The position numbers and the translations under genes are program-made. Positions 1-64,000 of a stretch of DNA of 64,000 nt are shown piece after piece. The DNA lies in NCBI GenBank assembly GCA_025360125.1, contig JANYCU010000045.1, positions 310,001 to 374,000 on the forward strand, given 5' to 3'. The stretch is from Armatimonadota bacterium. GTDB lineage: Bacteria; Armatimonadota; Fimbriimonadia; Fimbriimonadales; Fimbriimonadaceae. Numbering within the stretch: position 1 is the first letter of the stretch; each line of letters opens with the position of its first letter. The notes under the pieces were generated by a model that did not search any database, was not told where the DNA came from, and saw only the letters and a program-made list of their open reading frames with translations.

Positions 1-2
1 TG

Positions 3-644
3 CCGGTAGTCAAACTTGCTGACTTGGTTTGCAGTTGGATTGGTAGTGATCAAACGGTTTGTACGCTCGATCTTTCTAACGTGGATTCAAAGGTAGATGG
101 ATTAGTTGCCGGAAGTCTTTTGTCCATTGTCTATGAATTTCTTTTTTGGGGATGTCAAACCGAGATATCTGCCCTAAAGCAACCTGTGTTGATTGTGCTT
201 GACGAGGCTCACCGAGTTCTACCATGTGAAGGTGATACGATTTGCAACAGAATAGGTGCGCGGATCGCAAAGGAAGGTCGGAAATATGGCGTTGGTCTCA
301 TGCTTGTGACGCAAAGGCCAAGTGAAGTAAACGAGACAATTTTGAGCCAGATTGGCACGCTGGCCGCAATGAGAACTACTAATGCCGCTGATCGAGCTAA
401 AATACTGGCGGTTGTACCCGACGAATTCGGCGGCCTCGGCGCAATTCTTCCAGGTCTCAGAAATGGAGAGGCATTTGTTGTCGGCGAAGCAGTACCTCTG
501 CCAACCAGAATGAGGACTCCAAAGGCGATTCGTAAGTTAGTGGGAGGCGATCCTCCCGTTTCTGTGCCTTGGTCGAAAGCGGAAAGACCAGCAGCTGACG
601 AATATCTGGCAGCTTATAAGAACTGGGTTTCAAGAAAGCAGTAA
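3..644 (+). CDS. HerA-like ATPase/helicase, C-terminal part (5' truncated by window edge)
   Basis: The frame is open from the window edge, so the start and the Walker A region lie to the left. What remains is the C-terminal half of a HerA/FtsK-type P-loop ATPase. A Walker B strand with LIVLDEAHRVLP is followed by the family stretch EGRKYGVGLMLVTQRPSEV and an SQIGT segment, which normally position the sensor and arginine finger. HerA-family hexameric ATPases pump or unwind DNA. In accessory regions they are often paired with a nuclease (for example DUF4297 or SIR2 partners) as a defence system, but the partner gene would be outside this window. The KTSC gene follows 10 nt later. The family call is secure; a defence role is inferred from the neighbouring restriction genes. 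Confidence 0.8.
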   Translation, partial: PVVKLADLVCSWIGSDQTVCTLDLSNVDSKVDGLVAGSLLSIVYEFLFWGCQTEISALKQPVLIVLDEAHRVLPCEGDTICNRIGARIAKEGRKYGVGLMLVTQRPSEVNETILSQIGTLAAMRTTNAADRAKILAVVPDEFGGLGAILPGLRNGEAFVVGEAVPLPTRMRTPKAIRKLVGGDPPVSVPWSKAERPAADEYLAAYKNWVSRKQ

Positions 645-654
645 GATAGAAAAC

Positions 655-876
655 ATGGAACCAGTCGAAATGATAATTGTTTCTTCGAGCAACATCGAAG
701 CGATCGGATTTGATTCAGCATCAGACGAACTTTATGTTCGCTTTATAAAGGGCGGAACTTACATTTACTCAGGCGTTTCTGAGTTCCAATTTAGTGAATT
801 CGTTGATGCTCCGTCGAAGGGGCAATGGCTTGATCAAAATGTGAAGAAGCCAGGAAATTCATATCGGAAGATGTAA
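655..876 (+). CDS. KTSC domain protein
   Basis: This 73-residue protein matches the small KTSC domain. It has the SSSNIEAIGFD opening, an alternating beta pattern ending in GGTYIYSGV, and the late APSKGQWLDQNVK segment followed by an aromatic-Arg end, typical of the family. KTSC proteins are short, widespread and of unclear biochemical role; some occur beside lysyl-tRNA synthetase-like or defence genes. It starts 10 nt after the HerA-like gene and is probably in the same transcript. The convergent hsdR gene ends about 105 bp downstream. Confidence 0.75.
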   Translation: MEPVEMIIVSSSNIEAIGFDSASDELYVRFIKGGTYIYSGVSEFQFSEFVDAPSKGQWLDQNVKKPGNSYRKM

Positions 877-982
877 TCGACAGGTCTTCTTTGCGTTTGA
901 CCGTTTCGGTTTGCCGTAACTTCAAGACTTGAGTTTTTCCCCTGTCAAAAAGGAAAGAAGTGAAGAGGCCTAAGTGTTTGGC

Positions 983-3900
983 CTATGCGAAGACCGGTGA
1001 CGGCACTGTTGGGTAAGCATAGTAAACGTGCCTGAAGACGGCGTCCACTTTACCCTCAATTTCAGGTCCGCTATAGGATTCTGGCAGACCAGTTTGATCG
1101 CTGTATAGAAAATCAAAGATAGTAGAGCGGACCGCGTCACGAGTTGCTTCCTTCTCGGTCCATTGGGCGATCTTTAGCTTTTCACCTTTCAGGGTCGCAA
1201 GAAGTTGTCCAGCGATCTGCTTAATGGTAGCGACTTCCTTGGGGCTGAGATTTGGCTTCATGAGCAAGTCAAACATGACTACTGACTCAGGGTCGAGACC
1301 CTCCTTAATGTAGCGCTTTTCCTCGCCGTCAAGTGTTTCTACAAAGCGTAAAAGAGCCTCGAATGTTCTTTCAATTGTAAGCCGATCCTTTTCAGAATTG
1401 TAGCTTTCGACGATTTCTTCGTAGCGAGCCTGGAAGTCTGCACGAAGCGGATTTTCTCTCATGAGTTTGGCCAGCCTCCGTTCGATTATCGTCTTGAGTT
1501 CCTGGACGGTCGTGTTCTTTTTAGGACTCTTGGCAAATTCCTCGCGAAGACGTTCGAAGTCTATCTTTGAAATGTCGTAGGGTCGGCTGTGTTCTTTAAC
1601 GACATCCTCTTGAATCGGTTGAATTGCATCAGCAACAACCGCGTGAAGGTCTTTCATGATCTTGCTGATATCCGCATCGTTGCGGTCCTCCTGAAGGCTC
1701 TTATAGATGACGTTGATCGCATCGTACGCATACTTGAAATCGTTGACTCCATCAATCGTGATGCAAGCCTTAAATTTCTTAAAGACCTCACGTGCAATCA
1801 CCTCAAATTGTTTTCGGCACTCGTCCGACTCATTTGCGGCTTCCTTCGCAGCGATGATGGTTGCGTTTCTGGCAAAGCCCGTCTCATTCATGATTGAATC
1901 CAGTGACGCGCCGCGTTCGGCAAGGAAATGTCGCACGAACTCCACGGCCTCGGCGAGTTCAGCTAACAATTCCTCATTCGATCTAGCTGGCTCATCCTCA
2001 TCTGATTCCCCGCCAGGGCGGCCAGAGTCTCCTTCGCCCACAAACGTTGCAAGAGCACTTCGCAAGTTCTTGAGGATTCCGCAGTAGTCAACAATCAATC
2101 CGTTGTTTTTGCCATCGTTAACTCGGTTGGCACGGGCAATTGCCTGCATGAGGGTGTGAGCTTTGAGGGGCTTATCAAGATACAGAGTAGCCAATGAAGG
2201 CACATCGAATCCTGTGAGCCACATCGCACAAACAATTGCGACGCGGAACGGATGCGACTCGCGTTTGAATGCCGATTCAACATCCAGCGATGTTCCATCA
2301 GGCAATGAAAATCCTTGCTTAATCAGCTTCCGGTGAGGCTCGATGTCCACATCCCAATTTCGAAACTTGGCAACTTCACCCTGTTCCTCGCTCACGATGA
2401 CGGCAGTGAGCGTTTCCTTCATCCAAATGATCTGGCGCTGACGGAAGATGACTTCCTGCTCATCGGTGATGGAACGAAGCTCTGCCTCCAGCTCATTGAT
2501 GCGCTTGTGCCAACGAGGAATGATTAGGTCATAGAGACGAACGCAGGTCACTTTATCGATGCAGACAATCATGGCCTTGCCACTTTCCCACGCCGTTGAA
2601 TAATGCCAGACGAAATCGTCCGCGATTCTTTCGAGTCGAGGTTGGGCTGCAATTACGTGGTATTCGCGTTGAAGGTCATTTTCAAGGCGCGCTCGCTGAT
2701 TTACATCGAGATCATACTCATCCAGCTTTTCGAGGATCTCCGCGATCTTCTCGTTAAGTTCAGTATGGGTAAGGCCCAGTTTCTCACCACGGGCGTCAAA
2801 GAAAAGAGGAACAGTTGCCCCATCATCAACTGCTCGTTGGAAGTCATACGTCGAGACATAGTCACCAAAGACGCGCCGTGTAATCTCATCACTTTTGAAC
2901 AGTGGTGTTCCGGTAAATCCAACATAGCTCGAATTCGGAAGGGCGTTTCGCATGTTGAGTGCCAGACGTCCATATTGGGTCCGGTGGGCCTCGTCGCTAA
3001 TAACAATAATGTCGTCGCGACCAGACCATGGTTCCTCTGGATTTACGTCTCTATTGAACTTCTGAACAAGCGTAAAGACATGGCTCTTATGATCTGCGAG
3101 CATTTGACGAAGGTGTACGCCGGATGAAGCACGATGCTCTTCGGCTTTACCCTTGACAACAGAACAGCCCGCAAATGTCTTGTAAATTTGAGAGTCAAGA
3201 TCGTCACGATCAGTCACAACGAGGAACGTAAAATTCCCGCCGAGTTTCCGGTGCACCTTCCGAGTAAAAAAGACCATCGAGTAGCTCTTTCCGCTACCTT
3301 GGGTGTGCCAGAAAACACCAAGTCTTCCTTCCCGAGCCTTCCTGTCGCGAACTGCCTGAAGCGCCTTATTCACTCCTAGGAACTGGTGGTTTTTCCCAAC
3401 AATCTTGACGGTTTTGCCAGAGCTTTCATCGAAGAGGATGAAGTTTTCGACAAGGTCAAGGAGGTTTCGCTTGTTACATACACCCTTCAACAGAGTTTCC
3501 ATGTCAACAACGCCAGCCTCGGTCTCCTCCAGTCGTTTCCACTCATGGAAAAAAGCATATTTGCTTCCAAGTGAACCTAATTTGCCTTTGTCCCCATTGC
3601 CTATCAAGACAATTGCATTGTGGTGAAAGGCATGCGGGACGGTGTCTCGGTAGTCGTTCAGATTCTCTTCAACGGCACGTCTCAAATCTCGGTGAATGGC
3701 TTTGCACTCAATGAAGATTAGAGGTAATCCGTTCACGAAGCCTACGATATCCGCACGCCGTCTATAGATGTCGCCTTGAAGCCACAACTCCCGCACCGCC
3801 ACAAATCGATTTGACTCGGGATTCTCAAAATCAATAATTGCGAGTCTCTTCTTTTGGAGGATTCCTTGGTCGTCACGATAGGTAACAAGGACACCATCTC

Positions 3901-4192
3901 GAATCAGGCTATATTTCTCCTGATTCGTTGCTAAAAGTGAAAGACTAGAGCTGGCCTCCGTTAGTTGGCGTTCTGCATCCCGATAGGCAGCTTCTGGAAG
4001 TTCAGGATTGAGCCGTCGAAGGGCGTCTCGTATATCCCGAAAGAGAACTGCTTCCCGCTGATCCTTGCGACCTAGTAGACTCCCATCACCATAGTCCTCC
4101 TGGTTGTAAGCGAAGACCGACTCCCAACCCAAGGCATCCCGCAGATAATCTGCGGAAGTCTGTTGGACGAGAGTGTCTTCGTTGAGGCTCAT
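983..4192 (-). CDS. hsdR: Type I restriction endonuclease, R (motor/nuclease) subunit
   Basis: This is a full-length 1069-residue HsdR. The N-terminal PD-(D/E)XK nuclease is visible as RRRADIVGF (about residues 145-152) followed by IFIECK (159-164). A superfamily 2 translocase follows, with Walker A QGSGKS (about 298-303), DEAH (400-403) and TGTP around residue 430. The C-terminal part is the usual helical region that contacts the methylase core. HsdR with HsdM and HsdS cleaves unmodified DNA far from the recognition site after ATP-driven translocation. It is the last gene of a four-gene leftward operon, and its ATG overlaps the stop of the DUF262 gene by 4 nt. No frameshift or missing catalytic motif was seen. 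Confidence 0.96.
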   Translation of the reverse strand: MSLNEDTLVQQTSADYLRDALGWESVFAYNQEDYGDGSLLGRKDQREAVLFRDIRDALRRLNPELPEAAYRDAERQLTEASSSLSLLATNQEKYSLIRDGVLVTYRDDQGILQKKRLAIIDFENPESNRFVAVRELWLQGDIYRRRADIVGFVNGLPLIFIECKAIHRDLRRAVEENLNDYRDTVPHAFHHNAIVLIGNGDKGKLGSLGSKYAFFHEWKRLEETEAGVVDMETLLKGVCNKRNLLDLVENFILFDESSGKTVKIVGKNHQFLGVNKALQAVRDRKAREGRLGVFWHTQGSGKSYSMVFFTRKVHRKLGGNFTFLVVTDRDDLDSQIYKTFAGCSVVKGKAEEHRASSGVHLRQMLADHKSHVFTLVQKFNRDVNPEEPWSGRDDIIVISDEAHRTQYGRLALNMRNALPNSSYVGFTGTPLFKSDEITRRVFGDYVSTYDFQRAVDDGATVPLFFDARGEKLGLTHTELNEKIAEILEKLDEYDLDVNQRARLENDLQREYHVIAAQPRLERIADDFVWHYSTAWESGKAMIVCIDKVTCVRLYDLIIPRWHKRINELEAELRSITDEQEVIFRQRQIIWMKETLTAVIVSEEQGEVAKFRNWDVDIEPHRKLIKQGFSLPDGTSLDVESAFKRESHPFRVAIVCAMWLTGFDVPSLATLYLDKPLKAHTLMQAIARANRVNDGKNNGLIVDYCGILKNLRSALATFVGEGDSGRPGGESDEDEPARSNEELLAELAEAVEFVRHFLAERGASLDSIMNETGFARNATIIAAKEAANESDECRKQFEVIAREVFKKFKACITIDGVNDFKYAYDAINVIYKSLQEDRNDADISKIMKDLHAVVADAIQPIQEDVVKEHSRPYDISKIDFERLREEFAKSPKKNTTVQELKTIIERRLAKLMRENPLRADFQARYEEIVESYNSEKDRLTIERTFEALLRFVETLDGEEKRYIKEGLDPESVVMFDLLMKPNLSPKEVATIKQIAGQLLATLKGEKLKIAQWTEKEATRDAVRSTIFDFLYSDQTGLPESYSGPEIEGKVDAVFRHVYYAYPTVPSPVFA

Positions 4193-6282
4193 TGGTCTAC
4201 TGCACTAATTTGTCGCTCGAATGATTGCCGTACTAGACTCATGATATATGGAATCTCTTCCAAGTTATCGAATAAGACTTCAACGTCACCATTACCCCAT
4301 GTGCCAATGTTGGTGACGTCTCGGGTAATTCCGCGAGAATCGTTGAGGTCAGCAAAAGGAATATTGAGGAAAAGCTTCAGCCGCTTTGATTGCGGTTCAA
4401 CGTCCACAAAGTTTGTTTCTGCCTTGTAGGCAACATATCCGAATCGACAGACTTCCGCCACTACAGGGTCGAGCCCAAGGATTTCCTTTCTAATCGCTTC
4501 GTACAACACCCTGATCGCCTCTGACTTTAACTGAGGGTAGGAATCAAGTGTGTACTGTGTCGATTCAACTTGCCTAGGCGGTTGGAATTCGCTAAGGTTC
4601 AATGACTCTGGCTTCGGCGACTCCCACACCTTGCTTGCAAGTTCGGCAAGCCGTTCGGCTCGCGCTACAATCGCATCCTCATCCCAGACTTCTAGTGACC
4701 CAAGACCTGCATTCATCCGCAGTGGGCTTTCGGCAAATCCGCCCTTCATGTCACGCTTCTCGTGGAACGGCCGGTCGCTATACTCCGTGTTGTAGCCAGT
4801 CAAAGTCAGGTTGCCCACGGTGTGAAGGCGCATTCCGTGGACACGCTCCCACTCCTCGCCGAGCATCGCCTTCCACTCCGGGCGCATGTCCTCGTTCTGA
4901 GGCATGATGTGCTCGATGGTGTATTCGTCCACCGGGACCCGTTCTTTGCGATCGTGATTCTCCATCCGACGAAGCCAGTAGGAGCGGCTCCTGAAGTGGT
5001 AGAGGTCGCGCACTTGGAGTTGGCGTCGAAACTCGTCATCCCTTGGGAAGCGGCGGTAAGAAGGCAGCAGCAGGAATTTCGCTTGGATGCTTTCGAGATA
5101 GCGATCCTTCTTGAGATCGCGCCCAAACGTCGCAAATGTCTTGTTCAGCGAGTTGGTTGGAATCTCACAGACTGCACGGCGGAAAACATAGCTCTCAACC
5201 AACCGAACTGCCGCCAGGAAGTCGAGCTTGGATAACAGACCCGATTGAAAGTCAGAGTAAAGCTCCAAGAGGAATGGGTAGGCAACATCAACCCGAAGCT
5301 CCCTGAGGTCGTGGAAGGCTAGCTTCAGTTCAGGATCGCTCTCCGTGCCGAGAGCCATGGCACAGTAGAATCGAGCGTAATCCCGAATCTGAGTGACAAT
5401 CGCCTCCACACCCTCAACCTTTCCTGATTGAGTGTAAGTCTTGAAGGCGGTGTAAACATCTCGGACGTTGGGAATTTCGCCGGTGCGTACGGTTAGGTAA
5501 TGCCGCATGAAGCCGTCGAAGTACCACACGTAGCCTTCCTGCCCAAACTCAATCTCCATGGGACGCCAATACTGTTCGTAGAGGCGTGTCTGGAGATCAG
5601 GCTCCAGCGACATCAGCACGAAGTTTCGAATGAGGTCGGCTTGGCTGAGCTCGCGCCCGGTTGAGTTGAGACTCTCGAAAACGAGTTGAGGATTATCTTG
5701 TCCCCTGGTGAGGGACACATCCACAATCATGAGCTTGGCCAATCCAGCCCACACTCGATCCTGAAGGTCTTGAGACCCCTTGAGTCGCTTCAGGAAGAAC
5801 TCGTAGTTCGCCGCAATTCGGATCGAGCTCTCCTTGGGCATCGGCGCTTGACCCACAATCGCGCTAAGAGAGGGCTTATCGGTCTGGCTGAGGAGGAGCT
5901 TGAATCGCCGTTCTCCGGTCTCTTCTGGATTGCTTAGATAGAGATTGCGAATCTTCCTGGCCGTAAAGCCGTCAGAAGTTTCGCTCTCACCTAGTGCCTC
6001 TGCCAGTGCTGCGAGGATCAGGCTAACCGTGGTCAACCGCTGCTGACCGTCAATCACAAGATAGGGAGACCACCTGGAGGCGTTCGACTGAGCTTCTTCA
6101 ATATAGACCACAGAACCAACGAAGTGGCCTGTGATCGAGCCGTCGGCAGCTGATCGAACTATATCCTGCCAAAGCTGTTCGCATTCAGGCTCTTGCCAGC
6201 TGTAGGTTCGCTGGTAAATGGGAATCACAAACTGTTCGCCGCTCTGGATGAACTTCAGGAGATTAGCTTCAACTGCTTTCAT
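4189..6282 (-). CDS. GmrSD-like nuclease (DUF262-DUF1524-DUF5655) inside the type I RM operon
   Basis: This 697-residue protein has three recognisable parts. The N-terminal DUF262 (ParB/sulfiredoxin-like) NTP-binding domain has IYQRTYSW near residue 22 and IDGQQRLTT at 77-85. The DUF1524 HNH-type nuclease has YTIEHIMPQ at about 454-462 and HTVGNLTL at 487-494. A C-terminal domain from about 575 resembles DUF5655, with YKAETNFVDV and GNGDVEV. This is the architecture of GmrSD/BrxU-type enzymes, which cut phage DNA carrying modified bases. It lies between hsdS and hsdR with 4-nt overlaps on both sides, so all four proteins should be made together. The domain call is firm; activity against modified DNA is inferred from the family. 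Confidence 0.9.
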   Translation of the reverse strand: MKAVEANLLKFIQSGEQFVIPIYQRTYSWQEPECEQLWQDIVRSAADGSITGHFVGSVVYIEEAQSNASRWSPYLVIDGQQRLTTVSLILAALAEALGESETSDGFTARKIRNLYLSNPEETGERRFKLLLSQTDKPSLSAIVGQAPMPKESSIRIAANYEFFLKRLKGSQDLQDRVWAGLAKLMIVDVSLTRGQDNPQLVFESLNSTGRELSQADLIRNFVLMSLEPDLQTRLYEQYWRPMEIEFGQEGYVWYFDGFMRHYLTVRTGEIPNVRDVYTAFKTYTQSGKVEGVEAIVTQIRDYARFYCAMALGTESDPELKLAFHDLRELRVDVAYPFLLELYSDFQSGLLSKLDFLAAVRLVESYVFRRAVCEIPTNSLNKTFATFGRDLKKDRYLESIQAKFLLLPSYRRFPRDDEFRRQLQVRDLYHFRSRSYWLRRMENHDRKERVPVDEYTIEHIMPQNEDMRPEWKAMLGEEWERVHGMRLHTVGNLTLTGYNTEYSDRPFHEKRDMKGGFAESPLRMNAGLGSLEVWDEDAIVARAERLAELASKVWESPKPESLNLSEFQPPRQVESTQYTLDSYPQLKSEAIRVLYEAIRKEILGLDPVVAEVCRFGYVAYKAETNFVDVEPQSKRLKLFLNIPFADLNDSRGITRDVTNIGTWGNGDVEVLFDNLEEIPYIMSLVRQSFERQISAVDQ

Positions 6283-7406
6283 ACGTCAATCTCTCCTGAT
6301 ATGAGCCGAGGAAGCAGCAGGTCGCGTGCCTTTTGGAGTGCCTTACACTGGTTTCGGAGCACTTGGACTTGCCGACGCAATGGGGACACTAGCTGATCGA
6401 ACTCATCCGATACGGACTTCGAAGGAACCGTCAATTTCAATTCACCAAGGTCCGTCTTGGAAAGTTCTGTTTGATTTGTCGCTCCTTTACCCATTCCTTC
6501 GATCACGGACTGCATCGAGACGAGAGCCATGCCGAACCATGCCGGGCTCAGATTCTCCCTCGGCCGAACAATAGTGACGTGAGAATCAACCGTGCAATCC
6601 GGAATCTCCTCCAACACCTGAGCGACACGACCCAAAGTTCCGGCTCCTGTAGAGTTCACGAGGACATCTCCCACTCGAACGAACTTGGAAGCTGGCACTT
6701 TCTTGGACTGATGTCGAGCGGGACCTAAATCAAGAAGGCCATCCCGAACGCACTTTTGGTTTATCACCAACCCCTGCACATCATCGTCGTAGGCAGGCGA
6801 AATCCCTCTCGACAAAAACTCGGCTAAGTCAGTAATCGCTGCTCGATGCCAGCCTTCGGGGAGGCCGTTCTGAATTTTAGTGAGCTCGTGACCGGGGAAG
6901 CGGAAGCGGACGAACCACCCGCGATAGGTCAGTCGCGCCGCCTCTTCCAACAACTTAATCCGACGCTTATTGTTGTCGATCAAATCATCGTACACAGATA
7001 ATTTGTTGGCGATGCTGACTTGAGCCGCGAGGTCAGGAACCCTAACTCTGTATGCGTGGAGGTCATTCCTGTTTACTCCGGGGACGGCAGCCTTACTTCC
7101 AGTAGTCCCTTTCAGGGAATTTCGAAGGAAATAAGAAACGAACTTTGGATCATTGCCATGAAAATTGATGGCATAAAGTGCCGTATTGAGCGGCCAATAA
7201 GGCTCTTGAATGTAAAAGACCTCGCCTATAGTGCCATAGCGACCTGTGACTACTCCGGGCGGCTCAGCTTTGGCGATGTTGTGAAATCCAGTCACTCCGG
7301 AAGACGAGACAATGGGAATGGAGCCGTCGCGTCTTTGGCTCTCCGGTAGGTCGTGACCACGCTTGAGAGTTACGACTTCACCAAGTGTGGTTTCAGTCCA
7401 GCTCAT
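6279..7406 (-). CDS. hsdS: Type I restriction-modification specificity subunit S
   Basis: This 375-residue HsdS has two target-recognition domains and two conserved helical spacers. TRD1 covers roughly residues 1-130 and opens with LGEVVTLKRGHDLP. The central spacer contains DLIDNNKRRIKLLEE and LTYRGWFVRFRFPG. TRD2 covers roughly 180-320. The C-terminal spacer ends in KARDLLLPRLISGEIDV. The two TRDs set the bipartite recognition sequence, which cannot be read from sequence alone. It overlaps hsdM upstream and the DUF262 gene downstream by 4 nt each. No internal inverted repeats of the phase-variable kind were noticed. Confidence 0.94.
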   Translation of the reverse strand: MSWTETTLGEVVTLKRGHDLPESQRRDGSIPIVSSSGVTGFHNIAKAEPPGVVTGRYGTIGEVFYIQEPYWPLNTALYAINFHGNDPKFVSYFLRNSLKGTTGSKAAVPGVNRNDLHAYRVRVPDLAAQVSIANKLSVYDDLIDNNKRRIKLLEEAARLTYRGWFVRFRFPGHELTKIQNGLPEGWHRAAITDLAEFLSRGISPAYDDDVQGLVINQKCVRDGLLDLGPARHQSKKVPASKFVRVGDVLVNSTGAGTLGRVAQVLEEIPDCTVDSHVTIVRPRENLSPAWFGMALVSMQSVIEGMGKGATNQTELSKTDLGELKLTVPSKSVSDEFDQLVSPLRRQVQVLRNQCKALQKARDLLLPRLISGEIDV

Positions 7407-9460
7407 CCCAGTAGCTCCTGTAAATTTTGACTTACGAGTGAAGCCAACTCAGAGGATTCAAAGTTTAGTCCCTGAAGTTCATCGTGAATTGCTTGTATTG
7501 CTTCGTCAAAGTCGAATTCATCATCCTCGATCTCTGGAGCAATGCCGACATATCTACCCGGAGTGAGTGACCATTCGCTCCTTTCCAACTCCGAGTGATC
7601 TACGAGTTTGACTAGGCCCTCGACGTCCCTAAGCTTCCCTTCTGGAAAACGCTCCAAGAGCCAATGTGCTTGACGGTGAAAATATCGGACGAGCTTTAAT
7701 TGCTCTATGCTTAGTCCACGTTTCTCTTCTAGTAACTTTTTCGCCTTAGCAATTTCGCGACCATCCCATAGCTCTGATTCTTTTGCTCCCAGCAATTTCT
7801 CGGCATGCTCTACCAATCGATTTGAAAGCTTTGAGGCGTGATCAAGTGCCTTGACTAAGTCGTGTGAGATGTCGGCAATTGTTCGAACTTGTGTCTCGGA
7901 CTGCTTTCCTGCTTTAGGTGCAAACTGCAGATACTCCTCAAATGTTTTTGCTTTGAAATGGTAGTCGTCGATTGCATTTTCAAACTCTTCCCAAAGTTGA
8001 TTTTTTGGTTGCTTGTCAAAGAATTGCGAAGTATGGTCGACGAAGTTGTTCAGGGCGTCTTGACTATCTGGGACAGACTTGGCATCAAAGCACTTTTTTG
8101 CCTCCGCGATCGAGCGGCTGAGCCAAGCTTCCACCAACTCCCAGAATCGCTCACTTTCACCTCGGTACAGCCAAACAATGCTCAGAAGGTTCTGAAGCTG
8201 TTCCGGCGAAAAGTCGTAAATCTTGCGGGTGACTCTCCGATGGACATTTCGAGCATCCAACATCAGGACTTTATTCTTGTGTTGCTCAGGTTTGTCCTTG
8301 TTGAGAAACCAGAGTTCGCAAGGCACAGTTCGCGTATAGAAGAAACCAGACCGGATCGAGACCATCATGTCCACGTGGCCGGACTTGATTAGTCTTTCAC
8401 GGACTTTTCCTTCTTCCCTTCCCGAACTCGATGCTTGAGAGGACATAACAAACCCAGCCTTGCCTTTGTCATTCAAGTAGCTGTAGAAGTATTGAATCCA
8501 AAGATAATTGGCATTGCTAACCTTGCCTCCCTTGTTGACTCCAGGCAGGCCAAACGGCAAGCGGCGGTCATTCTTAACTTTCTCAGCATCCACTTCATCC
8601 ACATTGAACGGCGGATTTGCCATGACATAATCACATGCTTTGAAAAGATTCTGGGGATCGTTGTAATAGCTATTAGCGTCGTTACCAGAAGAGATTGAGC
8701 CTTCAAGCCCATGGACCGCAAGGTTCATCTTCGCAAGGTTGGCAGTCGTCTTGTTTTTCTCGTACCCTCGGAAAGTAAGTCGCTCTGAAGGATTGAGGTG
8801 CTTGCCCTCGACAATGTGGGCTGACTGAACAAACATACCTCCGGAGCCACAAGCAGGATCAGCGATAATGCCTCCTTCTGGCTCCAAAACGTTAGCTATA
8901 AATCCAACCAAGGAGATAGGGGTGAAGAATTCCCCACCATCATGTGCGCCCTGATCGGCGAATTGAGTAAGGAAGTACTCATAAATCCGCCCGAAAATGT
9001 CGCCGTCTGCCTTTTTGAGTTCTTCTGGGTTCAATTTGCGAACGAGGTCGCCCAAGATTGAATAATCGAGTTCTTGGTACTCCTGTTTTGGGAGGACACC
9101 TTCAAGAGTTCGGTAGTCCTTTTCGATCGACTCCATCGCCGCGATGACCATCTCAGGGAGCTTTGAGTTGCTTGCATTCTCAACTAAGTAATCAAATTGG
9201 GCCTCGGGGCGAAGGAAGATTGCCGATCGTTCCGAAAAGTCCTCCTTCGTCAGTGGTCGAACGATTCCTGCGCGTGAGGGCAATTTAGCTTCGATTTCAG
9301 GCTTAACGGCAAGGTAGCGACTGTAGGCATGACGTAGAAAGATCAGGCCCATTACCGGCAAAAAGTATTCGTTGCTGGCCAGGTTGGAGTTGGCTCGCAA
9401 ATTATCGGCTGCGCTCCATAGCCGCCGCTCTATCGCTTCGATATTTTCTAGTTGAGCCAT
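7403..9460 (-). CDS. hsdM: Type I restriction-modification N6-adenine methyltransferase subunit M
   Basis: This 685-residue HsdM has the N-terminal helical HsdM_N domain, the SAM-binding motif DPACGSGG at 201-208 and the catalytic NPPF at 282-285 within DYVMANPPFN. The C-terminal region beyond about 480 is long, with helical coiled-coil character, as in the larger HsdM subfamily. It is the first gene of the operon hsdM-hsdS-DUF262-hsdR. The 130-bp gap to the DUF2779 gene should hold the promoter. It methylates adenine in the site read by HsdS and protects host DNA. Confidence 0.96.
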   Translation of the reverse strand: MAQLENIEAIERRLWSAADNLRANSNLASNEYFLPVMGLIFLRHAYSRYLAVKPEIEAKLPSRAGIVRPLTKEDFSERSAIFLRPEAQFDYLVENASNSKLPEMVIAAMESIEKDYRTLEGVLPKQEYQELDYSILGDLVRKLNPEELKKADGDIFGRIYEYFLTQFADQGAHDGGEFFTPISLVGFIANVLEPEGGIIADPACGSGGMFVQSAHIVEGKHLNPSERLTFRGYEKNKTTANLAKMNLAVHGLEGSISSGNDANSYYNDPQNLFKACDYVMANPPFNVDEVDAEKVKNDRRLPFGLPGVNKGGKVSNANYLWIQYFYSYLNDKGKAGFVMSSQASSSGREEGKVRERLIKSGHVDMMVSIRSGFFYTRTVPCELWFLNKDKPEQHKNKVLMLDARNVHRRVTRKIYDFSPEQLQNLLSIVWLYRGESERFWELVEAWLSRSIAEAKKCFDAKSVPDSQDALNNFVDHTSQFFDKQPKNQLWEEFENAIDDYHFKAKTFEEYLQFAPKAGKQSETQVRTIADISHDLVKALDHASKLSNRLVEHAEKLLGAKESELWDGREIAKAKKLLEEKRGLSIEQLKLVRYFHRQAHWLLERFPEGKLRDVEGLVKLVDHSELERSEWSLTPGRYVGIAPEIEDDEFDFDEAIQAIHDELQGLNFESSELASLVSQNLQELLG

Positions 9461-9592
9461 TCCGGAGAGTTTACTTTTTATCGGAGAACACGACGGGCGA
9501 ACAAGTAGCGCGAAATGGCCTTGCTTTCAACCTAGATCCTACCAAGAAAATGATGAATTGACCAGGTAATTCTGCGCCATTCAATATAGGGC

Positions 9593-11026
9593 TCACAAAC
9601 CTTGGATAGCTCCCAGAATGCGGACCATGGCGAAAGTATCCAGTTCACAATAGGTCTTCAAGTTGTCAAGAGTCCGTTGCTTGTCCTTGTCCGACATAGA
9701 ACCGTCTACCACCGCCTCACGCCAAAGCCTAGAAGCAGATTTTCCTTCCTTTACTTCCAGATCATCATAGGTGAGATCAGGAGCTAGAACGGGCAAGACT
9801 TTCTTGATCGATGCACTGCCAAGAAATGAAGGGTCGTCGTAGTGGCCTTGCTTGAACGGGACCATTAGGTCAACAATTCGAGAGTTAACGTCCTCAAAGA
9901 ATGCCGCTAACTCTGGAACGTGAGTGCCCAACTCCTTGTTTCGGCCTTTCTCGAATGTCTCGTTCCAAACGATGATAGAGCCAACATCGCTAATTTCGTC
10001 CCTGAGTTTTCTCGCGATAATTGGAAATGGATGATCATTAGAATCATGAATGTGATCGAGATGGCGGAGGGGTTCTCCGGATTGATCCTGAATGTGGAGA
10101 GAGTATTGAAAAGTCACTTGCTGATACGGTTTGGTCTCCTGGAACGCAGGTACGGCCAGTGCTAGGGATTCGTAATCAAGGAAGTAGAGAGGATATTGGA
10201 GTCCCTGAATAAACTGCCCTAACCCTTCCTTGTTGACCTCACAAGTCCCTCGTCGAAGGGCCTCGCGAAGTCTTTCTTGATCCTTTCTGAGTTTATAGTC
10301 ATCTGGAATTGCCGCGATCTCCAGAATGCCCTGATCCTCAAGTTCAGCCATTTGCTCAAGTTTCAGATAAGGAAGCTCGAAGATGCTCGCCTCAGGAATC
10401 GGCCTCAGTCCTCGCATAACCTTTAACCAATCCTTTTTAATATCACCATCGTGGCTTCCGCAGTGTCTGATTGACGCGTCGGGCATGGTTGCCATACCAG
10501 CAATTCGCTTAGCCTCAGTCATGTCAGCATCTATGGTCTGATAGGCTTCAACTTGCTCTGTGACGTTAGTTAAAGCAAAAAGCGCCTGGACATCCAGTTC
10601 ACCGATGAGGATGTACTGGTTATTGATATGAAGAACGCCAGTGCTTGAAACTCGATGTCCACTCATTTCAATTAGTCGCTTTTGAAATGCTAAGTCAAAA
10701 ACGTGATCCTCTTTTGCTTTTGTCGAGGATTTGATCTCAATCAGACTTAGAGAACCGTCGTCATTGACTAGGACAATATCTGAGGTGCATTCAAAGCCTT
10801 CAAGCTCAAAGCGCTTCTGGAAATGAGTCGTTCCAGGATCAAGATCGGCTTGTCCTCTTACACCGTCGGGATAGCGTTGCTCTGCGTAACTTTCAAGCTC
10901 TTTGCCGTCCTCAAAGAGACGCTGTAAATTCGCGTCTACTTTTGGCAGTTTTGATCGTTCGTGCTTGAACAACCAAAGCCAACACGGGTGTTTCTTGAAA
11001 AGTAGAAATTCTGACTTTGAGACCAT
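9593..11026 (-). CDS. DUF2779 protein with Cas4/PD-(D/E)XK-like N-terminal region
   Basis: This is a 477-residue protein. The first 200 residues resemble a RecB/Cas4-type nuclease fold: SKSEFLLFKKHPCWLWLF at the start, and a DGSLSLIEIKSSTKAK strand containing the E-x-K pair around residues 95-105. From about residue 290 comes a DUF2779 region with YFLDYESLALAVP, the FQYSLH strand, IVWNETFEKGR and LKTYCELDTFAMVRI, which together read as a DnaQ/RNaseH-like exonuclease core with its acidic residues. DUF2779 proteins recur in defence regions and beside restriction genes, but no function is established. It is a single leftward gene between the RM operon and the DprA-like gene. Confidence 0.82.
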   Translation of the reverse strand: MVSKSEFLLFKKHPCWLWLFKHERSKLPKVDANLQRLFEDGKELESYAEQRYPDGVRGQADLDPGTTHFQKRFELEGFECTSDIVLVNDDGSLSLIEIKSSTKAKEDHVFDLAFQKRLIEMSGHRVSSTGVLHINNQYILIGELDVQALFALTNVTEQVEAYQTIDADMTEAKRIAGMATMPDASIRHCGSHDGDIKKDWLKVMRGLRPIPEASIFELPYLKLEQMAELEDQGILEIAAIPDDYKLRKDQERLREALRRGTCEVNKEGLGQFIQGLQYPLYFLDYESLALAVPAFQETKPYQQVTFQYSLHIQDQSGEPLRHLDHIHDSNDHPFPIIARKLRDEISDVGSIIVWNETFEKGRNKELGTHVPELAAFFEDVNSRIVDLMVPFKQGHYDDPSFLGSASIKKVLPVLAPDLTYDDLEVKEGKSASRLWREAVVDGSMSDKDKQRTLDNLKTYCELDTFAMVRILGAIQGL

Positions 11027-11102
11027 ATCGCTTTGTTACCACTTTAATCTAGCGGTTGAGTGTTTGAATGTCGAGCAAATTGCTTCAGATCATTTTCAAA
11101 GC

Positions 11103-11127
11103 AAAACGCCCGCTAAGGTAGCGGGCG
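11103..11127 (-). terminator. Rho-independent terminator after the DprA-like gene
   Basis: A perfect 9-bp stem (11107-11115 with 11119-11127, loop of 3) is followed on the minus strand by four T (complement of 11103-11106). It lies 16 nt past the stop of the leftward gene at 11143 and separates it from the DUF2779 gene. Confidence 0.75.
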
Positions 11128-11142
11128 AAGGAATATAGGGCC

Positions 11143-11688
11143 TCATTGGTGACTGAAGATCAGGCCTGGTAATTCTCGATTTCCGATCTTGGCAATTAGC
11201 CTATCGATCGTCGGGTTATTTTTGCCAAACGTTGGAAGCTTGGTAGGGGCACGGAGAGACACGGCAAGGTCCGTATTGCGATCCCATTCATAACGCCAAA
11301 GGCGAGCGGTTCGAAATGGCTCTTGATTGAGTTCTTGTCCCAAATGGTGGAAGAAACCCCCAGAGAAAATGACAATTCTGGGAGCACCCCAGCGTAGCGG
11401 CACGATAGCAGCTCGTTGGTGGGCTGAATTGTGGATTCCTGTAACGAGAATCTTGCCATCGAGGACCAATTGTTCAGCTTTCCGTTCGATCTCATCAAGT
11501 TGACAAGGCGAGTGGCAGTCCGGTCCAAAGGTTTCAGTGATGCAAACCAGTTTCGATTCTAGCAACCGAGTATTTCCATATAGCCACAGATTCGCGGGCT
11601 CGTAGAATCCAGGTTCTAGATCAAAAGGGGCGGTACGACGAGGTGGGGCGGTTTTGCAACCGTCGCGAAGGGATGTGATGCTTGACAC
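11143..11688 (-). CDS. DprA/SLOG-like nucleotide-binding fold protein
   Basis: This 181-residue protein aligns by pattern with the Rossmann core of DprA/Smf. It has an early strand with GNTRLLESKLVCITET, then ILVTGIHNSAHQRAAI in place of the usual SGxAxGIDxxAHxxAL, then APRIVIFSGGFFHHLG in place of the glycine-rich strand. DprA loads RecA on single-stranded DNA. SLOG relatives bind nucleotides and occur in defence systems. It lacks the N-terminal SAM and C-terminal winged-helix domains of full DprA and has a variant GIxxxAH motif, so I favour a defence-associated SLOG protein over a transformation factor. The start is GTG with a poor ribosome site, so the N-terminus is uncertain. Confidence 0.65.
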   Translation of the reverse strand: MSSITSLRDGCKTAPPRRTAPFDLEPGFYEPANLWLYGNTRLLESKLVCITETFGPDCHSPCQLDEIERKAEQLVLDGKILVTGIHNSAHQRAAIVPLRWGAPRIVIFSGGFFHHLGQELNQEPFRTARLWRYEWDRNTDLAVSLRAPTKLPTFGKNNPTIDRLIAKIGNRELPGLIFSHQ

Positions 11689-11763
11689 TTGCCCAGTGTC
11701 TGCTGGGGCTAGGCGTCCTGCAAAAGTTAGAGCTTTGCCGCAACAAGCAGGTTGTAAGTTGCA

Positions 11764-12477
11764 TTATGCAAACAACGTTTCAACTATTCCACGGAATTCT
11801 GGCCAACTCTTGCCATACACAGACAAGAAGCCGTCCTGAATTCCAGCTAGCTCTGCCATTTGGGGATGCATCCATTGAAGGAGCTTCACCATGTCCGAAT
11901 GAACTTTCGGTAGGTTTGGATCGAACACAACATGCTCATGGTGCGAAATCCTGTTCCTGACAAGCCGGATTTCTCGAAGTGGGCCAGAAACTGCCGCCCT
12001 CTTGAGTGATGTCGTACCAGAATAGTGAGGAAACACAGAATGTATAGTTGGGCGGACGATGTCATTCTCGTGACTTTTCCCATAGAGCTGTGTCCAGAAG
12101 CCAAAGTTGAGTTCAGCGACGACACGTCCAGGATCATAGGGTCGTCGCAATTGTTGAAGCTGTTTCTTGGCGCGATCAACTGACTTTTGCTCATCTGGAC
12201 TTAGTAGTTGTGTATTGTTGAACCAGGTAACTGCATGAAGCCCGGTCAGGGCATTGTGAAGCTGATTACGAAAGGTAATTTCGACGAGGTGCAGTTGGGA
12301 CTGAAGCTCTTGGCAGACTGCGATATTCCAAGCATATCGAGCGACCGCATCGAGTTGGTCCTTGTCGCCGGTCCGCAAATAAGCATCAAATCGCTCTGGC
12401 GCAAGCCCGTGAATAGCCGTCCAATTTGCTTGAATATTGTTGCTAGAGCTGACTATTTGAGATCCTGGTATAGACAT
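11764..12477 (-). CDS. Abi-like HEPN-domain protein
   Basis: This 237-residue, mainly helical protein carries the signature of the Abi_2/Abi-like family: an early AWNIAVCQELQSQLHLVEITF helix region, NQLHNAL, and near the C-terminal third LVRNRISHHEHV, the R-x(4-6)-H motif that forms the RNase site of HEPN domains. Such proteins act in abortive infection or as toxins. No antitoxin-like partner is adjacent; the DprA-like gene lies 75 bp downstream on the same strand. The family assignment is good; toxicity is an inference. Confidence 0.75.
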   Translation of the reverse strand: MSIPGSQIVSSSNNIQANWTAIHGLAPERFDAYLRTGDKDQLDAVARYAWNIAVCQELQSQLHLVEITFRNQLHNALTGLHAVTWFNNTQLLSPDEQKSVDRAKKQLQQLRRPYDPGRVVAELNFGFWTQLYGKSHENDIVRPTIHSVFPHYSGTTSLKRAAVSGPLREIRLVRNRISHHEHVVFDPNLPKVHSDMVKLLQWMHPQMAELAGIQDGFLSVYGKSWPEFRGIVETLFA

Positions 12478-12559
12478 TTGAGTAAATCTGCCGTATTATT
12501 ACAGTGTATCCCCTGATACGTCCTCTGCTTGCATGACGCCAGGGCAAGGATTTCAGAAG

Positions 12560-12586
12560 GCCTCCCTTGGGAGGCTTTCTCCTTTT
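12560..12586 (+). terminator. Terminator-like hairpin with no upstream gene on this strand
   Basis: A GC-rich 7-bp stem (12560-12566 with 12569-12575) is followed on the plus strand by TTTCTCCTTTT. It sits in the divergent gap between the Abi-like gene and the 12723 gene. Since no plus-strand gene precedes it, it may end a short untranslated transcript, act as a leader attenuator for the 12723 gene, or be a leftover of a lost gene. Confidence 0.5.
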
Positions 12587-12722
12587 ATCCTCCTCAAGAT
12601 TTCCTTCAAGCTTCACTTTGCAGTTGGAAGCAATTCCAAGATTTTCAGCAAGATGACTAACTGAATCCAAACTTCTTGGCATACTCAAAGCGAAATGAGC
12701 GAGATCACATCAACTTTCTGGA

Positions 12723-13616
12723 ATGGATCCAATGAGTGATTTCGAGTCCTGGAAAAGGCCGAGGGTTCCAGAAGAATTTGCGGCACATCAAATATTCAAA
12801 GAGATTGATCAGACCATCTCAGTTTATGAAAGCCTGTCCGACTTGGTTTTCGGGCAGATTACGCCTACCCGCTCATTCATTGGCAATCTCGACAGTTGCT
12901 TCTTTGACTCTATTGAAGGAACCGTGGAGTCGATCAAGACAGTCCTCCTTACTGGCAGAATCGCCGATGCTTACACGCTGATGCGAAGGCTACTTGAAGT
13001 TAGTTGGCTTCATGTTTACGTGATGCTTCGCTTCGAGGAATCAAACGATCGAGGCGTTGGCAAACAAGAGGAATTTGGAGCGATGGATTTCGAGAAGTTT
13101 TTTGAATTGCTTAGGCAAGCTGCGCAGAAGGGCATCTATGTAGAAGAAATCGAAGAGTGGCTGGCCGGAGACAAAAGCTTGCCGTGGCTGTCGAGATTCT
13201 CGGATGTAATCGCCACGTCTCCAAAGTTATCGCAATTGAACCTACTTTTTGATGAGGACGCGTATGAGCAGCTTTCCAATCGCTGCAACGATCATGTTCA
13301 CGTAAATTTCTTCAGAAACTTGCGAATGAACGACAAAAATCTTGATGGTGAACATCAGATGGCTCAGCTTGAACAGTTCGCCAAAGACCTTCGTGATCTC
13401 TTAATAAGGCATCTTGCATACGTGTTCTTCTTCCACCCAGAGTACATGGCATCAAGCGACTACGTCGATGCTCTAGAATGTGGTCAAGAGCCAGTGGAAG
13501 GATCACAGTACTGGATTGCGCCGTTCGTCCAGGAAGTATTCGACGAATTAGTCACTCCGACCTGTCCCGATATAACAGAATTCATCAAACAGCAAAGCAG
13601 TATGGAGCTCGCATAG
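12723..13616 (+). CDS. Hypothetical protein, helical
   Basis: This 297-residue soluble protein was not recognised. It is acidic and predicted mainly helical, with DAYTLMRRLLEVSWLHVYVM around residues 83-102 and a His-rich DHVHVNFFRN near 200. The RRLLE helix followed later by an N-D-H-x-H segment is reminiscent of HEPN/DUF5677-type helical bundles, but I would not assign it. It is divergent from the Abi-like gene and lies about 95 bp before another unknown gene, in the last part of the defence block before the tRNA-derived repeat. Confidence 0.6.
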   Translation: MDPMSDFESWKRPRVPEEFAAHQIFKEIDQTISVYESLSDLVFGQITPTRSFIGNLDSCFFDSIEGTVESIKTVLLTGRIADAYTLMRRLLEVSWLHVYVMLRFEESNDRGVGKQEEFGAMDFEKFFELLRQAAQKGIYVEEIEEWLAGDKSLPWLSRFSDVIATSPKLSQLNLLFDEDAYEQLSNRCNDHVHVNFFRNLRMNDKNLDGEHQMAQLEQFAKDLRDLLIRHLAYVFFFHPEYMASSDYVDALECGQEPVEGSQYWIAPFVQEVFDELVTPTCPDITEFIKQQSSMELA

Positions 13617-13709
13617 CCCTGTTGCCATGCGATAGCCATTCATCAACGGATATTGAGCGAGATTCACCATATGCAAATCGCTTTACCGACCCCGTAGCCA
13701 GGTTAAAAT

Positions 13710-14150
13710 ATGTCCATGCCTAAGCAGACAAACAACCTCCTGAACCTATCCAACCAGGATCTTTTCATCATGAAAAGAAAGAGCGCGAATGTCTCCAAGG
13801 TCATCATCACCGTCGGCACTCGGAAGTTTCACTTTGAAGACGTCGACGCCTATTTGCTCAAAGGTGAAGATGGTTTGGCGTTCCTTTCGATTCCTTCGGT
13901 TCACGCTATCTTCAAAGGAAAGGACCAGGTCGGGGAGGAAGGTAAAGTCGGCGCGCTGAAAGCATTGAAATCCACAAAAGCACCTGGAGCGCAGGCAAAA
14001 AGCAAAGGCAAAAGCAGTGCCGAAGTACCAGAAGAATTGGCCGCGCTCCTAGAGTCATTTACCAAAGCCAACAATGCCAGAATCGTTCCAGACAACAAGG
14101 GCGGATACAAGGTTCAGAAATTCCTCAAACCAAGAAAGCCAAAGAAGTGA
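13710..14150 (+). CDS. Hypothetical basic protein next to the element end
   Basis: This 146-residue protein was not recognised. Residues 25-75 look like a small beta domain (VSKVIITVGTRKFHFEDVD). It is followed by a Lys/Ala/Ser-rich low-complexity linker (about 92-112) and a basic C-terminus ending KFLKPRKPKK. The tail could bind nucleic acid, though this is a guess from charge. An AGG sits about 8 nt before the ATG. It is the last gene before the first tRNA-Leu-derived repeat, the position where element-borne accessory genes usually sit. Confidence 0.55.
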   Translation: MSMPKQTNNLLNLSNQDLFIMKRKSANVSKVIITVGTRKFHFEDVDAYLLKGEDGLAFLSIPSVHAIFKGKDQVGEEGKVGALKALKSTKAPGAQAKSKGKSSAEVPEELAALLESFTKANNARIVPDNKGGYKVQKFLKPRKPKK

Positions 14151-14175
14151 TTTGCTGATATTGCTTTCATTTGGG

Positions 14176-14322
14176 CTCTCAAATGACTCTCAATTGGAGG
14201 AGAAATGAGAGACATCCAGACACGTCTGTAGATTCAAAATTGTCTCGTTGAACCTACCAAAACTCCCTTGAGATGGTAGTGCTCACAAGGTATGAAGTTT
14301 CGAGTCCTTTCCCGCGCACCAG
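14176..14322 (+). repeat. Element-end repeat, copy A (arm plus tRNA-Leu(GAG) 3' half)
   Basis: Positions 14176-14266 match the arm of copies B and C, with a CTCTCA/TGAGAG hairpin enclosing a GGAGG loop. Positions 14267-14321 match the 3' half of tRNA-Leu(GAG): anticodon loop, GGTAG stem strand, long variable arm, T arm and CCA. Compared with copy C the tRNA part has three substitutions, so it is probably no longer a functional tRNA piece. It is interpreted as an attachment-site remnant closing the left (defence) unit. Confidence 0.8.
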
Positions 14323-14409
14323 ATTCAAAATTGTGGCATTTCCGCAAATGATTTGATTCAGTCGGCGAACAACAAAACACTTGATCTCTCAATAGTCGCT
14401 CAATTATTG

Positions 14410-14436
14410 GAGCACTACTGTGTCTTCGTAGTGCTC
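14410..14436. promoter_or_regulatory. Perfect 9-bp inverted repeat upstream of the 14495 gene
   Basis: GAGCACTAC (14410-14418) and GTAGTGCTC (14428-14436) form a perfect stem with a 9-nt loop. It lies about 58 bp upstream of the first gene of the three-gene module. Just before it (about 14385-14410) is a degenerate version of the CTCTCAA...GGAG arm motif. It could be an operator, an RNA hairpin or an integrase/excisionase site. The remaining bases between copy A and the 14495 gene show nothing else clear. Confidence 0.45.
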
Positions 14437-14494
14437 GGTCGTCGCTCACCGAACCATACACGCGCAAAAATGGTGCGATAATATCAGTAGGATC

Positions 14495-14938
14495 ATGACG
14501 CGAAAACTTCTAGTCCGATGGCTTGTTCTCGTACTATTCTTTTGCAGTGCGATAGCTTCGGGCGTGTGCGCGACATTGTGCCAGGCCAGAGTTTGTTGTC
14601 ACCGCCATTCTGCGCCAATCGCCGAATCGCCAAAGGTCGAGACTACTTGCTGCTCTCACTGCAAACCATCTAAAACTGGGCTAAACCAAGTCACAGGCCA
14701 GAAGTCCGAAGGCGATGATTGTTGCATGTGGATCGCCAAAAAGGGTGATCCACCCGCTACGACATTAAAGAACTTCCTTACAGTTTCTCCGGAATGGGTG
14801 GCGATAGTGCCCTGCAAGATCGAACTTCGGGAAACGGAAGTCCTTCGGTTAAGCGAGCATCGCGTTCTCTACGAGGACCAGATTCCGCCTGGTGCTCCGT
14901 CCACTACAACACAATCCCGTGCTCCTCCAATTGCTTGA
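14495..14938 (+). CDS. Small exported Cys-rich protein
   Basis: This 147-residue protein has a hydrophobic signal segment (residues 6-26). A metal-ligand-rich stretch follows (ATLCQARVCCHRHS, TTCCSHCKPS, DDCCMW), then a Cys-poor C-terminal half ending in TQSRAPPIA. The Cys/His pattern suggests soft-metal binding outside the cytoplasm; there is no named family that I recognise. The C-terminal (G/S)RAPP tail recurs in the Cys/His-rich protein at 32009-32482 elsewhere in the island, suggesting that they are paralogues. It is the first gene of a plus-strand operon with the outer-membrane-like gene and the YHS-thioredoxin gene. Confidence 0.7.
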   Translation: MTRKLLVRWLVLVLFFCSAIASGVCATLCQARVCCHRHSAPIAESPKVETTCCSHCKPSKTGLNQVTGQKSEGDDCCMWIAKKGDPPATTLKNFLTVSPEWVAIVPCKIELRETEVLRLSEHRVLYEDQIPPGAPSTTTQSRAPPIA

Positions 14939-14983
14939 TGTGACCATCTCGTCAACTCACATCGACCAAACAATTGGAAAACT

Positions 14984-15649
14984 ATGTACAAGAAAGAACT
15001 TACTCTTGCCCTATGCGTCTTAGCTGGTGCATCCTTCGGGCAACAGGTCGGCGGCGACCGCGATATCTTGCCGCAAAATCAAACTGCAACCGGAAAGGAA
15101 GGCCAAGCCCACTGCCCATTGTGAATGGCGGGAGGATACGGGGCCAGTTCGGCCTCGGGTAACTACCGCTGGATGCTCAACACCGTTTGGTGGCCAGGTT
15201 CGCTAACGGAGGACGAAACGTTCCTCTGGTATAGCGTAAATCCACGCCTGACCCTCGGAACCGCGCTTTTGTATAAGCAGAAAGCGTTCCGAGCTCTCGG
15301 CTCGTACCTGCTGTCGCCAGAGACGGATTCACTGCCCAGCACTCACGTCAGCGCTGGTGTTCAAGGAATTGGCACGGGAAATCCAGGCTATTCCTTCACT
15401 GGCGAGAAGAACTGGAACCTGGCTACTGGAAGCTTCAATGTCTTTGCGGGCCTTGCCTACAGAACGAATCGCAAAATCGGTCGCGGAGTCGGTGGGTTCA
15501 AATACAGCTACGGCTCCTACACGATCGGCTACCAAAACGACGGCGTCGAGCAGTACCCGTTCGCATCGGTCAGCCAGGGCCAATGGACCGCCGGTTTCTA
15601 TCTAATCGGCTACAAATCACCCGGTTACATGTTGGGTGTCAGATTCTAA
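14984..15649 (+). CDS. Outer-membrane-like protein with in-frame TGA at codon 47 (pseudogene or CxxU recoding)
   Basis: A start at 14984 gives a clear signal peptide (MYKKELTLALCVLAGASFG) and reads to TGA at 15122-15124. The same frame continues without interruption to 15649 as a Gly/Tyr/aromatic-rich, beta-barrel-like domain. An ATG directly follows the TGA but has no ribosome site or signal peptide, so the two parts look like one gene. The TGA falls in HCPL-stop, the second Cys position of a CxxC motif, so it is either a Cys-to-stop mutation or a selenocysteine codon (CxxU). A hairpin suited to recoding lies just downstream. The barrel ends in an aromatic residue (RF), as outer membrane proteins do. 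Function unknown; metal or copper context. Confidence 0.65.
15139..15157 (+). promoter_or_regulatory. SECIS-like hairpin downstream of the in-frame TGA
   Basis: A 7-bp stem (15139-15145 with 15151-15157, one G-U pair) carries a 5-nt loop AGUUC. The loop begins 21 nt after the UGA and has G at its second position. These values fit the bacterial SECIS consensus (loop 3-14 nt, G in the first two loop positions, 16-37 nt from UGA). GC-rich hairpins arise by chance, so this is only a candidate. Confidence 0.3.
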
Positions 15650-15658
15650 GGAGAATAT

Positions 15659-16318
15659 ATGAAATCAGTCTTTCTAACTACGACAATCGCGCTGTCGGCA
15701 ATGGCATCCGCGCAAGACAAACCTGAACGCATTCCCGATGCCGACCTTCCACCGAGCGCAGTTTGCGCGGTGTGTATCACGCTGGGGACGATGATGACCC
15801 CAGACAAGCCAGTTGCCGGGGTCCGATACCACGGCAAGCGGTATTTCTTTCACAGCAAAGGGATGTTCGACCAGTTCATGAAGGACCCGGACGCTTATTC
15901 CGATCCGGTGCTGCCAAGGTCGATGTCCAAACTCGATCTCAAAGATTCGGGCGGTACTCGATACAATGCGGAATGGTTCAAGGGCAAGACCGTGCTTGTC
16001 GACTTTTGGGCGACGTGGTGCGAACCCTGCCGTCGCATGTTCCCAGTCCTTGGTGACCTGTACAAATCCTATCATCCGAATGGGCTTGAGATCCTTTCGA
16101 TTAGTGAGGACGACAAGAAGGACAAATTCGAAAAATTCATGAAGACCAATCCGTTCTCGAATCCTGCCGTGCTCGATACAAACAGGGCGTCTTTGGCTTG
16201 GCATGTCACGACGATTCCCGCTTACTTTCTGGTGAAAGATGGGCAAATCGTAGCTCAATGGGTGGGAGTTACGGACAAAGATGCGTTCAAGAAAGAAATC
16301 GAGAAAGTCCTGAAGTAA
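15659..16318 (+). CDS. Exported YHS-like domain fused to TlpA-type thioredoxin
   Basis: This 219-residue protein has a signal peptide (residues 1-18). A YHS/TRASH-like metal module follows, with VCAVC at 35-39 and then YHGKRYFFHSKGMFDQFMKDP. From about residue 100 comes a TlpA/ResA thioredoxin domain with FWATWCEPCRR (active-site C121 and C124) and the cis-Pro strand TTIPAYFLVKDG. It should act outside the cytoplasmic membrane as a disulfide or metal-thiol oxidoreductase whose substrate-binding part senses or presents metal. It is 9 nt after the outer-membrane-like gene with a good ribosome site (AGGAG). The fusion is uncommon; its link to the Cys-rich neighbours suggests that it keeps their thiols reduced. 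Confidence 0.82.
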   Translation: MKSVFLTTTIALSAMASAQDKPERIPDADLPPSAVCAVCITLGTMMTPDKPVAGVRYHGKRYFFHSKGMFDQFMKDPDAYSDPVLPRSMSKLDLKDSGGTRYNAEWFKGKTVLVDFWATWCEPCRRMFPVLGDLYKSYHPNGLEILSISEDDKKDKFEKFMKTNPFSNPAVLDTNRASLAWHVTTIPAYFLVKDGQIVAQWVGVTDKDAFKKEIEKVLK

Positions 16319-16332
16319 TTCCTGATCCGACG

Positions 16333-16480
16333 TCTCTCAAAAGTCTCTCAATCGGAGGAGATTTTGAGAGACCTCCAGAGACGGCTGTAGCTTCAGAGTT
16401 GCTTCTTAGAACCCACCAAAACTCCCTTGACGTGGAAGTGCCCACAAAGCGTGAAGTGTTAAAATGTCCTTCCTTCTGAC
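16333..16480 (+). repeat. Element-end repeat, copy B (decayed)
   Basis: The arm (16333-16424) keeps the TCTCTCAA/TTGAGAGA stem and GGAGG loop. The tRNA-Leu-derived part (from about 16426) is degenerate, without the intact T arm or CCA. It lies 14 nt after the stop of the YHS-thioredoxin gene. It would mark the right end of a small 2-kb unit (14323-16480). Confidence 0.65.
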
Positions 16481-17013
16481 AGATTAGTGCTCCGGACTTC
16501 AGACTATGTTCGAAGTAAAAAACAATCCATCAATTCCGACAATAGTTCCTGTTTGCAAACTTCAGTTTCAGTAGATTCAGAAGAAATTCGACATTTTCCA
16601 CAACTGTCCGTGAAAAGTCTGATTTTGCTCCGAACCATTTTAGAAGTAGTGTTTGAACTCAAATACACAAACAATCACAACAACCGACACTGACTTAATT
16701 GCTGTCAGCAAAATTGCGGTAGTCCATAAGGCACCGGGCCTTACGAAAGTAAATCGTCAGTACATGGGGCAGGTAGCACAAATATTTTTGCTTCGAAGTC
16801 CCGTGAAGGCAGACAAAGAAAATTGCGAGCCTTGACGAGTCTCGAAAGGGTCCAGGCCTTTTGTCCCGACGGGCATTCGTCAAATCATTTGCGGAGTCCA
16901 GAGTAATAGATCGGATTGCGTCGTGATGACAACATCTGACCTATGGAAAAAGTATGAAATCTAACCATCATCCAACGCGTCCAGAGTTCTCGTCAGCCAT
17001 CTGGAAAGTCTCA
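16481..17013. other. Intergenic stretch with no recognised gene
   Basis: About 530 bp between copy B and the DUF305 gene. Short open frames on both strands here lack ribosome sites or family resemblance. The stretch is AT-rich at its start and may be the decayed left end of the third unit. Confidence 0.5.
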
Positions 17014-17376
17014 ATGACCAAAGCTTTTCCTATTGCCTACCTACTGACTGGGGCGATATTAGGAAGTGCTTTAATCACTCCGGCAATGGCTCAACATCAT
17101 GACATGAACAAATCAATGCACGGATCTCCGTCAGAAATGATGCATATGAGCATGGAGAAGATGACCCATAACATGGGCGGGATGAAAATGAGTGGGGACA
17201 CCGACCGCGACTTCGCGATGATGATGGCAGAACATCACCTGGGAGCAATTCAAATGGCTGAAATCGAAGTCAAGTCCGGCAAGAATTCCGAACTGAAGGC
17301 AATGGCCAAGAAGATGATCGAAGCTCAGAAGAGCGAAAGAACGAAGCTACTGATGCACGCTAAAATGAAGCATTAA
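17014..17376 (+). CDS. Exported DUF305 (CopM-like) protein
   Basis: This protein has about 120 residues starting at MTKAFPIAYLLTG, the methionine that gives a proper signal peptide ending in TPAMAQ; an upstream ATG at 16954 would place 20 polar residues before it. The mature part is Met/His-rich (HHDMNKSMHG, MMHMSMEKM). It contains the DUF305 core with DFAMMMAEHHLGAIQMAE, where the E-H-H residues and methionines bind copper in cyanobacterial CopM-type proteins. It is predicted periplasmic and copper-binding. It stands alone on the plus strand, convergent with the CopB operon. Confidence 0.82.
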   Translation: MTKAFPIAYLLTGAILGSALITPAMAQHHDMNKSMHGSPSEMMHMSMEKMTHNMGGMKMSGDTDRDFAMMMAEHHLGAIQMAEIEVKSGKNSELKAMAKKMIEAQKSERTKLLMHAKMKH

Positions 17377-17521
17377 CTTCGGGGAGCAGCTTGTCAAGGC
17401 AAATCTAAAGGATTGCCTTGGCTGACCGCTTGAGATTAGAGCGTCTTAAGATTGCTTCCTCATCACTCCCTTTCCCGTCCTCGTCATCGGACAATCCTTT
17501 TTGTCTGCTTCATTTGGTCCA

Positions 17522-17737
17522 TCATTGCTTGTTGGGAGGCTCAGCTAAATATCCACCCAAGAGAAGTTGCTCGCGCATCTCTAGCGGAGTAGCTGGGGCT
17601 TCGTAGAGAACGTCCACAACGAGATCTTCTTTATGAACGTGCGCTACCCGAACACCGTCGATCATCTCGAGGGCATTTTTAACGTTATGGACACAACCAT
17701 CGCAATGCACGTTTTGAAGTTGGATAGTTTCTTTCAC
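17522..17737 (-). CDS. HMA-domain metallochaperone (CopZ-like)
   Basis: This 71-residue HMA domain has the metal motif HCDGC at residues 11-15 (C12, C15), replacing the more usual MxCxxC with HCxxC. The beta-alpha-beta-beta-alpha-beta pattern is complete. It likely carries Cu(I) or another soft metal to the P-type ATPase encoded upstream in the same operon. It is the last gene of the leftward operon that begins at 23212, overlapping the preceding gene by 4 nt. Confidence 0.85.
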   Translation of the reverse strand: MKETIQLQNVHCDGCVHNVKNALEMIDGVRVAHVHKEDLVVDVLYEAPATPLEMREQLLLGGYLAEPPNKQ

Positions 17738-18405
17738 TTGGCTGGGCCCCCTTTGTCCTGAGTTCCGAGAGTCACCTTTGGAAAGAACCGCGGCACTCTC
17801 TTCGCGTATGTCTCATATTTGCTCTGCAGTTCGGCTCGTACATCCGCCTCCTCCCTCAAGGCTAGTCGTGTATACATCACGACCAGAATCGGAAACATCA
17901 CTAGTGTTATGATCGTTGGCCATTGGAGTAAGAAGCCAAACATGACCAAAATAAAGCCTGCGTATTGAGGATGGCGGATGATTCGATACGGCCCGTTAAC
18001 CGCAAGAGTCTTGTCCTTCTGGGCGCGGAGGAGTACGCTCCACGCCGAGGAAACGATCCAAAAGCCTCCAATAATGAATATCTCACTTGCAATATGGATC
18101 GGATTCCAGTGAGGATCACCCTTCCAGCCAAGGACGGAATACCAGAGATGACCCATATCGTGGGTGTATAAGTTCATCCCTGGAAACCTGGACTGAAGCC
18201 AGGGAGCTAAGAAATAAATGGTCAGCGGAAATCCATACATTTCAGTGAATAGCGCGATGATAAAGGCCGAAAAGGCTCCAAATGACCGCCAGTCTCGCTT
18301 CGACTGAGGTTTAGCAAAGCTAAAGGCGAACATGATGAAGAGAAGGCTATTGATGATGACGAGGGGCCATAGGCCGTAACCGGGGGTAGAGGATTCGTGT
18401 GGCAT
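17734..18405 (-). CDS. Membrane isoprenylcysteine methyltransferase-like protein
   Basis: This 223-residue integral membrane protein has about six hydrophobic segments. Its C-terminal NGPYRIIRHPQYAGFILVMF is the SAM-binding signature of the ICMT/PEMT family. Bacterial members of unknown substrate occur repeatedly in copper operons beside DUF2933 and HMA genes, as here. It is tightly packed, with a 4-nt overlap with the HMA gene and 8 nt after the DUF2933 gene. The true substrate is unknown. Confidence 0.8.
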   Translation of the reverse strand: MPHESSTPGYGLWPLVIINSLLFIMFAFSFAKPQSKRDWRSFGAFSAFIIALFTEMYGFPLTIYFLAPWLQSRFPGMNLYTHDMGHLWYSVLGWKGDPHWNPIHIASEIFIIGGFWIVSSAWSVLLRAQKDKTLAVNGPYRIIRHPQYAGFILVMFGFLLQWPTIITLVMFPILVVMYTRLALREEADVRAELQSKYETYAKRVPRFFPKVTLGTQDKGGPAK

Positions 18406-18413
18406 GGTAACTC

Positions 18414-18659
18414 CTAGTGTTGATGACCGCCGGAAGAGCCAGAGTCACCCTTGTTTTCAGCTTCAGCATCTCCATCGTGGGAACCGTGCCCCTTGTGCAT
18501 GAAAAAGTGCATGAATGGGCAAATCAGCAGAAATCCATAAGGGAGAAACCCGAAGAAATGTGCCCGATGCTCAGTTAGGAGAAAGAAGAGCAAAACGGCG
18601 AGAAGTGCTATAGCGCAGGCTCCGGGCCAGGTTCGCCAGAAGCTGGGAACGGTTTTCAT
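18414..18659 (-). CDS. DUF2933 small membrane protein
   Basis: This 81-residue protein has two hydrophobic segments (about 12-28 and 34-50), the family stretch CPFMHFFMHKGHG and a His/Gly/acidic tail ending in GGHQH. DUF2933 proteins are short, His-tailed membrane proteins found in copper and heavy-metal operons; their function is not established. The ATG overlaps a possible small upstream frame by 4 nt. Confidence 0.82.
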   Translation of the reverse strand: MKTVPSFWRTWPGACAIALLAVLLFFLLTEHRAHFFGFLPYGFLLICPFMHFFMHKGHGSHDGDAEAENKGDSGSSGGHQH

Positions 18660-18790
18660 CCCTTACGTCCTTTACTTTCCCAGACATCGCAGTGTGGGGC
18701 CAAAACCAACCACATTAACCAGGCGACCGACCTGCTTGAGACGAAGCTCACCTTGCCGGCCCGTGACAGATTGAATTCCTGAGTGTTCAT
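18656..18790 (-). CDS. Possible 44-residue small protein in the copper operon
   Basis: A short frame starting at ATG (18790, GGG about 9 nt upstream) contains one hydrophobic stretch (VAWLMWLVLAPH). It ends in a TGA that overlaps the DUF2933 start as ATGA. The translational-coupling geometry is the only support; composition is otherwise unremarkable and no family is recognised. It may be chance. Confidence 0.28.
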   Translation of the reverse strand: MNTQEFNLSRAGKVSFVSSRSVAWLMWLVLAPHCDVWESKGRKG

Positions 18791-18801
18791 AGTGTTTTGC
18801 C

Positions 18802-19599
18802 CTACCATTTGAGATCGAATTGGAGAATGAACCTTGAGCCAAAGTCTTTGCGGGAGCTGATGGGCGTCTGGTAGGCAATCCCCACCATAGAGTTTTTGCC
18901 TGTCCTAAATTTCGGACCAGCCAAGATGTCTAAGGTCGGCATTTCCCTTAACTCGGCCGTTCCTATCAGTTCAACGATTGGAAAGAAGCTGGGCATTGTC
19001 TGGCAAACGTAGGCGATACTTCCTTCGAACTTTCTCTCGAAAAGGTTGTAGTGAAATGCGCCATCGAAAGTGCCGTGCTTCTGGGCAAGAGCTGACGAGA
19101 AGCCAATAACAGTTTTGACTCCGCTCCCCGATCGACGGGTGGGAAACTCAATTTCAAGCATCGGACTAATTCCGCTCATACCGTCCATGCTTCGGATCGC
19201 GGCGTATTGGAACATCACTTCCGCTTCATTGCCAGTCGTGAATTCGTCGCTCCGAAAGTTCACGCCTAGACGATCCGACAAACCACACATATATTGAAAT
19301 GAGAAGTCAGGCGTCGAACGCCCTCCGGCACTCGTTCTCAAGCCAGATAAGCTCAAGCTATGGGTGCCAAATGCTTGGGGCATTCCCATATGGGTAAAGA
19401 AGGGCATGACCATTTCATACTGCTCACCCATCTGCATCTTGTCATTAGACATCTTGTCCTGGGGCATTTTGCCGCTTGGAATGTCTTGATGATTATTGTC
19501 TTGCTGAATCGTTTTTGAGTCAGGAGTTTCAGACGCCGAAGCTAAGCCGGACGTGGTCAAAAGTAGTATTGACCAAAGTAATGGTTGTTGTAGTTTCAA
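18802..19599 (-). CDS. Outer-membrane beta-barrel-like protein with Met/His-rich N-terminus
   Basis: This 265-residue protein has a signal peptide ([20 protein letters not shown]). A Met/Lys/Asp-rich segment follows ([18 protein letters not shown]), then an alternating beta pattern to a terminal aromatic residue (DLKW), typical of outer membrane barrels. It overlaps the P-type ATPase by 4 nt, so metal export to or through the outer membrane is plausible. No specific family is recognised beyond transporter-like OMPs of copper clusters. Confidence 0.65.
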
Positions 19600-21797
19600 T
19601 TGGAACCTCGTAATACAGGGGTTGCAACAGCCGACCCCAAATTCACAAAACGCTTTTCTGTACGCTTTAGCAGGACGGCGTTGGTCGCAACGAACACCGA
19701 CGACATCGACATTAGCAAAGCACTAATCTCGGGCTTAAGACTCCAACCAAGGCTGGAATAAAAAACACCCGCAGCAACCGGTATGGCGGCAAGGTTGTAA
19801 ACGCTTGCCCAAACCAAGTTCTGCTTCATCTTGAGCACCGTCGCCTTGCTCAGGATGATGGCGTTTACCGCGTCAAGTGGATCGGATCGCATGAGCACGA
19901 TGTCTGCGGTCTCAATCGCAACGTCGGTTCCTGCGCCAATCGCGATCCCAATGTCTGCCTGAGCGAGCGCTGGAGCATCGTTAATGCCATCACCGACCAT
20001 GGCAACAAATTTGCCTTCGGTCTGAAGTTGTTTAACATACTCAGCTTTCTTTGCAGGTAATACTTCGGAGAATACGCGTTTGATGCCAACTTCTTTTGCG
20101 ACCGCGTCACCAGTCGCCTTGTTGTCACCGGTCATAAGCACTACCTCGATTCCGAGATCCGTCATCTCCTTTACGAATCGACCAGCATTGGCCTTGATGG
20201 GATCAGCGGCGGCAAGGATGCCAGAGAATTTGCCATCGATGCCAACGTACATCAGAGTCCTGGCTTTGCTAAGGAGGTCTTTTTCAGCCTCATCGATTCC
20301 CGCCAAGCTCACACCTTGTTCTTCGAGAAGCTTTTTACGACCCACGAGAACTGTCTTGCCTTCGATCGTTGCCTTAAGTCCAAGCCCAGTTACGTTTTCG
20401 AAGTTTGACACTGCGAGCAGATTCAGGTCCTTTTCTTTTGCCGCTTCAATAATTGAAAGCGCCAGTGGATGGCTTGAATTTGCCTCTGCCGATGCAGCGT
20501 ACTGGACCAATTGAGCCGCATCTTGGCCATCTGTGACTTTGATGTCGGTAACTTTTGGCTTGCCCTCCGTTAAGGTTCCGGTCTTGTCGACGACAATCGC
20601 TTGGACTTTTGCCGTTTGTTCAAGTGTGACGGCATCTTTAATTAGCACATTGTGCTTTGCGCCAAGACCAATACCGACCGCAACCGCAGTGGGCGTAGCT
20701 AGCCCAAGTGCATCGGGACATGCAATAACAATAGCCGAGATCGCGAAGGTCAGGGCGGCCGCAAATGGAATGCCTGCCCCAAACTTCCACGCGATAAATG
20801 TGATAAGGCCAGATCCGGTAGCAATCACGACCAAATATGCGGCAGCACGGTCTGCGATCCGCTGACCTGGCGCTTTCGAACTTTGCGCCGTTTCAACCAA
20901 TTTCGTGATTTGTGCAAGAACGGTATCTCCACCTACTTTGGTTGCCTTCAAATGAAGGACCCCGGAAGTGTTAACAGAACCTCCGACAACCATGTCGCCA
21001 GGCCCCTTCTCAACAGGCAAGCTTTCACCGGTAACCAGAGCCTCGTCCACTGGGGATGCGCCTTCCGTGACTTGGCCATCAACGGGAATTTTTTCACCCG
21101 GCTTTACAATTAAAGTGTCACCAACAACAACATCCTTGGTTGCTATCTTTTGCTCTTGACCATCGCGAATCACGACCGCCATTGGTGGAACTAAATTGAA
21201 GAGAGCCGTGAGGGCATCGGACGTACCTCGACGGGACTTCATCTCCATCCAATGGCCGAAAAGGACAAATGTCACAAGCATTGCCGATGCCGCGTAGAAC
21301 ACCATCGAGTCTGGCGCAAGGCTCAAATAGACGCTGGATAAATAGGACGCCAAGACGCCCAACGCAATAAGGACAGACATGTCTAATTTGCGGTTCTGGA
21401 GTGCGAAGTAACTGCCTTGAATAAAAATCCAGCCGCAGTAGAATACGACAGGCGTGGTCAACAGGAAGAGAATGAGATGCTGAAGATGGCCCGCTATCGG
21501 GACCGGAAGTCCCGGAATCTCGCCCGAGAGCCACGCGATCGGAATGGTGAGGCCAAGCGCAACCCAAAAGCGATTTCTTATGTCGATTTCCATTGACGCG
21601 GCCATCTTAGGATCAGACATCATTCCTAGGTGCTGATGACCAGAGTGCGAAGTCATATTCATTCCAGGCATGGCACTATGGTCATGTGCTGGTTGCTGCC
21701 CATCCGTCCTCGATGGGGGCTTCGACATGTCCATCGGTGGCATGGAGCTAAGGTCATGTCCTTGATGGTGAGCATGGCTATGTTCGTCTGTTTTCAT
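19596..21797 (-). CDS. CopB-like heavy-metal P1B-type ATPase with CPD motif
   Basis: This 733-residue P-type ATPase has a His/Met-rich N-terminus (residues 1-70, no CxxC HMA domain), eight predicted membrane segments, TGES at 256-259, DKTGT at 404-408, a SSHPLA nucleotide-binding motif and GDGINDAP. The transmembrane metal motif reads CPD (360-362, [13 protein letters not shown]), instead of CPC (CopA) or CPH (CopB). This change in membrane ligands may shift metal preference; the His-rich tail and neighbours still argue for copper. It is in a leftward operon, overlapping the CBS gene and the outer membrane gene by 4 nt each. Confidence 0.92.
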
Positions 21798-22174
21798 TTC
21801 GAATCCCTACCGCAGCCACAATCACAAAATATTCCGACTACTTGACCCGAAAAATTTTGAACGACTAATCGGTTGACCTTGCGGATTTGCATAACAAGCA
21901 ATGCGTTGGCTACGTTTCGATCATCGCTAATCCTTACGGGCTGGTTGTTCATGACTTCAAATACCTTAGTTAAATCTGCGGGAAGGGATTGTGCGATTGC
22001 TTTTGCGACAAGGTCTCGATAACTTAAAAGGCCGACGATCCTGTCCTCATCCATTACGAGAATTGCAGGTACGTCAGCTTCTATCATTCTCTTCGCGGCG
22101 GCGCGAATTGACTCATTGGGTCCAATCGAAACCACGGGTTGCATAACTTCTCGCAATCTCTGTGCATTCATCAC
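21794..22174 (-). CDS. Two-CBS-domain protein with Cys-rich tail
   Basis: This 126-residue protein consists of a tandem CBS pair ([20 protein letters not shown] to [15 protein letters not shown]). It ends in a short [11 protein letters not shown] tail with three cysteines. CBS pairs bind adenine nucleotides and regulate partners; the Cys tail suggests metal or redox responsiveness, which is an inference. The stop overlaps the ATPase start by 4 nt, so the two are probably translated together and might interact. Confidence 0.85.
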
Positions 22175-22185
22175 ATGCTCTTTAC

Positions 22186-22749
22186 CTAATGGCAGCCAGC
22201 AGGTTTCTTGTCTTTGGTCGAATAGGAATCGACGCGTGTAGCCGCGGTCTCCGACAAAATATCTTTTGCTCGTTGAACTTCTGAATCGTTCCCGTGAGCA
22301 ATCACTAGAAAGCCACCAGCTTTCAAAGCCGTTTCATATTGAATGACGGAGTCCTTAGGAATGCCGAGGCTTACAAGAGTTCCACCAACGAGACCGATCG
22401 CTCCCCCGATGAGTGCTGATTCCAAGACGGCTATGATATAACCTGCAAAGATCAGTTGACCAAATCCAGGAATAATAAAGAAGGCTGATCCAGTTAGCAG
22501 GCCCCAGACAGTTCCCCAGAAAGCACCCATTTGCCCCCAAGACACGATTCGATCACTCGTATGAATGAATCCTACGGGGTGCTCTTCGCTCTTGTAGTCT
22601 TGCCCAACGATGCTAAGGTTTTTTAGGTTATATCCTGCATCGCTCAGCTTTTTGATGGCGGCATGTGCTTGGTCGTGGGCTACATAGACGGCAACTGTAT
22701 GGTCGGTAAGAGCGACGGTGGTATCGATTGGGGTTGCGGATTCATTCAT
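22186..22749 (-). CDS. General-stress-protein-like membrane protein (YflT/DUF1269-like)
   Basis: Start placed at the ATG at 22749 (MNESATPIDTT), which has a purine-rich site upstream; an upstream in-frame extension would overlap the cupredoxin gene and has no homologous character. The 187-residue product has an N-terminal alpha/beta module (VAVYVAHDQAHAAIKKL), typical of general stress proteins. Two Gly-rich membrane hairpin segments follow (LLTGSAFFIIPGFGQLIF, ALIGGAIGLVGGTLVSLG). Such proteins frequently sit in heavy-metal operons; their role is unknown. The C-terminus ends PAGCH. Confidence 0.72.
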   Translation of the reverse strand: MNESATPIDTTVALTDHTVAVYVAHDQAHAAIKKLSDAGYNLKNLSIVGQDYKSEEHPVGFIHTSDRIVSWGQMGAFWGTVWGLLTGSAFFIIPGFGQLIFAGYIIAVLESALIGGAIGLVGGTLVSLGIPKDSVIQYETALKAGGFLVIAHGNDSEVQRAKDILSETAATRVDSYSTKDKKPAGCH

Positions 22750-22789
22750 GATATTTCTTTCTCGATTGGTTGTGGTTTGGACTGGTCGA

Positions 22790-23212
22790 TTAGTTGACGA
22801 TAACCTTGCCTTGTAACATGCCCATGCTGCAGGTAAATGGAATCTCGCCCTTGGTCTGTGGTGTGAACTTGATGACAACGGACTTTCCAACGGCAACGTC
22901 CTTGCTGATTTTCAGGGACCTGAAGACGACCGTTCCACCGCAGCCAAGGTTCTTGCCACCAGTAAATGTCAGTTCCACGGGTTTGCCCTGCTTGACAGAA
23001 ATCTGGCCAGGGATATATCCACCGTTAATGAGGATCGAGGCAGTTTGCTTGTCCTTAAGCTGCTTTGCTGGTACAGCCTTGTCTCCCGGGCTGAGATTTG
23101 TCATTGCGCCACCGCAACATGCCATGCCGCCTTTTTGTGCGGACGCGGCAGAAAGTAGCAGGGCCGCAGCGATTGCGGCAGGTACAACGAAGATACTTGA
23201 TAGGTTTTTCAT
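22790..23212 (-). CDS. Exported cupredoxin-like protein
   Basis: This 140-residue protein has a signal peptide (residues 1-25) and a short Cys motif (MACCGGAM). A cupredoxin-type beta domain follows, with GGYIPGQISVKQGKPVEL, GCGGTVVF and the C-terminal FTCSMGMLQGKV. The Cys and Met pairs at GCGG and CSMGM are the copper-binding residues of this cupredoxin subfamily, often found beside or fused to CopB-type ATPases. It is the first gene of the leftward eight-gene operon and lies divergent to a thioredoxin-like fragment across the iteron-bearing control region. Confidence 0.83.
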   Translation of the reverse strand: MKNLSSIFVVPAAIAAALLLSAASAQKGGMACCGGAMTNLSPGDKAVPAKQLKDKQTASILINGGYIPGQISVKQGKPVELTFTGGKNLGCGGTVVFRSLKISKDVAVGKSVVIKFTPQTKGEIPFTCSMGMLQGKVIVN

Positions 23213-23276
23213 TTCTTTTTAGGCGCATTCCGCGCCGATATGTCAATATGATGGGCTAGGTTTCGTTCTGGTTCAA

Positions 23277-23328
23277 GTCGTCTCTTAGGTGTCATCCTTG
23301 TGGTGTCGTCCCTTCGGATGGCACGGTG
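23277..23328. promoter_or_regulatory. Divergent control region, copy 1 (three GTC(G/A)TC iterons)
   Basis: GTCGTC at 23277, GTCATC at 23291 and GTCGTC at 23305 are spaced exactly 14 bp apart, then CCCTTCGGATGGCACGGTG. The same array with the same order and spacing occurs at 24076-24127; the last 40 bp match at 32 positions. It lies between the divergent cupredoxin gene (start 23212) and the short plus-strand frame (23351). It is most simply read as the binding array of one regulator. Confidence 0.6.
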
Positions 23329-23350
23329 CATCAAAGGTAAACAGCCTTCA

Positions 23351-23488
23351 ATGAGCACAGTGGAAGTTTTTACGGTTAGTTGTCGGCTATGTGATGCAGC
23401 AGTAGATGTTGTTGAAGAAGCGGTTTCCTCCTGCGGATGCGAGGTCATAGAGCGAAGTATTAACGGTCGAGAACCGATGCTAAATTAA
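23351..23488 (+). pseudogene. Truncated thioredoxin/glutaredoxin-like protein
   Basis: A 45-residue frame begins MSTVEVFTVSCRLCDAAVDV, the beta1-CxxC-alpha1 opening of small thioredoxin-fold proteins. It ends after SINGREPMLN, where family members continue for another 35-40 residues through the cis-Pro strand. The stop and the following sequence do not restore the fold in another frame as far as I could read. The 14-bp iteron region lies directly upstream. Either a decayed gene or a genuinely short CxxC peptide. Confidence 0.5.
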
Positions 23489-23673
23489 GCCTTACCGTCT
23501 CCGCTTTGAACCCTGTGTTGTACAGGATTATCGTGGAGACGGACTCGAGATGGTCGTCTGCGACTTTGCGGAAGTCGATCAAGACCAGCATCCTTCCTTC
23601 TTATGGCGCGACGCCTAGATGATCGCATAGCGTGGATTTCATTCGAGAAGGATTCAATGGCCCACCGCTTCGA

Positions 23674-24003
23674 CTAAACCTTGGATTCCTCGGCGTTTCG
23701 GCAAGCGGTCGCACAGGCCCTGCAAGCTTCTGCGCATGTCTTGCAAATGTCCATGTGGTCAGCACCCTTTTCACATTCGGTAGCACACGCTTCACAGGCG
23801 GAAATGCACGAACCTGAGGCCGAGTGATCGCCCTTGGCCAGACCCTCACTATGCTGATCGCATATTGTGGAACATTCCTCGCATAGTTTCACGCAGTGAT
23901 CCATTCCTCCCATTTCTTCGCACTCCTTGGCGCAATCACGACAGATAGGGGCACATGATTCGCATGCGTCGATACAGCTTTGTACTTCTTGAGTAATAGT
24001 CAT
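23674..24003 (-). CDS. csp: Cytosolic copper-storage protein (Csp, DUF326)
   Basis: Start placed at 24003 (MTITQEVQSC), with AGGA upstream; the longer frame adds 24 residues unlike the family. The 109-residue product has 19 cysteines arranged as repeated CxxC and CxxxC along four helices (for example CIDACESCAPICRDC), the pattern of Csp four-helix bundles that store many Cu(I) ions inside the bundle. No signal peptide, so a Csp3-like cytosolic form. It is divergent from the MFS gene across the second iteron region. Confidence 0.92.
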   Translation of the reverse strand: MTITQEVQSCIDACESCAPICRDCAKECEEMGGMDHCVKLCEECSTICDQHSEGLAKGDHSASGSCISACEACATECEKGADHMDICKTCAEACRACATACRNAEESKV

Positions 24004-24075
24004 CTTAGTTTTTCCTGGACCACGCACTTTGAGTAGTCCGCGGTACATCATGGACTGGGAAATTGTTGCCCGCAA

Positions 24076-24127
24076 GTCGTCTTTTATGTGTCGTCCAAGT
24101 CATGTCGTCCCTTTGGAGGGCATGGTG
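24076..24127. promoter_or_regulatory. Divergent control region, copy 2 (three GTCGTC iterons)
   Basis: GTCGTC occurs at 24076, 24090 and 24104 (14-bp period), followed by CCCTTTGGAGGGCATGGTG, in which CCCT/AGGG forms a short inverted repeat. It lies between the copper-storage gene (minus) and the MFS gene (plus) and parallels copy 1. On the minus strand the bases past the iterons (CTTG..., CCAGTCCATGATG) also resemble those at copy 1, suggesting duplicated promoters. Confidence 0.6.
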
Positions 24128-24204
24128 AGCACTAAATTACGAAGGGCTACAAACTGGTACGGTCTAAATGTGGGCGCGAGGATCGATCTTAACCGCCATT
24201 TCCC

Positions 24205-25431
24205 ATGACGCACAACAAACGAATCGTTTTCTTGCTTGTCTCGATTTTCATTGCCGGAATTGGCCTAGGAATCACTTTGCCTGTGCTTCCCTTTTACGCA
24301 GAGCGCCTTATGGGCACGTCGAAAACGCTTCAAAATGCAATGCCGATCCATGTCACGGGGCTAACGAGCACTTATGCACTGATGCAGTTCCTTTTTGGTC
24401 CTTTCTGGGGCGCACAATCCGACCGACTGGGCCGGAAGAACCTGATTTGCATCGGTATTTTGGGAGCCGCAGTCAGCCAGGTGCTTTTTGGACTTTCAAA
24501 TTCGTTGTTGCTCCTGTACGCAGCGCGTATTCTCGGTGGTGTCCTTTCGGCTTCCTTGCTTCCGGCTGCAACCGCATACGTCGCTGATTTAAGCAACGAC
24601 GAAAACCGCTCCAGTTACATGGCTTGGCTTGGCACAGTATCGAGCCTTGCAACAGTTGCTGGCCTAGCTTTTGGGGGAGCCATCTCCGCGGCCGACCTTC
24701 ACCTTAAATTATTGTTTTTCCATCTGAGAATTGACGGCTTTTCAGTGCCTTTCTTTGCTGCTGCGCTCCTCATGACGGTAACAGCAATAGGAGCATGGTT
24801 CTGGTTGCCAGAATCTGAGTCCCAATCAACTAATGCAATTTCGCCGCCTTCTGTGTCCTGGCTTTCGTTGGCTCGTGCGCTATGGCCTATCCTTATTCTC
24901 GCGCTTGCCGGTCAGATTGCGCTGACCGCGTTTGAGGCGACGTTTCCACTCTATGCCCAAGTGCAGTTCGGATACGGAGCAAAAGAAGTCGGGTCTGTAT
25001 TCATGATTTGTGGATCGGTTATGGCTGTATTTCAAGTAATCGTCGTAACTTACGCTTCCCGCCGCGTAAGCGGTGCGATCCAGCTCAGTCTGGGTTTTGC
25101 CATGATGGGAGTTGGCATAATGCTCCTCAGCTTTGCTCATCAATTCAGTGTGATCCTGATGCTCGTGGCCGTTCTCGCACTGGGAATGGCGTTCATTGCA
25201 CCAAATCTTGCCGCTTTGTCGGCGAAGGATCGTGGTAATCACACTGGGGCAGCTATAGGCTTATTGAGCGGTGCAAATAGCCTCGGCCAGGTCGGTGGAC
25301 CGCTGATCGGAGGCATCCTTTACGCATGGAGAATTGAGGCGCCCTATGCTGTAGGCGGATTACTGATGGTTGTAATCGCGATCGCAACCCAGGCAATGCG
25401 GCGCAAACTCAGCCCGGTTCCTAAGACTTAG
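24205..25431 (+). CDS. MFS efflux transporter (TetA-like)
   Basis: This 408-residue, 12-segment major facilitator has the N-terminal GLGITLPVLPFYAERL typical of the TetA/DHA1 group. The loop 2-3 motif A reads GAQSDRLGRKN, and the mid-protein motif C region lies around GGVLSASLLPAATAYVAD. It exports a small molecule by proton antiport; the substrate is not predictable from sequence, and tetracycline resistance should not be assumed. Its placement opposite the copper-storage gene and behind the shared iterons suggests metal- or stress-linked control. Confidence 0.85.
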   Translation: MTHNKRIVFLLVSIFIAGIGLGITLPVLPFYAERLMGTSKTLQNAMPIHVTGLTSTYALMQFLFGPFWGAQSDRLGRKNLICIGILGAAVSQVLFGLSNSLLLLYAARILGGVLSASLLPAATAYVADLSNDENRSSYMAWLGTVSSLATVAGLAFGGAISAADLHLKLLFFHLRIDGFSVPFFAAALLMTVTAIGAWFWLPESESQSTNAISPPSVSWLSLARALWPILILALAGQIALTAFEATFPLYAQVQFGYGAKEVGSVFMICGSVMAVFQVIVVTYASRRVSGAIQLSLGFAMMGVGIMLLSFAHQFSVILMLVAVLALGMAFIAPNLAALSAKDRGNHTGAAIGLLSGANSLGQVGGPLIGGILYAWRIEAPYAVGGLLMVVIAIATQAMRRKLSPVPKT

Positions 25432-25451
25432 CTGATACCTCTTCGATGGTT

Positions 25452-26135
25452 CTAACTCACGGGAGCGCCATATCGCTCCGCTAAAGAGGCGAGTGCCTGA
25501 CTTTCCGTAATCTCCCTCACGAAACTGGTTACGAGTCGACCATTCGGTGTCTCGATTGAAGCCAATGTTGCTGCAATTGAAAAAAGCTCACCACTCTTAC
25601 GGACCGCGGTCGTGGCGAGGTGCTCTCCCATATGCTTTCGCTCAGGCTTCCCGAAATACTGTTGCATGTGCAGTTGATGCCTATCATGTAGGTCATCAGG
25701 GACAAGGATGCTGACGGGCATTCCGACAATCTCATCAAATCGGTAACCGAACATTCGCTCAGCTTCCAGGTTTAGCCAAACGAAACTACCTTCCTGGTCA
25801 ATTGCGAAAACGGCATCTGGAGCATTTTCGAGAATCTCCAATTGTAGGTCAAGAGGCTCCTTGTGAGTTCTTTCGAGGGCGTTTCTGAGTCTTTCAATCT
25901 CTTCGTTAAGTTCTTGAATTACATTTTCACTTTCCTCCTTTAGGGCATGAGCGACAAGCTCAGTTCGGTTACAAGGACCCATTTTGCTCCTTATACGACC
26001 CCAATAGCTCTTGACCGTTGGCTCGCTAATACCCAGGCGGTTTGCGATGGCGACATCGGTCAAGCCCTGGGTAGCCAGAGTAATTAGTTGCTGTTCGCGT
26101 TCGGAGAGTTCTGGGTGTCGCTTCTTTATTTCCAT
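25452..26135 (-). CDS. LuxR-type HTH regulator with C-terminal PAS domain
   Basis: The ATG at 26135 has an AAGGA site 7 nt upstream. The 227-residue protein has a GerE/LuxR HTH at the N-terminus (LSEREQQLITLATQGLTDVA, then GISEPTVKSYWGRIRSKMG). A short coiled coil (about 70-95) follows, then a PAS domain (ILENAPDAVFAIDQEG, AERMFGYRFDEIVGMP). The order HTH-PAS is the reverse of the common sensor-output layout. PAS may bind heme or a small ligand. As the last gene of the nine-gene copper operon it is a candidate for the factor reading the GTCGTC iterons, which is an inference. Confidence 0.85.
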   Translation of the reverse strand: MEIKKRHPELSEREQQLITLATQGLTDVAIANRLGISEPTVKSYWGRIRSKMGPCNRTELVAHALKEESENVIQELNEEIERLRNALERTHKEPLDLQLEILENAPDAVFAIDQEGSFVWLNLEAERMFGYRFDEIVGMPVSILVPDDLHDRHQLHMQQYFGKPERKHMGEHLATTAVRKSGELFSIAATLASIETPNGRLVTSFVREITESQALASLAERYGAPVS

Positions 26136-26153
26136 CTGCAATTCCTTGAGGTC

Positions 26154-26963
26154 TTAGCCATAAACGAGTTGGGCCCCAAAATGACCTGCGACTCCAACGA
26201 GAAGAGCAGATAGTAAAAGTAGGGCGAAGTAGGTATAAGACTCGTGGGCGGCCTTTCGTCGCCAAAGAACGGTTAACGTCATAAGCGAGGTCGCCGATAG
26301 TGCGAGAATGAAGTGAATTAAGGCGGTCCCTTGCCACTGGAATCCACTTCGAAGGAAAACCATCAACCCAGTGGGAATCGTGAGAAGGGTACTCAGTGTC
26401 CCAAATAGGACGCAATACCAACCAGCCTCACGCATCGGAACCTGTTTTCTTCGCCAGCCCGCGAATTCTAGCGCCGCGCCAAACAGGAACAGTGCGATTG
26501 GAAAATGGACCACCGCGGGGTGGAAAGAGTGCTTCGGCACTATTTGGTCGAAAATACTCTTCTGCCCGCCAGACGGGTTGTCCATATTCGCGCCCATCAT
26601 CTTTTTGTGATCGTTTTGTCCCGGTGGCATACCAGCAGGGTGACTGTCGGGATCGCCGGGCAGGAAGCCTTGTTTTATTTCCTCACCGTTGGGCCATCCA
26701 TCGCCATCAGAATCTTTGGCGTAAATAGATTCGATGACTTGGAGGGTCACAGTATTCTCGCCCGACGCCTTTAGTGCGGCCTTCAGATCTTTGCCGAACG
26801 GATTGTGTTCGGGCGGCTTGGTATGGCACGTAATGCATTCAGCCTTGAAAAGACTTGACTGATTTTTTAGCTGCATTGCCGAGCGAAATGCATTCATCTG
26901 CTCGGGCGTCGCGAAGGCGATCATCGAGGCCATAACCATTACAATCGCAATTATGCACTTCAT
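26154..26963 (-). CDS. Exported heme-motif protein with DUF2231 membrane domain
   Basis: Start at the ATG at 26963, which overlaps the stop of the small upstream gene as ATGA; an earlier in-frame ATG lies inside that gene. The 269-residue product has a signal peptide and a single c-type heme site CITCH. A calcium-loop-like DSDGDGWPNGEE follows, then a linker and a DUF2231 domain of four membrane helices beginning FHPAVVHFPIALFLFGAAL (conserved HPxxVHFP). It should sit in the cytoplasmic membrane with the heme and Ca parts outside, possibly moving electrons for the oxidase and cupredoxin encoded upstream. Confidence 0.83.
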   Translation of the reverse strand: MKCIIAIVMVMASMIAFATPEQMNAFRSAMQLKNQSSLFKAECITCHTKPPEHNPFGKDLKAALKASGENTVTLQVIESIYAKDSDGDGWPNGEEIKQGFLPGDPDSHPAGMPPGQNDHKKMMGANMDNPSGGQKSIFDQIVPKHSFHPAVVHFPIALFLFGAALEFAGWRRKQVPMREAGWYCVLFGTLSTLLTIPTGLMVFLRSGFQWQGTALIHFILALSATSLMTLTVLWRRKAAHESYTYFALLLLSALLVGVAGHFGAQLVYG

Positions 26964-27106
26964 GGTCTTTTGTTGCTTTTTGAGGCGCATTCACCGCATC
27001 CGCAGTCTGGTTTGCTATTTTTCGTGCCGATTCCTGCTTTGCGTAGCATCGTCCTGCAGATAAATCCACAGCAGACAATGAAGAGCAGAGCGATTGGCCA
27101 GGGCAT
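26960..27106 (-). CDS. Small Cys-rich membrane protein (FeoB-associated-like)
   Basis: A 48-residue gene: one N-terminal membrane helix (PWPIALLFIVCCGFICRTM) and a soluble tail ending KPDCGCGECASKSNKRP. GAGG lies 10 nt before the ATG. The start is 2 nt after the FixH-like stop, and the stop overlaps the cytochrome gene start as ATGA, strong evidence of a real operon member. It resembles the FeoB-associated Cys-rich membrane protein family (short helix plus CxCxxC tail). It could bind or hand over metal at the membrane. Confidence 0.72.
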   Translation of the reverse strand: MPWPIALLFIVCCGFICRTMLRKAGIGTKNSKPDCGCGECASKSNKRP

Positions 27107-27108
27107 AA

Positions 27109-28254
27109 TTACTTCGCCTCAAAATCAAAGTTATAAGTCAGTGGCTGCATTCCAGGGGCAGAAACGATAAGGGTTAGACGCCATGGTCCGTTCATGCTGA
27201 AATTGGCTTTCAGCGCGTACTTGCCCTTGCCGAGTTCCTTCATTGCAGGGTGAGTCGTGCCCATATCCATATTGGTCATTGCGACGGCGGTCGTAACCTT
27301 TGCACTGGTTACGGCCTTTCCATCTGGTGTGGTGATCGTAATGGAAACATTGTTGTCACCGATGCCAACTTTCTCAATCTTCGCCTCCACTTTCAGGGTT
27401 TGCGAGTTTGCTGCGGGCATGTCCTTCATCGGCGAGTCACCTCCCTCCATGAAGTTCTCCGCGTTGAAAACCATATCCATCGGGAGCATTTTCATCCCTT
27501 CCATGCCTGAACCGCCGACCATCATGAGAATCATCATCTTAACCATTGGTTCTAGCTTGCCAAAGCCGGTTCGGGTTTCCCATTCTTCATTCCCAGTCCA
27601 TATGTATGAGGACTTTTCCTTTAGCTGGGGCATCGATGTTGCAACATGTCCCATGCCCGCCATCTCGTAACCTTGCTCCGGTTTTGCTGGGTCCTTTTTC
27701 GGCTCTTGCTTTGAAGGATCGGTGGTGTTTGGCTCAGTCTTGACGGGGTCCTTTTTTGAAGTGTCGGTCGTCTTCGGTTCGGTTTTCGGCGGCTCTGTCT
27801 TGTTCGGGGGCTGAGCTGCCGGAACCGCCGTGTCACCAATCTTAATCGTCTGCTTGGCAGACTTCCAAGGACCCTTTGCGCCGGACGTCATATCGAAATT
27901 GACCGTGAACTTGGGATCTTTGCTGACGAGAGTTATCCGCCAAGGCCCATCCATCAGAAACATAGGCTTCAACGTGTAATGTCCGGGAGTGGTCTCCTTT
28001 ACAAGAGGATGGGCCGTGCCCATATCCATGTTTGTCATGCCCACGTTCGAGATAAGCTTCAAACCCGCAACGGGCTTGGATGCTTCCAAAAAAGTGACTT
28101 CGAGAGCGTTCTCGCCTGTCCTAGGAGCAGCAGGTTTTATGACTGCCGATGCCTCCAGGGTTCTGCCAGTAGCGGGAGGGCTCTGCTGAAAAGCGAGCAG
28201 AGTAGCGGAGAACGTCGAAACGAATAGAAGTGAATATAGTTGTTTTCTTAACAT
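27109..28254 (-). CDS. Exported protein with two FixH/YtkA-like domains
   Basis: This 381-residue protein has a signal peptide. A YtkA/FixH-like beta domain lies at about 30-137 and again at about 285-381, each with the matching motif MTNMDMGT(A/T)HP and then LxDGPW or MNGPWR before the final strand. The middle holds a Pro/Lys/Thr/Glu-rich spacer (about 145-195) and a Met-rich segment (GMEGMKMLPMDM). YtkA/CcoH-like domains take part in metal delivery to cuproenzymes; here the Met-rich MDMGT and spacer suggest periplasmic copper handling. Good AAGGAG site. Operon member between the outer membrane gene and the small Cys-rich gene. Confidence 0.75.
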   Translation of the reverse strand: MLRKQLYSLLFVSTFSATLLAFQQSPPATGRTLEASAVIKPAAPRTGENALEVTFLEASKPVAGLKLISNVGMTNMDMGTAHPLVKETTPGHYTLKPMFLMDGPWRITLVSKDPKFTVNFDMTSGAKGPWKSAKQTIKIGDTAVPAAQPPNKTEPPKTEPKTTDTSKKDPVKTEPNTTDPSKQEPKKDPAKPEQGYEMAGMGHVATSMPQLKEKSSYIWTGNEEWETRTGFGKLEPMVKMMILMMVGGSGMEGMKMLPMDMVFNAENFMEGGDSPMKDMPAANSQTLKVEAKIEKVGIGDNNVSITITTPDGKAVTSAKVTTAVAMTNMDMGTTHPAMKELGKGKYALKANFSMNGPWRLTLIVSAPGMQPLTYNFDFEAK

Positions 28255-28263
28255 GGTGTCTCC

Positions 28264-29481
28264 TTAATTTGGAATGTATTGGTGAAGCAAATTGGTCGGG
28301 GACCTGCGAGGACCGATGCTCTGATTGAATGTCGAGCCAAAATTGAACGAGAGTCCAAACTGCAAAACCATTGCATCACTGTGCCCGCCAAAGGCCGAGG
28401 TCATCGCACTGCTTCGACGTTCATATCCAATCTGGGAAACAAAGTCGAAGCCTTGACCCAGACTCTTGCCGTAACTCAAGGCAACTCCATACGAGTTTGC
28501 GTTGGGCACTTTTGAATAGCGTTTCATGCCCGTTGTCAGAGCGATTTGCGAAGCCGGTTTTCCGAAGGGGCTGTAGAGCTTTCGAAGGGATAGTGCAATC
28601 GACTCTTGGTCGGCACGGTACGTGTCATTGAGCGTCGTCAACGTGTTTGTATCGTTGCCGAATGAAACTTGGCCCAGAAGGCGCAAATCCAGCTTGTCTA
28701 CGAGTCCAGGTTGGAGGTTGAGGACTCCGCCGCCGTAAAAGACATTCGAAGTCCCGCCAAAGCTCTTGTTGACTGCGCGACTCTCCACACCGAACCCAAA
28801 GGAAGGAAATCGATCAATCGTAGTGAGAGCAGGGTTGCCTTCATATTGAAAGCTGATTCCAACCGAGTTAAGTCCAGTATCGCTTTGTCCGACACCTGCA
28901 CTATCGATTTGGTGCTGAGCATGGACATTTACGAAGTGGTGAAGGCCGCTGTTGAATACAGCGCCAGCAACATTGCTGTAGCGATGCTCTTCTGGATTCG
29001 CTCCATTTGAAAACGGATTCAGGACCGATGTGTAATCGACCAGATCGTCTTCACGAATTGTCGGAAATGCAACGATTTGAGCGGTCGGGGTATTTGTCCT
29101 TCCAATATATCCCTCGAAGCGAAGCTCTTGAAAATCGGCAAAGGCCTGATGCATGAAGATTTGCTTTCCGTGCCCGTTGTTCGCCTCGTCGATGGCAATT
29201 CCACCAAGGGTGAAACTGCCGATGGCTCCTCGATACATTCGCTGGGCAACGCCGAAGCTTAACGACGAATCTGAAAAGTTGATCTGGCTTCGGCTTCCAA
29301 TGCCTCTGCCGCCAAACATTCCTTCGCGTCCGAAGTCGAGCGTAGCTAGACCCGAACCCGCGATTTCTATTTGCGGTTGCAGGCTTATTTGCTGCACCGG
29401 GTTTTGTTGAGTCTGTGCCTGAGACGCAGCAGTAAGTGCGCCTGCGGCCAGGATTCCAATTCTATTAATTTGTATTTTCAT
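28264..29481 (-). CDS. Outer-membrane beta-barrel protein of the copper operon
   Basis: The second ATG (29481) is 8 nt from AGGAG, better placed than the first (29487, 3 nt). The roughly 405-residue product has a signal peptide (IGILAAGALTAASQAQ), then alternating beta strands throughout, with Gly/aromatic turns and a Q-rich linker at the N-terminus. No catalytic motif is visible. It is probably an outer membrane porin-like protein for the metal system. It does not resemble TolC-like efflux proteins, being without their long helices, and shows only general similarity to the other two barrels of the island. Confidence 0.68.
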   Translation of the reverse strand: MKIQINRIGILAAGALTAASQAQTQQNPVQQISLQPQIEIAGSGLATLDFGREGMFGGRGIGSRSQINFSDSSLSFGVAQRMYRGAIGSFTLGGIAIDEANNGHGKQIFMHQAFADFQELRFEGYIGRTNTPTAQIVAFPTIREDDLVDYTSVLNPFSNGANPEEHRYSNVAGAVFNSGLHHFVNVHAQHQIDSAGVGQSDTGLNSVGISFQYEGNPALTTIDRFPSFGFGVESRAVNKSFGGTSNVFYGGGVLNLQPGLVDKLDLRLLGQVSFGNDTNTLTTLNDTYRADQESIALSLRKLYSPFGKPASQIALTTGMKRYSKVPNANSYGVALSYGKSLGQGFDFVSQIGYERRSSAMTSAFGGHSDAMVLQFGLSFNFGSTFNQSIGPRRSPTNLLHQYIPN

Positions 29482-29498
29482 TTGCATTTACTCCTGCT

Positions 29499-30758
29499 TT
29501 ACGAACTGATGGCGATGACCTCTTCCCATTTGACGCCCGCCTCGCGAGCATCTTCGTACATCAGCATGGTCATCATTCCGCCCGGATGCTGTCCGTTATT
29601 GGTCGTAGCTAGATCACTATGATCGTGCAAGTGCCAGAACCCCGGGTTAGTACCTTGAATTACGATGTCACTCGTTGTGCCTGGATATATCGGAATGGTA
29701 TTCATTCGAACCGGCGTCGCGAGTGGCGATCCGTCTTGGCAGACGTGCCAGAAGTCATGTCCGTGAAGATGAATGAAGTGGGGCATGAAGCCTCCAGCTA
29801 TCAGCCTCACCCGAATGTTTTCTCCGCGACGTATCATCAAGGGATCCGTCATCGGATACGACTTTCCGTTGATCATGAAGTAGTTTGGCGTTATTGGCAT
29901 TGCCGTGCCTGTTCGCGCAGCGAGATACGGAGGGATGTATCCATTTTTGACCGCCTTTACGAATTCTTCCTTAGATTTAAACCAGCCCATCATCTTGCCG
30001 TTCATCTCACGCATCATTTTTGCGCTGTGATTCATCCGCTCCATCTGAACGCCCATCTCCACCATTTCAGACATCATGTTGCGAACAAAATTAGTATCGA
30101 GTTCGCTCAAGATCATGGTGTACTCACGTTTGTACGGGAAGGTCTTTTGGACGATGTCCGGCTCTTTCGGCTCTACGATCAAGGAGCCAACGAGACCTGC
30201 CTGCTGGTGCAGTGTTGTCATGACGTGGCAGTGATAGAAGTGAGTTCCGGCTGGCTGCGCTCGCCAGAGATACCGAAATTCCTGGTTCGGTGCCACTGGC
30301 CATTGCGTTCCCAGAGGAACTCCATCCATTTCCATCGGGACCATGATGCCGTGCCAATGGATCGTATGGAATTCTGGGCTGGTATTTTTTAGATTGACCT
30401 GAACCCAATCGCCTTCCTTGACCCTAATTTCAGGGCCAGGATATGACTTGTTAAACATGAACATATGCGTCTGGACCCCAGGCACGATTTCATGGAGCCC
30501 AATCGTCACTTCAATATCATGCACGTGAATCTTTTCGCCGGGTTTTGGACGGTCGCGCGGCGGGTACGGCGGATGGGTTTCCTGCGGATCAAAGGCCCCG
30601 GGCCACTGCGACACTTGTTGGTGTGCAGCAGCCTTTTGGCCCGATTGCCCGAATGCGTTCCCTATGAGTCCGGTCCCGAGTCCAATGCCTCCCAGCTTCA
30701 GGAGTTCTCGCCGACCAAGAGCTTCCTTGTTATTGTCAGATGGTTTGTCTTTACCCAT
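29499..30758 (-). CDS. Two-domain multicopper oxidase, Tat-exported
   Basis: The ATG at 30758 has AGGAAAG upstream. A twin-arginine signal (GRRELLKLGGIGLGTGL) indicates folded export. Domain 1 has HTIHWHG and then FYHCHVMTTLHQQAGL, which supplies a type-1 copper Cys-His set. Domain 2 has HFIHLHGHDFWHV and WHLHDHSDLATTN. The usual C-terminal HCH has Leu instead of Cys, so only trinuclear-type His ligands remain there. This fits two-domain oxidases whose type-1 site is in domain 1. A Met-rich loop (MVEMGVQMERMNHSAKMM) points to cuprous oxidase or copper tolerance activity. It starts 7 nt after the cupredoxin gene, its likely electron partner. Confidence 0.88.
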   Translation of the reverse strand: MGKDKPSDNNKEALGRRELLKLGGIGLGTGLIGNAFGQSGQKAAAHQQVSQWPGAFDPQETHPPYPPRDRPKPGEKIHVHDIEVTIGLHEIVPGVQTHMFMFNKSYPGPEIRVKEGDWVQVNLKNTSPEFHTIHWHGIMVPMEMDGVPLGTQWPVAPNQEFRYLWRAQPAGTHFYHCHVMTTLHQQAGLVGSLIVEPKEPDIVQKTFPYKREYTMILSELDTNFVRNMMSEMVEMGVQMERMNHSAKMMREMNGKMMGWFKSKEEFVKAVKNGYIPPYLAARTGTAMPITPNYFMINGKSYPMTDPLMIRRGENIRVRLIAGGFMPHFIHLHGHDFWHVCQDGSPLATPVRMNTIPIYPGTTSDIVIQGTNPGFWHLHDHSDLATTNNGQHPGGMMTMLMYEDAREAGVKWEEVIAISS

Positions 30759-30765
30759 GGCTTTC

Positions 30766-31317
30766 CTAGCGGACGGTAATTGTTCCGTACATGCCTGCGG
30801 CGGCATGCCCTGGAGTCGTACAAATGTAGCTGTAAGAACCCTTCTTTGAAGGCACTTTCACCGTAAATTCCTGTCCAAAGAGGGACTTGCCTGACATGGG
30901 CTTAAGATCAGCGGAGCCAACCGAGCCTTTTAAACCAATTTTGGCATCAAAAGGAGTGACCTTTGATGTGAATCGAAGGCTGTGCAGCATGTCGTCATCC
31001 GTATTGACGAAGAGGACGTGAAGAGTCGCACCGGGCTTTACTAAGAGCGGAGGGTTCCGTAAGCCTTGGATGCGATAGGACATCATATCGTTCTTAGGTC
31101 CTGTCTCTACCACAAGACGCGCTGAATTGGCGCTAAAGGTGATTGACTTCTTATCTGAACCAATGCTGCCCGTGGTCGCTTTCTTTTTCGCTCCTGCGAG
31201 ACCGCCTGCTGTTAGGATCACTTTCTTTGCTCCGCTTACGGTGAATCCGTCTGCAAAGCTGAAGGCTGCCGCTCCGATCGCTAGTGACAGCATCGAAAGT
31301 TGAGTGAACACTTTCAT
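30766..31317 (-). CDS. Exported plastocyanin-like cupredoxin
   Basis: This 183-residue protein has a signal peptide (residues 1-22) and a plastocyanin/azurin-like domain at the C-terminal half. The type-1 copper ligands are all visible: His in MLHSLRF, then C-TTPG-H-AAAG-M in YICTTPGHAAAGMYG. It is a periplasmic one-electron carrier, here packed between the YHS gene (4-nt overlap) and the multicopper oxidase gene (7-nt gap). A donor or acceptor role for the oxidase is the natural inference. Confidence 0.87.
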   Translation of the reverse strand: MKVFTQLSMLSLAIGAAAFSFADGFTVSGAKKVILTAGGLAGAKKKATTGSIGSDKKSITFSANSARLVVETGPKNDMMSYRIQGLRNPPLLVKPGATLHVLFVNTDDDMLHSLRFTSKVTPFDAKIGLKGSVGSADLKPMSGKSLFGQEFTVKVPSKKGSYSYICTTPGHAAAGMYGTITVR

Positions 31318-31928
31318 TTGTTGTCGCCTCCTCCGCTCTTATGGTCAGCTTTCTCAGCGGCCATAGGTGCAGGGGCTTTTACGTATCCCTTCGCAACGTC
31401 GGCAAACTTCGCTGGCTCCTTTCCAAAGGGTCCTTCGCAACCTCCACAACAGAAGTAATAACGGGTGCCGTTAAAGTCTCCGTATCCGCTGGCCTTGGCA
31501 TAGGACGTCACCACTTCTTTGCTAACTGGGCAGTACAAAGCTTCTTTCTTGGGCAGCACGCCGAATTTCGCCGGTTCCTTGTCGAATGTATTCTTGTCGG
31601 CTTCTGATTCAAAGTAGAACCTAAGGCCCTTGTAGTCAGTGAAACCACCCTTGGCTTTGTCAGCTTCGAGTCGCTTCATACTGATCGGGTCGAACAGGAA
31701 GACACCGATGGTTTTGCCCGATTTGACGGCCTTGTCGAGCGCGACCTTGGGGTCTTTTTCGAATTGCGTGTCGCAACCGGCACAGCAATAGGTGAAGCGA
31801 ACACCGTTGTATTCCGTTACTTTCATACCTTTGACGATTGGTTCGCCGGTGATGGGGCAAGAAATGGCGGAAGCTTGTTGAGTGACGAATGACATCGCGG
31901 TTGTCGCGATAAGTGTAGTAAAGATCAT
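31314..31928 (-). CDS. Exported protein with repeated YHS/TRASH metal modules
   Basis: Start at the ATG at 31928, which begins a proper signal peptide (MIFTTLIATTAMSF). The 204-residue product carries two complete YHS-like modules: CPITGEPIVKGMKVTEYNGV with YCCAGCDTQFEKDP, and CPVSKEVV with YYFCCGGCEGPFGKEP. A middle copy (FDPISMKRL, LRFYFESEADKNTFDKEP) has lost its cysteines. YHS modules bind copper and appear in copper sensors and chaperones. It ends in a His/Lys/Gly tail. Operon member before the cupredoxin gene. Confidence 0.8.
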   Translation of the reverse strand: MIFTTLIATTAMSFVTQQASAISCPITGEPIVKGMKVTEYNGVRFTYCCAGCDTQFEKDPKVALDKAVKSGKTIGVFLFDPISMKRLEADKAKGGFTDYKGLRFYFESEADKNTFDKEPAKFGVLPKKEALYCPVSKEVVTSYAKASGYGDFNGTRYYFCCGGCEGPFGKEPAKFADVAKGYVKAPAPMAAEKADHKSGGGDNK

Positions 31929-32008
31929 TTTTGATTCCAGTTGTATTTTGGTTGTAAAGACGCCGAACAACCCTGCTACGCTACTTTTGAGCGTACAAGG
32001 TTGGTGTT

Positions 32009-32482
32009 TTACACAACTGGAGGAGCCCGACCATGATCGGGCGCGTATTCACCAAGAATTGGTGGACTGGAGTCGTTGCTAAAATATCCTGGCTCTGGAA
32101 CGTCAACGATCCTAACTGTGAAAACAAGGTTCACAGGCAAAATGACGGGCAAGTCATCGTTAGAAGCCGGGACCCTCGCTTCCTGAGTAATCGAAGGCAC
32201 AGTCGAAGTGCAACTCGCGAATGATGGGCATCCGCATGAGTCCTTGTGCTCTGAACTAATTTGAGACCCACCGTCGTGGTCATGAGCCGAGGATTCGTCT
32301 TTCTCGTGGTCGCAACAACTGCCCCGATGTTCCTCGTTATGATCCCGGTGAATGATAGCGACTCGCTTGGATGCGCACACACCGAGAAGGCAACCGACGG
32401 CACACGCGCTGCTTGCCGATGCCTGCAATATGAGTACAAACATCAAGAACAGCGAAACCAGTGTTTTCGGTAACCGATGCAT
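32009..32482 (-). CDS. Exported Cys/His-rich protein, possible metal scavenger
   Basis: The ATG at 32482 gives a signal peptide (MHRLPKTLVSLFLMFVLIL). The middle is dense in metal ligands (ASSACAVGC, HRDHNEEHRGSCCDHEKD, HDHDGG, DSCGCPSFASC). The tail ends in GRAPPVV, shared in style with the 14495 protein. No named family is recognised. It is probably periplasmic or surface metal binding and is the first gene of the nine-gene leftward operon, divergent from csoR. Confidence 0.65.
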   Translation of the reverse strand: MHRLPKTLVSLFLMFVLILQASASSACAVGCLLGVCASKRVAIIHRDHNEEHRGSCCDHEKDESSAHDHDGGSQISSEHKDSCGCPSFASCTSTVPSITQEARVPASNDDLPVILPVNLVFTVRIVDVPEPGYFSNDSSPPILGEYAPDHGRAPPVV

Positions 32483-32748
32483 TGACTTACTGAGTATGAC
32501 GCATGAGACCAAAAGTTCGTTCCAAGATGCGATCACGAACCACTATGGGCAAAGGGTTCAACTGATAATCCCGAAGCTAATATCGGGCATCACTCGTTTG
32601 ATTCGACTCCCTTTAGTTTCGGGGGGCGTTCTACGGATCGAGCCCAATATTGGTAGGAATTTCCCTCCGCTTTCGCCCTAGCCGAATTGAGGAGTGACAT
32701 GCAAATGCCGATGCAGCATTAGTATGATCTGAAACACATTGGTCTCTA

Positions 32749-32776
32749 TTGTCGTATATACCCCATAGGGTATAAT
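32749..32776 (+). promoter_or_regulatory. csoR promoter with CsoR-type operator
   Basis: A -35-like TTGTCG (32749-32754) and -10 TATAAT (32771-32776) are 16 bp apart. Between them lies a perfect 7-bp inverted repeat, TATACCC-cata-GGGTATA (32757-32774), the G/C-tract operator type bound by CsoR. The ATG at 32783 is 6 nt past the -10, so the transcript would begin at or very near the start codon (leaderless). The rest of the 300-bp gap to the divergent operon shows no other clear element. Confidence 0.82.
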
Positions 32777-32782
32777 GTGACT

Positions 32783-33076
32783 ATGAAGCAAGAAGATCAG
32801 AAAAGTATTGACCGCCGACTTGCCCGAATCGAAGGGCAGGTCCGCGGGCTGAGACGACAAGTAGAGTCCGGCAGTTACTGCTGTGATGTCCTTAACCAAA
32901 TAGGCGCTGTTAGTTCAGCTTTGAACCAGGTCGCTGCTGCGGTGGCGTCGCAGCATGTCCGGCATTGCATCGCAGGGCATGCCGATGGCGATGGACATGA
33001 GGTGGCAAAGCAGATGAGCCAGGACGACCTTTTCGATGAACTAAGTGAAGTCTTCAGTAAGCTCATGAAGGCCTGA
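32783..33076 (+). CDS. csoR: CsoR-family copper-sensing repressor
   Basis: This 97-residue helical protein of the CsoR/RcnR family starts at MKQEDQKSIDRRLARIEGQV. The Cu(I) ligands are Cys33 or 34, His58 and Cys62, with the spacing 25 and 4 that defines the C-H-C set of true CsoR. When Cu(I) binds, CsoR leaves DNA. A matching operator lies in its own promoter, so it should autoregulate csoR-copZ-copA. I chose the ATG over a GTG two codons earlier because the promoter -10 sits just ahead. Confidence 0.93.
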   Translation: MKQEDQKSIDRRLARIEGQVRGLRRQVESGSYCCDVLNQIGAVSSALNQVAAAVASQHVRHCIAGHADGDGHEVAKQMSQDDLFDELSEVFSKLMKA

Positions 33077-33091
33077 TACCCATAGGAGTAT

Positions 33092-33289
33092 ATGATGAAC
33101 ACAATTAAAATCATGGGCATGAGTTGTCAAGGCTGCGTCAAACACATTGTAAAGGCCCTTGAAGCCTTGCCAGGCGCAACCAATGTTAGTGTGGATTTTG
33201 TGTCCGGAACGGCACAGGTGGATGGAGTTAGCTCGGAGGCGGCACTGGCCGCAGTTGAAGAAGCAGGCTATCAAGGAAAGGTCCAATGA
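33092..33289 (+). CDS. copZ: Copper chaperone CopZ
   Basis: This 65-residue HMA domain has the canonical motif MSCQGC near residues 10-15 and the SxxxLxxxVEEAGY end of CopZ proteins. It binds Cu(I) and passes it to CopA. The stop overlaps the copA start by 4 nt, and AGGAG precedes the ATG pair. Confidence 0.93.
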
Positions 33290-35520
33290 GCGATTACGAA
33301 CACCATGACCACGAAACCCACGAAGTTGAAACACAGCTCGCGGTAAAGGGAATGACCTGCGCCTCGTGCGTTCGACGGGTGGAAAAAGCTCTCACCAATA
33401 GCCCACGCGTTGCTTCGGCTTCGGTGAATTTTGCAACTCACCAGGCGACAGTTCGTCACGACACAAGCGTAACACCGGAGCACTTGGTTGGCGCAATCGA
33501 TGACGCGGGCTACTCGGCGGAGGTCATGCCCGATGACATCCACTCCCATCATTCCGCATCCGAGCATGCAGAGCATATGCGGTTGGAGTCGGCAAGCGAA
33601 ATGTCGAAAATGAAGACGAACCTATGGTTTTCGTCTGCGCTGACAATTCCATTGGTTCTGATCTCAATGTTATGGCATCCAAGACCCGAGTGGGCGAATT
33701 GGGTTCTTTTCGCTCTGGCCACGCCTGCCATTTTCTGGTGCGGAAGGCAGTTCTTTGTCGTCGCATTGAAAGCGCTCAGGCACGGATCGACAACGATGGA
33801 CACTCTTGTTGCGGTCGGCACGGCCGCCGCATGGACGTACTCAACGTATTCGCTTGTAAGGAACCAGGGTCACGGCTACATGGTGAGCGACCACGTCTAC
33901 TTTGAGACTGGCGGGGTAATCGTCACTCTAATTCTTCTCGGTCGGTTCCTTGAATCCAGAGCCAAGACGAGAATGTCCGACGCCATTCGGAAGCTGCTTG
34001 ACTTGGCTCCGAAAGAAGCCTCAGTAGTCGGAACTGACGGTTCCGAACTTCGGATTTCTGTCGAACATGTGGCTATGGGGATGAATGTCCGCGTGCGTCC
34101 AGGCGAGCGCGTGCCTGTAGACGGAATAGTTGCTGAAGGCGAATCGTTTGTAGATGAGTCTATGGTGACGGGCGAACCGCTGCCGGTCAGTAAAAAGCCT
34201 GGCGACCTTGTCACGGGTGGAACAGTTAACGGACAGGGATCAATTGTGTTCGAGGCAACCCACGTCGGGCAGGACACCATGCTTGCTCACATAACGAAGC
34301 TGGTGCAAAAGGCACAAGGATCTCGGGCTCCGCTTCAAGGTTTGGCCGACCGAATTTCTTCGATCTTCGTGCCGATCGTGATCTTACTGGCAGTGCTTAT
34401 TGTCGCAACGTATATTTTTCTAGGTAAGGGAGTTGAAAGTGGCGTTCTTGCCGCCGTCTCCGTGCTCGTGATTGCTTGCCCATGCGCTCTTGGACTTGCA
34501 ACTCCGACCGCCTTAATGGTCGGGACGGGTCGCGGAGCTGAATTAGGGATTCTCGTAAAAGACGGTGAGGCACTTGAACGGGCTGGCAGTCTGAAAACAA
34601 TCCTGCTTGACAAAACCGGAACGCTTACCGCAGGAAGGCCCCAAGTAACCGATGTGGCCAGCTTCGGTACTTGGTCGAAGGGTGAAGCAATGAGCTTTGC
34701 CGCCGCGCTTGAGACGCAAAGTGAACATCCTGTAGCAACCGCCGTCGTCAACTATGCAACCCAAAATGGCCTACAAATTCCTAGGGCCGCCAAGTTTGAG
34801 GCGATTCGAGGAAAAGGGATTCAGGGTGCAGTAGACAGCCGACCGGGCCGCATAGGCCGAGCAAGTTGGATACAAGAGAACGGATTTTCAATTCCATTGG
34901 CGGCTGTTGAAACGGTGAATCGTCTCGAAAGTGAAGGCAAGACCGTGTTTGTGGTTTGGAGCGAGGAGGACTTCGCCGTAATCGCGGTATCCGACGTGAT
35001 TTCCGAGGGTAGCAAGGAGGCTGTCCATATGCTGAGCTCACTTGGAGTAACCTCTGTCATGGTGACTGGAGACAATCGCCTAGCCGCAAAATTTGTAGCC
35101 GATAGAGTAGGAATCCAACAAATAGAGGCCCAAGTGCTGCCAGCTGACAAGGCCAGCATCGTTCAGCGATTTCAGAAGACTGGACCAACTGGAATGGTAG
35201 GCGACGGCATCAACGATGCTCCCGCACTTGCGCAAGCCGACCTTGGAATCGCGATGGGGTCCGGTACTGACGTCGCGATGGAGTCTGCGGGAGTGACCTT
35301 GCTTCGATCCGACCTGCGAGGCGTCCCACAAGCGATCCGTCTGGCAAGGGCTACTCTTCGCACCATTCGCGGCAACCTCTTTTGGGCGTTTGCTTACAAT
35401 GTAGTGATGATTCCTCTTGCGGCGATTGGTCTCCTGAACCCAATGCTCGCTGCTGGTGCAATGGCATGTAGCAGCACTTCCGTGATCATCAATTCATTGA
35501 GATTGAAGAGGTTTACATAA
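33286..35520 (+). CDS. copA: Cu(I)-exporting P1B-1-type ATPase
   Basis: This 744-residue CopA has one N-terminal HMA domain (MTCASC, Cys25 and Cys28), a His-rich spacer ([12 protein letters not shown], about 86-97), eight membrane segments, TGEP, the membrane copper site CPC at 398-400, DKTGT, SEHPVA and GDGINDAP. It pumps Cu(I) out of the cytoplasm. It ends the csoR-copZ-copA operon and lies about 40 bp before the right-hand element repeat. It differs from the CPD-type pump at 19596, so the island has two unlike copper pumps. Confidence 0.96.
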
Positions 35521-35560
35521 AGAATCTCAGTTAGTTCGAGCGTCGGCGATTGATTTTGGT

Positions 35561-35708
35561 CTCTCAAATGTCTCTCAATTGGAGGAAATATTGAGAGACT
35601 TCCAGAGACGTCTGTAGATTCAAAAGGGTCTCTTTGAACCTACCAAAACTCCCTTGAGGTGGTAGTGCTCACAAGGTGTGAAGGTTCGAGTCCTTTCCCG
35701 CGCACCAG
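35561..35708 (+). repeat. Element-end repeat, copy C (right boundary of the island)
   Basis: Arm at 35561-35652 with a perfect 9-bp stem TCTCTCAAT/ATTGAGAGA (35571-35579 and 35588-35596 approximately) and the CAGAGACGTCTG inverted motif, then the tRNA-Leu(GAG) 3' half. It is the best preserved of the three copies and lies at the junction with ordinary chromosomal genes. The 90 bp after it, up to the sulfatase gene, show nothing distinct. Confidence 0.82.
35653..35707 (+). pseudogene. tRNA-Leu(GAG) 3' half
   Basis: The fragment begins in the anticodon loop (TTGAGGT, anticodon GAG). It continues with GGTAG (3' anticodon stem), a long class II variable arm, the T arm around GGTTCGAGTCC and the acceptor strand CCCGCGC-A-CCA. 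The order and the long variable arm match bacterial tRNA-Leu(GAG). No 5' half (acceptor GCGCGGG, D arm) was found next to it, so it is not a working tRNA gene. It is what a crossover in the anticodon loop leaves at the far end of an inserted element. Confidence 0.8.
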
Positions 35709-35800
35709 CTTTCTGTCTCTGCGAAATTTTCCTTTGTCTTTTGCCTGTCGTGGAGCACCAAGACCAATGTTCCGGCGATAGGCGAACCCGCTAGTGGCAC

Positions 35801-37303
35801 CTAAACGTGCTCTCGGAGCAACGACCGCTTCGTCACTTCAATGATTTCCGGCGTCTCAACGTACTTCCGCTGAGTCCCCAGCAACAAGTTCACCATCCGC
35901 TTGCGCAGATCCGCCGAGCGAGCGTCACCCCAAAGGTTTCGATGCTCGCCCTTGTCCTTCCCGATGTCAAAAAGCTCCCACTCATTCAGCTCGTAGTAAA
36001 ACATGAGCTTGATGTTGCCATCAATCAGAGAAATGCATTTCGGGACGTGGTGCTCTCCGTCGTTGCTCTCATAAAAGTGGCCGTAAAACGGCGTAGCAAC
36101 CGAAGTCTTCTTTGTCTTAATCAGGTAGCACAGACTCACCCCCTGCATCGCCGCGGGTGGTTTCACGCCAAGCGCATCCAGAATGGTCGGGGCAAGATCG
36201 ATGTTGCTCGTCACCGACTTAACCACACCCGGCTTGACCCCCGGCCAACGAACGATCAAAGGCGTTCCCGACGACGGCTCATAAAACCATCGCTTATCAA
36301 ACCACCCAAACTCACCCAAAAAGAATCCCTGGTCCGAACCGTAAATCACGATCGTGTTTTTCGCCAAACCAAGCTCATCCAGTGATTTCAAAATGTCGCG
36401 CACGCTATCATCCACCGAGCTGATGCAGCGCAAATAGTCCTTGATGTATCGGTCGTAAATGACCGCATCTCGTGATTCCCCCGATTCAATTCGCCGATGA
36501 AACTCAGCATCCTGCCCCTTCATCTTCGATAGCCAAGTGGCCTTCTGAGCGGCATCCAGGCGAGCCGGAGGGCTATCAACAAGCAGATCGCTATCAATTT
36601 TAAGGTCCTGATTCACCCTCATGTGCGCCTTCGACGCCCCACTATTGAGCTCCGAATAGTCTCGGTAAAAATCAGATGGCAAAGGAAATCTCCGATCGGC
36701 AAAAAGATCGAGCTTGTCTAAGTTCGGTTGCCACGGACGGTGCGGAGCCTTCTGTCCAACAATCAGACAAAACGGTTGTCCCGATGCGGCCTTGATCCAC
36801 TTCTTCGCCTTCTCTGTGATGAGATTGGTCACATATCCCGCTTCTCGATAAGTCCCCGCCGCATTAATAAAGTCCGGATTGTAGTAATTGCCCTGACCGG
36901 GCAAAATGTCCCAATAATTGAATCCAGTCGGAGCCGATTCAAGATGCCATTTCCCGATCCACGCCGTCTGGTAGCCCACCTGCTGCAACAATTTCGGAAA
37001 AGTCTCTTGGCTCCCATCGAACTTCGTCTCATTATCGATATGGCCGTTGATGTGACTCAGCTTTCCGGTCAACAAACTTGCCCGACTCGGTGCGCATAGT
37101 GGATTCGCTGTGTAATGTCGATCAAATCGAACCCCTTCCCGCGCAAGCTGATCAATCGCCGGAGTTTGCATAAGCTTCGACCCATAGGCCGAAATCGCTT
37201 GCCGAGCATGATCATCGCTAAAAATGAACACAACATTGGGCCTAGGGGACTGAACAATGGAACAAGCTAAGGCGATGGAAAGCATGAGCGTCTTGTCGCT
37301 CAT
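35801..37303 (-). CDS. Type I sulfatase (arylsulfatase family)
   Basis: Start set at the ATG at 37303, just before a signal-like segment (MLSIALACSIVQS); other nearby ATGs are possible. The product has about 500 residues. The metal-binding VFIFSDDHARQ near residue 26 and the formylglycine signature CAPSRAS (Cys70) are intact, as is the later YGSDQGFFLGEFG. It hydrolyses sulfate esters after Cys-to-formylglycine conversion by an anaerobic or FGE enzyme. It is the first chromosomal gene right of the element boundary, in leftward orientation. Confidence 0.92.
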   Translation of the reverse strand: MSDKTLMLSIALACSIVQSPRPNVVFIFSDDHARQAISAYGSKLMQTPAIDQLAREGVRFDRHYTANPLCAPSRASLLTGKLSHINGHIDNETKFDGSQETFPKLLQQVGYQTAWIGKWHLESAPTGFNYWDILPGQGNYYNPDFINAAGTYREAGYVTNLITEKAKKWIKAASGQPFCLIVGQKAPHRPWQPNLDKLDLFADRRFPLPSDFYRDYSELNSGASKAHMRVNQDLKIDSDLLVDSPPARLDAAQKATWLSKMKGQDAEFHRRIESGESRDAVIYDRYIKDYLRCISSVDDSVRDILKSLDELGLAKNTIVIYGSDQGFFLGEFGWFDKRWFYEPSSGTPLIVRWPGVKPGVVKSVTSNIDLAPTILDALGVKPPAAMQGVSLCYLIKTKKTSVATPFYGHFYESNDGEHHVPKCISLIDGNIKLMFYYELNEWELFDIGKDKGEHRNLWGDARSADLRKRMVNLLLGTQRKYVETPEIIEVTKRSLLREHV

Positions 37304-37391
37304 TCTACAGGAAATGAACAACGCCCGAACTCACTTGTTGAGATGTAGCCAACATTAACTCATGGCCCGGTTCCAGGCGTCATAAGTACTA

Positions 37392-37838
37392 ATGATCATC
37401 GAAACACTCGTCACTATCCTCGCTCTGACCCAAGACAAACTGCCCAATCCAGCCGTTCTACAAAAAGGTGAGGTCGTTCGGATCTACGAAAGGACGATGT
37501 CGCGACGGGGCCAATTTGAGAACATCCTCGTGCTAACTCCAAATAAGACCTTTTCTAAAGACGGGGATGTGCGCCATTGGATGATGCTAACCGCCGCTCA
37601 GCAATCCCAGCTCAAAACAATCCTCGCAAAAAAACCAAAGGGCCTCCGTGACAAGAAACGCGAAAATCCCATGTGGCCAAGTGCATACGATGCACAAGAC
37701 ATCTGGATGACCTACCGAGTCGACAAGACCAACCAACTCTGGACCAATCGCGACTACATCTATCCCGAGGCGGACTGCCCGCTGACCAAATTCATCGCCG
37801 ATATCAAAACCAAACTGGCTGAACTGCCAAACGAATGA
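37392..37838 (+). CDS. Hypothetical protein
   Basis: This 148-residue protein was not recognised. It has a short hydrophobic start (IIETLVTILAL) that may be a signal segment, then a compact mixed domain with TPNKTFSKDG, TAAQQSQLKTIL and WMTYRVDKTNQLW. It starts 70-90 bp from the divergent sulfatase. It is followed by about 115 bp with a CTCCGC/GCGGAG hairpin (37911-37925) before the cytochrome gene. Confidence 0.6.
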   Translation: MIIETLVTILALTQDKLPNPAVLQKGEVVRIYERTMSRRGQFENILVLTPNKTFSKDGDVRHWMMLTAAQQSQLKTILAKKPKGLRDKKRENPMWPSAYDAQDIWMTYRVDKTNQLWTNRDYIYPEADCPLTKFIADIKTKLAELPNE

Positions 37839-37954
37839 AATTGGATTTGCAACCTTAAATTGACCTCACAAAAAGTGCTTCTTGGCTAAAAGCTAACCGC
37901 TTCTTGGCTTCTCCGCTCCGCGGAGGCAGGTATCGTTTCCCATAAGAGTCCACC

Positions 37955-38986
37955 ATGAAAGCCCAATACATCCTTCTCGCACTTTCACTCTCGCTCACGG
38001 GTGTCGCTGCCGTTCAACAAAACGATCCACCTGCCGAAAAAGTGTTTAAAAACATTAAGACCATGACCGGAACGCCAGCCAGCGAAATCATCCCGTCGAT
38101 GAAGTTCATGTGCGCATCCCTCAAGGTCAATTGCGAGTATTGCCACAAAGCCAACGATTTTGCCAGCGACGAAAAAGGCGAAAAGGGTGCCGCTCGACAC
38201 ATGATCGAGATGCAAAAGGACATCAACGCCAAGAACTTTAACGGGCGAGTCCAAGTCACCTGCAACACATGCCACAATGGCAGTCCAAACCCACAACGGA
38301 CCCCCGCCCTCGAAGGAATCTCCCGACGTACAATCACTCGTGGTGGACCCGCCATGACCCCCGCAGAGGTACTGAAGAAGGTTCAAGATTCAGCGGTCGG
38401 AGAACTTGCCACGGTTAAGCTCGAAGGAACAGTATCCGGCATTGTGCCGACTACAACGCCAATCACAATTTTCCAAGGTAGCCCCAATAAGTTCACCATG
38501 GAATTTGGTGGCGAGAAATTGGGATTTGACGGAACCGACGCTTGGTTCAAGGCTGGTGCAGTGCCTGCTCAACCCATGCCCGGCAGCCAGGGAGCCCCAC
38601 TTCAGCACTTTGGAAGATTCTTCCGCGGCCCAAATGCCTTCACGTCGTTCGGCGAACTCCGATTTGCGGGGCGAGACAAAATCAACGGTAAAGAGGTCTT
38701 GGTGATGCGAAGCGGAGCCCAAAACTCTAAAGTCTCTGAAGATCTTTACTTTGATTCGACCACTGGCCTCCTGGCCCGAATCGTTACTTACACCATGACA
38801 GTTTTGGGCAGCATTCCTGAGTCAGCCGATTACGCTGATTATCGAAAAGTTGGCAACGCCATGGTGCCATTCCTGATCACCCAATCCGGTGAAAAGGGAC
38901 CAGTCGTCATCAAAATCGAAAAGTCAGAAGCAAACGTAAAGCTCGACAGCAATTTCTTCTCGATTCCAAAGCCAACGGGCAAGTAA
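37955..38986 (+). CDS. Exported photosynthetic-reaction-centre-type cytochrome c protein
   Basis: This 343-residue protein has a signal peptide (MKAQYILLALSLSLTGVAA). A di-heme PRC-cytochrome-like module follows, with CEYCH (about 59-63) and CNTCH (about 107-111). The C-terminal domain (about 140-343) resembles lipoprotein-carrier/LolA-like beta folds, with GFDGTDAWFK and IESADYADYRKVG-type strands. Such proteins are common in Acidobacteria and Armatimonadota outside photosynthesis. A membrane-side electron transfer role is probable; the partner is unknown. A terminator follows. Confidence 0.8.
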   Translation: MKAQYILLALSLSLTGVAAVQQNDPPAEKVFKNIKTMTGTPASEIIPSMKFMCASLKVNCEYCHKANDFASDEKGEKGAARHMIEMQKDINAKNFNGRVQVTCNTCHNGSPNPQRTPALEGISRRTITRGGPAMTPAEVLKKVQDSAVGELATVKLEGTVSGIVPTTTPITIFQGSPNKFTMEFGGEKLGFDGTDAWFKAGAVPAQPMPGSQGAPLQHFGRFFRGPNAFTSFGELRFAGRDKINGKEVLVMRSGAQNSKVSEDLYFDSTTGLLARIVTYTMTVLGSIPESADYADYRKVGNAMVPFLITQSGEKGPVVIKIEKSEANVKLDSNFFSIPKPTGK

Positions 38987-38994
38987 GTTTAACC

Positions 38995-39037
38995 AAGCCT
39001 GCGAAGCGGATTCTTCCGTTCCGCAGGCTTCGTTATT
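38995..39037 (+). terminator. Terminator after the cytochrome c gene
   Basis: A long GC-rich hairpin (38995-39010 with 39015-39030, two adjacent mismatches) is followed by TTCGTTATTT. It begins 9 nt after the stop codon. Confidence 0.65.
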
Positions 39038-39078
39038 TCGCACCTTTTTGAACCCGTACTTCGTATTTGAGTTCAGCT

Positions 39079-40218
39079 ATGCCGATCAACACGGGTTTTA
39101 ACGGAAACGAGATTTACTGCCTTCATAAGAAAGGCTACACACCAGGCGAACTGGTCATCGGCAACTCGGTGTGGTCGGTCGGCTTCCTCGGCGGTATCGG
39201 AAGCGCCCTCAAAACAATCGCGGGCGGCGAAGTAACCCAAATCACAAGCATCATTCATGAGGGCCGAAAATCAGCCCTCGACCGAATGGAAGCTTGGACC
39301 GGACTCCATGGCGCAGTGGGAATCACAGGTGTCACCAACGAACTGGTCATCCATTCCGGCAACATCGAATTCCTCAGCATAGGCTCGGCCGTGCATCGTG
39401 ACAATGTCAACGCTCCCGCGCTCGAGTTCACCAGCGCCGCCGACGGACAAGAGCTCTACTGTCAACTCGACGCCGGATTTACTCCGGTCGCCTTCGCATT
39501 CGGCAACGTTGCCTACTCCATAGGACTCGGAGGAGGCATCATGGGCGGGCTTCGCAGCCTCGCCAAAGGAGAAATCAAAGAGTTCAGCGACGTCTTCTAT
39601 CACACCCGCCACCTTGCCTTAGAGCGTATCCAAAACGAAGCTCGGCAAAAAGGAGCCAACTGTGTGGTCGGAATCAAAACCAGCATCATCAAGTTCGGCG
39701 GAATGCAAGAGATGGTCATGCTTGGAACCGCGAGTCGCCACGCGGCATATGGCCCCGATTACGACATGCGCCCCGCTACCAGCGACATGACGTGCGAAGA
39801 AATGTGGAACATGATCCACGTTGGCTACCTACCACTTGAGCTTGTCATGGGGGTCAGCGTCTACTCGATTGGCCTCGGAGGCAGCCTCTCTGCATTCTTC
39901 AAGTCGTTCGGTCGCGGTGAAATCAGTGAGCTAACCCACTTGGTTTACGATGCGCGCGAAAACGCCCTGGCTAAGATGATGGAGCATGCCATCGCTGCAG
40001 GCGCCGACGACGTAATCGGCATTAAAACATATGTGTATGCGTTAGGATCGGGCATCATCGAATTCCTTGCCATCGGCACCGCAGTCAAGAAAATGGACGG
40101 CCTCAAAACCGAACACGACTTCTTGCCACCCCAAGCCGTCATGTCGGACAAGGACACCTTCATCAACGTCGCCGACACAGTCATCGGCAATAATCTCAAC
40201 GAAGGCCGAAAGCGGTAG
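39079..40218 (+). CDS. Triple YbjQ-like (UPF0145) domain protein
   Basis: About 379 residues from the ATG at 39079 (a TTG 12 nt earlier is less likely). Three tandem copies of a YbjQ/UPF0145-like unit are visible. They start near ELVIGNSVWSVG, AFAFGNVAYSIGLGGG and LELVMGVSVYSIGLGGS, and each ends in a G(A/C)xxVIGxK(T/V)-type strand and an F(L/V)xxGTA segment. Single YbjQ domains form pentamers and are called putative heavy-metal-binding proteins; a three-fold fusion is unusual. No signal peptide, so cytosolic. Function unknown. Confidence 0.75.
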   Translation: MPINTGFNGNEIYCLHKKGYTPGELVIGNSVWSVGFLGGIGSALKTIAGGEVTQITSIIHEGRKSALDRMEAWTGLHGAVGITGVTNELVIHSGNIEFLSIGSAVHRDNVNAPALEFTSAADGQELYCQLDAGFTPVAFAFGNVAYSIGLGGGIMGGLRSLAKGEIKEFSDVFYHTRHLALERIQNEARQKGANCVVGIKTSIIKFGGMQEMVMLGTASRHAAYGPDYDMRPATSDMTCEEMWNMIHVGYLPLELVMGVSVYSIGLGGSLSAFFKSFGRGEISELTHLVYDARENALAKMMEHAIAAGADDVIGIKTYVYALGSGIIEFLAIGTAVKKMDGLKTEHDFLPPQAVMSDKDTFINVADTVIGNNLNEGRKR

Positions 40219-40302
40219 GTTGGGTGAATTGGGATGCTTGTTTGAGTTGGGTATCCCCGATCTATCTTTCGCAGGCAACAACCACTATTTCTTCCGCTTG
40301 TG

Positions 40303-40339
40303 GCTAGAAGCTTGAAGCTAGCAGCTTGCTTGAATCAAG
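40303..40339. repeat. Short palindromic intergenic repeat upstream of lipA
   Basis: GCTAG...CTAGC with an internal AAGCTTGAAG forms a 20-nt imperfect palindrome, followed by CTTGCTTGAATCAAG, another short inverted repeat. It resembles REP-like intergenic sequence. Only one copy was noticed here. Confidence 0.4.
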
Positions 40340-40351
40340 TAAACTCTCTCT

Positions 40352-41299
40352 ATGAATCAACGGTTGCCCGAGTGGTTGACCATCCGACTGCCTCGGCCTG
40401 ACACGATCAAGCAAGTCGAGCAGATGATGAGGTCTAAGAACCTGCACACGGTTTGCGAATCGGCCCGCTGCCCAAACCTTCCCGAATGCTGGAGCAAGAA
40501 GACCGCCACCTTCATGATCCTTGGTGACACCTGCACCCGATCCTGCGGATTCTGCGCGATTAAAGTCGGACGCGGACTCACCGTAAACCCTGATGAGCCT
40601 TCCGACGTCGCCAAAGTCGCCGCCGACCTCGGCCTCAAGCACATCGTGGTCACCAGCGTCGCCCGAGACGATCTTCCCGACCAAGGCTCCGGCCAATTCG
40701 CCTTGACTATTCAAGCCCTCCACAAAGAGAACCCGCTCTGCATCGTCGAGGTACTCGTCCCCGACTTTAAAGGCAACCGCTGGTGCGTGGAGACTGTCTG
40801 CGCCGCCAAGCCAGAAATCTTTAACCACAACATCGAAACCGTCGAACGGCTTCACACGATGGTCCGACCCCAAGCCAAATACAACCGAACTCTTTCGGTC
40901 TTGAGCATGGTCAAAGAGATTGATCCTGCGATTTACACCAAATCCGGAATAATGCTCGGCCTCGGCGAGACCCAAGAAGAAGTGATCCAAACCCTCGAAG
41001 ACCTTCGAGAAATCGGTGTTGATGCCGTCACAATCGGCCAATACTTAAGACCAACGATGCGACATCTACCCGTGGTCGAATACATCCATCCGACCGTATT
41101 CAAAGAGTACGAAAAGATTGGTGCCGACATGGGATTTGCGTTCGTGGCGAGTGGGCCGTTTGTGCGAAGTTCGTACAACGCGGTGGAGTTTAGCAAGAAA
41201 GTAATGGGTGATCGACTGGCGCAACTCGATGAGTTTGAACGAGCGAAATTCGTAAAAGACCTCGAAGATCAGGCCGAACAACATCCCACTGCCGTCTAA
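40352..41299 (+). CDS. lipA: Lipoyl synthase
   Basis: This 315-residue radical SAM enzyme carries both cluster motifs: the auxiliary cluster CESARCPNLPEC (Cys35, 40, 46) and the radical SAM CTRSCGFC (Cys61, 65, 68). It also has the C-terminal RSSYNA serine that ligates the auxiliary cluster. It inserts two sulfurs into octanoyl groups on lipoate-dependent enzymes. Length and motifs are complete. It is followed 29 nt later by the tamB-like gene, perhaps by chance. Confidence 0.97.
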   Translation: MNQRLPEWLTIRLPRPDTIKQVEQMMRSKNLHTVCESARCPNLPECWSKKTATFMILGDTCTRSCGFCAIKVGRGLTVNPDEPSDVAKVAADLGLKHIVVTSVARDDLPDQGSGQFALTIQALHKENPLCIVEVLVPDFKGNRWCVETVCAAKPEIFNHNIETVERLHTMVRPQAKYNRTLSVLSMVKEIDPAIYTKSGIMLGLGETQEEVIQTLEDLREIGVDAVTIGQYLRPTMRHLPVVEYIHPTVFKEYEKIGADMGFAFVASGPFVRSSYNAVEFSKKVMGDRLAQLDEFERAKFVKDLEDQAEQHPTAV

Positions 41300-41328
41300 T
41301 CGTCGTATCCTAAATAGGAACATCCGAT

Positions 41329-44300
41329 ATGTGGAACGTACCATTACGGTTCGTGGTGATGTGGGCACCAATAGTTGCAGTCTCTGTAGGCGGCGGCATT
41401 TATCTCTACGAATTTGGCCAAACCATTTTGTCGCCCGGAACCGGATTCACGATGGATTACCCGACGAAGACGGGCTCCCTTAAAATAACCTGCAAGACTT
41501 ATTCCATTGACCTCGTGCAACAAGTGGTCATTATCGACCAACTCGTCATTCGAAAACAAGATAATTCGCTGTTTGCGCGGGTTCCCCACGTTGTTGCGAC
41601 AGGTATCGCGATTGATCAAGGGTTAGCGCCGAAAGTTCAACTGAAAGACGCCGAACTCTGGGTGGATCGAGACTCCAAAGGCGATCTCGATATCCTTAAC
41701 CTTTTCCAAAAGTCCGAAGGGACTTCATCACAACAACCTTGGCAGGTCAGTATTCGAGACTCCGTTGTCCATTTTACGGATCATACGGTGCCGGGCGTTG
41801 CCAAAAACGATATCGAATTGTCAACGGGCAACTTCGTTGGCCTTGGAGACCACATCGAAGGGGGATCGTCCGTCACCATTCCCGGGCTGCTCAAAGGCGA
41901 ACTTACGGTCAAGAGTCACAACGGAAATACCGTCCTTGCGGGCAACAACATCACGGCCAAAATCAGCCCCGTACTTGCGCGCCTGAGGGCGGGTAACGAG
42001 AAAAAATGGATCGAACAGATTAGGCCGCTCATGATCTCTGAAGGTACAGCTCTCGGGAATTTTTCGGTGGAGATTAAGGACAAACCAGTCATTTTCGCTT
42101 CGGTAAACCTCGATGCATCAGGGGTTGGTTGGGACACTTACCGCGCCGACAAGGTTAAATTCTCAGGCTCAATCAGTGAACAGGGACTGGATGGAACTCT
42201 GAAGTTTCAAGATAAAGCGATAACGGGCGAATTTGAAGGATCGATGGTCTATCAGTACGGCAATACGAAGAAGCCCTCGATCGCAGGAAACGTGAAGGTG
42301 TCGGGTTTGAGCCCCAACTACCTCAGTACTTTCAAGGTCACTCTGCCGAAAGATATCACGTTTACGACCTCAAGTTCGCAAGGATACTTTACACTCCAAA
42401 ACGGAGTCTTTGGCTGGAACGGAAAATCCGAACTGACCTCCGCAAGCATCTACGGGGTAAAGATTCCCCAACTGAAAGGCGACGTAAAGCTTTTCGATAA
42501 TCAACTCGTTGCCACGGTCAAACCAACCGCCCTTGGCGCAACGATGATTGAAGGCAACTTCGGCCTAAATCTAAAATCGAATGCAATCTACGGTTCGTTC
42601 TCGACCCCTCAACTCAACGCAAAAGATTTTTCTCACTGGTTGCCTTCGAATGTATTGGAATCCAAGGCTCGGCTCGTCGGGCTGATCGACGGCACCCTAT
42701 CGAAGCCAAATATTTTAGTCAAAGGTTCAATTGATCCAAAGATCAAGATGTCAAATTCGACTTTGGTACTGAATCCAGCCGAGGTTGTCCTGCGATACGA
42801 CGGCACGAAGTTTCAGTTAGATCGTTTGGCGATGAACGATAAAACAGGTTCGTTGTATGCCTCAGGAAGCATCGACTTGAAAAAAGGGCTGAATGTTCGA
42901 GTCGTTGGAAACAACATTGACTTAGCGAAGCTTGCCGAAAAGTCTTCCGGAAAATTCGATTTTCAAGGCCAAATTACCGGAAAACTCAACAACCCAACTT
43001 ATGGAGGGAAAATGCAGGGCTACCGGATTGGTTACACAGGAATTCCTGGCACCATCGTAGCGGTTGCAACTGACTTTTCGGGCAACCAAAAGGGAATCAA
43101 CTTCCAGCAATTCGACGCGATGAGCGGCGCGAGCCAAATCACCGGTCAACTTGGAATTGGCTTTGCCGACCAAAAAATGGACGGCCTCTTTGCCGTAAAC
43201 GGAATCGAAGTTTCCGACCTCTATGAAGGCCCCGTTGGTGGGGTTCTTGACCTCAAAGATGTCGTGCTTGGAGGAACCTTTTCGAAGCCAATAGTAAACG
43301 GAACCTTTGAAGCAAGTAAGATCCTTGCTTATAATTTCGCGGTTGATTCAGCAAAGGGGCACGTCTCGTTCGATGGTGAAAAGCTTCGAATCTCTGACGC
43401 AAATGCCCAAATGTCGAAGGGGTCAATCACGGAGATTTCGGCTGAACTCGATGCCAAAACCAAGACCGGAAGAGTTGAGTCGAAATTCCAAAAGCTAGAT
43501 CTATCCGATGTCGCCAATACGATTCGACAGACCGCGAAAGACTCAAAAAATCAAGATCTCGAGAACCTCCTTGGTGAGCTCTCAATCAAAGGTGCCACTT
43601 CGGGCACCATTGAAGTTTCAATCAATAACGGAATTTGGTCGGGCCTCAAAAGCAACGGTCGTGTCGATGATGTCTTAGTCAACAATGCCATCATTGGTTC
43701 GGGCGAATGGGATGCATCGTACGACAGCAAACAATGGGTTAGTAACGCCTTTATTGGTTCTTTGGCCGAATATTTTCGCATCGACAACGCCCTCTATAAT
43801 CCAACTTCTGGCCAAATCGGAGGAGAGTTCCTCTCCTATCAAATCCCAATCCGGGAACTGATCCTTGCATCAACTCCAAGCTTACGTCTCACGCCGGAAG
43901 GCGCCTCGAATCTTGATAAGGTCAACGGGAAACTTGCGTCGCTTGCCCGGTTTTCGGGAACAGTCAAGAATCCAATTCTCGAGGTTCCGGAATTTGAAAT
44001 CTCCGGAATCAACCTTGGCAATGACGAAACTGGCCGAACCGATCTTGGCACCTTTTCACTCAAAGCAAACTATGCCGACAAAGTTTTCACGATCTCAGAT
44101 GGATTGCTTCAAGGTCCCAAGCTTTCAAAAATTACCCTGCCCTTCTCGGGAATCATCAATCTGCCCAATAACCTTGCGATTCCGGACGGAACGGCAAAGC
44201 TGTCCGGGACCATCAAAGCTGACGAAATTGTAGACTGGAAAAACTATAGCCTCAATCTATCCGCTTCAATGTTCGGATTTCCATTGAGCAAGTTCTCATC

Positions 44301-46158
44301 TGTCGCTCCAGCGTTTAAGGACGTTGACGTAAAGGTTACGAATGCAACCTTTCAGATGAAAGGAACCGGAGAAAAGCCTCAGCTCGATGGACACGTGTCG
44401 TTGACCGCGGCCCTTACACCGCAAGGAAACAAAGTAGTCGATGGAATTTTGGCGAGTCGGCTAACGCTGGATAGTGATGTCAGTGCAAAGCCAATTGCCA
44501 ATGGCGAAACCAGCTCTATTCAATTGGAAACAAAGGGCGTTTTTAAGTTTAGTGAACTTGAAGGGAATGTCAATTCAAAAATAGTGCTCAATTCTTCGTT
44601 CAGCATTGACGAAAAGGCTCCTTTTGTAGTCTCGGCAAAATTAAACGGCGAGCGAGATTTTTCGGCAATGGCCAAACAATTGCCGGGGGTAGTTATCGGA
44701 CAAAGTGGCGCCAAAATCAGTGGTGGCGTCGAGATCGGCGGAACCTATGCTGATCGAAAATTTACCGGAGGCTTTGACCTCAAACTAGATTCGATCAAAT
44801 CAACCAACCTCCAGCCCATGATCGGAAAGCCGATCGATCTCATTTTGAAGGACCTGACTGCTTCTGCCGCTTTTGAAAATGATCCAAAGTCAGGGCTTGT
44901 TCTCCGAACGAAGGCTGCAGGCACTACCAATTACTCAAGACTTGACCCCAACGATCCCGATCAGGGGTATTTCAAATATGAGAGCCGGGTCGATATTAGT
45001 GATCTGATGAAGCCAAATCTAGGGAACATTGATTGGATGAAGTCGGAAATCCTCGATGGATCACTGGCGTTTAAGAATGTAGGCGTCTATCAATCGTTTG
45101 CCCAAAAGGCATCGGGACAAGGCACCATATTGACCGAAACAGGCAAGCCAATCAAGATCAGCGGCACGCTCATGAAGCCCAAATTCTTCGGTGACATCTA
45201 TTTTGATGATATCGTCACAACCGTGCCCGTCCTAAACGCCACGAAAGAATCTTCAGATGTGCCAACAATAGAACCCGAATTTGACCTCCGATTCTTCTCA
45301 AATTCACCCATGAGCATCAACTCTCAGTTGACCTCGGTAAATGCAAAAGGTGTAGGTTTTCTTAAGGGAACCTTATCAAATCTTAAATCAGAGGGGACTC
45401 TGACCGTCGAACGAGGCAGTCTGACCTTGCCCGGCGGAACCGTCAAATTGACCCCCGACGGAACAATTGGGTTTAAGTATGATTCGTCGATCCCGATTAA
45501 CCAGGCAAAGCTCATCGCTGACCTCCACGGTGAAACGTCACTAACCGCTCTCAAGAACAATGTCACCCCCGAACGCTACGAAATTTCCCTTGATATTACT
45601 GGCGACATCCTATCTGCCGATGGACTGATCATCTCGGCTTCCAGTCAACCAGGAGACCTCTCCCAAGATCGAATTCTTCAGTTGTTAGGTCGAACCGACC
45701 TGTTGCAATCTCTGCTAAAATCTGGCGTCAATTCGAATATCGAAAACCAACTGAAAAACGCGGTTGCCGAGCACGTGCTCCCTTGGGTGTTCCAAGGGAT
45801 TACCAACGATTTAGCCAAGAACTTTAAGCTCGACTACCTCGCAGTAGATTACAACGCATTCGAACAAGCTTCTGTGTCGTTCGCAAAGTCGATCGGCAGC
45901 GGGTTCTTTCTGCAAGGCCGCCAACAGCTCTTCCAACCACTACCCGGCCAGCCAACGGCATACGATTTTCGAATCGCATATCGCCCTACAAAAGGGCCAA
46001 ACTCAATTCGGGCCCTCTCCTTCTCGCTGGGTACCGATCAATTGAGACCATACAAACTTTCAATCGACTTTACCAATCGAATTCGAACCCGAAAAGCAGC
46101 GTTCAAGAGCTTCTCGTGGCTGGACCGTACAATAAAACCGATCGATCCAAAAGAGTAA
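41329..46158 (+). CDS. tamB: TamB/AsmA-like translocation module protein (DUF490)
   Basis: This 1609-residue protein has a short N-terminal membrane anchor (VVMWAPIVAVSVGGGIYLYEF) and a very long run of beta-strand repeats. Its C-terminal DUF490 domain is recognisable from VERGSLTLPGGTVKLTPDG to LSQDRILQLLGRTDLLQSLL, ending near residue 1600. TamB-type proteins bridge the periplasm and move phospholipids or assist outer membrane protein assembly. Its place directly before bamA and skp supports an outer membrane biogenesis role. Confidence 0.9.
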   Translation: MWNVPLRFVVMWAPIVAVSVGGGIYLYEFGQTILSPGTGFTMDYPTKTGSLKITCKTYSIDLVQQVVIIDQLVIRKQDNSLFARVPHVVATGIAIDQGLAPKVQLKDAELWVDRDSKGDLDILNLFQKSEGTSSQQPWQVSIRDSVVHFTDHTVPGVAKNDIELSTGNFVGLGDHIEGGSSVTIPGLLKGELTVKSHNGNTVLAGNNITAKISPVLARLRAGNEKKWIEQIRPLMISEGTALGNFSVEIKDKPVIFASVNLDASGVGWDTYRADKVKFSGSISEQGLDGTLKFQDKAITGEFEGSMVYQYGNTKKPSIAGNVKVSGLSPNYLSTFKVTLPKDITFTTSSSQGYFTLQNGVFGWNGKSELTSASIYGVKIPQLKGDVKLFDNQLVATVKPTALGATMIEGNFGLNLKSNAIYGSFSTPQLNAKDFSHWLPSNVLESKARLVGLIDGTLSKPNILVKGSIDPKIKMSNSTLVLNPAEVVLRYDGTKFQLDRLAMNDKTGSLYASGSIDLKKGLNVRVVGNNIDLAKLAEKSSGKFDFQGQITGKLNNPTYGGKMQGYRIGYTGIPGTIVAVATDFSGNQKGINFQQFDAMSGASQITGQLGIGFADQKMDGLFAVNGIEVSDLYEGPVGGVLDLKDVVLGGTFSKPIVNGTFEASKILAYNFAVDSAKGHVSFDGEKLRISDANAQMSKGSITEISAELDAKTKTGRVESKFQKLDLSDVANTIRQTAKDSKNQDLENLLGELSIKGATSGTIEVSINNGIWSGLKSNGRVDDVLVNNAIIGSGEWDASYDSKQWVSNAFIGSLAEYFRIDNALYNPTSGQIGGEFLSYQIPIRELILASTPSLRLTPEGASNLDKVNGKLASLARFSGTVKNPILEVPEFEISGINLGNDETGRTDLGTFSLKANYADKVFTISDGLLQGPKLSKITLPFSGIINLPNNLAIPDGTAKLSGTIKADEIVDWKNYSLNLSASMFGFPLSKFSSVAPAFKDVDVKVTNATFQMKGTGEKPQLDGHVSLTAALTPQGNKVVDGILASRLTLDSDVSAKPIANGETSSIQLETKGVFKFSELEGNVNSKIVLNSSFSIDEKAPFVVSAKLNGERDFSAMAKQLPGVVIGQSGAKISGGVEIGGTYADRKFTGGFDLKLDSIKSTNLQPMIGKPIDLILKDLTASAAFENDPKSGLVLRTKAAGTTNYSRLDPNDPDQGYFKYESRVDISDLMKPNLGNIDWMKSEILDGSLAFKNVGVYQSFAQKASGQGTILTETGKPIKISGTLMKPKFFGDIYFDDIVTTVPVLNATKESSDVPTIEPEFDLRFFSNSPMSINSQLTSVNAKGVGFLKGTLSNLKSEGTLTVERGSLTLPGGTVKLTPDGTIGFKYDSSIPINQAKLIADLHGETSLTALKNNVTPERYEISLDITGDILSADGLIISASSQPGDLSQDRILQLLGRTDLLQSLLKSGVNSNIENQLKNAVAEHVLPWVFQGITNDLAKNFKLDYLAVDYNAFEQASVSFAKSIGSGFFLQGRQQLFQPLPGQPTAYDFRIAYRPTKGPNSIRALSFSLGTDQLRPYKLSIDFTNRIRTRKAAFKSFSWLDRTIKPIDPKE

Positions 46159-46208
46159 TTTAGTGGCCGAATCTGTAGGCATCCAGTTCGTTTCAAGAGT
46201 CAAATTAA

Positions 46209-46254
46209 ACGGTGGAATCACTTGCCTGAATGGTTAGAAGAATAATTCCACCGT
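46209..46254. promoter_or_regulatory. 10-bp perfect inverted repeat between tamB and bamA
   Basis: ACGGTGGAAT (46209-46218) and ATTCCACCGT (46245-46254) form a perfect stem with a 26-nt loop and no T-run after it. It could be an operator, an mRNA processing hairpin or a weak terminator separating tamB from bamA. Confidence 0.5.
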
Positions 46255-46331
46255 ATCTCTCTCCAAAACTATACGTCCCAAATAAATAAGGCAGGTACAT
46301 TTATGGTGTCTGCGTCGGGGGATTGAATTTA

Positions 46332-48158
46332 GTGCTGGCTCGAATCATAAATATCGCGTGTCTCGTCACCTTAACCGCCGTTGCGTTTGCGCAGCAAGAC
46401 TCGGGGAAGATTGACGAGATCATCATCCGAGGGAACAAACGGGTTTCAGAACCCGTTATTCGAGCAACCATGCGGGTCAAAGTTGGCCAGCTTCTCAATA
46501 TCGGAGCGATAAAGGCAGACTGTCAAGCCATCCGTGATATGGGTTGGTTCTCAAAGGTTGATTACACCACTACAAACTCCTCCAATACCACCGGGAGTTC
46601 TTGGAAAGTTGTTATCGACATCCAAGAATATGAAGTCGTCAAGGAAGTTGCAATTGTCGGAAATTCGACCGCAATGAAAACCGAGGACCTTCTCAAAGCC
46701 GTCACCTTCCGCCCTGCACCCGGCACCAAAGAAGCCGACCTCAAGCCGTTTAATAACGCGGAAATGAAGCCCACGGGTGACGCCATCGCCAAACTGTATA
46801 ACGAAAAAGGATTATTTGGTCGAGTAGAAGGAGTTGGACCAGATCCGTTCAGCCCTACCACCGTCATTATCAAAATTCGAGAGTCGATCATCAACTCGAT
46901 CACGATCGAAGGGTTTACGAATACAAAGCAAAGCGTCTTTGACCGACTCATCAAGTCAAAGCCAGGGCAACCGTACAGCTTGCTCGAATGGAACCGAGAC
47001 ATCACCCGAATTGCCAACACTCAGTGGTTCGAGAAATTTAACCCAACTTTCCCAAGTCTAAGTGACCAAGGCGAAGGTCTCGTCGACTTAAAAATTAGCC
47101 TCGACGACGCCCGAACCGGACTGTTTAATGCAGGTCTGGTTCTGGACCCCCAAAACTCACTCGCAGGTGCAGTGAGCTATTCAGACTCAAACTTCATGGG
47201 TTCCGGACAAAGCGTCGGTTTTAACCTCACTCAGGCAACGAAAGGCGTCGGAGGAAGTGTCAGCTTAGACTACGCTAATCCGTTCATGGATTCCCATGAC
47301 ACCGCCTTTCGAATGTCAGTCTACGACCGACTCATCTATCGATTCTCGAACGGAGCGTTAAACGGATCTTCATCGACATCTGATGCGTATCAGGAACGAA
47401 GAAGGGGCATCACGAGTTCATTCACGAGGCCAGTCTCGAACAGCAAAAGCTACGGAATATCAACGAGACTTGAAACTATCCACACCCTCAATGCTCCCGC
47501 CAATGCACCAGTTGTTCCGTATGTTCGGCAAGATGGAGAAGTTGGATCGGTCGGACTATCCAGCATCATCAACACTCGCGATCTTGACTTTGATCCATCG
47601 AGAGGCACCTACATTCGATTTGACCTCGAACCAGGCTATTCGGTTATTAAGCCTTCAACTACAACAGACCTTCGAAATCCGCCCCCTGGTCGATACACCT
47701 TTGCTAAAATCGGCTTCGATTTCCGAACCTACTTCACAAAGAATAAGAAGATGCGAACCAAGGATGACAGCTCGCGAGAAGTCTTTGCCCTTCGACTAAG
47801 AGCCGGAACCGAAACTGGTACGGTGCCATTTTTCGAGCAATACTTCGCTGGCGGCAACGACTCAGTCCGAGGCTATAACGAAGACCGATTCTGGGGTCGA
47901 AACATGGTCGTCGGAACATTCGAATACCGAAAGCCGATTCAAGAACAGTTCAGCCTCGTCGGATTCATCGACTACGGCGGTGCATGGGGCGGCTACGCAG
48001 GAATCAAAGACTTCGAACAGGCCAGTGAGGCGAACTTCCACTACGGTTATGGATTAGGACTCCGATTCCGAACACCGTTGGGACCTATTCGACTCGATTA
48101 TGCGTTTAATGATAAGGGCGGATCACGGGCCCACTTTATGATTGGAACAAGCTTCTAA
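46332..48158 (+). CDS. bamA: Outer membrane protein assembly factor BamA
   Basis: The start is taken as GTG at 46332, which has GGGGGA 9 nt upstream; the in-frame TTG at 46323 abuts that site and cannot use it. The signal peptide is LARIINIACLVTLTAVAFAQ. POTRA repeats follow (IDEIIIRGNKRVSEPVI, then VKEVAIVGNSTAM, then INSITIEGFTNTKQSV). From about residue 300 comes an Omp85 beta-barrel with the conserved FAGGNDSVRGYNEDRFWG lid-lock region, ending in GTSF. It is the central insertase for outer membrane proteins. About 608 residues, shorter than the 5-POTRA E. coli protein, consistent with three or so POTRAs. Confidence 0.94.
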   Translation: MLARIINIACLVTLTAVAFAQQDSGKIDEIIIRGNKRVSEPVIRATMRVKVGQLLNIGAIKADCQAIRDMGWFSKVDYTTTNSSNTTGSSWKVVIDIQEYEVVKEVAIVGNSTAMKTEDLLKAVTFRPAPGTKEADLKPFNNAEMKPTGDAIAKLYNEKGLFGRVEGVGPDPFSPTTVIIKIRESIINSITIEGFTNTKQSVFDRLIKSKPGQPYSLLEWNRDITRIANTQWFEKFNPTFPSLSDQGEGLVDLKISLDDARTGLFNAGLVLDPQNSLAGAVSYSDSNFMGSGQSVGFNLTQATKGVGGSVSLDYANPFMDSHDTAFRMSVYDRLIYRFSNGALNGSSSTSDAYQERRRGITSSFTRPVSNSKSYGISTRLETIHTLNAPANAPVVPYVRQDGEVGSVGLSSIINTRDLDFDPSRGTYIRFDLEPGYSVIKPSTTTDLRNPPPGRYTFAKIGFDFRTYFTKNKKMRTKDDSSREVFALRLRAGTETGTVPFFEQYFAGGNDSVRGYNEDRFWGRNMVVGTFEYRKPIQEQFSLVGFIDYGGAWGGYAGIKDFEQASEANFHYGYGLGLRFRTPLGPIRLDYAFNDKGGSRAHFMIGTSF

Positions 48159-48183
48159 AATAACACTAGGTACGAAAAAATAG

Positions 48184-48828
48184 ATGAATAGAACATATTG
48201 GACAGGATTTCTCTCAGGCACAACCGTTGTAGCCCTCGGTATGGTTGCCATATTGGCCGGAAGTGGCTTCCAAGGAGCAAATCAAAAAATTGGCGTTATT
48301 GACTCGGGCTTGGTAATGCAAGCCACTGCGGTCGCGAAGAACATGATTGAGGATGAAAAAAACCTTAAAACCGATCGAGAAACCGTCATGCAGTTCCTTC
48401 AACGATATCCGATCATCAAGAAGGAAGATGCCGAAAAATTCAAGAATTTGTCGATCAAAGTGAAAAAAACCGATGCCGAAAAGGCAGAGCTTGAAAAGTT
48501 AAAACTTGCAGCTCAAGATTCAGTCAACAAATTTAATGCACTTCAACTCAAGTCAAGCCCGACGCAAGATGAACTGAAATTGTTAGATGAATACCGAAAT
48601 CGAAAGAATGAGATGGATGATTATCTTCAAGGTCTCTTCAAGGATTTCCAAACCGAGTACGCCAGCGTTCACGAGAAGGATCAAAACACCCTAACTGAGG
48701 CGTTTCGAACTGCCGTCAATGAAGTGGGTAAGAAACAAGCGTTTACAGTGGTAATCGACAAAGCAGTTGCTCCATACGGCGCAAACGACATTACCGACGA
48801 AGTAACCAAAGCCGCCGCTAAGAAATGA
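48184..48828 (+). CDS. Skp/OmpH-family periplasmic chaperone (first copy)
   Basis: This 214-residue protein has an N-terminal signal-anchor (residues 6-28) and an OmpH beta start (KIGVIDSGLVMQ). A long charged coiled coil (about 60-160) follows, then the family's C-terminal strands (AFTVVIDKAVAPYGANDITDEV). Skp-type chaperones form trimeric tentacles that hold unfolded barrel proteins for BamA. The gene lies 25 bp after bamA and overlaps the second copy by 4 nt. Confidence 0.87.
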   Translation: MNRTYWTGFLSGTTVVALGMVAILAGSGFQGANQKIGVIDSGLVMQATAVAKNMIEDEKNLKTDRETVMQFLQRYPIIKKEDAEKFKNLSIKVKKTDAEKAELEKLKLAAQDSVNKFNALQLKSSPTQDELKLLDEYRNRKNEMDDYLQGLFKDFQTEYASVHEKDQNTLTEAFRTAVNEVGKKQAFTVVIDKAVAPYGANDITDEVTKAAAKK

Positions 48829-49463
48829 AGCAACAACGCCTAGCTTGGTCAGGATGGATTGCCGCCGCCGGTTTAGCCGGAGTAATGGTTGGCAGCGGCT
48901 TTCAGGCCACATCGATCAAGCTAGGAGTTGTTGACCTTAATGGGGTCATCGACAAAAGCGAGGTTGGGAAACTCGCCAAAAAGAATTTCGATGACATGAA
49001 GAAGTCCCGCGAGTCATTGTTAGAGTTTATTGACCAATATCGCATCCTCACCATTGAACAGGCAACGAGAATCAAAGATCTCATGCTCAAAAAGGAACGG
49101 ACAAAACCAGAAGATGCCGAACTTGATCGGATCAAAGCTGACGTCATTGCAACCAGCAAACGGTCTCAAGAGCTGGCCACAAAAGCAAATTTGACTCCCG
49201 AAGAACGGACCCTGGTAGAAGATTTTTCGCGCCGAAGTCAAATCATTAACGACCTCTCCAATCGTTGGCTCCGAGAGTTCTCCGATGAAATGAGAAACTG
49301 GATGTCCGATCGAAAGGACGAAAATTACCAAAAAGCCAGAATAGCAGTCAACGAAGTGGCGGCGAAAGAAGGATATACAATAATCTTTGAGGGAACCGTG
49401 GCTTTATATGGCGCTAACGACATCACGGATCCAACGTTGGCCGCATTGAATGCAAAACCGTAG
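48825..49463 (+). CDS. Skp/OmpH-family periplasmic chaperone (second copy)
   Basis: A 212-residue paralogue of the preceding gene, with the same layout: anchor, IKLGVVDLNGVIDKS strand, coiled coil, and GYTIIFEGTVALYGANDITD end. The shared -YGANDIT- C-terminal motif shows that the two arose by duplication. They may form mixed trimers. It overlaps the lipoprotein gene downstream by 14 nt. Confidence 0.86.
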   Translation: MKQQRLAWSGWIAAAGLAGVMVGSGFQATSIKLGVVDLNGVIDKSEVGKLAKKNFDDMKKSRESLLEFIDQYRILTIEQATRIKDLMLKKERTKPEDAELDRIKADVIATSKRSQELATKANLTPEERTLVEDFSRRSQIINDLSNRWLREFSDEMRNWMSDRKDENYQKARIAVNEVAAKEGYTIIFEGTVALYGANDITDPTLAALNAKP

Positions 49464-50487
49464 GCTAGTCTTCTTCGTTTTCATCTTAACTGGATGCAGT
49501 CGGCAACCGGCAACCGTCACCGTGGATCTTGGTCAAGTTCCAGTCCTCGTTTCTCACCCCATCTCAATCCGCCAACTGAAGCCTGATCAAGGAAATCTTG
49601 ATGTCCCAAGTGCGAAAACCATTCCCGGGCAGCCAGAAGTTGAAATAGAGAACCTCAGGGCCGATGACAAGAAAGCAATCCAAGCCGAAGTCGAAAAGGA
49701 AACGGACAATGCCATTCATACTATTTCAAAACGGCTACAGGGATATTACAGTCGGGAAATCGACGACTTTTATAAAGCTGAATTCAGCAAATTGGGTCCG
49801 TACAATCAAACCATAAGAGAAGACTCTCTTCGAGAGATTCGTACCATCTTTGAGGCGTCCGCAAAAAAACGGGGTCCAGTTTTGACTCGGCTTACGTTCA
49901 TGACAAAATTTCCACCAAATGTCAACATAATTCCCTTCAACGAAAAGTCATTAACCCCGTTAGAAATCAAACGGCAAACAGAGATCCTAAACCTCAAGCG
50001 ATCATTAGTCGCACTTGATCATCAATACGACCAGGACATCATAGATCTCGAGAAGAGGAATACTTCAAAACTGGAAGCCAAAACGGAGAGGATTTTGGCC
50101 TCCATCGCGGCTCGTCAAAAGCAAATTGATGTTCGAGCGGAGGATGAAGCAACCAAGCTTGTCAAACGGTTTAGTTCAGGAATTTCAGAGCGAATTTTCA
50201 GTCGGTACACCTTTCAATTAAAGGAATTGCCGACAAAAACGGTGAACTTCCCCAAAATGCCTGCCCAAGTTGGGGTTCCGAGGGTAACTTTTGAGAGGAA
50301 TCTGCTGAATCGCGATGATCGGGCCGATCTATCCAAAGAACTGGAAGCGTTTCTGAGCCTAAATCATTACACCAGGGTGACCGAGAGCCAAGGTGCCAAA
50401 GACGTAACAAAGGAATTTATTGAATGGAGAACGAATCTCAAATCTGGACACTGGGAAAGTTGGCAGAAGTCCTCGGCGCAGAAGTAA
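49450..50487 (+). CDS. Probable lipoprotein with coiled-coil region
   Basis: This 345-residue protein has a lipobox LTGC at residues 13-16 after a hydrophobic start (LVFFVFI). It is then mostly charged and helical (YYSREIDDFYKAEFSKLG, LDHQYDQDIIDLEKRN), resembling an elongated Skp-like coiled coil. No named family is recognised. By position between the Skp copies and lpxD it likely acts in envelope assembly as an anchored partner of the chaperones. Its 3' end overlaps lpxD by 64 nt in another frame. Confidence 0.68.
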   Translation: MQNRRLVFFVFILTGCSRQPATVTVDLGQVPVLVSHPISIRQLKPDQGNLDVPSAKTIPGQPEVEIENLRADDKKAIQAEVEKETDNAIHTISKRLQGYYSREIDDFYKAEFSKLGPYNQTIREDSLREIRTIFEASAKKRGPVLTRLTFMTKFPPNVNIIPFNEKSLTPLEIKRQTEILNLKRSLVALDHQYDQDIIDLEKRNTSKLEAKTERILASIAARQKQIDVRAEDEATKLVKRFSSGISERIFSRYTFQLKELPTKTVNFPKMPAQVGVPRVTFERNLLNRDDRADLSKELEAFLSLNHYTRVTESQGAKDVTKEFIEWRTNLKSGHWESWQKSSAQK

Positions 50488-51464
50488 TTGGGTCCCCTGA
50501 TTTTGTGATTTCTGCACCCGCGAGTCTCAATTCGGACGAACCCCATGGCCTCGCCTTTGCCGAATCTCCCGAAACCCTAGAAGAAGCCATGCACAGCAAC
50601 GTGGGGGCTTTTATTGTCCCGTCCAGCGTCGAAGATTTTCCCAAGCCGGCAATGAGGCACCCCAAGCCCCGGGCGGCGTTTGGCCATCTCCTTTCCCTGT
50701 TTGATCGTCCCATCTTTCAGACTCCCGGCTGTCACCCTACCGCTGTTATTCATCCTTCCGTGGTCCTCGGCGATAATATTTCAATTGGTGCCTATGTGGT
50801 GATCGAATCGGGTTGCATCATCGATCCGGGGGCGACGATCATGCCGTTTTGTTTCATTGGCGAAAATTGCAAAGTTGGTGCCGGAACGGTTGTTTTGCCC
50901 CACGCAGTTCTGCTCCGCAACGTCACGTTAGGTACGAACTGCGAAATTGGGCCAGGAGCGATCCTGGGGCACGCCGGGTTCGGTTACTATTGGGATGGCA
51001 CGCAACAAGCCCGCGTTCCCCAAGTCGGAAATGTTATTATTGGTGACAACGTCGACATCGGCGCACTAACCGCCATCGATCGAGCTACTGCTGGCTCAAC
51101 GTCAATCGGCGATGGAAATAAGCTTGACAATCTTGTTCAAGTGGCCCATAACGTGAAAATAGGTAAGCACGGTGTCTTTGCAAGCCAAGTTGGAATCGCG
51201 GGAAGCAGCACAATTGGAGCCAGAAATATGGCTGGTGGGCAAAGTGGATATGCGGACCATGTCATTGTTGGAGACGATGTCATTCTCGCTGGTCGTTCCG
51301 GTGTCATGGGCACCATTAGCGATCCCGGCATTTATGGTGGAGCACCGTGCATGCCGATGAGACAATATCGGCGAGTTACCGTCATCCATGCGGACCTCCC
51401 CAATTTCGTCAATCGAATTCGGGCCTTAGAGCGAACAGTTAAAGAATTGGAAGGCAAAGATTGA
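50424..51464 (+). CDS. lpxD: UDP-3-O-acylglucosamine N-acyltransferase
   Basis: This 346-residue LpxD has an N-terminal uridine-binding domain (WTLGKLAEVLGAEVIG to about 100). A left-handed beta-helix of hexapeptide repeats follows (IHPSVVLGDNISIGAYVVIE onward), with the catalytic His in HNVKIGKHGVFASQVG. A C-terminal helix (FVNRIRALERTVKELEG) completes it. It transfers the second 3-hydroxyacyl chain to lipid A precursor. The start must be near 50424 because the N-terminal domain begins within six residues, so the 64-nt overlap with the upstream gene looks genuine. Confidence 0.94.
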   Translation: MENESQIWTLGKLAEVLGAEVIGSPDFVISAPASLNSDEPHGLAFAESPETLEEAMHSNVGAFIVPSSVEDFPKPAMRHPKPRAAFGHLLSLFDRPIFQTPGCHPTAVIHPSVVLGDNISIGAYVVIESGCIIDPGATIMPFCFIGENCKVGAGTVVLPHAVLLRNVTLGTNCEIGPGAILGHAGFGYYWDGTQQARVPQVGNVIIGDNVDIGALTAIDRATAGSTSIGDGNKLDNLVQVAHNVKIGKHGVFASQVGIAGSSTIGARNMAGGQSGYADHVIVGDDVILAGRSGVMGTISDPGIYGGAPCMPMRQYRRVTVIHADLPNFVNRIRALERTVKELEGKD

Positions 51465-52264
51465 TCGTCAATCGGCGAACCATCCAACGAGAGTGCGTCC
51501 TCTCGGGTCTCGGCTTGCATTCTGGCGCAGCCGTTACCCTTCGGGCATTTCCAAGCTCTGAAGGGATTCAATTTCAGCATGGAAAAGATGTTTACGACGC
51601 TATACCCGCGAATGTAACCGATACGTCTCGCTGTACCGTCTTAGGCACAATTCGAACCATCGAACACATCATGTCCGCTCTTGCATTTCTGGAAATTACC
51701 GATGTAAGGATTGAGCTGAGTTACCCCGAATTACCGGGCATGGACGGAAGCGCGAAGCCATTTGTAGATGCACTTCGTTCTTGTGGGACCGAAGAAATCG
51801 GATCGAAGGAGTTCAACGAAATTTACGCTCGCCTGTTTGTTCAAGCCGAAAACGTCAAGATTGCCGTCGGGAAAGGCACTGGGCATTGGCGATATGACTT
51901 TATTACCGATTCACGGTGGCCAGGTGAGCAAACTTATGAGTCAGTGGATGTACTGAAGTCGTACGAAACCGAAATTGCTCCGGCAAGGACAACCGTTTTC
52001 AGCGAAGAAATCGAGATGGTGCGGGCGGCTGGCCTCGGCCAAGGACTCGATGAATCCTCAGTTTTGATTATTGGAGCATCTGGTTACGACAATTCAGCAC
52101 GGTTCGTCGATGAACCTGCGCGACACAAACTTCTAGATCTGATTGGAGACCTGTACTTATCAGGAGTTCCTTTGAACCACTTAAACGTTGTTGGATTTCG
52201 CTCGGGTCATCGACGAAATATTGAGATGGCCAAAATGCTTTTTGAGACCTGCGTTCCTGCCTAA
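51461..52264 (+). CDS. lpxC: UDP-3-O-acyl-N-acetylglucosamine deacetylase
   Basis: This 267-residue protein starts at TTG overlapping the lpxD stop (TTGA). Zinc and catalytic residues are present: His in TIEHIMSALAFLE, the LPGMDGSAKPFVDAL loop, ARHKLLDLIGDLYLSG (His, Lys, Asp) and RSGHRRN. It is shorter than the roughly 305-residue E. coli enzyme, mostly in insert regions. It catalyses the committed step of lipid A synthesis. With lpxD it shows that the organism makes lipopolysaccharide or a lipid A-like lipid. Confidence 0.94.
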   Translation: MIVNRRTIQRECVLSGLGLHSGAAVTLRAFPSSEGIQFQHGKDVYDAIPANVTDTSRCTVLGTIRTIEHIMSALAFLEITDVRIELSYPELPGMDGSAKPFVDALRSCGTEEIGSKEFNEIYARLFVQAENVKIAVGKGTGHWRYDFITDSRWPGEQTYESVDVLKSYETEIAPARTTVFSEEIEMVRAAGLGQGLDESSVLIIGASGYDNSARFVDEPARHKLLDLIGDLYLSGVPLNHLNVVGFRSGHRRNIEMAKMLFETCVPA

Positions 52265-52455
52265 GCGGCTTTCAAATGGTCTGCAGGTTGGTGGTCAGAG
52301 AAGAGTTTAATAATCTCCGGCTCGTGAACTGCTGCTTGCCCATTGATGTCGTCAGACACCACGGGTGACACTTTGTACAGCAGTGTGTAAATTCCTACTG
52401 AACCGACAAGATAACCAAGAAGCATCGGAGCGATCACATTAGGCTTATTGGCCAT
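52261..52455 (-). CDS. Small membrane protein
   Basis: This 64-residue protein has one membrane helix (APMLLGYLVGSVGIYTLLY, about 9-27) and a short polar C-terminal part. A GGGAA lies just upstream of the ATG. Its stop overlaps the convergent lpxC stop by 4 nt. No family is recognised. The clean helix and ribosome site favour a real gene. The 200 bp from here to the 52655 gene hold a GGACC/GGTCC inverted repeat at 52618-52632. Confidence 0.55.
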   Translation of the reverse strand: MANKPNVIAPMLLGYLVGSVGIYTLLYKVSPVVSDDINGQAAVHEPEIIKLFSDHQPADHLKAA

Positions 52456-52654
52456 TTTCCCAAAAAACTACAACGCATTTTTGCTAGACCGGACCACTTT
52501 CGTGTAATTCCCCTCTGCACACCCACCAAAGTACGCCCGTCAAAAACCTAACAAACTTCTCAAACATTTTCATGCTGAACCCTTAAGGATTTGGGAATTG
52601 GCCCGATAAATCTTGTAGGACCCATCAGGTCCAACCTGAAAAGGGGTTAACAAA

Positions 52655-53728
52655 ATGTCAGTAACAGATTTTGAATGCGCAATTGCCAAATCTCAAATAG
52701 GACGCTACATCGCGGGAGAAAACATGGCACCGGAGGTCGCACGTCAGCTTGAATCACACATTAACAACTGTGATCGATGCAAGCTACTCCTTCAAGAAAG
52801 AAAGAATTCGCTGGAAGCCATGATCAACGACGAAGAGGATGACGCAAGTGTCATCTCCATCACCGAAACTCCAATTCCGATGACTAGGCCATCAGCAATG
52901 GCAACGGACGGTAGTTCGGCTCTCAAGATGGATTACATGGAAGTTTTAGCCGACAATGCCCGAAGATCGCTCGATGAAAAAGTTGGTCGAAAGGTCCAGC
53001 CAAAAACCTCGCAAGCCGAAATTCCTATGGTTGCTCCGGCTTTCGCCTATAAAGAACAGCCAACCTCTGATTCCGTGATTGACGAAATCGAATCCGCCTC
53101 GAAATCAGACAAGAAACGGTTTGACCTCAAAGCCCTAGCCCTCTTTAAGAATGTTCCAGACGAAGACTCAAAGCCGTCACTCACCGCAGACAGTATTCGA
53201 TCAGCGAAAGCAGTATTTCGAGATAACAATCCTAGTCTTCGCAAACCAACGATGTACTTGGCAGGTCTATGCTGCGTAGTTGCCGCAATGTCCTTCATCC
53301 TTCGGGATCCAACCACCCTTTTTGGAAACAAAGTCGCTGCGAAAGGATCATCACCTGTCGTTGAAGTTTCATCAAAGGCAAAACCGTCGACCAAAGTAGC
53401 AAAAGTGCTCAAGCACAAGCCAGGTCAAATCAATGATGGTGGGACCGACGCCCAAAGCTTTACCAATGCGGTAGCTCCAACCAAAAAGAAGCCTGCGCCA
53501 AAGGTCAACAAAGTAAAGGTCGCAGCAATAAATCACACGATGAAGCCTCATCTTCCGAAGAAAACTGCGGCTCAGCACTTCGCAAAGGCGCCCCGGCTCA
53601 ATTCGCCCCGAGTGAAGGCTAAGCCTCGAACTCAAGTCGCCCACAAAGTGCACAAATCAACTTCCACCGAAAACGTAGTCAAGCTCTATACGCCAGACCA
53701 AACTCCTAACACGAAGGAGCAAAAATAA
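52655..53728 (+). CDS. Zinc-finger (anti-sigma-like) transmembrane protein
   Basis: This 357-residue protein begins with a zf-HC2-type motif: His35, Cys39 and Cys42 in SHINNCDRC within a helical N-terminal 60 residues, as in anti-sigma factors and the N-termini of pilus or secretion regulators. A disordered acidic spacer follows, then one membrane helix near 202-218 (YLAGLCCVVAAMSFILR) and a Lys/Pro/Thr-rich outer tail. No sigma factor gene is adjacent. It overlaps the next gene by 1 nt (TAATG), so the two are coupled. Confidence 0.7.
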   Translation: MSVTDFECAIAKSQIGRYIAGENMAPEVARQLESHINNCDRCKLLLQERKNSLEAMINDEEDDASVISITETPIPMTRPSAMATDGSSALKMDYMEVLADNARRSLDEKVGRKVQPKTSQAEIPMVAPAFAYKEQPTSDSVIDEIESASKSDKKRFDLKALALFKNVPDEDSKPSLTADSIRSAKAVFRDNNPSLRKPTMYLAGLCCVVAAMSFILRDPTTLFGNKVAAKGSSPVVEVSSKAKPSTKVAKVLKHKPGQINDGGTDAQSFTNAVAPTKKKPAPKVNKVKVAAINHTMKPHLPKKTAAQHFAKAPRLNSPRVKAKPRTQVAHKVHKSTSTENVVKLYTPDQTPNTKEQK

Positions 53729-54504
53729 TGATCAAACCAATCACGACCCTCGCCCTCTGTGCAATTTCGCTGAGCGTTTTTGCCCAAACCCAGACCGTCA
53801 AAATCAAGTCACGCGGTGAGGACATTCGCACCGTCATTGATACAATTTTCGAACAAACCGGTAAGCAATACGTCCTTGAGACGAACTACCATCAAACCCT
53901 CTACATGAACCTGGATGGAATTACTTTCCAAAAGGCTATTGAGATCATCTCTAATGTTTCAGACATGGAATTTGAAGAGAAGCAAGGAATTTGGTACATC
54001 CATAAGCGAGCTGTGTCATCTGGTCACTCATTTGTTCCGGCAACCGTAAAGGCGCCATCAATGGTTCCGGCAACAAAGGTTTCCAAGCCCGTAACCACAA
54101 AGATTCCTGTCAAGACCAAAGCGCCCGCCAAGTCAACAACTGCAAATTCAACTACCGCCAAACCAACGACGAAAACCCAAATCCAAAAGCCAGTGACTCA
54201 AAAAACGGAAACGGCAGGACAAGGATTTACCTCGATGGTGCCGACTGGTGCTAAACCCTCGACTCTGAATACGAATGCACGGATAACCGTTCAGTTAAAG
54301 AAGATGGACATTCGAGAAGTCTTCGCCGAATTTGGTCGACAAACGAACATCGAAATTGAGTTTGATGAAGCTGTGCCGAATTACAAACTCGACGCCTCAT
54401 TCTACAACACGACTCTCAAGTTTGCCCTCGATAAAGTCTGTAAAGTTGCTCACCTGAAGTACAGCATCACGCCTAACAGCACGATTCGAATCACCAAGGC
54501 TTAA
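53728..54504 (+). CDS. Exported protein with two secretin/STN-type domains
   Basis: This 258-residue protein has a signal peptide (TTLALCAISLSVFAQ). STN/secretin-N-like domain 1 follows (IKSRGEDIRTVIDTIFEQTG, ITFQKAIEIISNVSDM), then a Lys/Thr/Pro-rich linker (about 105-170), and domain 2 (LKKMDIREVFAEFGRQTNIE, LKFALDKVCKVAHL). Such modules occur in secretins and TonB-dependent signalling; there is no barrel here. It is coupled to the zinc-finger membrane protein, so a periplasmic sensing pair is possible. A strong terminator follows. Confidence 0.75.
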   Translation: MIKPITTLALCAISLSVFAQTQTVKIKSRGEDIRTVIDTIFEQTGKQYVLETNYHQTLYMNLDGITFQKAIEIISNVSDMEFEEKQGIWYIHKRAVSSGHSFVPATVKAPSMVPATKVSKPVTTKIPVKTKAPAKSTTANSTTAKPTTKTQIQKPVTQKTETAGQGFTSMVPTGAKPSTLNTNARITVQLKKMDIREVFAEFGRQTNIEIEFDEAVPNYKLDASFYNTTLKFALDKVCKVAHLKYSITPNSTIRITKA

Positions 54505-54534
54505 AAGCGAAAATCAAGAAACACCTCCTAATTT

Positions 54535-54572
54535 CCCGCGCACTGTTAACCCCAGTGCGTGGGACTTTTTTG
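54535..54572 (+). terminator. Rho-independent terminator
   Basis: An 11-bp stem (54535-54545 with 54553-54563, one G-U pair, loop of 7) is followed by TTTTTT (54566-54571). It ends the 52655-54504 operon. Confidence 0.9.
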
Positions 54573-54633
54573 TCAAAAAATCTACCGTCACCCTCACGAA
54601 GGATGCAATGGAAACTTATTCGAACCCAAATAA

Positions 54634-55152
54634 CTATTCGAAAATGAGCCCTTGCAAAATCGATTCGACGGTTTCATCGCTAAATCCGCGGCTGGCAAGG
54701 AACCGCGCGATCCGTCCGGGCGATTGTGAGCCACTAAATTTTGCACTGACCAAAACTTGGGCTCGAGCCAACTCATCATGGTCAACCTCTGACATTAGCT
54801 CGCTGATGACTTGATCGGGCACTCCGCGGCTTTCAAGTTTGTCTCGAAGAGCCTGGTCGCCGACGGCTCGGCGACCTTCGTTTCGTTCAATTGCGTTACG
54901 TGCATAACGAAGGTCGTCTAAAAGTCGATTAGTAGTCAAAAACTCTACCGTATCTGCAACCAGGTCTGGCTCGAAATTGCATTCGAGCCGACTGGTCAAT
55001 TCTAGGACAGTCAAGTCCTGACGCTTGAGCATCCGCAAGGCGCTCAGCAAGGGGGCATGGACTTCAGGCCTCATCAAACCGAATGGACCTTCTCCAAAGG
55101 GGTTGGGTAACAGAGACAATTCTCGATGAATTTGACCACCTGTTCCGCCCAT
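54634..55152 (-). CDS. recX: RecA regulator RecX
   Basis: Start taken at the ATG at 55152, 7 nt after the recA stop; the longer frame runs back into recA and adds unrelated residues. The 172-residue protein shows the three-helix repeats of RecX: ALRMLKRQDLTVLELTSRL, FLTTNRLLDDLRYARNAIER, and a repeated KLESRGVPDQVI and FLASRGFSDETV. It inhibits RecA filament growth. Co-transcribed with recA, as in many bacteria. Confidence 0.88.
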   Translation of the reverse strand: MGGTGGQIHRELSLLPNPFGEGPFGLMRPEVHAPLLSALRMLKRQDLTVLELTSRLECNFEPDLVADTVEFLTTNRLLDDLRYARNAIERNEGRRAVGDQALRDKLESRGVPDQVISELMSEVDHDELARAQVLVSAKFSGSQSPGRIARFLASRGFSDETVESILQGLIFE

Positions 55153-55159
55153 CTGATGT

Positions 55160-56254
55160 CTATAACTCCATTTCAGGATCTTCTTCTTCCTCCACAACTG
55201 CTTGAGGCGGTAATTTCGCCTTTTCGGCTTTAAATGCGTCTCGCAGTTTCTTATCGATTTCGTTAAATATTGTCGGATTCTCGTCAAGGAAATTTCGAGC
55301 ATTATCTCGTCCCTGACCTAACCTAACCTCGCCGTAGTTATAGTACGTTCCACTGCGAGTAATGATTCCTTTCAGGGTTGCAATATCCAGAACATCACCG
55401 GACTTGCTGATGCCCTTACCGAAAATCATATCAAATTCTGCGGTCTTAAACGGCGGCGCAACCTTATTCTTAACAACCTTTACCTTCGTACGAGCGCCAA
55501 TCTGTTCCGTTCCAACTTTAATCGCGTCGCCTTTTCGGACTTCAAGTCGAACGCTTGCCCAGAACTTGAGGGCGCGTCCACCCGGAGTTGTTTCGGGGTT
55601 GCCGTACATCACACCAATCTTTTCGCGAATCTGGTTGATGAAGATGCAAGCTGTCTTGGATTTACTAAGAGTGCCACCCAGTTTTCGCAGGGCTTGGCTC
55701 ATCATTCGGGCCTGGAGCCCAACAAAGGCGTCTCCCATTTCACCTTCAATTTCTGCTCTCGGAACCAACGCCGCGACCGAGTCAATAACGACGAGGCCAA
55801 CCGCACCGGATTTAATAATCGTGTCAGTAATCTCAAGAGCTTCCTCTCCGCTACTGGGCTGGGAGATATAAAGCTTGTCAATGTCGACGCCAAGAACCTT
55901 GGCGTACTCGACATCAAGTGCATGCTCAGCATCGACGAACAAGCAAAGTTCGCCCGCTCGCTGCGCCTCGGCAATACAATGCAACGATAGCGTCGTCTTT
56001 CCGCCCGATTCTGGTCCGTAGATCTCAATAATTCGACCCTTCGGCAACCCACCAATGCCTAAACACATGTCTAAACTCAATGATCCAGTCGGAATCGCTT
56101 CGATTAGCTCATGCTGCCCGATGCCCATTTGCATCACCGATCCCTTTCCAAAATTCTTCTCTACTTGGCTCAATGCCATCTGGAGAGCCCGCATCTTATC
56201 TGTGCCGCCAACTTCCCCAATTCCCTTATCTATTTCAATTGCTGCCTTTCTCAC
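55160..56254 (-). CDS. recA: Recombinase RecA
   Basis: This 364-residue RecA starts at GTG with AAAGGA 8 nt upstream. It has Walker [10 protein letters not shown] (80-88), Walker [16 protein letters not shown]-binding loop L1 with [13 protein letters not shown] and the RKGD-containing C-terminal domain with an acidic tail ([10 protein letters not shown]). It catalyses strand exchange and LexA cleavage. A LexA-like palindrome lies 28 nt upstream of the start, so SOS control is probable. Confidence 0.98.
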
Positions 56255-56281
56255 GCTGTTTTTCCTTTGTCTACTAAATTA

Positions 56282-56295
56282 TAGACGAATGTCTA
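56282..56295 (-). promoter_or_regulatory. Candidate LexA (SOS) box upstream of recA
   Basis: TAGAC-N4-GTCTA is a perfect 5-bp inverted repeat with a 4-nt spacer. It lies just downstream of a TTGACA (complement of 56324-56329) and TATAAA pair spaced 18-19 bp on the minus strand. Its size and placement are those of an SOS operator. The sequence differs from the E. coli and B. subtilis consensus, so it would be a lineage-specific box. Confidence 0.6.
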
Positions 56296-56408
56296 GTATT
56301 TATAACTCTTTTGTATTGCCCTCTGTCAAGGGATTTATCAACAATTATTGCAGTTTTCTGAAGAATGTTCCGCGCCGAGGGGCGGTTGTTTGTGTCTAAA
56401 TCAACCAT

Positions 56409-58796
56409 ATGGGTTGGCTAAAACGAATCGTTTGTCTTGGTGTGGCCCTAGTTGCCTCATTTTGCTTTGCCGACGAGGAGACTGTTATCCGGATGCTCGC
56501 CGGGCCGAGTTATGGCATTCCGCCCAAAGAAGCAACCTCAATCACCGCCCAGGTCCGTCGCAGGGTTTTCGAGGAATTTCACCATCGCAACCCCGGGGTC
56601 CGAGTCGTCAATGCCGGTGGACTCAGTTTTAGCGGAGGCAACCTTGATGACTCAATGTTCCTGATGTCGATGGCAGGTGACTCCTCGCCCGACATCTTTT
56701 ACGTCAACTTTCGGCAGTACTACACGTTCCTTGAGCAAGGCTTTTGTCGTCCCCTCGATGACCTCATCCAGAAAGATCCGTTCGTCATGGAACGCTGCAA
56801 CCCGATGGTTCGCAAGGTCCTGACCAGCTATGATGGCAAGGTCTACGCCGTTCCATTTTTCCAAGTCGCCACCGCCCTCTATTACCGCACCGATTTCTTC
56901 AAGCAAGCCGGGATCACGAGGCCGCCCGAAAACTGGGACGAGCTCGCCGAAGACGCTCAAAAGCTGACCGATGCCAAACTTGGACGATACGGTTTCGCAC
57001 TTTCGTCGCCGCCCGGCTACCAATGGTCCAACTTCCTCTACGCCGCTGGCGGAGAATCCGTCCAACAGGATGCCAACGGACAATGGAAAGCTGCAATCAA
57101 CACCCCCCAGGCCGGAAAGGCAATGGAATTCTTTCGCCGTCTGATCGGGGGTCCTGCGCCAATCGGAACGATTTCGAAGGACCTCAACGACGACATTCGT
57201 CGCGGCAAGGCCGCGATGTGGCTCAACTACACCAACGACGTCCTGCTGCAGCAGAGCGAACTATCCCCGTCCGTTATTGGTATCGCTCGGGTCCCGGCGG
57301 GGCCCGCCGGATTTTCGAACGAAGTCAACGCCGGAATGTGGGCCATCAGCTCCCGAGTAACCGATCCGAAAAAGCTGGCCGCCTGCTGGGAATTCATCAA
57401 ATTCTTCGCTGGCGACGATGCCGCCAAAATAAACACCGACAAATGCATCGAGCTTGGCATGGGCAACCTCGTCAATCCAACTTGGCTCAAGAAGTTTGGC
57501 TACACCGACCTGCTAGCTCAAACCGACCCGGCCTATGCGGCGGCAAACGACGAACTTTTCAAAACGGGTCACCCAGAACCGTACGGCAAGAACTGCCAAC
57601 AGGTCTACTCAGTTCTGGACAATGCTCTCGACCGGGCCCGACTCAATCCAAATGAGTCCACCCAAAGCATCCTCAAAGCCGCCGAATCTGAAATGAATGA
57701 GAAGCTGCTTGGTTATACCGCACCCGAAAAGCTGGCCAGGCAACGAGGGTGGGCAACTGGAATCCTTGCGGTGATCTGTATAGGTACAGCCTTTATTATT
57801 GGATACTTCGTCCGCAAAGCACGCCTCAATCCGGTCCACTTTGTCGAGCGAATCCCCGCCGGAACTGACCGAAAGCGGATGCGCCGATTCTTGTTCGTTT
57901 GCCTTGCCCCGGCACTGGTCACGATCGGACTTTGGAGCTATTTACCGCTCTTCCGTGGACTCGTAATCGCGTTCCAAGACTACGGCATCCTGAGGGGAGC
58001 TCGGTGGGTCGGGCTCGATAACTTTATTGGCGTCTTCACTCAGCCCTTGTTCTATAAAAGCATGTGGAACAGTGTCGTCTACGTGATCCTGACGCTCGTC
58101 GTTGGCTTCTTCATGCCGATCCTCCTAGCACTCGCGCTCAACGAGATTCCGCGATTTAAGGTGCTGTTTCGGACCATTTTCTACCTCCCCGCCATGACGT
58201 CGTCCATTGTGATTGCCTTCGTCTGGCGACAGCTATACGAAAAGAGCCCGTCTGGACTTTTGAATTCAATGGTGGCACCATTGATCGAGCATGTTGTGAA
58301 TCCGATCTTCCGAATGGTTGGTCACGGGCCATGGCCCCTCTCCTACGATTGGCTCGGTGACCCAATGCTGGCGATGTATGCCGTCGTTTTACCCGGCATC
58401 TGGGCTGGCGCCGGACCGGGGTCTATCCTTTACTTAGCTGCATTAAAAAACATCTCTGAGGACCGCTACGAGGCTGCAGATTTGGATGGCGCAAATTGGG
58501 TCCAGAAGATTCGCCACATCACCCTCCCTGGCTTAAAGCCACTCATCCTCATCAACCTGCTTGGGGTGTTCATCGCCGGGTTCAAAGCAATGGAAAACAT
58601 CTTCGTTCTGACCATGGGCGGACCGCTGAATTCAACCCGCACTATCGGCCTTGAGGTCTGGCAAAACGCCTTTATGTATCTCAAGTTTGGCTACGCCACC
58701 GCCGCCGCATGGGTGATGGGTTCCATTCTGGTCGGATTCACGATCATCCAAATCCGAAGCCTCCTCAAGATGCGCTTCTCCACCGCAAAACTTTGA
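56409..58796 (+). CDS. Sugar ABC transporter: solute-binding protein fused to MalF-type permease
   Basis: This 795-residue fusion has a signal peptide (residues 1-21) and a family 1 solute-binding domain (about 22-440; VYAVPFFQVATALYYRTDFF, NAGMWAISSRV). A membrane helix (ATGILAVICIGTAFIIGYFV, about 458-477) is followed by a MalF/UgpA-type permease with six helices and the EAA loop EAADLDGANWVQKIRHITLP near residue 690. The binding domain is thus tethered to the pore it serves. The partner MalG-type permease is not adjacent. Substrate unknown, probably a saccharide. Confidence 0.9.
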   Translation: MGWLKRIVCLGVALVASFCFADEETVIRMLAGPSYGIPPKEATSITAQVRRRVFEEFHHRNPGVRVVNAGGLSFSGGNLDDSMFLMSMAGDSSPDIFYVNFRQYYTFLEQGFCRPLDDLIQKDPFVMERCNPMVRKVLTSYDGKVYAVPFFQVATALYYRTDFFKQAGITRPPENWDELAEDAQKLTDAKLGRYGFALSSPPGYQWSNFLYAAGGESVQQDANGQWKAAINTPQAGKAMEFFRRLIGGPAPIGTISKDLNDDIRRGKAAMWLNYTNDVLLQQSELSPSVIGIARVPAGPAGFSNEVNAGMWAISSRVTDPKKLAACWEFIKFFAGDDAAKINTDKCIELGMGNLVNPTWLKKFGYTDLLAQTDPAYAAANDELFKTGHPEPYGKNCQQVYSVLDNALDRARLNPNESTQSILKAAESEMNEKLLGYTAPEKLARQRGWATGILAVICIGTAFIIGYFVRKARLNPVHFVERIPAGTDRKRMRRFLFVCLAPALVTIGLWSYLPLFRGLVIAFQDYGILRGARWVGLDNFIGVFTQPLFYKSMWNSVVYVILTLVVGFFMPILLALALNEIPRFKVLFRTIFYLPAMTSSIVIAFVWRQLYEKSPSGLLNSMVAPLIEHVVNPIFRMVGHGPWPLSYDWLGDPMLAMYAVVLPGIWAGAGPGSILYLAALKNISEDRYEAADLDGANWVQKIRHITLPGLKPLILINLLGVFIAGFKAMENIFVLTMGGPLNSTRTIGLEVWQNAFMYLKFGYATAAAWVMGSILVGFTIIQIRSLLKMRFSTAKL

Positions 58797-58917
58797 AAAG
58801 GCGAGGATGTATACAATCTAAGGCAGTTAATGCCAGTGATGAATTGCGGAAACAAAATGCAAAGCTGAAGGACGCCTACTAGGCTTTGCATTGACTGCGT
58901 CTAGTCACCAACAAACC

Positions 58918-59170
58918 GACCCCAAAGGGGTCAAATCAAATTAGCCTGGGGTCGTTTCATGGATCAAGCCTCCGGCGAAGACTCATGCAACTACCCCAGG
59001 AAAAACGGAAACGGTCCTTAGTCCTAGGTCGCCTTACCATTCAATCCGATCCAAATTCACAACAAAAGGCGACCCCGGCTGTTACAGCCGCACGGTATAA
59101 ATCTATTCAACCTTAGTCAACGCCGACATCGGAGGGTGTCGCAGAACTAATTAGGTCCTGCAACACTCCC
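58918..59170. ncRNA. Candidate structured RNA or hairpin-rich intergenic region
   Basis: The 400-bp gap between the transporter fusion and the flotillin gene has no credible open frame but has four strong inverted repeats: GACCCC-AAA-GGGGTC (58918-58932); GGTCGCCTT with AAGGCGACC (59027-59035, 59066-59074); a 7-bp palindrome (59076-59090); and GGGTGTCGCAG pairing with CTGCAACACTCCC (59134-59170, one mismatch). The density exceeds that of other gaps here. It does not match RNase P, tmRNA, SRP or 6S RNA signatures that I know. Strand unknown. Confidence 0.4.
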
Positions 59171-59202
59171 GAATTCCCTGAATAAAGGAAAGCTAACTCC
59201 TA

Positions 59203-60453
59203 CTACTGTTGAGGCGGCTTGTTCGACTGCCTCGGCGGAGGATTTCCACCAAGGTTCACGTTGCTCGAAACCAACTGAGCTGCCAGCACCGTCTGGATTA
59301 CCGAAGTAATCTGGTCGGTCGTGCCGTTGGCCGCGCTCTTTCCGTCGCTCGAAATCGTGACAATCTTCGCCTGGGCCAAAGCATTGGCAATGTGAGGAAC
59401 GATTTCCGGCAACATCTCAAGCTGCTTGAGGAGCAGGTAGGCATTACCGCCCTCGGCAACCGCCTTGTTAACCTCTCGAATGGCTTCCGCCTGAGCCGAC
59501 GCAACCGTTCTAAGTCGAATCGCTTCGGCGTCAGCACTCGCCGCCGCGTCGATCTTCTTCCGTTCGGAGTCAGCCGTTGCCTGAGCAATCTGCGTCGCTC
59601 GAAGTTCAGCTTCTCGCAATCCCCGCAGGGAATCCTGCTTCTTGGCTTCCGCGTCCGCGACGACCGCCGCGTTTTGGGCCTTGCGCTCACTCAAGTCTCG
59701 TTCCTTGTCATTGACTGCCTGCTCGGCGGCCAATTGCGCCTCACGAGCTCGTCGCTCTTGGTCGGCCTGCACAATGTCAGCATTGGCCTTAGCCTCAACC
59801 GCAGACTGGCGTCGACGAGCTTCCGCCACTTCGCTCTGAACGCTCTTGATGTTCAACGAGTTGAACAAAAGACCAAGATCCTGAAGCTCACGTGAACAAG
59901 AACTCTTAATAATTATCGCGAGCCGGTCATCATCATCGTTAGCCAATGCCGCGGCGAGGTCGGCAGTGACAGCCGCCGTCGGACCCTTGGCGTTAAACAA
60001 TTCGTCGTGGTGTAAAAGGTTAATCGCGCGTCGACCAGTCGACGTCAACAAATCCGTCAAAGTATTCGTCTGAGTCTCAACTGGCATCGCAAAGAAGCGG
60101 TTGGCTGCCGTCTTAATCGACTCGTTCGAGTCTCCAACGCTAACAATCGCACTTGCAAGAACCCGAACCTTGATCGGGCGAGGTTGTCCATTTGGGCCAA
60201 CGTCCGCGGTCTGGTCAGCGATATCGAGGTCAATGTTGATAACCTTGGCCGGAATCGTCGTTCCAGTGGTAATCAGCGGAATCTCGAACGCCTTGCCTGG
60301 ACCCTTATAGATACGGGTGGTGCCACCGAGCCAGCTAACGAGTCGTATCGTTCCGGCTTCGACGGTTCGCAAAAAGCGAGTGATAAGAATAGGGATGAAA
60401 AGGACAACCGCTACGATCACGATTGCTATAACCATTGGACTAGAAAGTTCCAT
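59203..60453 (-). CDS. floT: Flotillin-like SPFH/band 7 membrane protein
   Basis: This 416-residue protein has an N-terminal membrane hairpin (SPMVIAIVIVAVVLFIPILI), the SPFH domain (residues 30-200) and the long Ala/Glu-rich flotillin coiled coil (ERRAREAQLAAEQAVNDKER). A disordered tail ends PPRQSNKPPQQ. It organises membrane microdomains. It is encoded next to an NfeD-like gene, the usual bacterial flotillin partner, which supports the call over other SPFH proteins. Confidence 0.88.
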   Translation of the reverse strand: MELSSPMVIAIVIVAVVLFIPILITRFLRTVEAGTIRLVSWLGGTTRIYKGPGKAFEIPLITTGTTIPAKVINIDLDIADQTADVGPNGQPRPIKVRVLASAIVSVGDSNESIKTAANRFFAMPVETQTNTLTDLLTSTGRRAINLLHHDELFNAKGPTAAVTADLAAALANDDDDRLAIIIKSSCSRELQDLGLLFNSLNIKSVQSEVAEARRRQSAVEAKANADIVQADQERRAREAQLAAEQAVNDKERDLSERKAQNAAVVADAEAKKQDSLRGLREAELRATQIAQATADSERKKIDAAASADAEAIRLRTVASAQAEAIREVNKAVAEGGNAYLLLKQLEMLPEIVPHIANALAQAKIVTISSDGKSAANGTTDQITSVIQTVLAAQLVSSNVNLGGNPPPRQSNKPPQQ

Positions 60454-60500
60454 TTGTTTTCACTACATAGTACTGGGTACGAGGGTGCAGAGTTGCGAAT

Positions 60501-61067
60501 TTACATGCGGCTGACGCTGCACGTGTTCCGACGGGGATCAACTCCGGTGACAATCAACTGTTCACCCTTGCGAACCGCCGATCCCTTCTCACTTTCCTCA
60601 AGCGTCGCCAAAAGCTGCTTCTCTTCGGCGTCGATAACCACCGAAACTAAACCTCGTCCACTTGAATCAAAATTGGAAACCGAAGTTGCAAATTTGGCCA
60701 CCATGCCCTCAAGGCCATCACTAGGAGTCGACACAAACCGAAGCGCAAAATTAAAAACTGGCTTCAACAACGCGATGTCAAAGACAAGGCCAATCAGAAC
60801 CGCAAGAATCAAAACCACGGTGGTTGAAAGCGAGTGAGGCAGCAACAACCCGGCCGCTCCGACACCAAGACAAATGGCAAAAATATCGATTGGCGATATC
60901 GCCAGCAAGAACTTGAACCGACCAAATTTTCCCAGTCCTCCATGATGGTGGCCGTGATGCCCGTGTCGTCCGTGCCGACCCAATCCCCGAGTGCCGTGAA
61001 AAGTGCCGAGAAATACGAGGGCGAAAAACCCGATCGCGCCAGTTAAAAAGAGAGTTTGGTAAAGCAT
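60501..61067 (-). CDS. NfeD-like membrane protein with OB fold
   Basis: This 188-residue protein has a first membrane helix followed by a Gly/His-rich loop (GRHGRHGHHGHHHGG), two more hydrophobic segments (DIFAICLGVGAAGLLLP, VVLILAVLIGLVFDIALL) and a C-terminal OB-like domain (GLEGMVAKFATSVSNF, KGEQLIVTGVD). This is the short NfeD form that works with flotillin. The His-rich loop is unusual. It precedes the flotillin gene by 47 nt on the same strand. Confidence 0.8.
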   Translation of the reverse strand: MLYQTLFLTGAIGFFALVFLGTFHGTRGLGRHGRHGHHGHHHGGLGKFGRFKFLLAISPIDIFAICLGVGAAGLLLPHSLSTTVVLILAVLIGLVFDIALLKPVFNFALRFVSTPSDGLEGMVAKFATSVSNFDSSGRGLVSVVIDAEEKQLLATLEESEKGSAVRKGEQLIVTGVDPRRNTCSVSRM

Positions 61068-61143
61068 TAATGCGCTCTTACTAGAATCTACACCAATCGA
61101 GGCAAAAGGGTTGTGAACAATTCGACAATAGTTTCCCCGCCGT

Positions 61144-61333
61144 CGTGCTTGCTGGCAACTCTACTAGGTGGCCAGCCACTGACGTGGGCAGGGCTATTTT
61201 GTGGCACTGGCTCCGACCACTGCGTCGAAGGAGTGAAGCGAGGAACGAGTGGAAACGAAGTGACGCTGGGAGAAGCCAGTGTTTTGACCCGTTACTGACA
61301 TCCGACTCCGTGCTTGCTGGCAACTCTACTAGG
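61144..61333. repeat. Intergenic element with 25-bp direct repeats
   Basis: An identical 25-bp unit (CGTGCTTGCTGGCAACTCTA plus CTAGG) occurs at 61144-61168 and 61309-61333. Between them, CACTGGCT and AGCCAGTG form an 8-bp inverted repeat around a purine-rich stretch. The whole 190-bp block looks like a dispersed intergenic repeat in the 330-bp gap between the NfeD gene and rpoN. Open frames through it encode the repeated peptide LVELPAST only as a by-product. Confidence 0.6.
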
Positions 61334-61397
61334 AGGCCCCGAGCCATATCTATGGCATCACCAATCCAAGGGAAGGCTTCCTAGGGGATTTTGGGTT

Positions 61398-62771
61398 TTG
61401 AATATAGGCAATCGTACAAGTCAACGACTCGACACAGGATTACGTGTTGATCCAAAGCTGTTGCTTTCGAGTCAGGTTCTGCAGCTTACTCAGCAAGAGC
61501 TGGAACAGATGATCACGACCGAGCTCAGCGAAAACCCCGCCCTAGAACGAGTCGCATCCGAAGAAGATCACCTCACTGACCGCATGATCGAAAAAGGCGT
61601 CATGGGACGAGACCTCAAACCAAGGGGCGATGACCGCGAAATGTGGCGTAGCTTGCCACAAGACGACGACACTCCCTCTTGGATTGAACTAACTTCCTCA
61701 ACAATTTCATTGCGAGACCATGTCAGCGGACAACTCCTCGCAAGTATTCCAAAGGAACTTCGTCATGTCGGCGAATACGTCGTCGGATGCTTAAATGAAA
61801 ATGGCTACTTGTACGAACCAATTGAAGAAATTGCCTTGGGTGCAAATTGCTCCATCGAGGAAGCAGAATCAGTCGTCGAACAGCTTCGAAAATGCGAACC
61901 GTACGGAGTCGGAGCAAACGGAATCCAAGATTCCTTGCTACTTCAACTAAGGCACAACGACACCATCGAAGGACGCATTGCTAGAAAGATCGTGCGTGAC
62001 TATCTGGACCTGTTCACCAACGGGAAACATCTGAAGCTCGCCAAGAAATTCAGCGTGACCCCCAATGTCATGGAGAGCGTCTTCAATTTAATTCTCACTT
62101 GCACGCCGTTTCCCGGAGAGGCATTTTTCTCGTCATCGAACACGTCAGAAGCTCGACTCCCTGCCATCCAGCCAGATATTGTGTTATCCCGATCCGAGCA
62201 AGGTTGGGAAATTTCAGTCAAAGGGCCATGCAGCATTGAATTCTCTTTAAATGGCTACTACAAAAAACGATTAGAAGAGTTGCAGGATGATCGCCGAAAG
62301 GACAAAGATGAGCGACGTCACATATCGCACTTTGTCGAACGAGCCGCAAGCTTCATCGAGTGTCTTGACCAACGGTATCGCACGATGATGCGAATCGGCC
62401 AATACCTAATCGAACGACAGGTCGGGTTTGTTTCCACAGGAGACGCCGCATTTTTGGTTCCTCTTACTCGAACAGTTTTGGCTCATGACTTGAAGCTCCA
62501 CGAAAGCACCATCAGCCGAGCAACCCAAAGCAAATTCGTTCAGTTACCGACTGGAGAAACTGTTTCATTCGACGTATTCTTCAAGCCAGCTCTGCGAGTT
62601 CAAAAAATGATCGAAGAGATTTTGGCCACCGAAAATCCCGACAATCCACTATCCGACGAGCGGATTGCCCAAATCCTGGCTACGAAGGGCGTAGTTGTCG
62701 CCCGACGCACCGTCAACAAATATCGTGATCGAACAAAATTGCTAAGTTCTCGAAAACGTCGATGCGCGTAG
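61398..62771 (+). CDS. rpoN: RNA polymerase sigma-54 factor
   Basis: Start placed at TTG 61398, with AGGGGA 9 nt upstream; an earlier ATG lies inside the intergenic repeat and adds unrelated residues. The 457-residue product has Region I (LRVDPKLLLSSQVLQLTQQE, Gln-rich), the acidic Region II, the core-binding domain, the HTH and the C-terminal RpoN box ARRTVNKYRD (consensus ARRTVAKYRE). It directs transcription from -24/-12 promoters with enhancer-binding activators. Confidence 0.94.
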   Translation: MNIGNRTSQRLDTGLRVDPKLLLSSQVLQLTQQELEQMITTELSENPALERVASEEDHLTDRMIEKGVMGRDLKPRGDDREMWRSLPQDDDTPSWIELTSSTISLRDHVSGQLLASIPKELRHVGEYVVGCLNENGYLYEPIEEIALGANCSIEEAESVVEQLRKCEPYGVGANGIQDSLLLQLRHNDTIEGRIARKIVRDYLDLFTNGKHLKLAKKFSVTPNVMESVFNLILTCTPFPGEAFFSSSNTSEARLPAIQPDIVLSRSEQGWEISVKGPCSIEFSLNGYYKKRLEELQDDRRKDKDERRHISHFVERAASFIECLDQRYRTMMRIGQYLIERQVGFVSTGDAAFLVPLTRTVLAHDLKLHESTISRATQSKFVQLPTGETVSFDVFFKPALRVQKMIEEILATENPDNPLSDERIAQILATKGVVVARRTVNKYRDRTKLLSSRKRRCA

Positions 62772-62805
62772 GCAAAATTGCCTGCAAATGGTCTATAAAG
62801 TATGA

Positions 62806-63948
62806 GTGAGGAAAAAAGTATTCTTCGCTCCAAAGGCTGTTCGAATTGCGGTGGGGATTTTTTCGGGCACTGCTTTCGCTGGCGGCTCCCTGGCAATATT
62901 CTATGCCACCAACAATACGCTCAAAGATTTGCGTACCCAAGAAAGCAATGAGAGGCTTGTCAACAGGGCTGGAGTCTTTGCTTCTGAGAGCGATTATTTT
63001 AAAGCGAAAACCGCCCTCAGTTATGAAAAAGAAGCCCTTCAAACTCGAGCAATAGACGCTGCGATTCATGAAGGAATTCTGAATCAGAAAAACATTTCAA
63101 ACGAGTCTATCCAACGATTTTTGGTCGCTCTAAAAAAACCAAATGATCGAATCTCTGAATTCAAATCAGTATCGGAAAGAGACCGATATTCTGTTGAATT
63201 GAATCAACTGATCACTTCGCTTCTCGTCAATGCGAACGATCTCAAAAATGACGATGCGAAAGAATTTGCATTGAAAGTCGAAACGGTCAAAGAGCTAGCG
63301 AAAATTGGGAATTGTTTGGACGGCCAGGGAACGTATGTCGGCGTCCTAAATCGGGCCAAGTCAGACCGTGAAATTTTGACGTACTTGCAGAGATTTCGCG
63401 AGACAATCGGAGTTAAGGCCGAACTAAAGGCTCAACTGGTCGCTAGCTGCATTGATTCTCTTGACCGACCGTATGACCTGTCATTTATGTTCAAATTCGA
63501 ACACTTTCGTGTTCAAAAAATGATCAAAGTGCTAAATGGCGAAGATCGAATGGAACCTCATTCGAAAATATTTGAGAGGCCTAAACCTTTGAACTTTAAC
63601 GAGAAAGTGCAGCTCGCGATACCTGGAGTACATTTGGCTTGGAAGTCACGAGTTGATGAAATATTTACAAAGGCAATTAATGAATTGAAGGACGCAGACG
63701 AGCTCCAGAATAAGGACAATTCTAATGTCATAGATCCAAAAGTTCACCAAAATGCAGTCAATGCTGGGGTCCTGCGCGAAGCTGCAAACCGGGTCTACTA
63801 TGCTAAGTCAAACACGAACTATATTGTCCACTACGGGTTCGATTTCGCTGAGATTGGCAATGAATTTAGTCGCATCTGGGCATATCTGTACCGAGTAAAA
63901 CATCCGGTTGTGTCCGCCCGAACGACGGGGACCAAACAATTTAACTAA
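62806..63948 (+). CDS. Hypothetical single-span membrane protein
   Basis: A 380-residue protein from a GTG start, not recognised. It has a basic start (MRKKVFFAPKAVRIAVG) and one membrane segment (about 12-32). The rest is a long, charged, mostly helical outer or inner domain without Cys motifs (TLKDLRTQESNERLVNRAG, LITSLLVNANDLKNDDAKEF). AT-richer than its neighbours. It follows rpoN by 34 nt. Confidence 0.6.
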   Translation: MRKKVFFAPKAVRIAVGIFSGTAFAGGSLAIFYATNNTLKDLRTQESNERLVNRAGVFASESDYFKAKTALSYEKEALQTRAIDAAIHEGILNQKNISNESIQRFLVALKKPNDRISEFKSVSERDRYSVELNQLITSLLVNANDLKNDDAKEFALKVETVKELAKIGNCLDGQGTYVGVLNRAKSDREILTYLQRFRETIGVKAELKAQLVASCIDSLDRPYDLSFMFKFEHFRVQKMIKVLNGEDRMEPHSKIFERPKPLNFNEKVQLAIPGVHLAWKSRVDEIFTKAINELKDADELQNKDNSNVIDPKVHQNAVNAGVLREAANRVYYAKSNTNYIVHYGFDFAEIGNEFSRIWAYLYRVKHPVVSARTTGTKQFN

Positions 63949-64000
63949 AGGCAAATAAGAGCAAGAATAGATTGCCCGTATTTCGTACGCTTTGCCTGTC

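Follow-up and report, generated by a model that had tools for sequence, protein, structure and literature searches.

The window analysed here is the whole 64,000-nucleotide stretch of a contig from an Armatimonadota bacterium (genome 4.13 Mb, 98.6% complete). The locus of interest within it is a likely operon of three genes, encoding a Cys-rich secreted protein, a barrel protein whose reading frame contains a TGA, and a YHS-like/TlpA protein (Table 1). The central frame reads MYKKELTLALCVLAGASFGQQ...QAHCPL-TGA-MAGGYGASSASG... with 174 residues up to a TAA; the N-terminus of its product is hydrophobic and signal-peptide-like, and the final residue is Phe. The codon directly 3' of the TGA is ATG in the window, so a gene finder would report the 174-residue ORF instead. 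The earlier note had read the frame from HCPL through the TGA into those 174 residues, with the TGA as the second position of a CxxC pair (CxxU) and a 7-bp hairpin with loop AGUUC placed 21 nt downstream. Translation of the interval bears out the frame, the Cys codon of nine homologues bears out the position in the motif, and the coordinates of the hairpin agree.

Table 1. Features of the probable selenoprotein locus and of the Sec machinery; positions with a C prefix lie elsewhere in the source genome, all others are window positions.
Feature	Position	Strand	Details
Cys-rich secreted protein of 147 aa that ends in RAPPIA	14495-14938	+	ORF, 11 Cys; first gene of likely operon
Sec-containing barrel protein (proposed)	14984-15649	+	221 residues if the TGA encodes Sec; CPLU motif; 12-strand barrel model
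Putative redox motif C-P-L-U, codons TGC CCA TTG TGA	15113-15124	+	Cys-Pro-Leu/Ile/Val-Cys in nine homologues
Putative Sec-encoding TGA, residue 47	15122-15124	+	TGA in 39/48 members, Cys codon in 9/48
Candidate upper stem-loop of the SECIS, 7 bp of which one is G-U	15139-15157	+	Covariation; -13.4 kcal/mol
Apical loop AGUUC, presumed SelB contact	15146-15150	+	Loop codons frozen as AGT/GGT + TCG among Sec members only
Periplasmic-type TlpA/ResA-like thioredoxin with N-terminal YHS-like domain	15659-16318	+	Pfam
selA	C44:113906-115129		412 bits
selB	C10:106966-108786		343 bits
selD	C56:110090-110998 (L024)		358 bits; one in-frame TGA within gene
tRNA-Sec (selC)	C26:17556-17645		68 bits, anticodon TCA

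The bacterial SECIS (bSECIS) consensus allows a loop of 3-9 nt, a stem of 4-16 bp and a spacing of 16-37 nt, with a G within the first two loop positions and an MFE of at most -7.5 (PMC13188914, Fig 2), and the window hairpin lies within all of these limits (5 nt, 7 bp, 21 nt, AGUUC and -13.4 kcal/mol). Folded alone, this hairpin gives a z of -3.5 against dinucleotide shuffles. In the 29 Sec members in which the spacing between the UGA and the hairpin is unchanged, 91.6% of the stem cells are paired, six of the seven stem pairs change on both sides with pairing retained, and the covariation score is 0.468 as against 0.133 for shuffled versions, with none of 500 shuffles as high and slid versions reaching at most 0.156. 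The codons of the loop are frozen, with Ser encoded by AGT in 13/13 cases (background 0.10), Gly by GGT in 16/16 (background 0.145) and Ser by TCG in 23/24 (background 0.29), a pattern absent from the Cys forms; the corresponding p values, 1e-11 to 4e-14, treat the genes as independent though they are related, yet divergence among the members is deep. The folding energy compared with synonymous-codon shuffles is weak (mean z -0.75 in Sec forms and -0.33 in Cys forms), and the case for a SECIS element, as read from the aligned genes, rests on covariation and frozen loop codons, not on that energy. The hairpin is beyond chance, since tens of genomes keep it together with the TGA and the frame that follows. 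It is not seen at the equivalent place in the members that have diverged furthest (L055 and L113-L118 among them), and no Rfam family matches it. Scanning the genome for a TGA plus the loop sequence gave 28 matches versus 32 in the control, so the loop sequence by itself cannot find further selenoproteins in this genome.

Homologues were found in 30 genomes in a search of 101 relatives, and a profile search across Armatimonadota gave matches in 86 of 291 genomes, a sister family included. Among 48 distinct members that bear the motif, TGA occupies the second motif position in 39, 11 of which also have TGA at the first, and the nine Cys members read CPLC, CPIC or CPVC. A scan with a Cys-only pattern gave four Cys forms, including those of Armatimonadetes bacterium Uphvl-Ar2, a Chthonomonas MAG and a Fimbriimonas MAG, and the tree requires that Sec and Cys forms have interchanged independently at least twice. 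Five Sec pairs have dN/dS ratios of 0.02-0.20 in the region after the motif and three Cys pairs ratios of 0.02-0.04, with dS close to saturation in the more distant pairs. Outer-membrane proteins end, as a general rule, in an aromatic residue, and most members of the family have an aromatic C-terminal residue. In two distant members (L143 and L144, from G100 and G107) GGPL replaces C/U-P-L-U and the motif is lost; G100 has a tRNA-Sec match.

Matches to the family profile that lack the CPLC motif carry a different TGA motif, which in the 20 genes read is UTGU (VPTUTGUPGEG) in 15 and UPGU, UPSU, CPGU, UAGC or CAGU in one each. These sister genes, which are found with the same profile, are similar in length, have the loop [A/G]GUUC (the hairpin reading CCTC[A/G]GTTCGGGG in most) and share an operon with the CPLU form in the source genome; they differ in that most of them have two TGAs at a distance of three codons, and in having TUTGUPGEG in place of CPLU. 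The sister loci (L088 6117-6749 at C44 of the source genome, L034, L128-L142 and L145-L147) encode barrels with signal peptides, and the members scanned match no Pfam or NCBIfam family; L131 comes from G007, a genome of the same genus as the source genome. The UPGU barrel at L134 is preceded in frame by a YHS domain, and tRNA-Sec was not found in the genome of this locus (G155, 85% complete). The UTGU barrels apparently constitute, judging from these genes, a second undescribed selenoprotein family.

SelD is itself a selenoprotein in other cases, and the selD gene of the source genome, with its in-frame TGA, probably encodes a selenoprotein as well. Within the 101 relatives searched, a tRNA-Sec match (66-81 bits) occurs in 23/23 genomes with TGA forms and in 0/8 genomes with Cys forms only, which hold only weak tRNA-like matches of ~50 bits or less; the chance of such a split is about 1 in 8 million for independent genomes, and the genomes here are related. 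Both states occur in one genus, in which G168 has CPLU and tRNA-Sec, and G022 and G051 have CPLC without it. Another 12 genomes with TGA forms include 10 with tRNA-Sec, which was not found in G162 (88% complete) or G169 (77% complete).

The earlier note had proposed as checks a search for Cys at the TGA position in homologues, a look for selA, selB, selC and selD and a comparison of dN/dS on the two sides of the TGA, and had named further disabling mutations after the TGA in relatives as a sign against its reading. The outcomes agree with that reading: Cys does stand at this position in nine members, selA, selB, selC and selD are all present in the genome, the frame 3' of the TGA evolves under purifying selection in all five Sec pairs, and the relatives carry no such disabling mutations. 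We put the probability that UGA 15122-15124 is recoded as selenocysteine, in a gene that belongs to one unnamed family of Sec-containing barrel proteins, at about 93%. SelB and tRNA-Sec would insert the residue at this UGA, guided by the hairpin 21 nt 3' of it.

The product is predicted to be exported, and an AlphaFold2 model built on a five-row alignment predicts a disordered N-terminus and a barrel of 12 β-strands, the latter with a pLDDT around 80. The motif is modelled in a short helix ahead of strand 1, with a pLDDT of about 50-65. The best matches among solved structures are the outer-membrane barrels FapF, KdgM, EstA, NanC, NalP and COG4313 (Z 13-15). The KdgM/NanC porins, FapF and NalP resemble the model in having 12 strands, with a VIA Z of 14-15 across 151-168 residues, but at about 10% identity and without the Sec/Cys motif the likeness is one of fold only. 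Sequence libraries place the family nowhere: the window protein has no Pfam match above the gathering cut-off, none of 30 aligned members exceeds any family's curated cut-off in NCBIfam release 20.0, the same 30 have no credible match in either library beyond weak single-member Pfam matches (DUF2490 at 0.005, PagL at 0.02, and OMP_b-brl), and a sequence search of the PDB gave no match. The barrel is probably located in the outer membrane, with the motif presumably on the periplasmic side.

A 2026 review tabulates 119 selenoprotein families, none of which combines a CPLU-type motif with a barrel (PMC13188914, Table 1). The bacterial CxxU selenoproteins described there share with the window family a UGA as the second residue of CxxC, a SECIS element within 16-37 nt, Cys homologues and the sel genes, whereas the window family lacks the thioredoxin fold and lies outside the 119 families. 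Two tabulated selenoproteins of the outer membrane, GSU2204/MtrB-PioB (NF041027) and an FCYXU-type TonB receptor (NF049945), likewise have Sec in a predicted outer-membrane barrel (PMC13188914), but neither NF041027 nor NF049945 was matched in the NCBIfam scan of the 30 members, and the window family differs from both in its 12 strands, in the length of about 180 residues after the motif and in showing no cytochrome or TonB context. The literature covered, which excludes subscription papers and preprints, yielded no paper that links Fimbriimonas to a selenoprotein or Armatimonadota to selenocysteine, so the family is likely, but not proven, to be new.

The first gene of the operon, whose product has no Pfam match, has a counterpart in many relatives, where it likewise precedes the barrel gene. 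The third gene begins 9 nt past the stop of the barrel gene, and its Pfam matches are AhpC-TSA (2e-15), Thioredoxin (2e-13) and YHS (1.5e-5, under the curated cut-off); a YHS-thioredoxin also neighbours the family at L088, L089 and L095, and the gene order of the window is identical in G016 (L089). A second locus of the source genome, at C44 (L088 6117-8758), encodes in this order a UTGU barrel, a YHS/TlpA protein, a Cys-rich protein, a metallothionein-like peptide of 67 residues (L088 7935-8138) and a CPLU barrel. A metallothionein-like or RxPP-ending Cys-rich gene lies upstream of 18/39 Sec members as against 14/444 control ORFs (p 7e-14), most of the 14 positive controls being family genes themselves or their neighbours; for about half of the Sec members, no Cys-rich gene was found in the scanned stretch. 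Small peptides of this metallothionein-like type, 38-90 aa long and with 12-15 Cys, are also encoded immediately 5' of the Sec barrel at L067, L068, L070, L033, L038 and L075. A MerR-type regulator gene stands upstream of several UxxU barrels and one CPLU barrel (L103, L109, L111, L112 and L115), and at one UxxU locus a small thioredoxin-like protein is encoded between the MerR-type gene and the barrel. In the window, a copper-type island at 16954-21797, encoding DUF305, HMA-domain, ICMT-like and DUF2933 proteins, a P-type metal ATPase and an unassigned 265-aa exported protein, adjoins the operon. A 93-nt direct repeat, 81% identical between its copies at 14206-14298 and 16365-16457, stands on both sides of the three-gene operon and is possibly an intergenic element or the trace of an insertion. 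Searches of plasmid records gave no match.

The proposed product is an exported 12-strand barrel, probably of the outer membrane, in which CPLU lies just ahead of the first strand. The CxxU pair may serve there as a redox switch or as a ligand for soft metals; the co-encoded YHS-TlpA thioredoxin, as a putative partner, would keep the pair reduced, and the barrel would act in concert with the products of the adjacent genes for Cys-rich and metallothionein-like proteins. A role in metal and thiol (redox) homeostasis of the envelope is given even odds. The protein may instead be a selenoprotein that forms a porin-like channel, with CxxU used for folding or disulfide anchoring and no metal or redox role in the outer membrane, a reading to which we assign a substantial chance, if somewhat short of one in two. 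The fold matches are to general outer-membrane barrels, the KdgM and NanC porins included, and metal-related neighbours are absent at about half of the loci, both of which speak for such a channel; the strong association with metallothionein-like or Cys-rich genes and YHS-thioredoxins, the MerR-type regulators at UxxU forms and the YHS domain fused to one sister barrel argue for the metal and thiol role.

Three further readings dispense with selenocysteine altogether. A genuine stop, with a short exported peptide ending at the TGA and the barrel restarting at the following ATG, finds that ATG in the window and in L027, but the codon after the TGA is elsewhere GTC, GTG, GCC, ACG, CCC or others, the barrel would be left without a signal peptide, and neither the SECIS loop nor the single-frame Cys forms would be accounted for; this restart is very improbable and was rejected. 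A plain TGC/TGT-to-TGA nonsense mutation, producing a pseudogene beside a chance hairpin, requires a single base change from a Cys codon, and Cys forms do exist; it is rejected as scarcely credible because it cannot explain a TGA conserved over large divergence in 39 genes with an open, selected frame beyond it, the covarying hairpin or the co-occurrence of TGA forms with tRNA-Sec. Decoding of TGA as another residue, through a code change or general readthrough, fits the frame that stays open through the TGA but is rejected with equal firmness, as homologues only ever have Cys at the aligned position, the gene contains a SECIS element, tRNA-Sec tracks the trait, and TGA terminates other genes of the family and the Cys-rich gene upstream in the window.

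Selenocysteine insertion, the preferred reading, would enlarge a catalogue of about 119 selenoprotein families by two that are apparently undescribed, one of them containing two Sec residues. As gene callers halt at the TGA or begin past it, Sec barrel genes are likely to be mis-annotated. The change from Sec to Cys together with the loss of tRNA-Sec, which is seen within one genus too, constitutes a natural experiment on the retention of selenocysteine. More speculatively, and on balance doubtfully, Armatimonadota might possess a dedicated selenium-using system for metal handling in the envelope, in which Sec barrels of two related types (CPLU/UPLU and UTGU) would work with metallothionein-like, Cys-rich, YHS-TlpA and, in part, MerR partners, and selenols placed where a channel opens in the outer membrane would bind or gate soft metal ions. 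With Sec in a barrel that is probably of the outer membrane and is encoded next to metallothionein-like genes, a link between selenium and metals in the envelope becomes testable.
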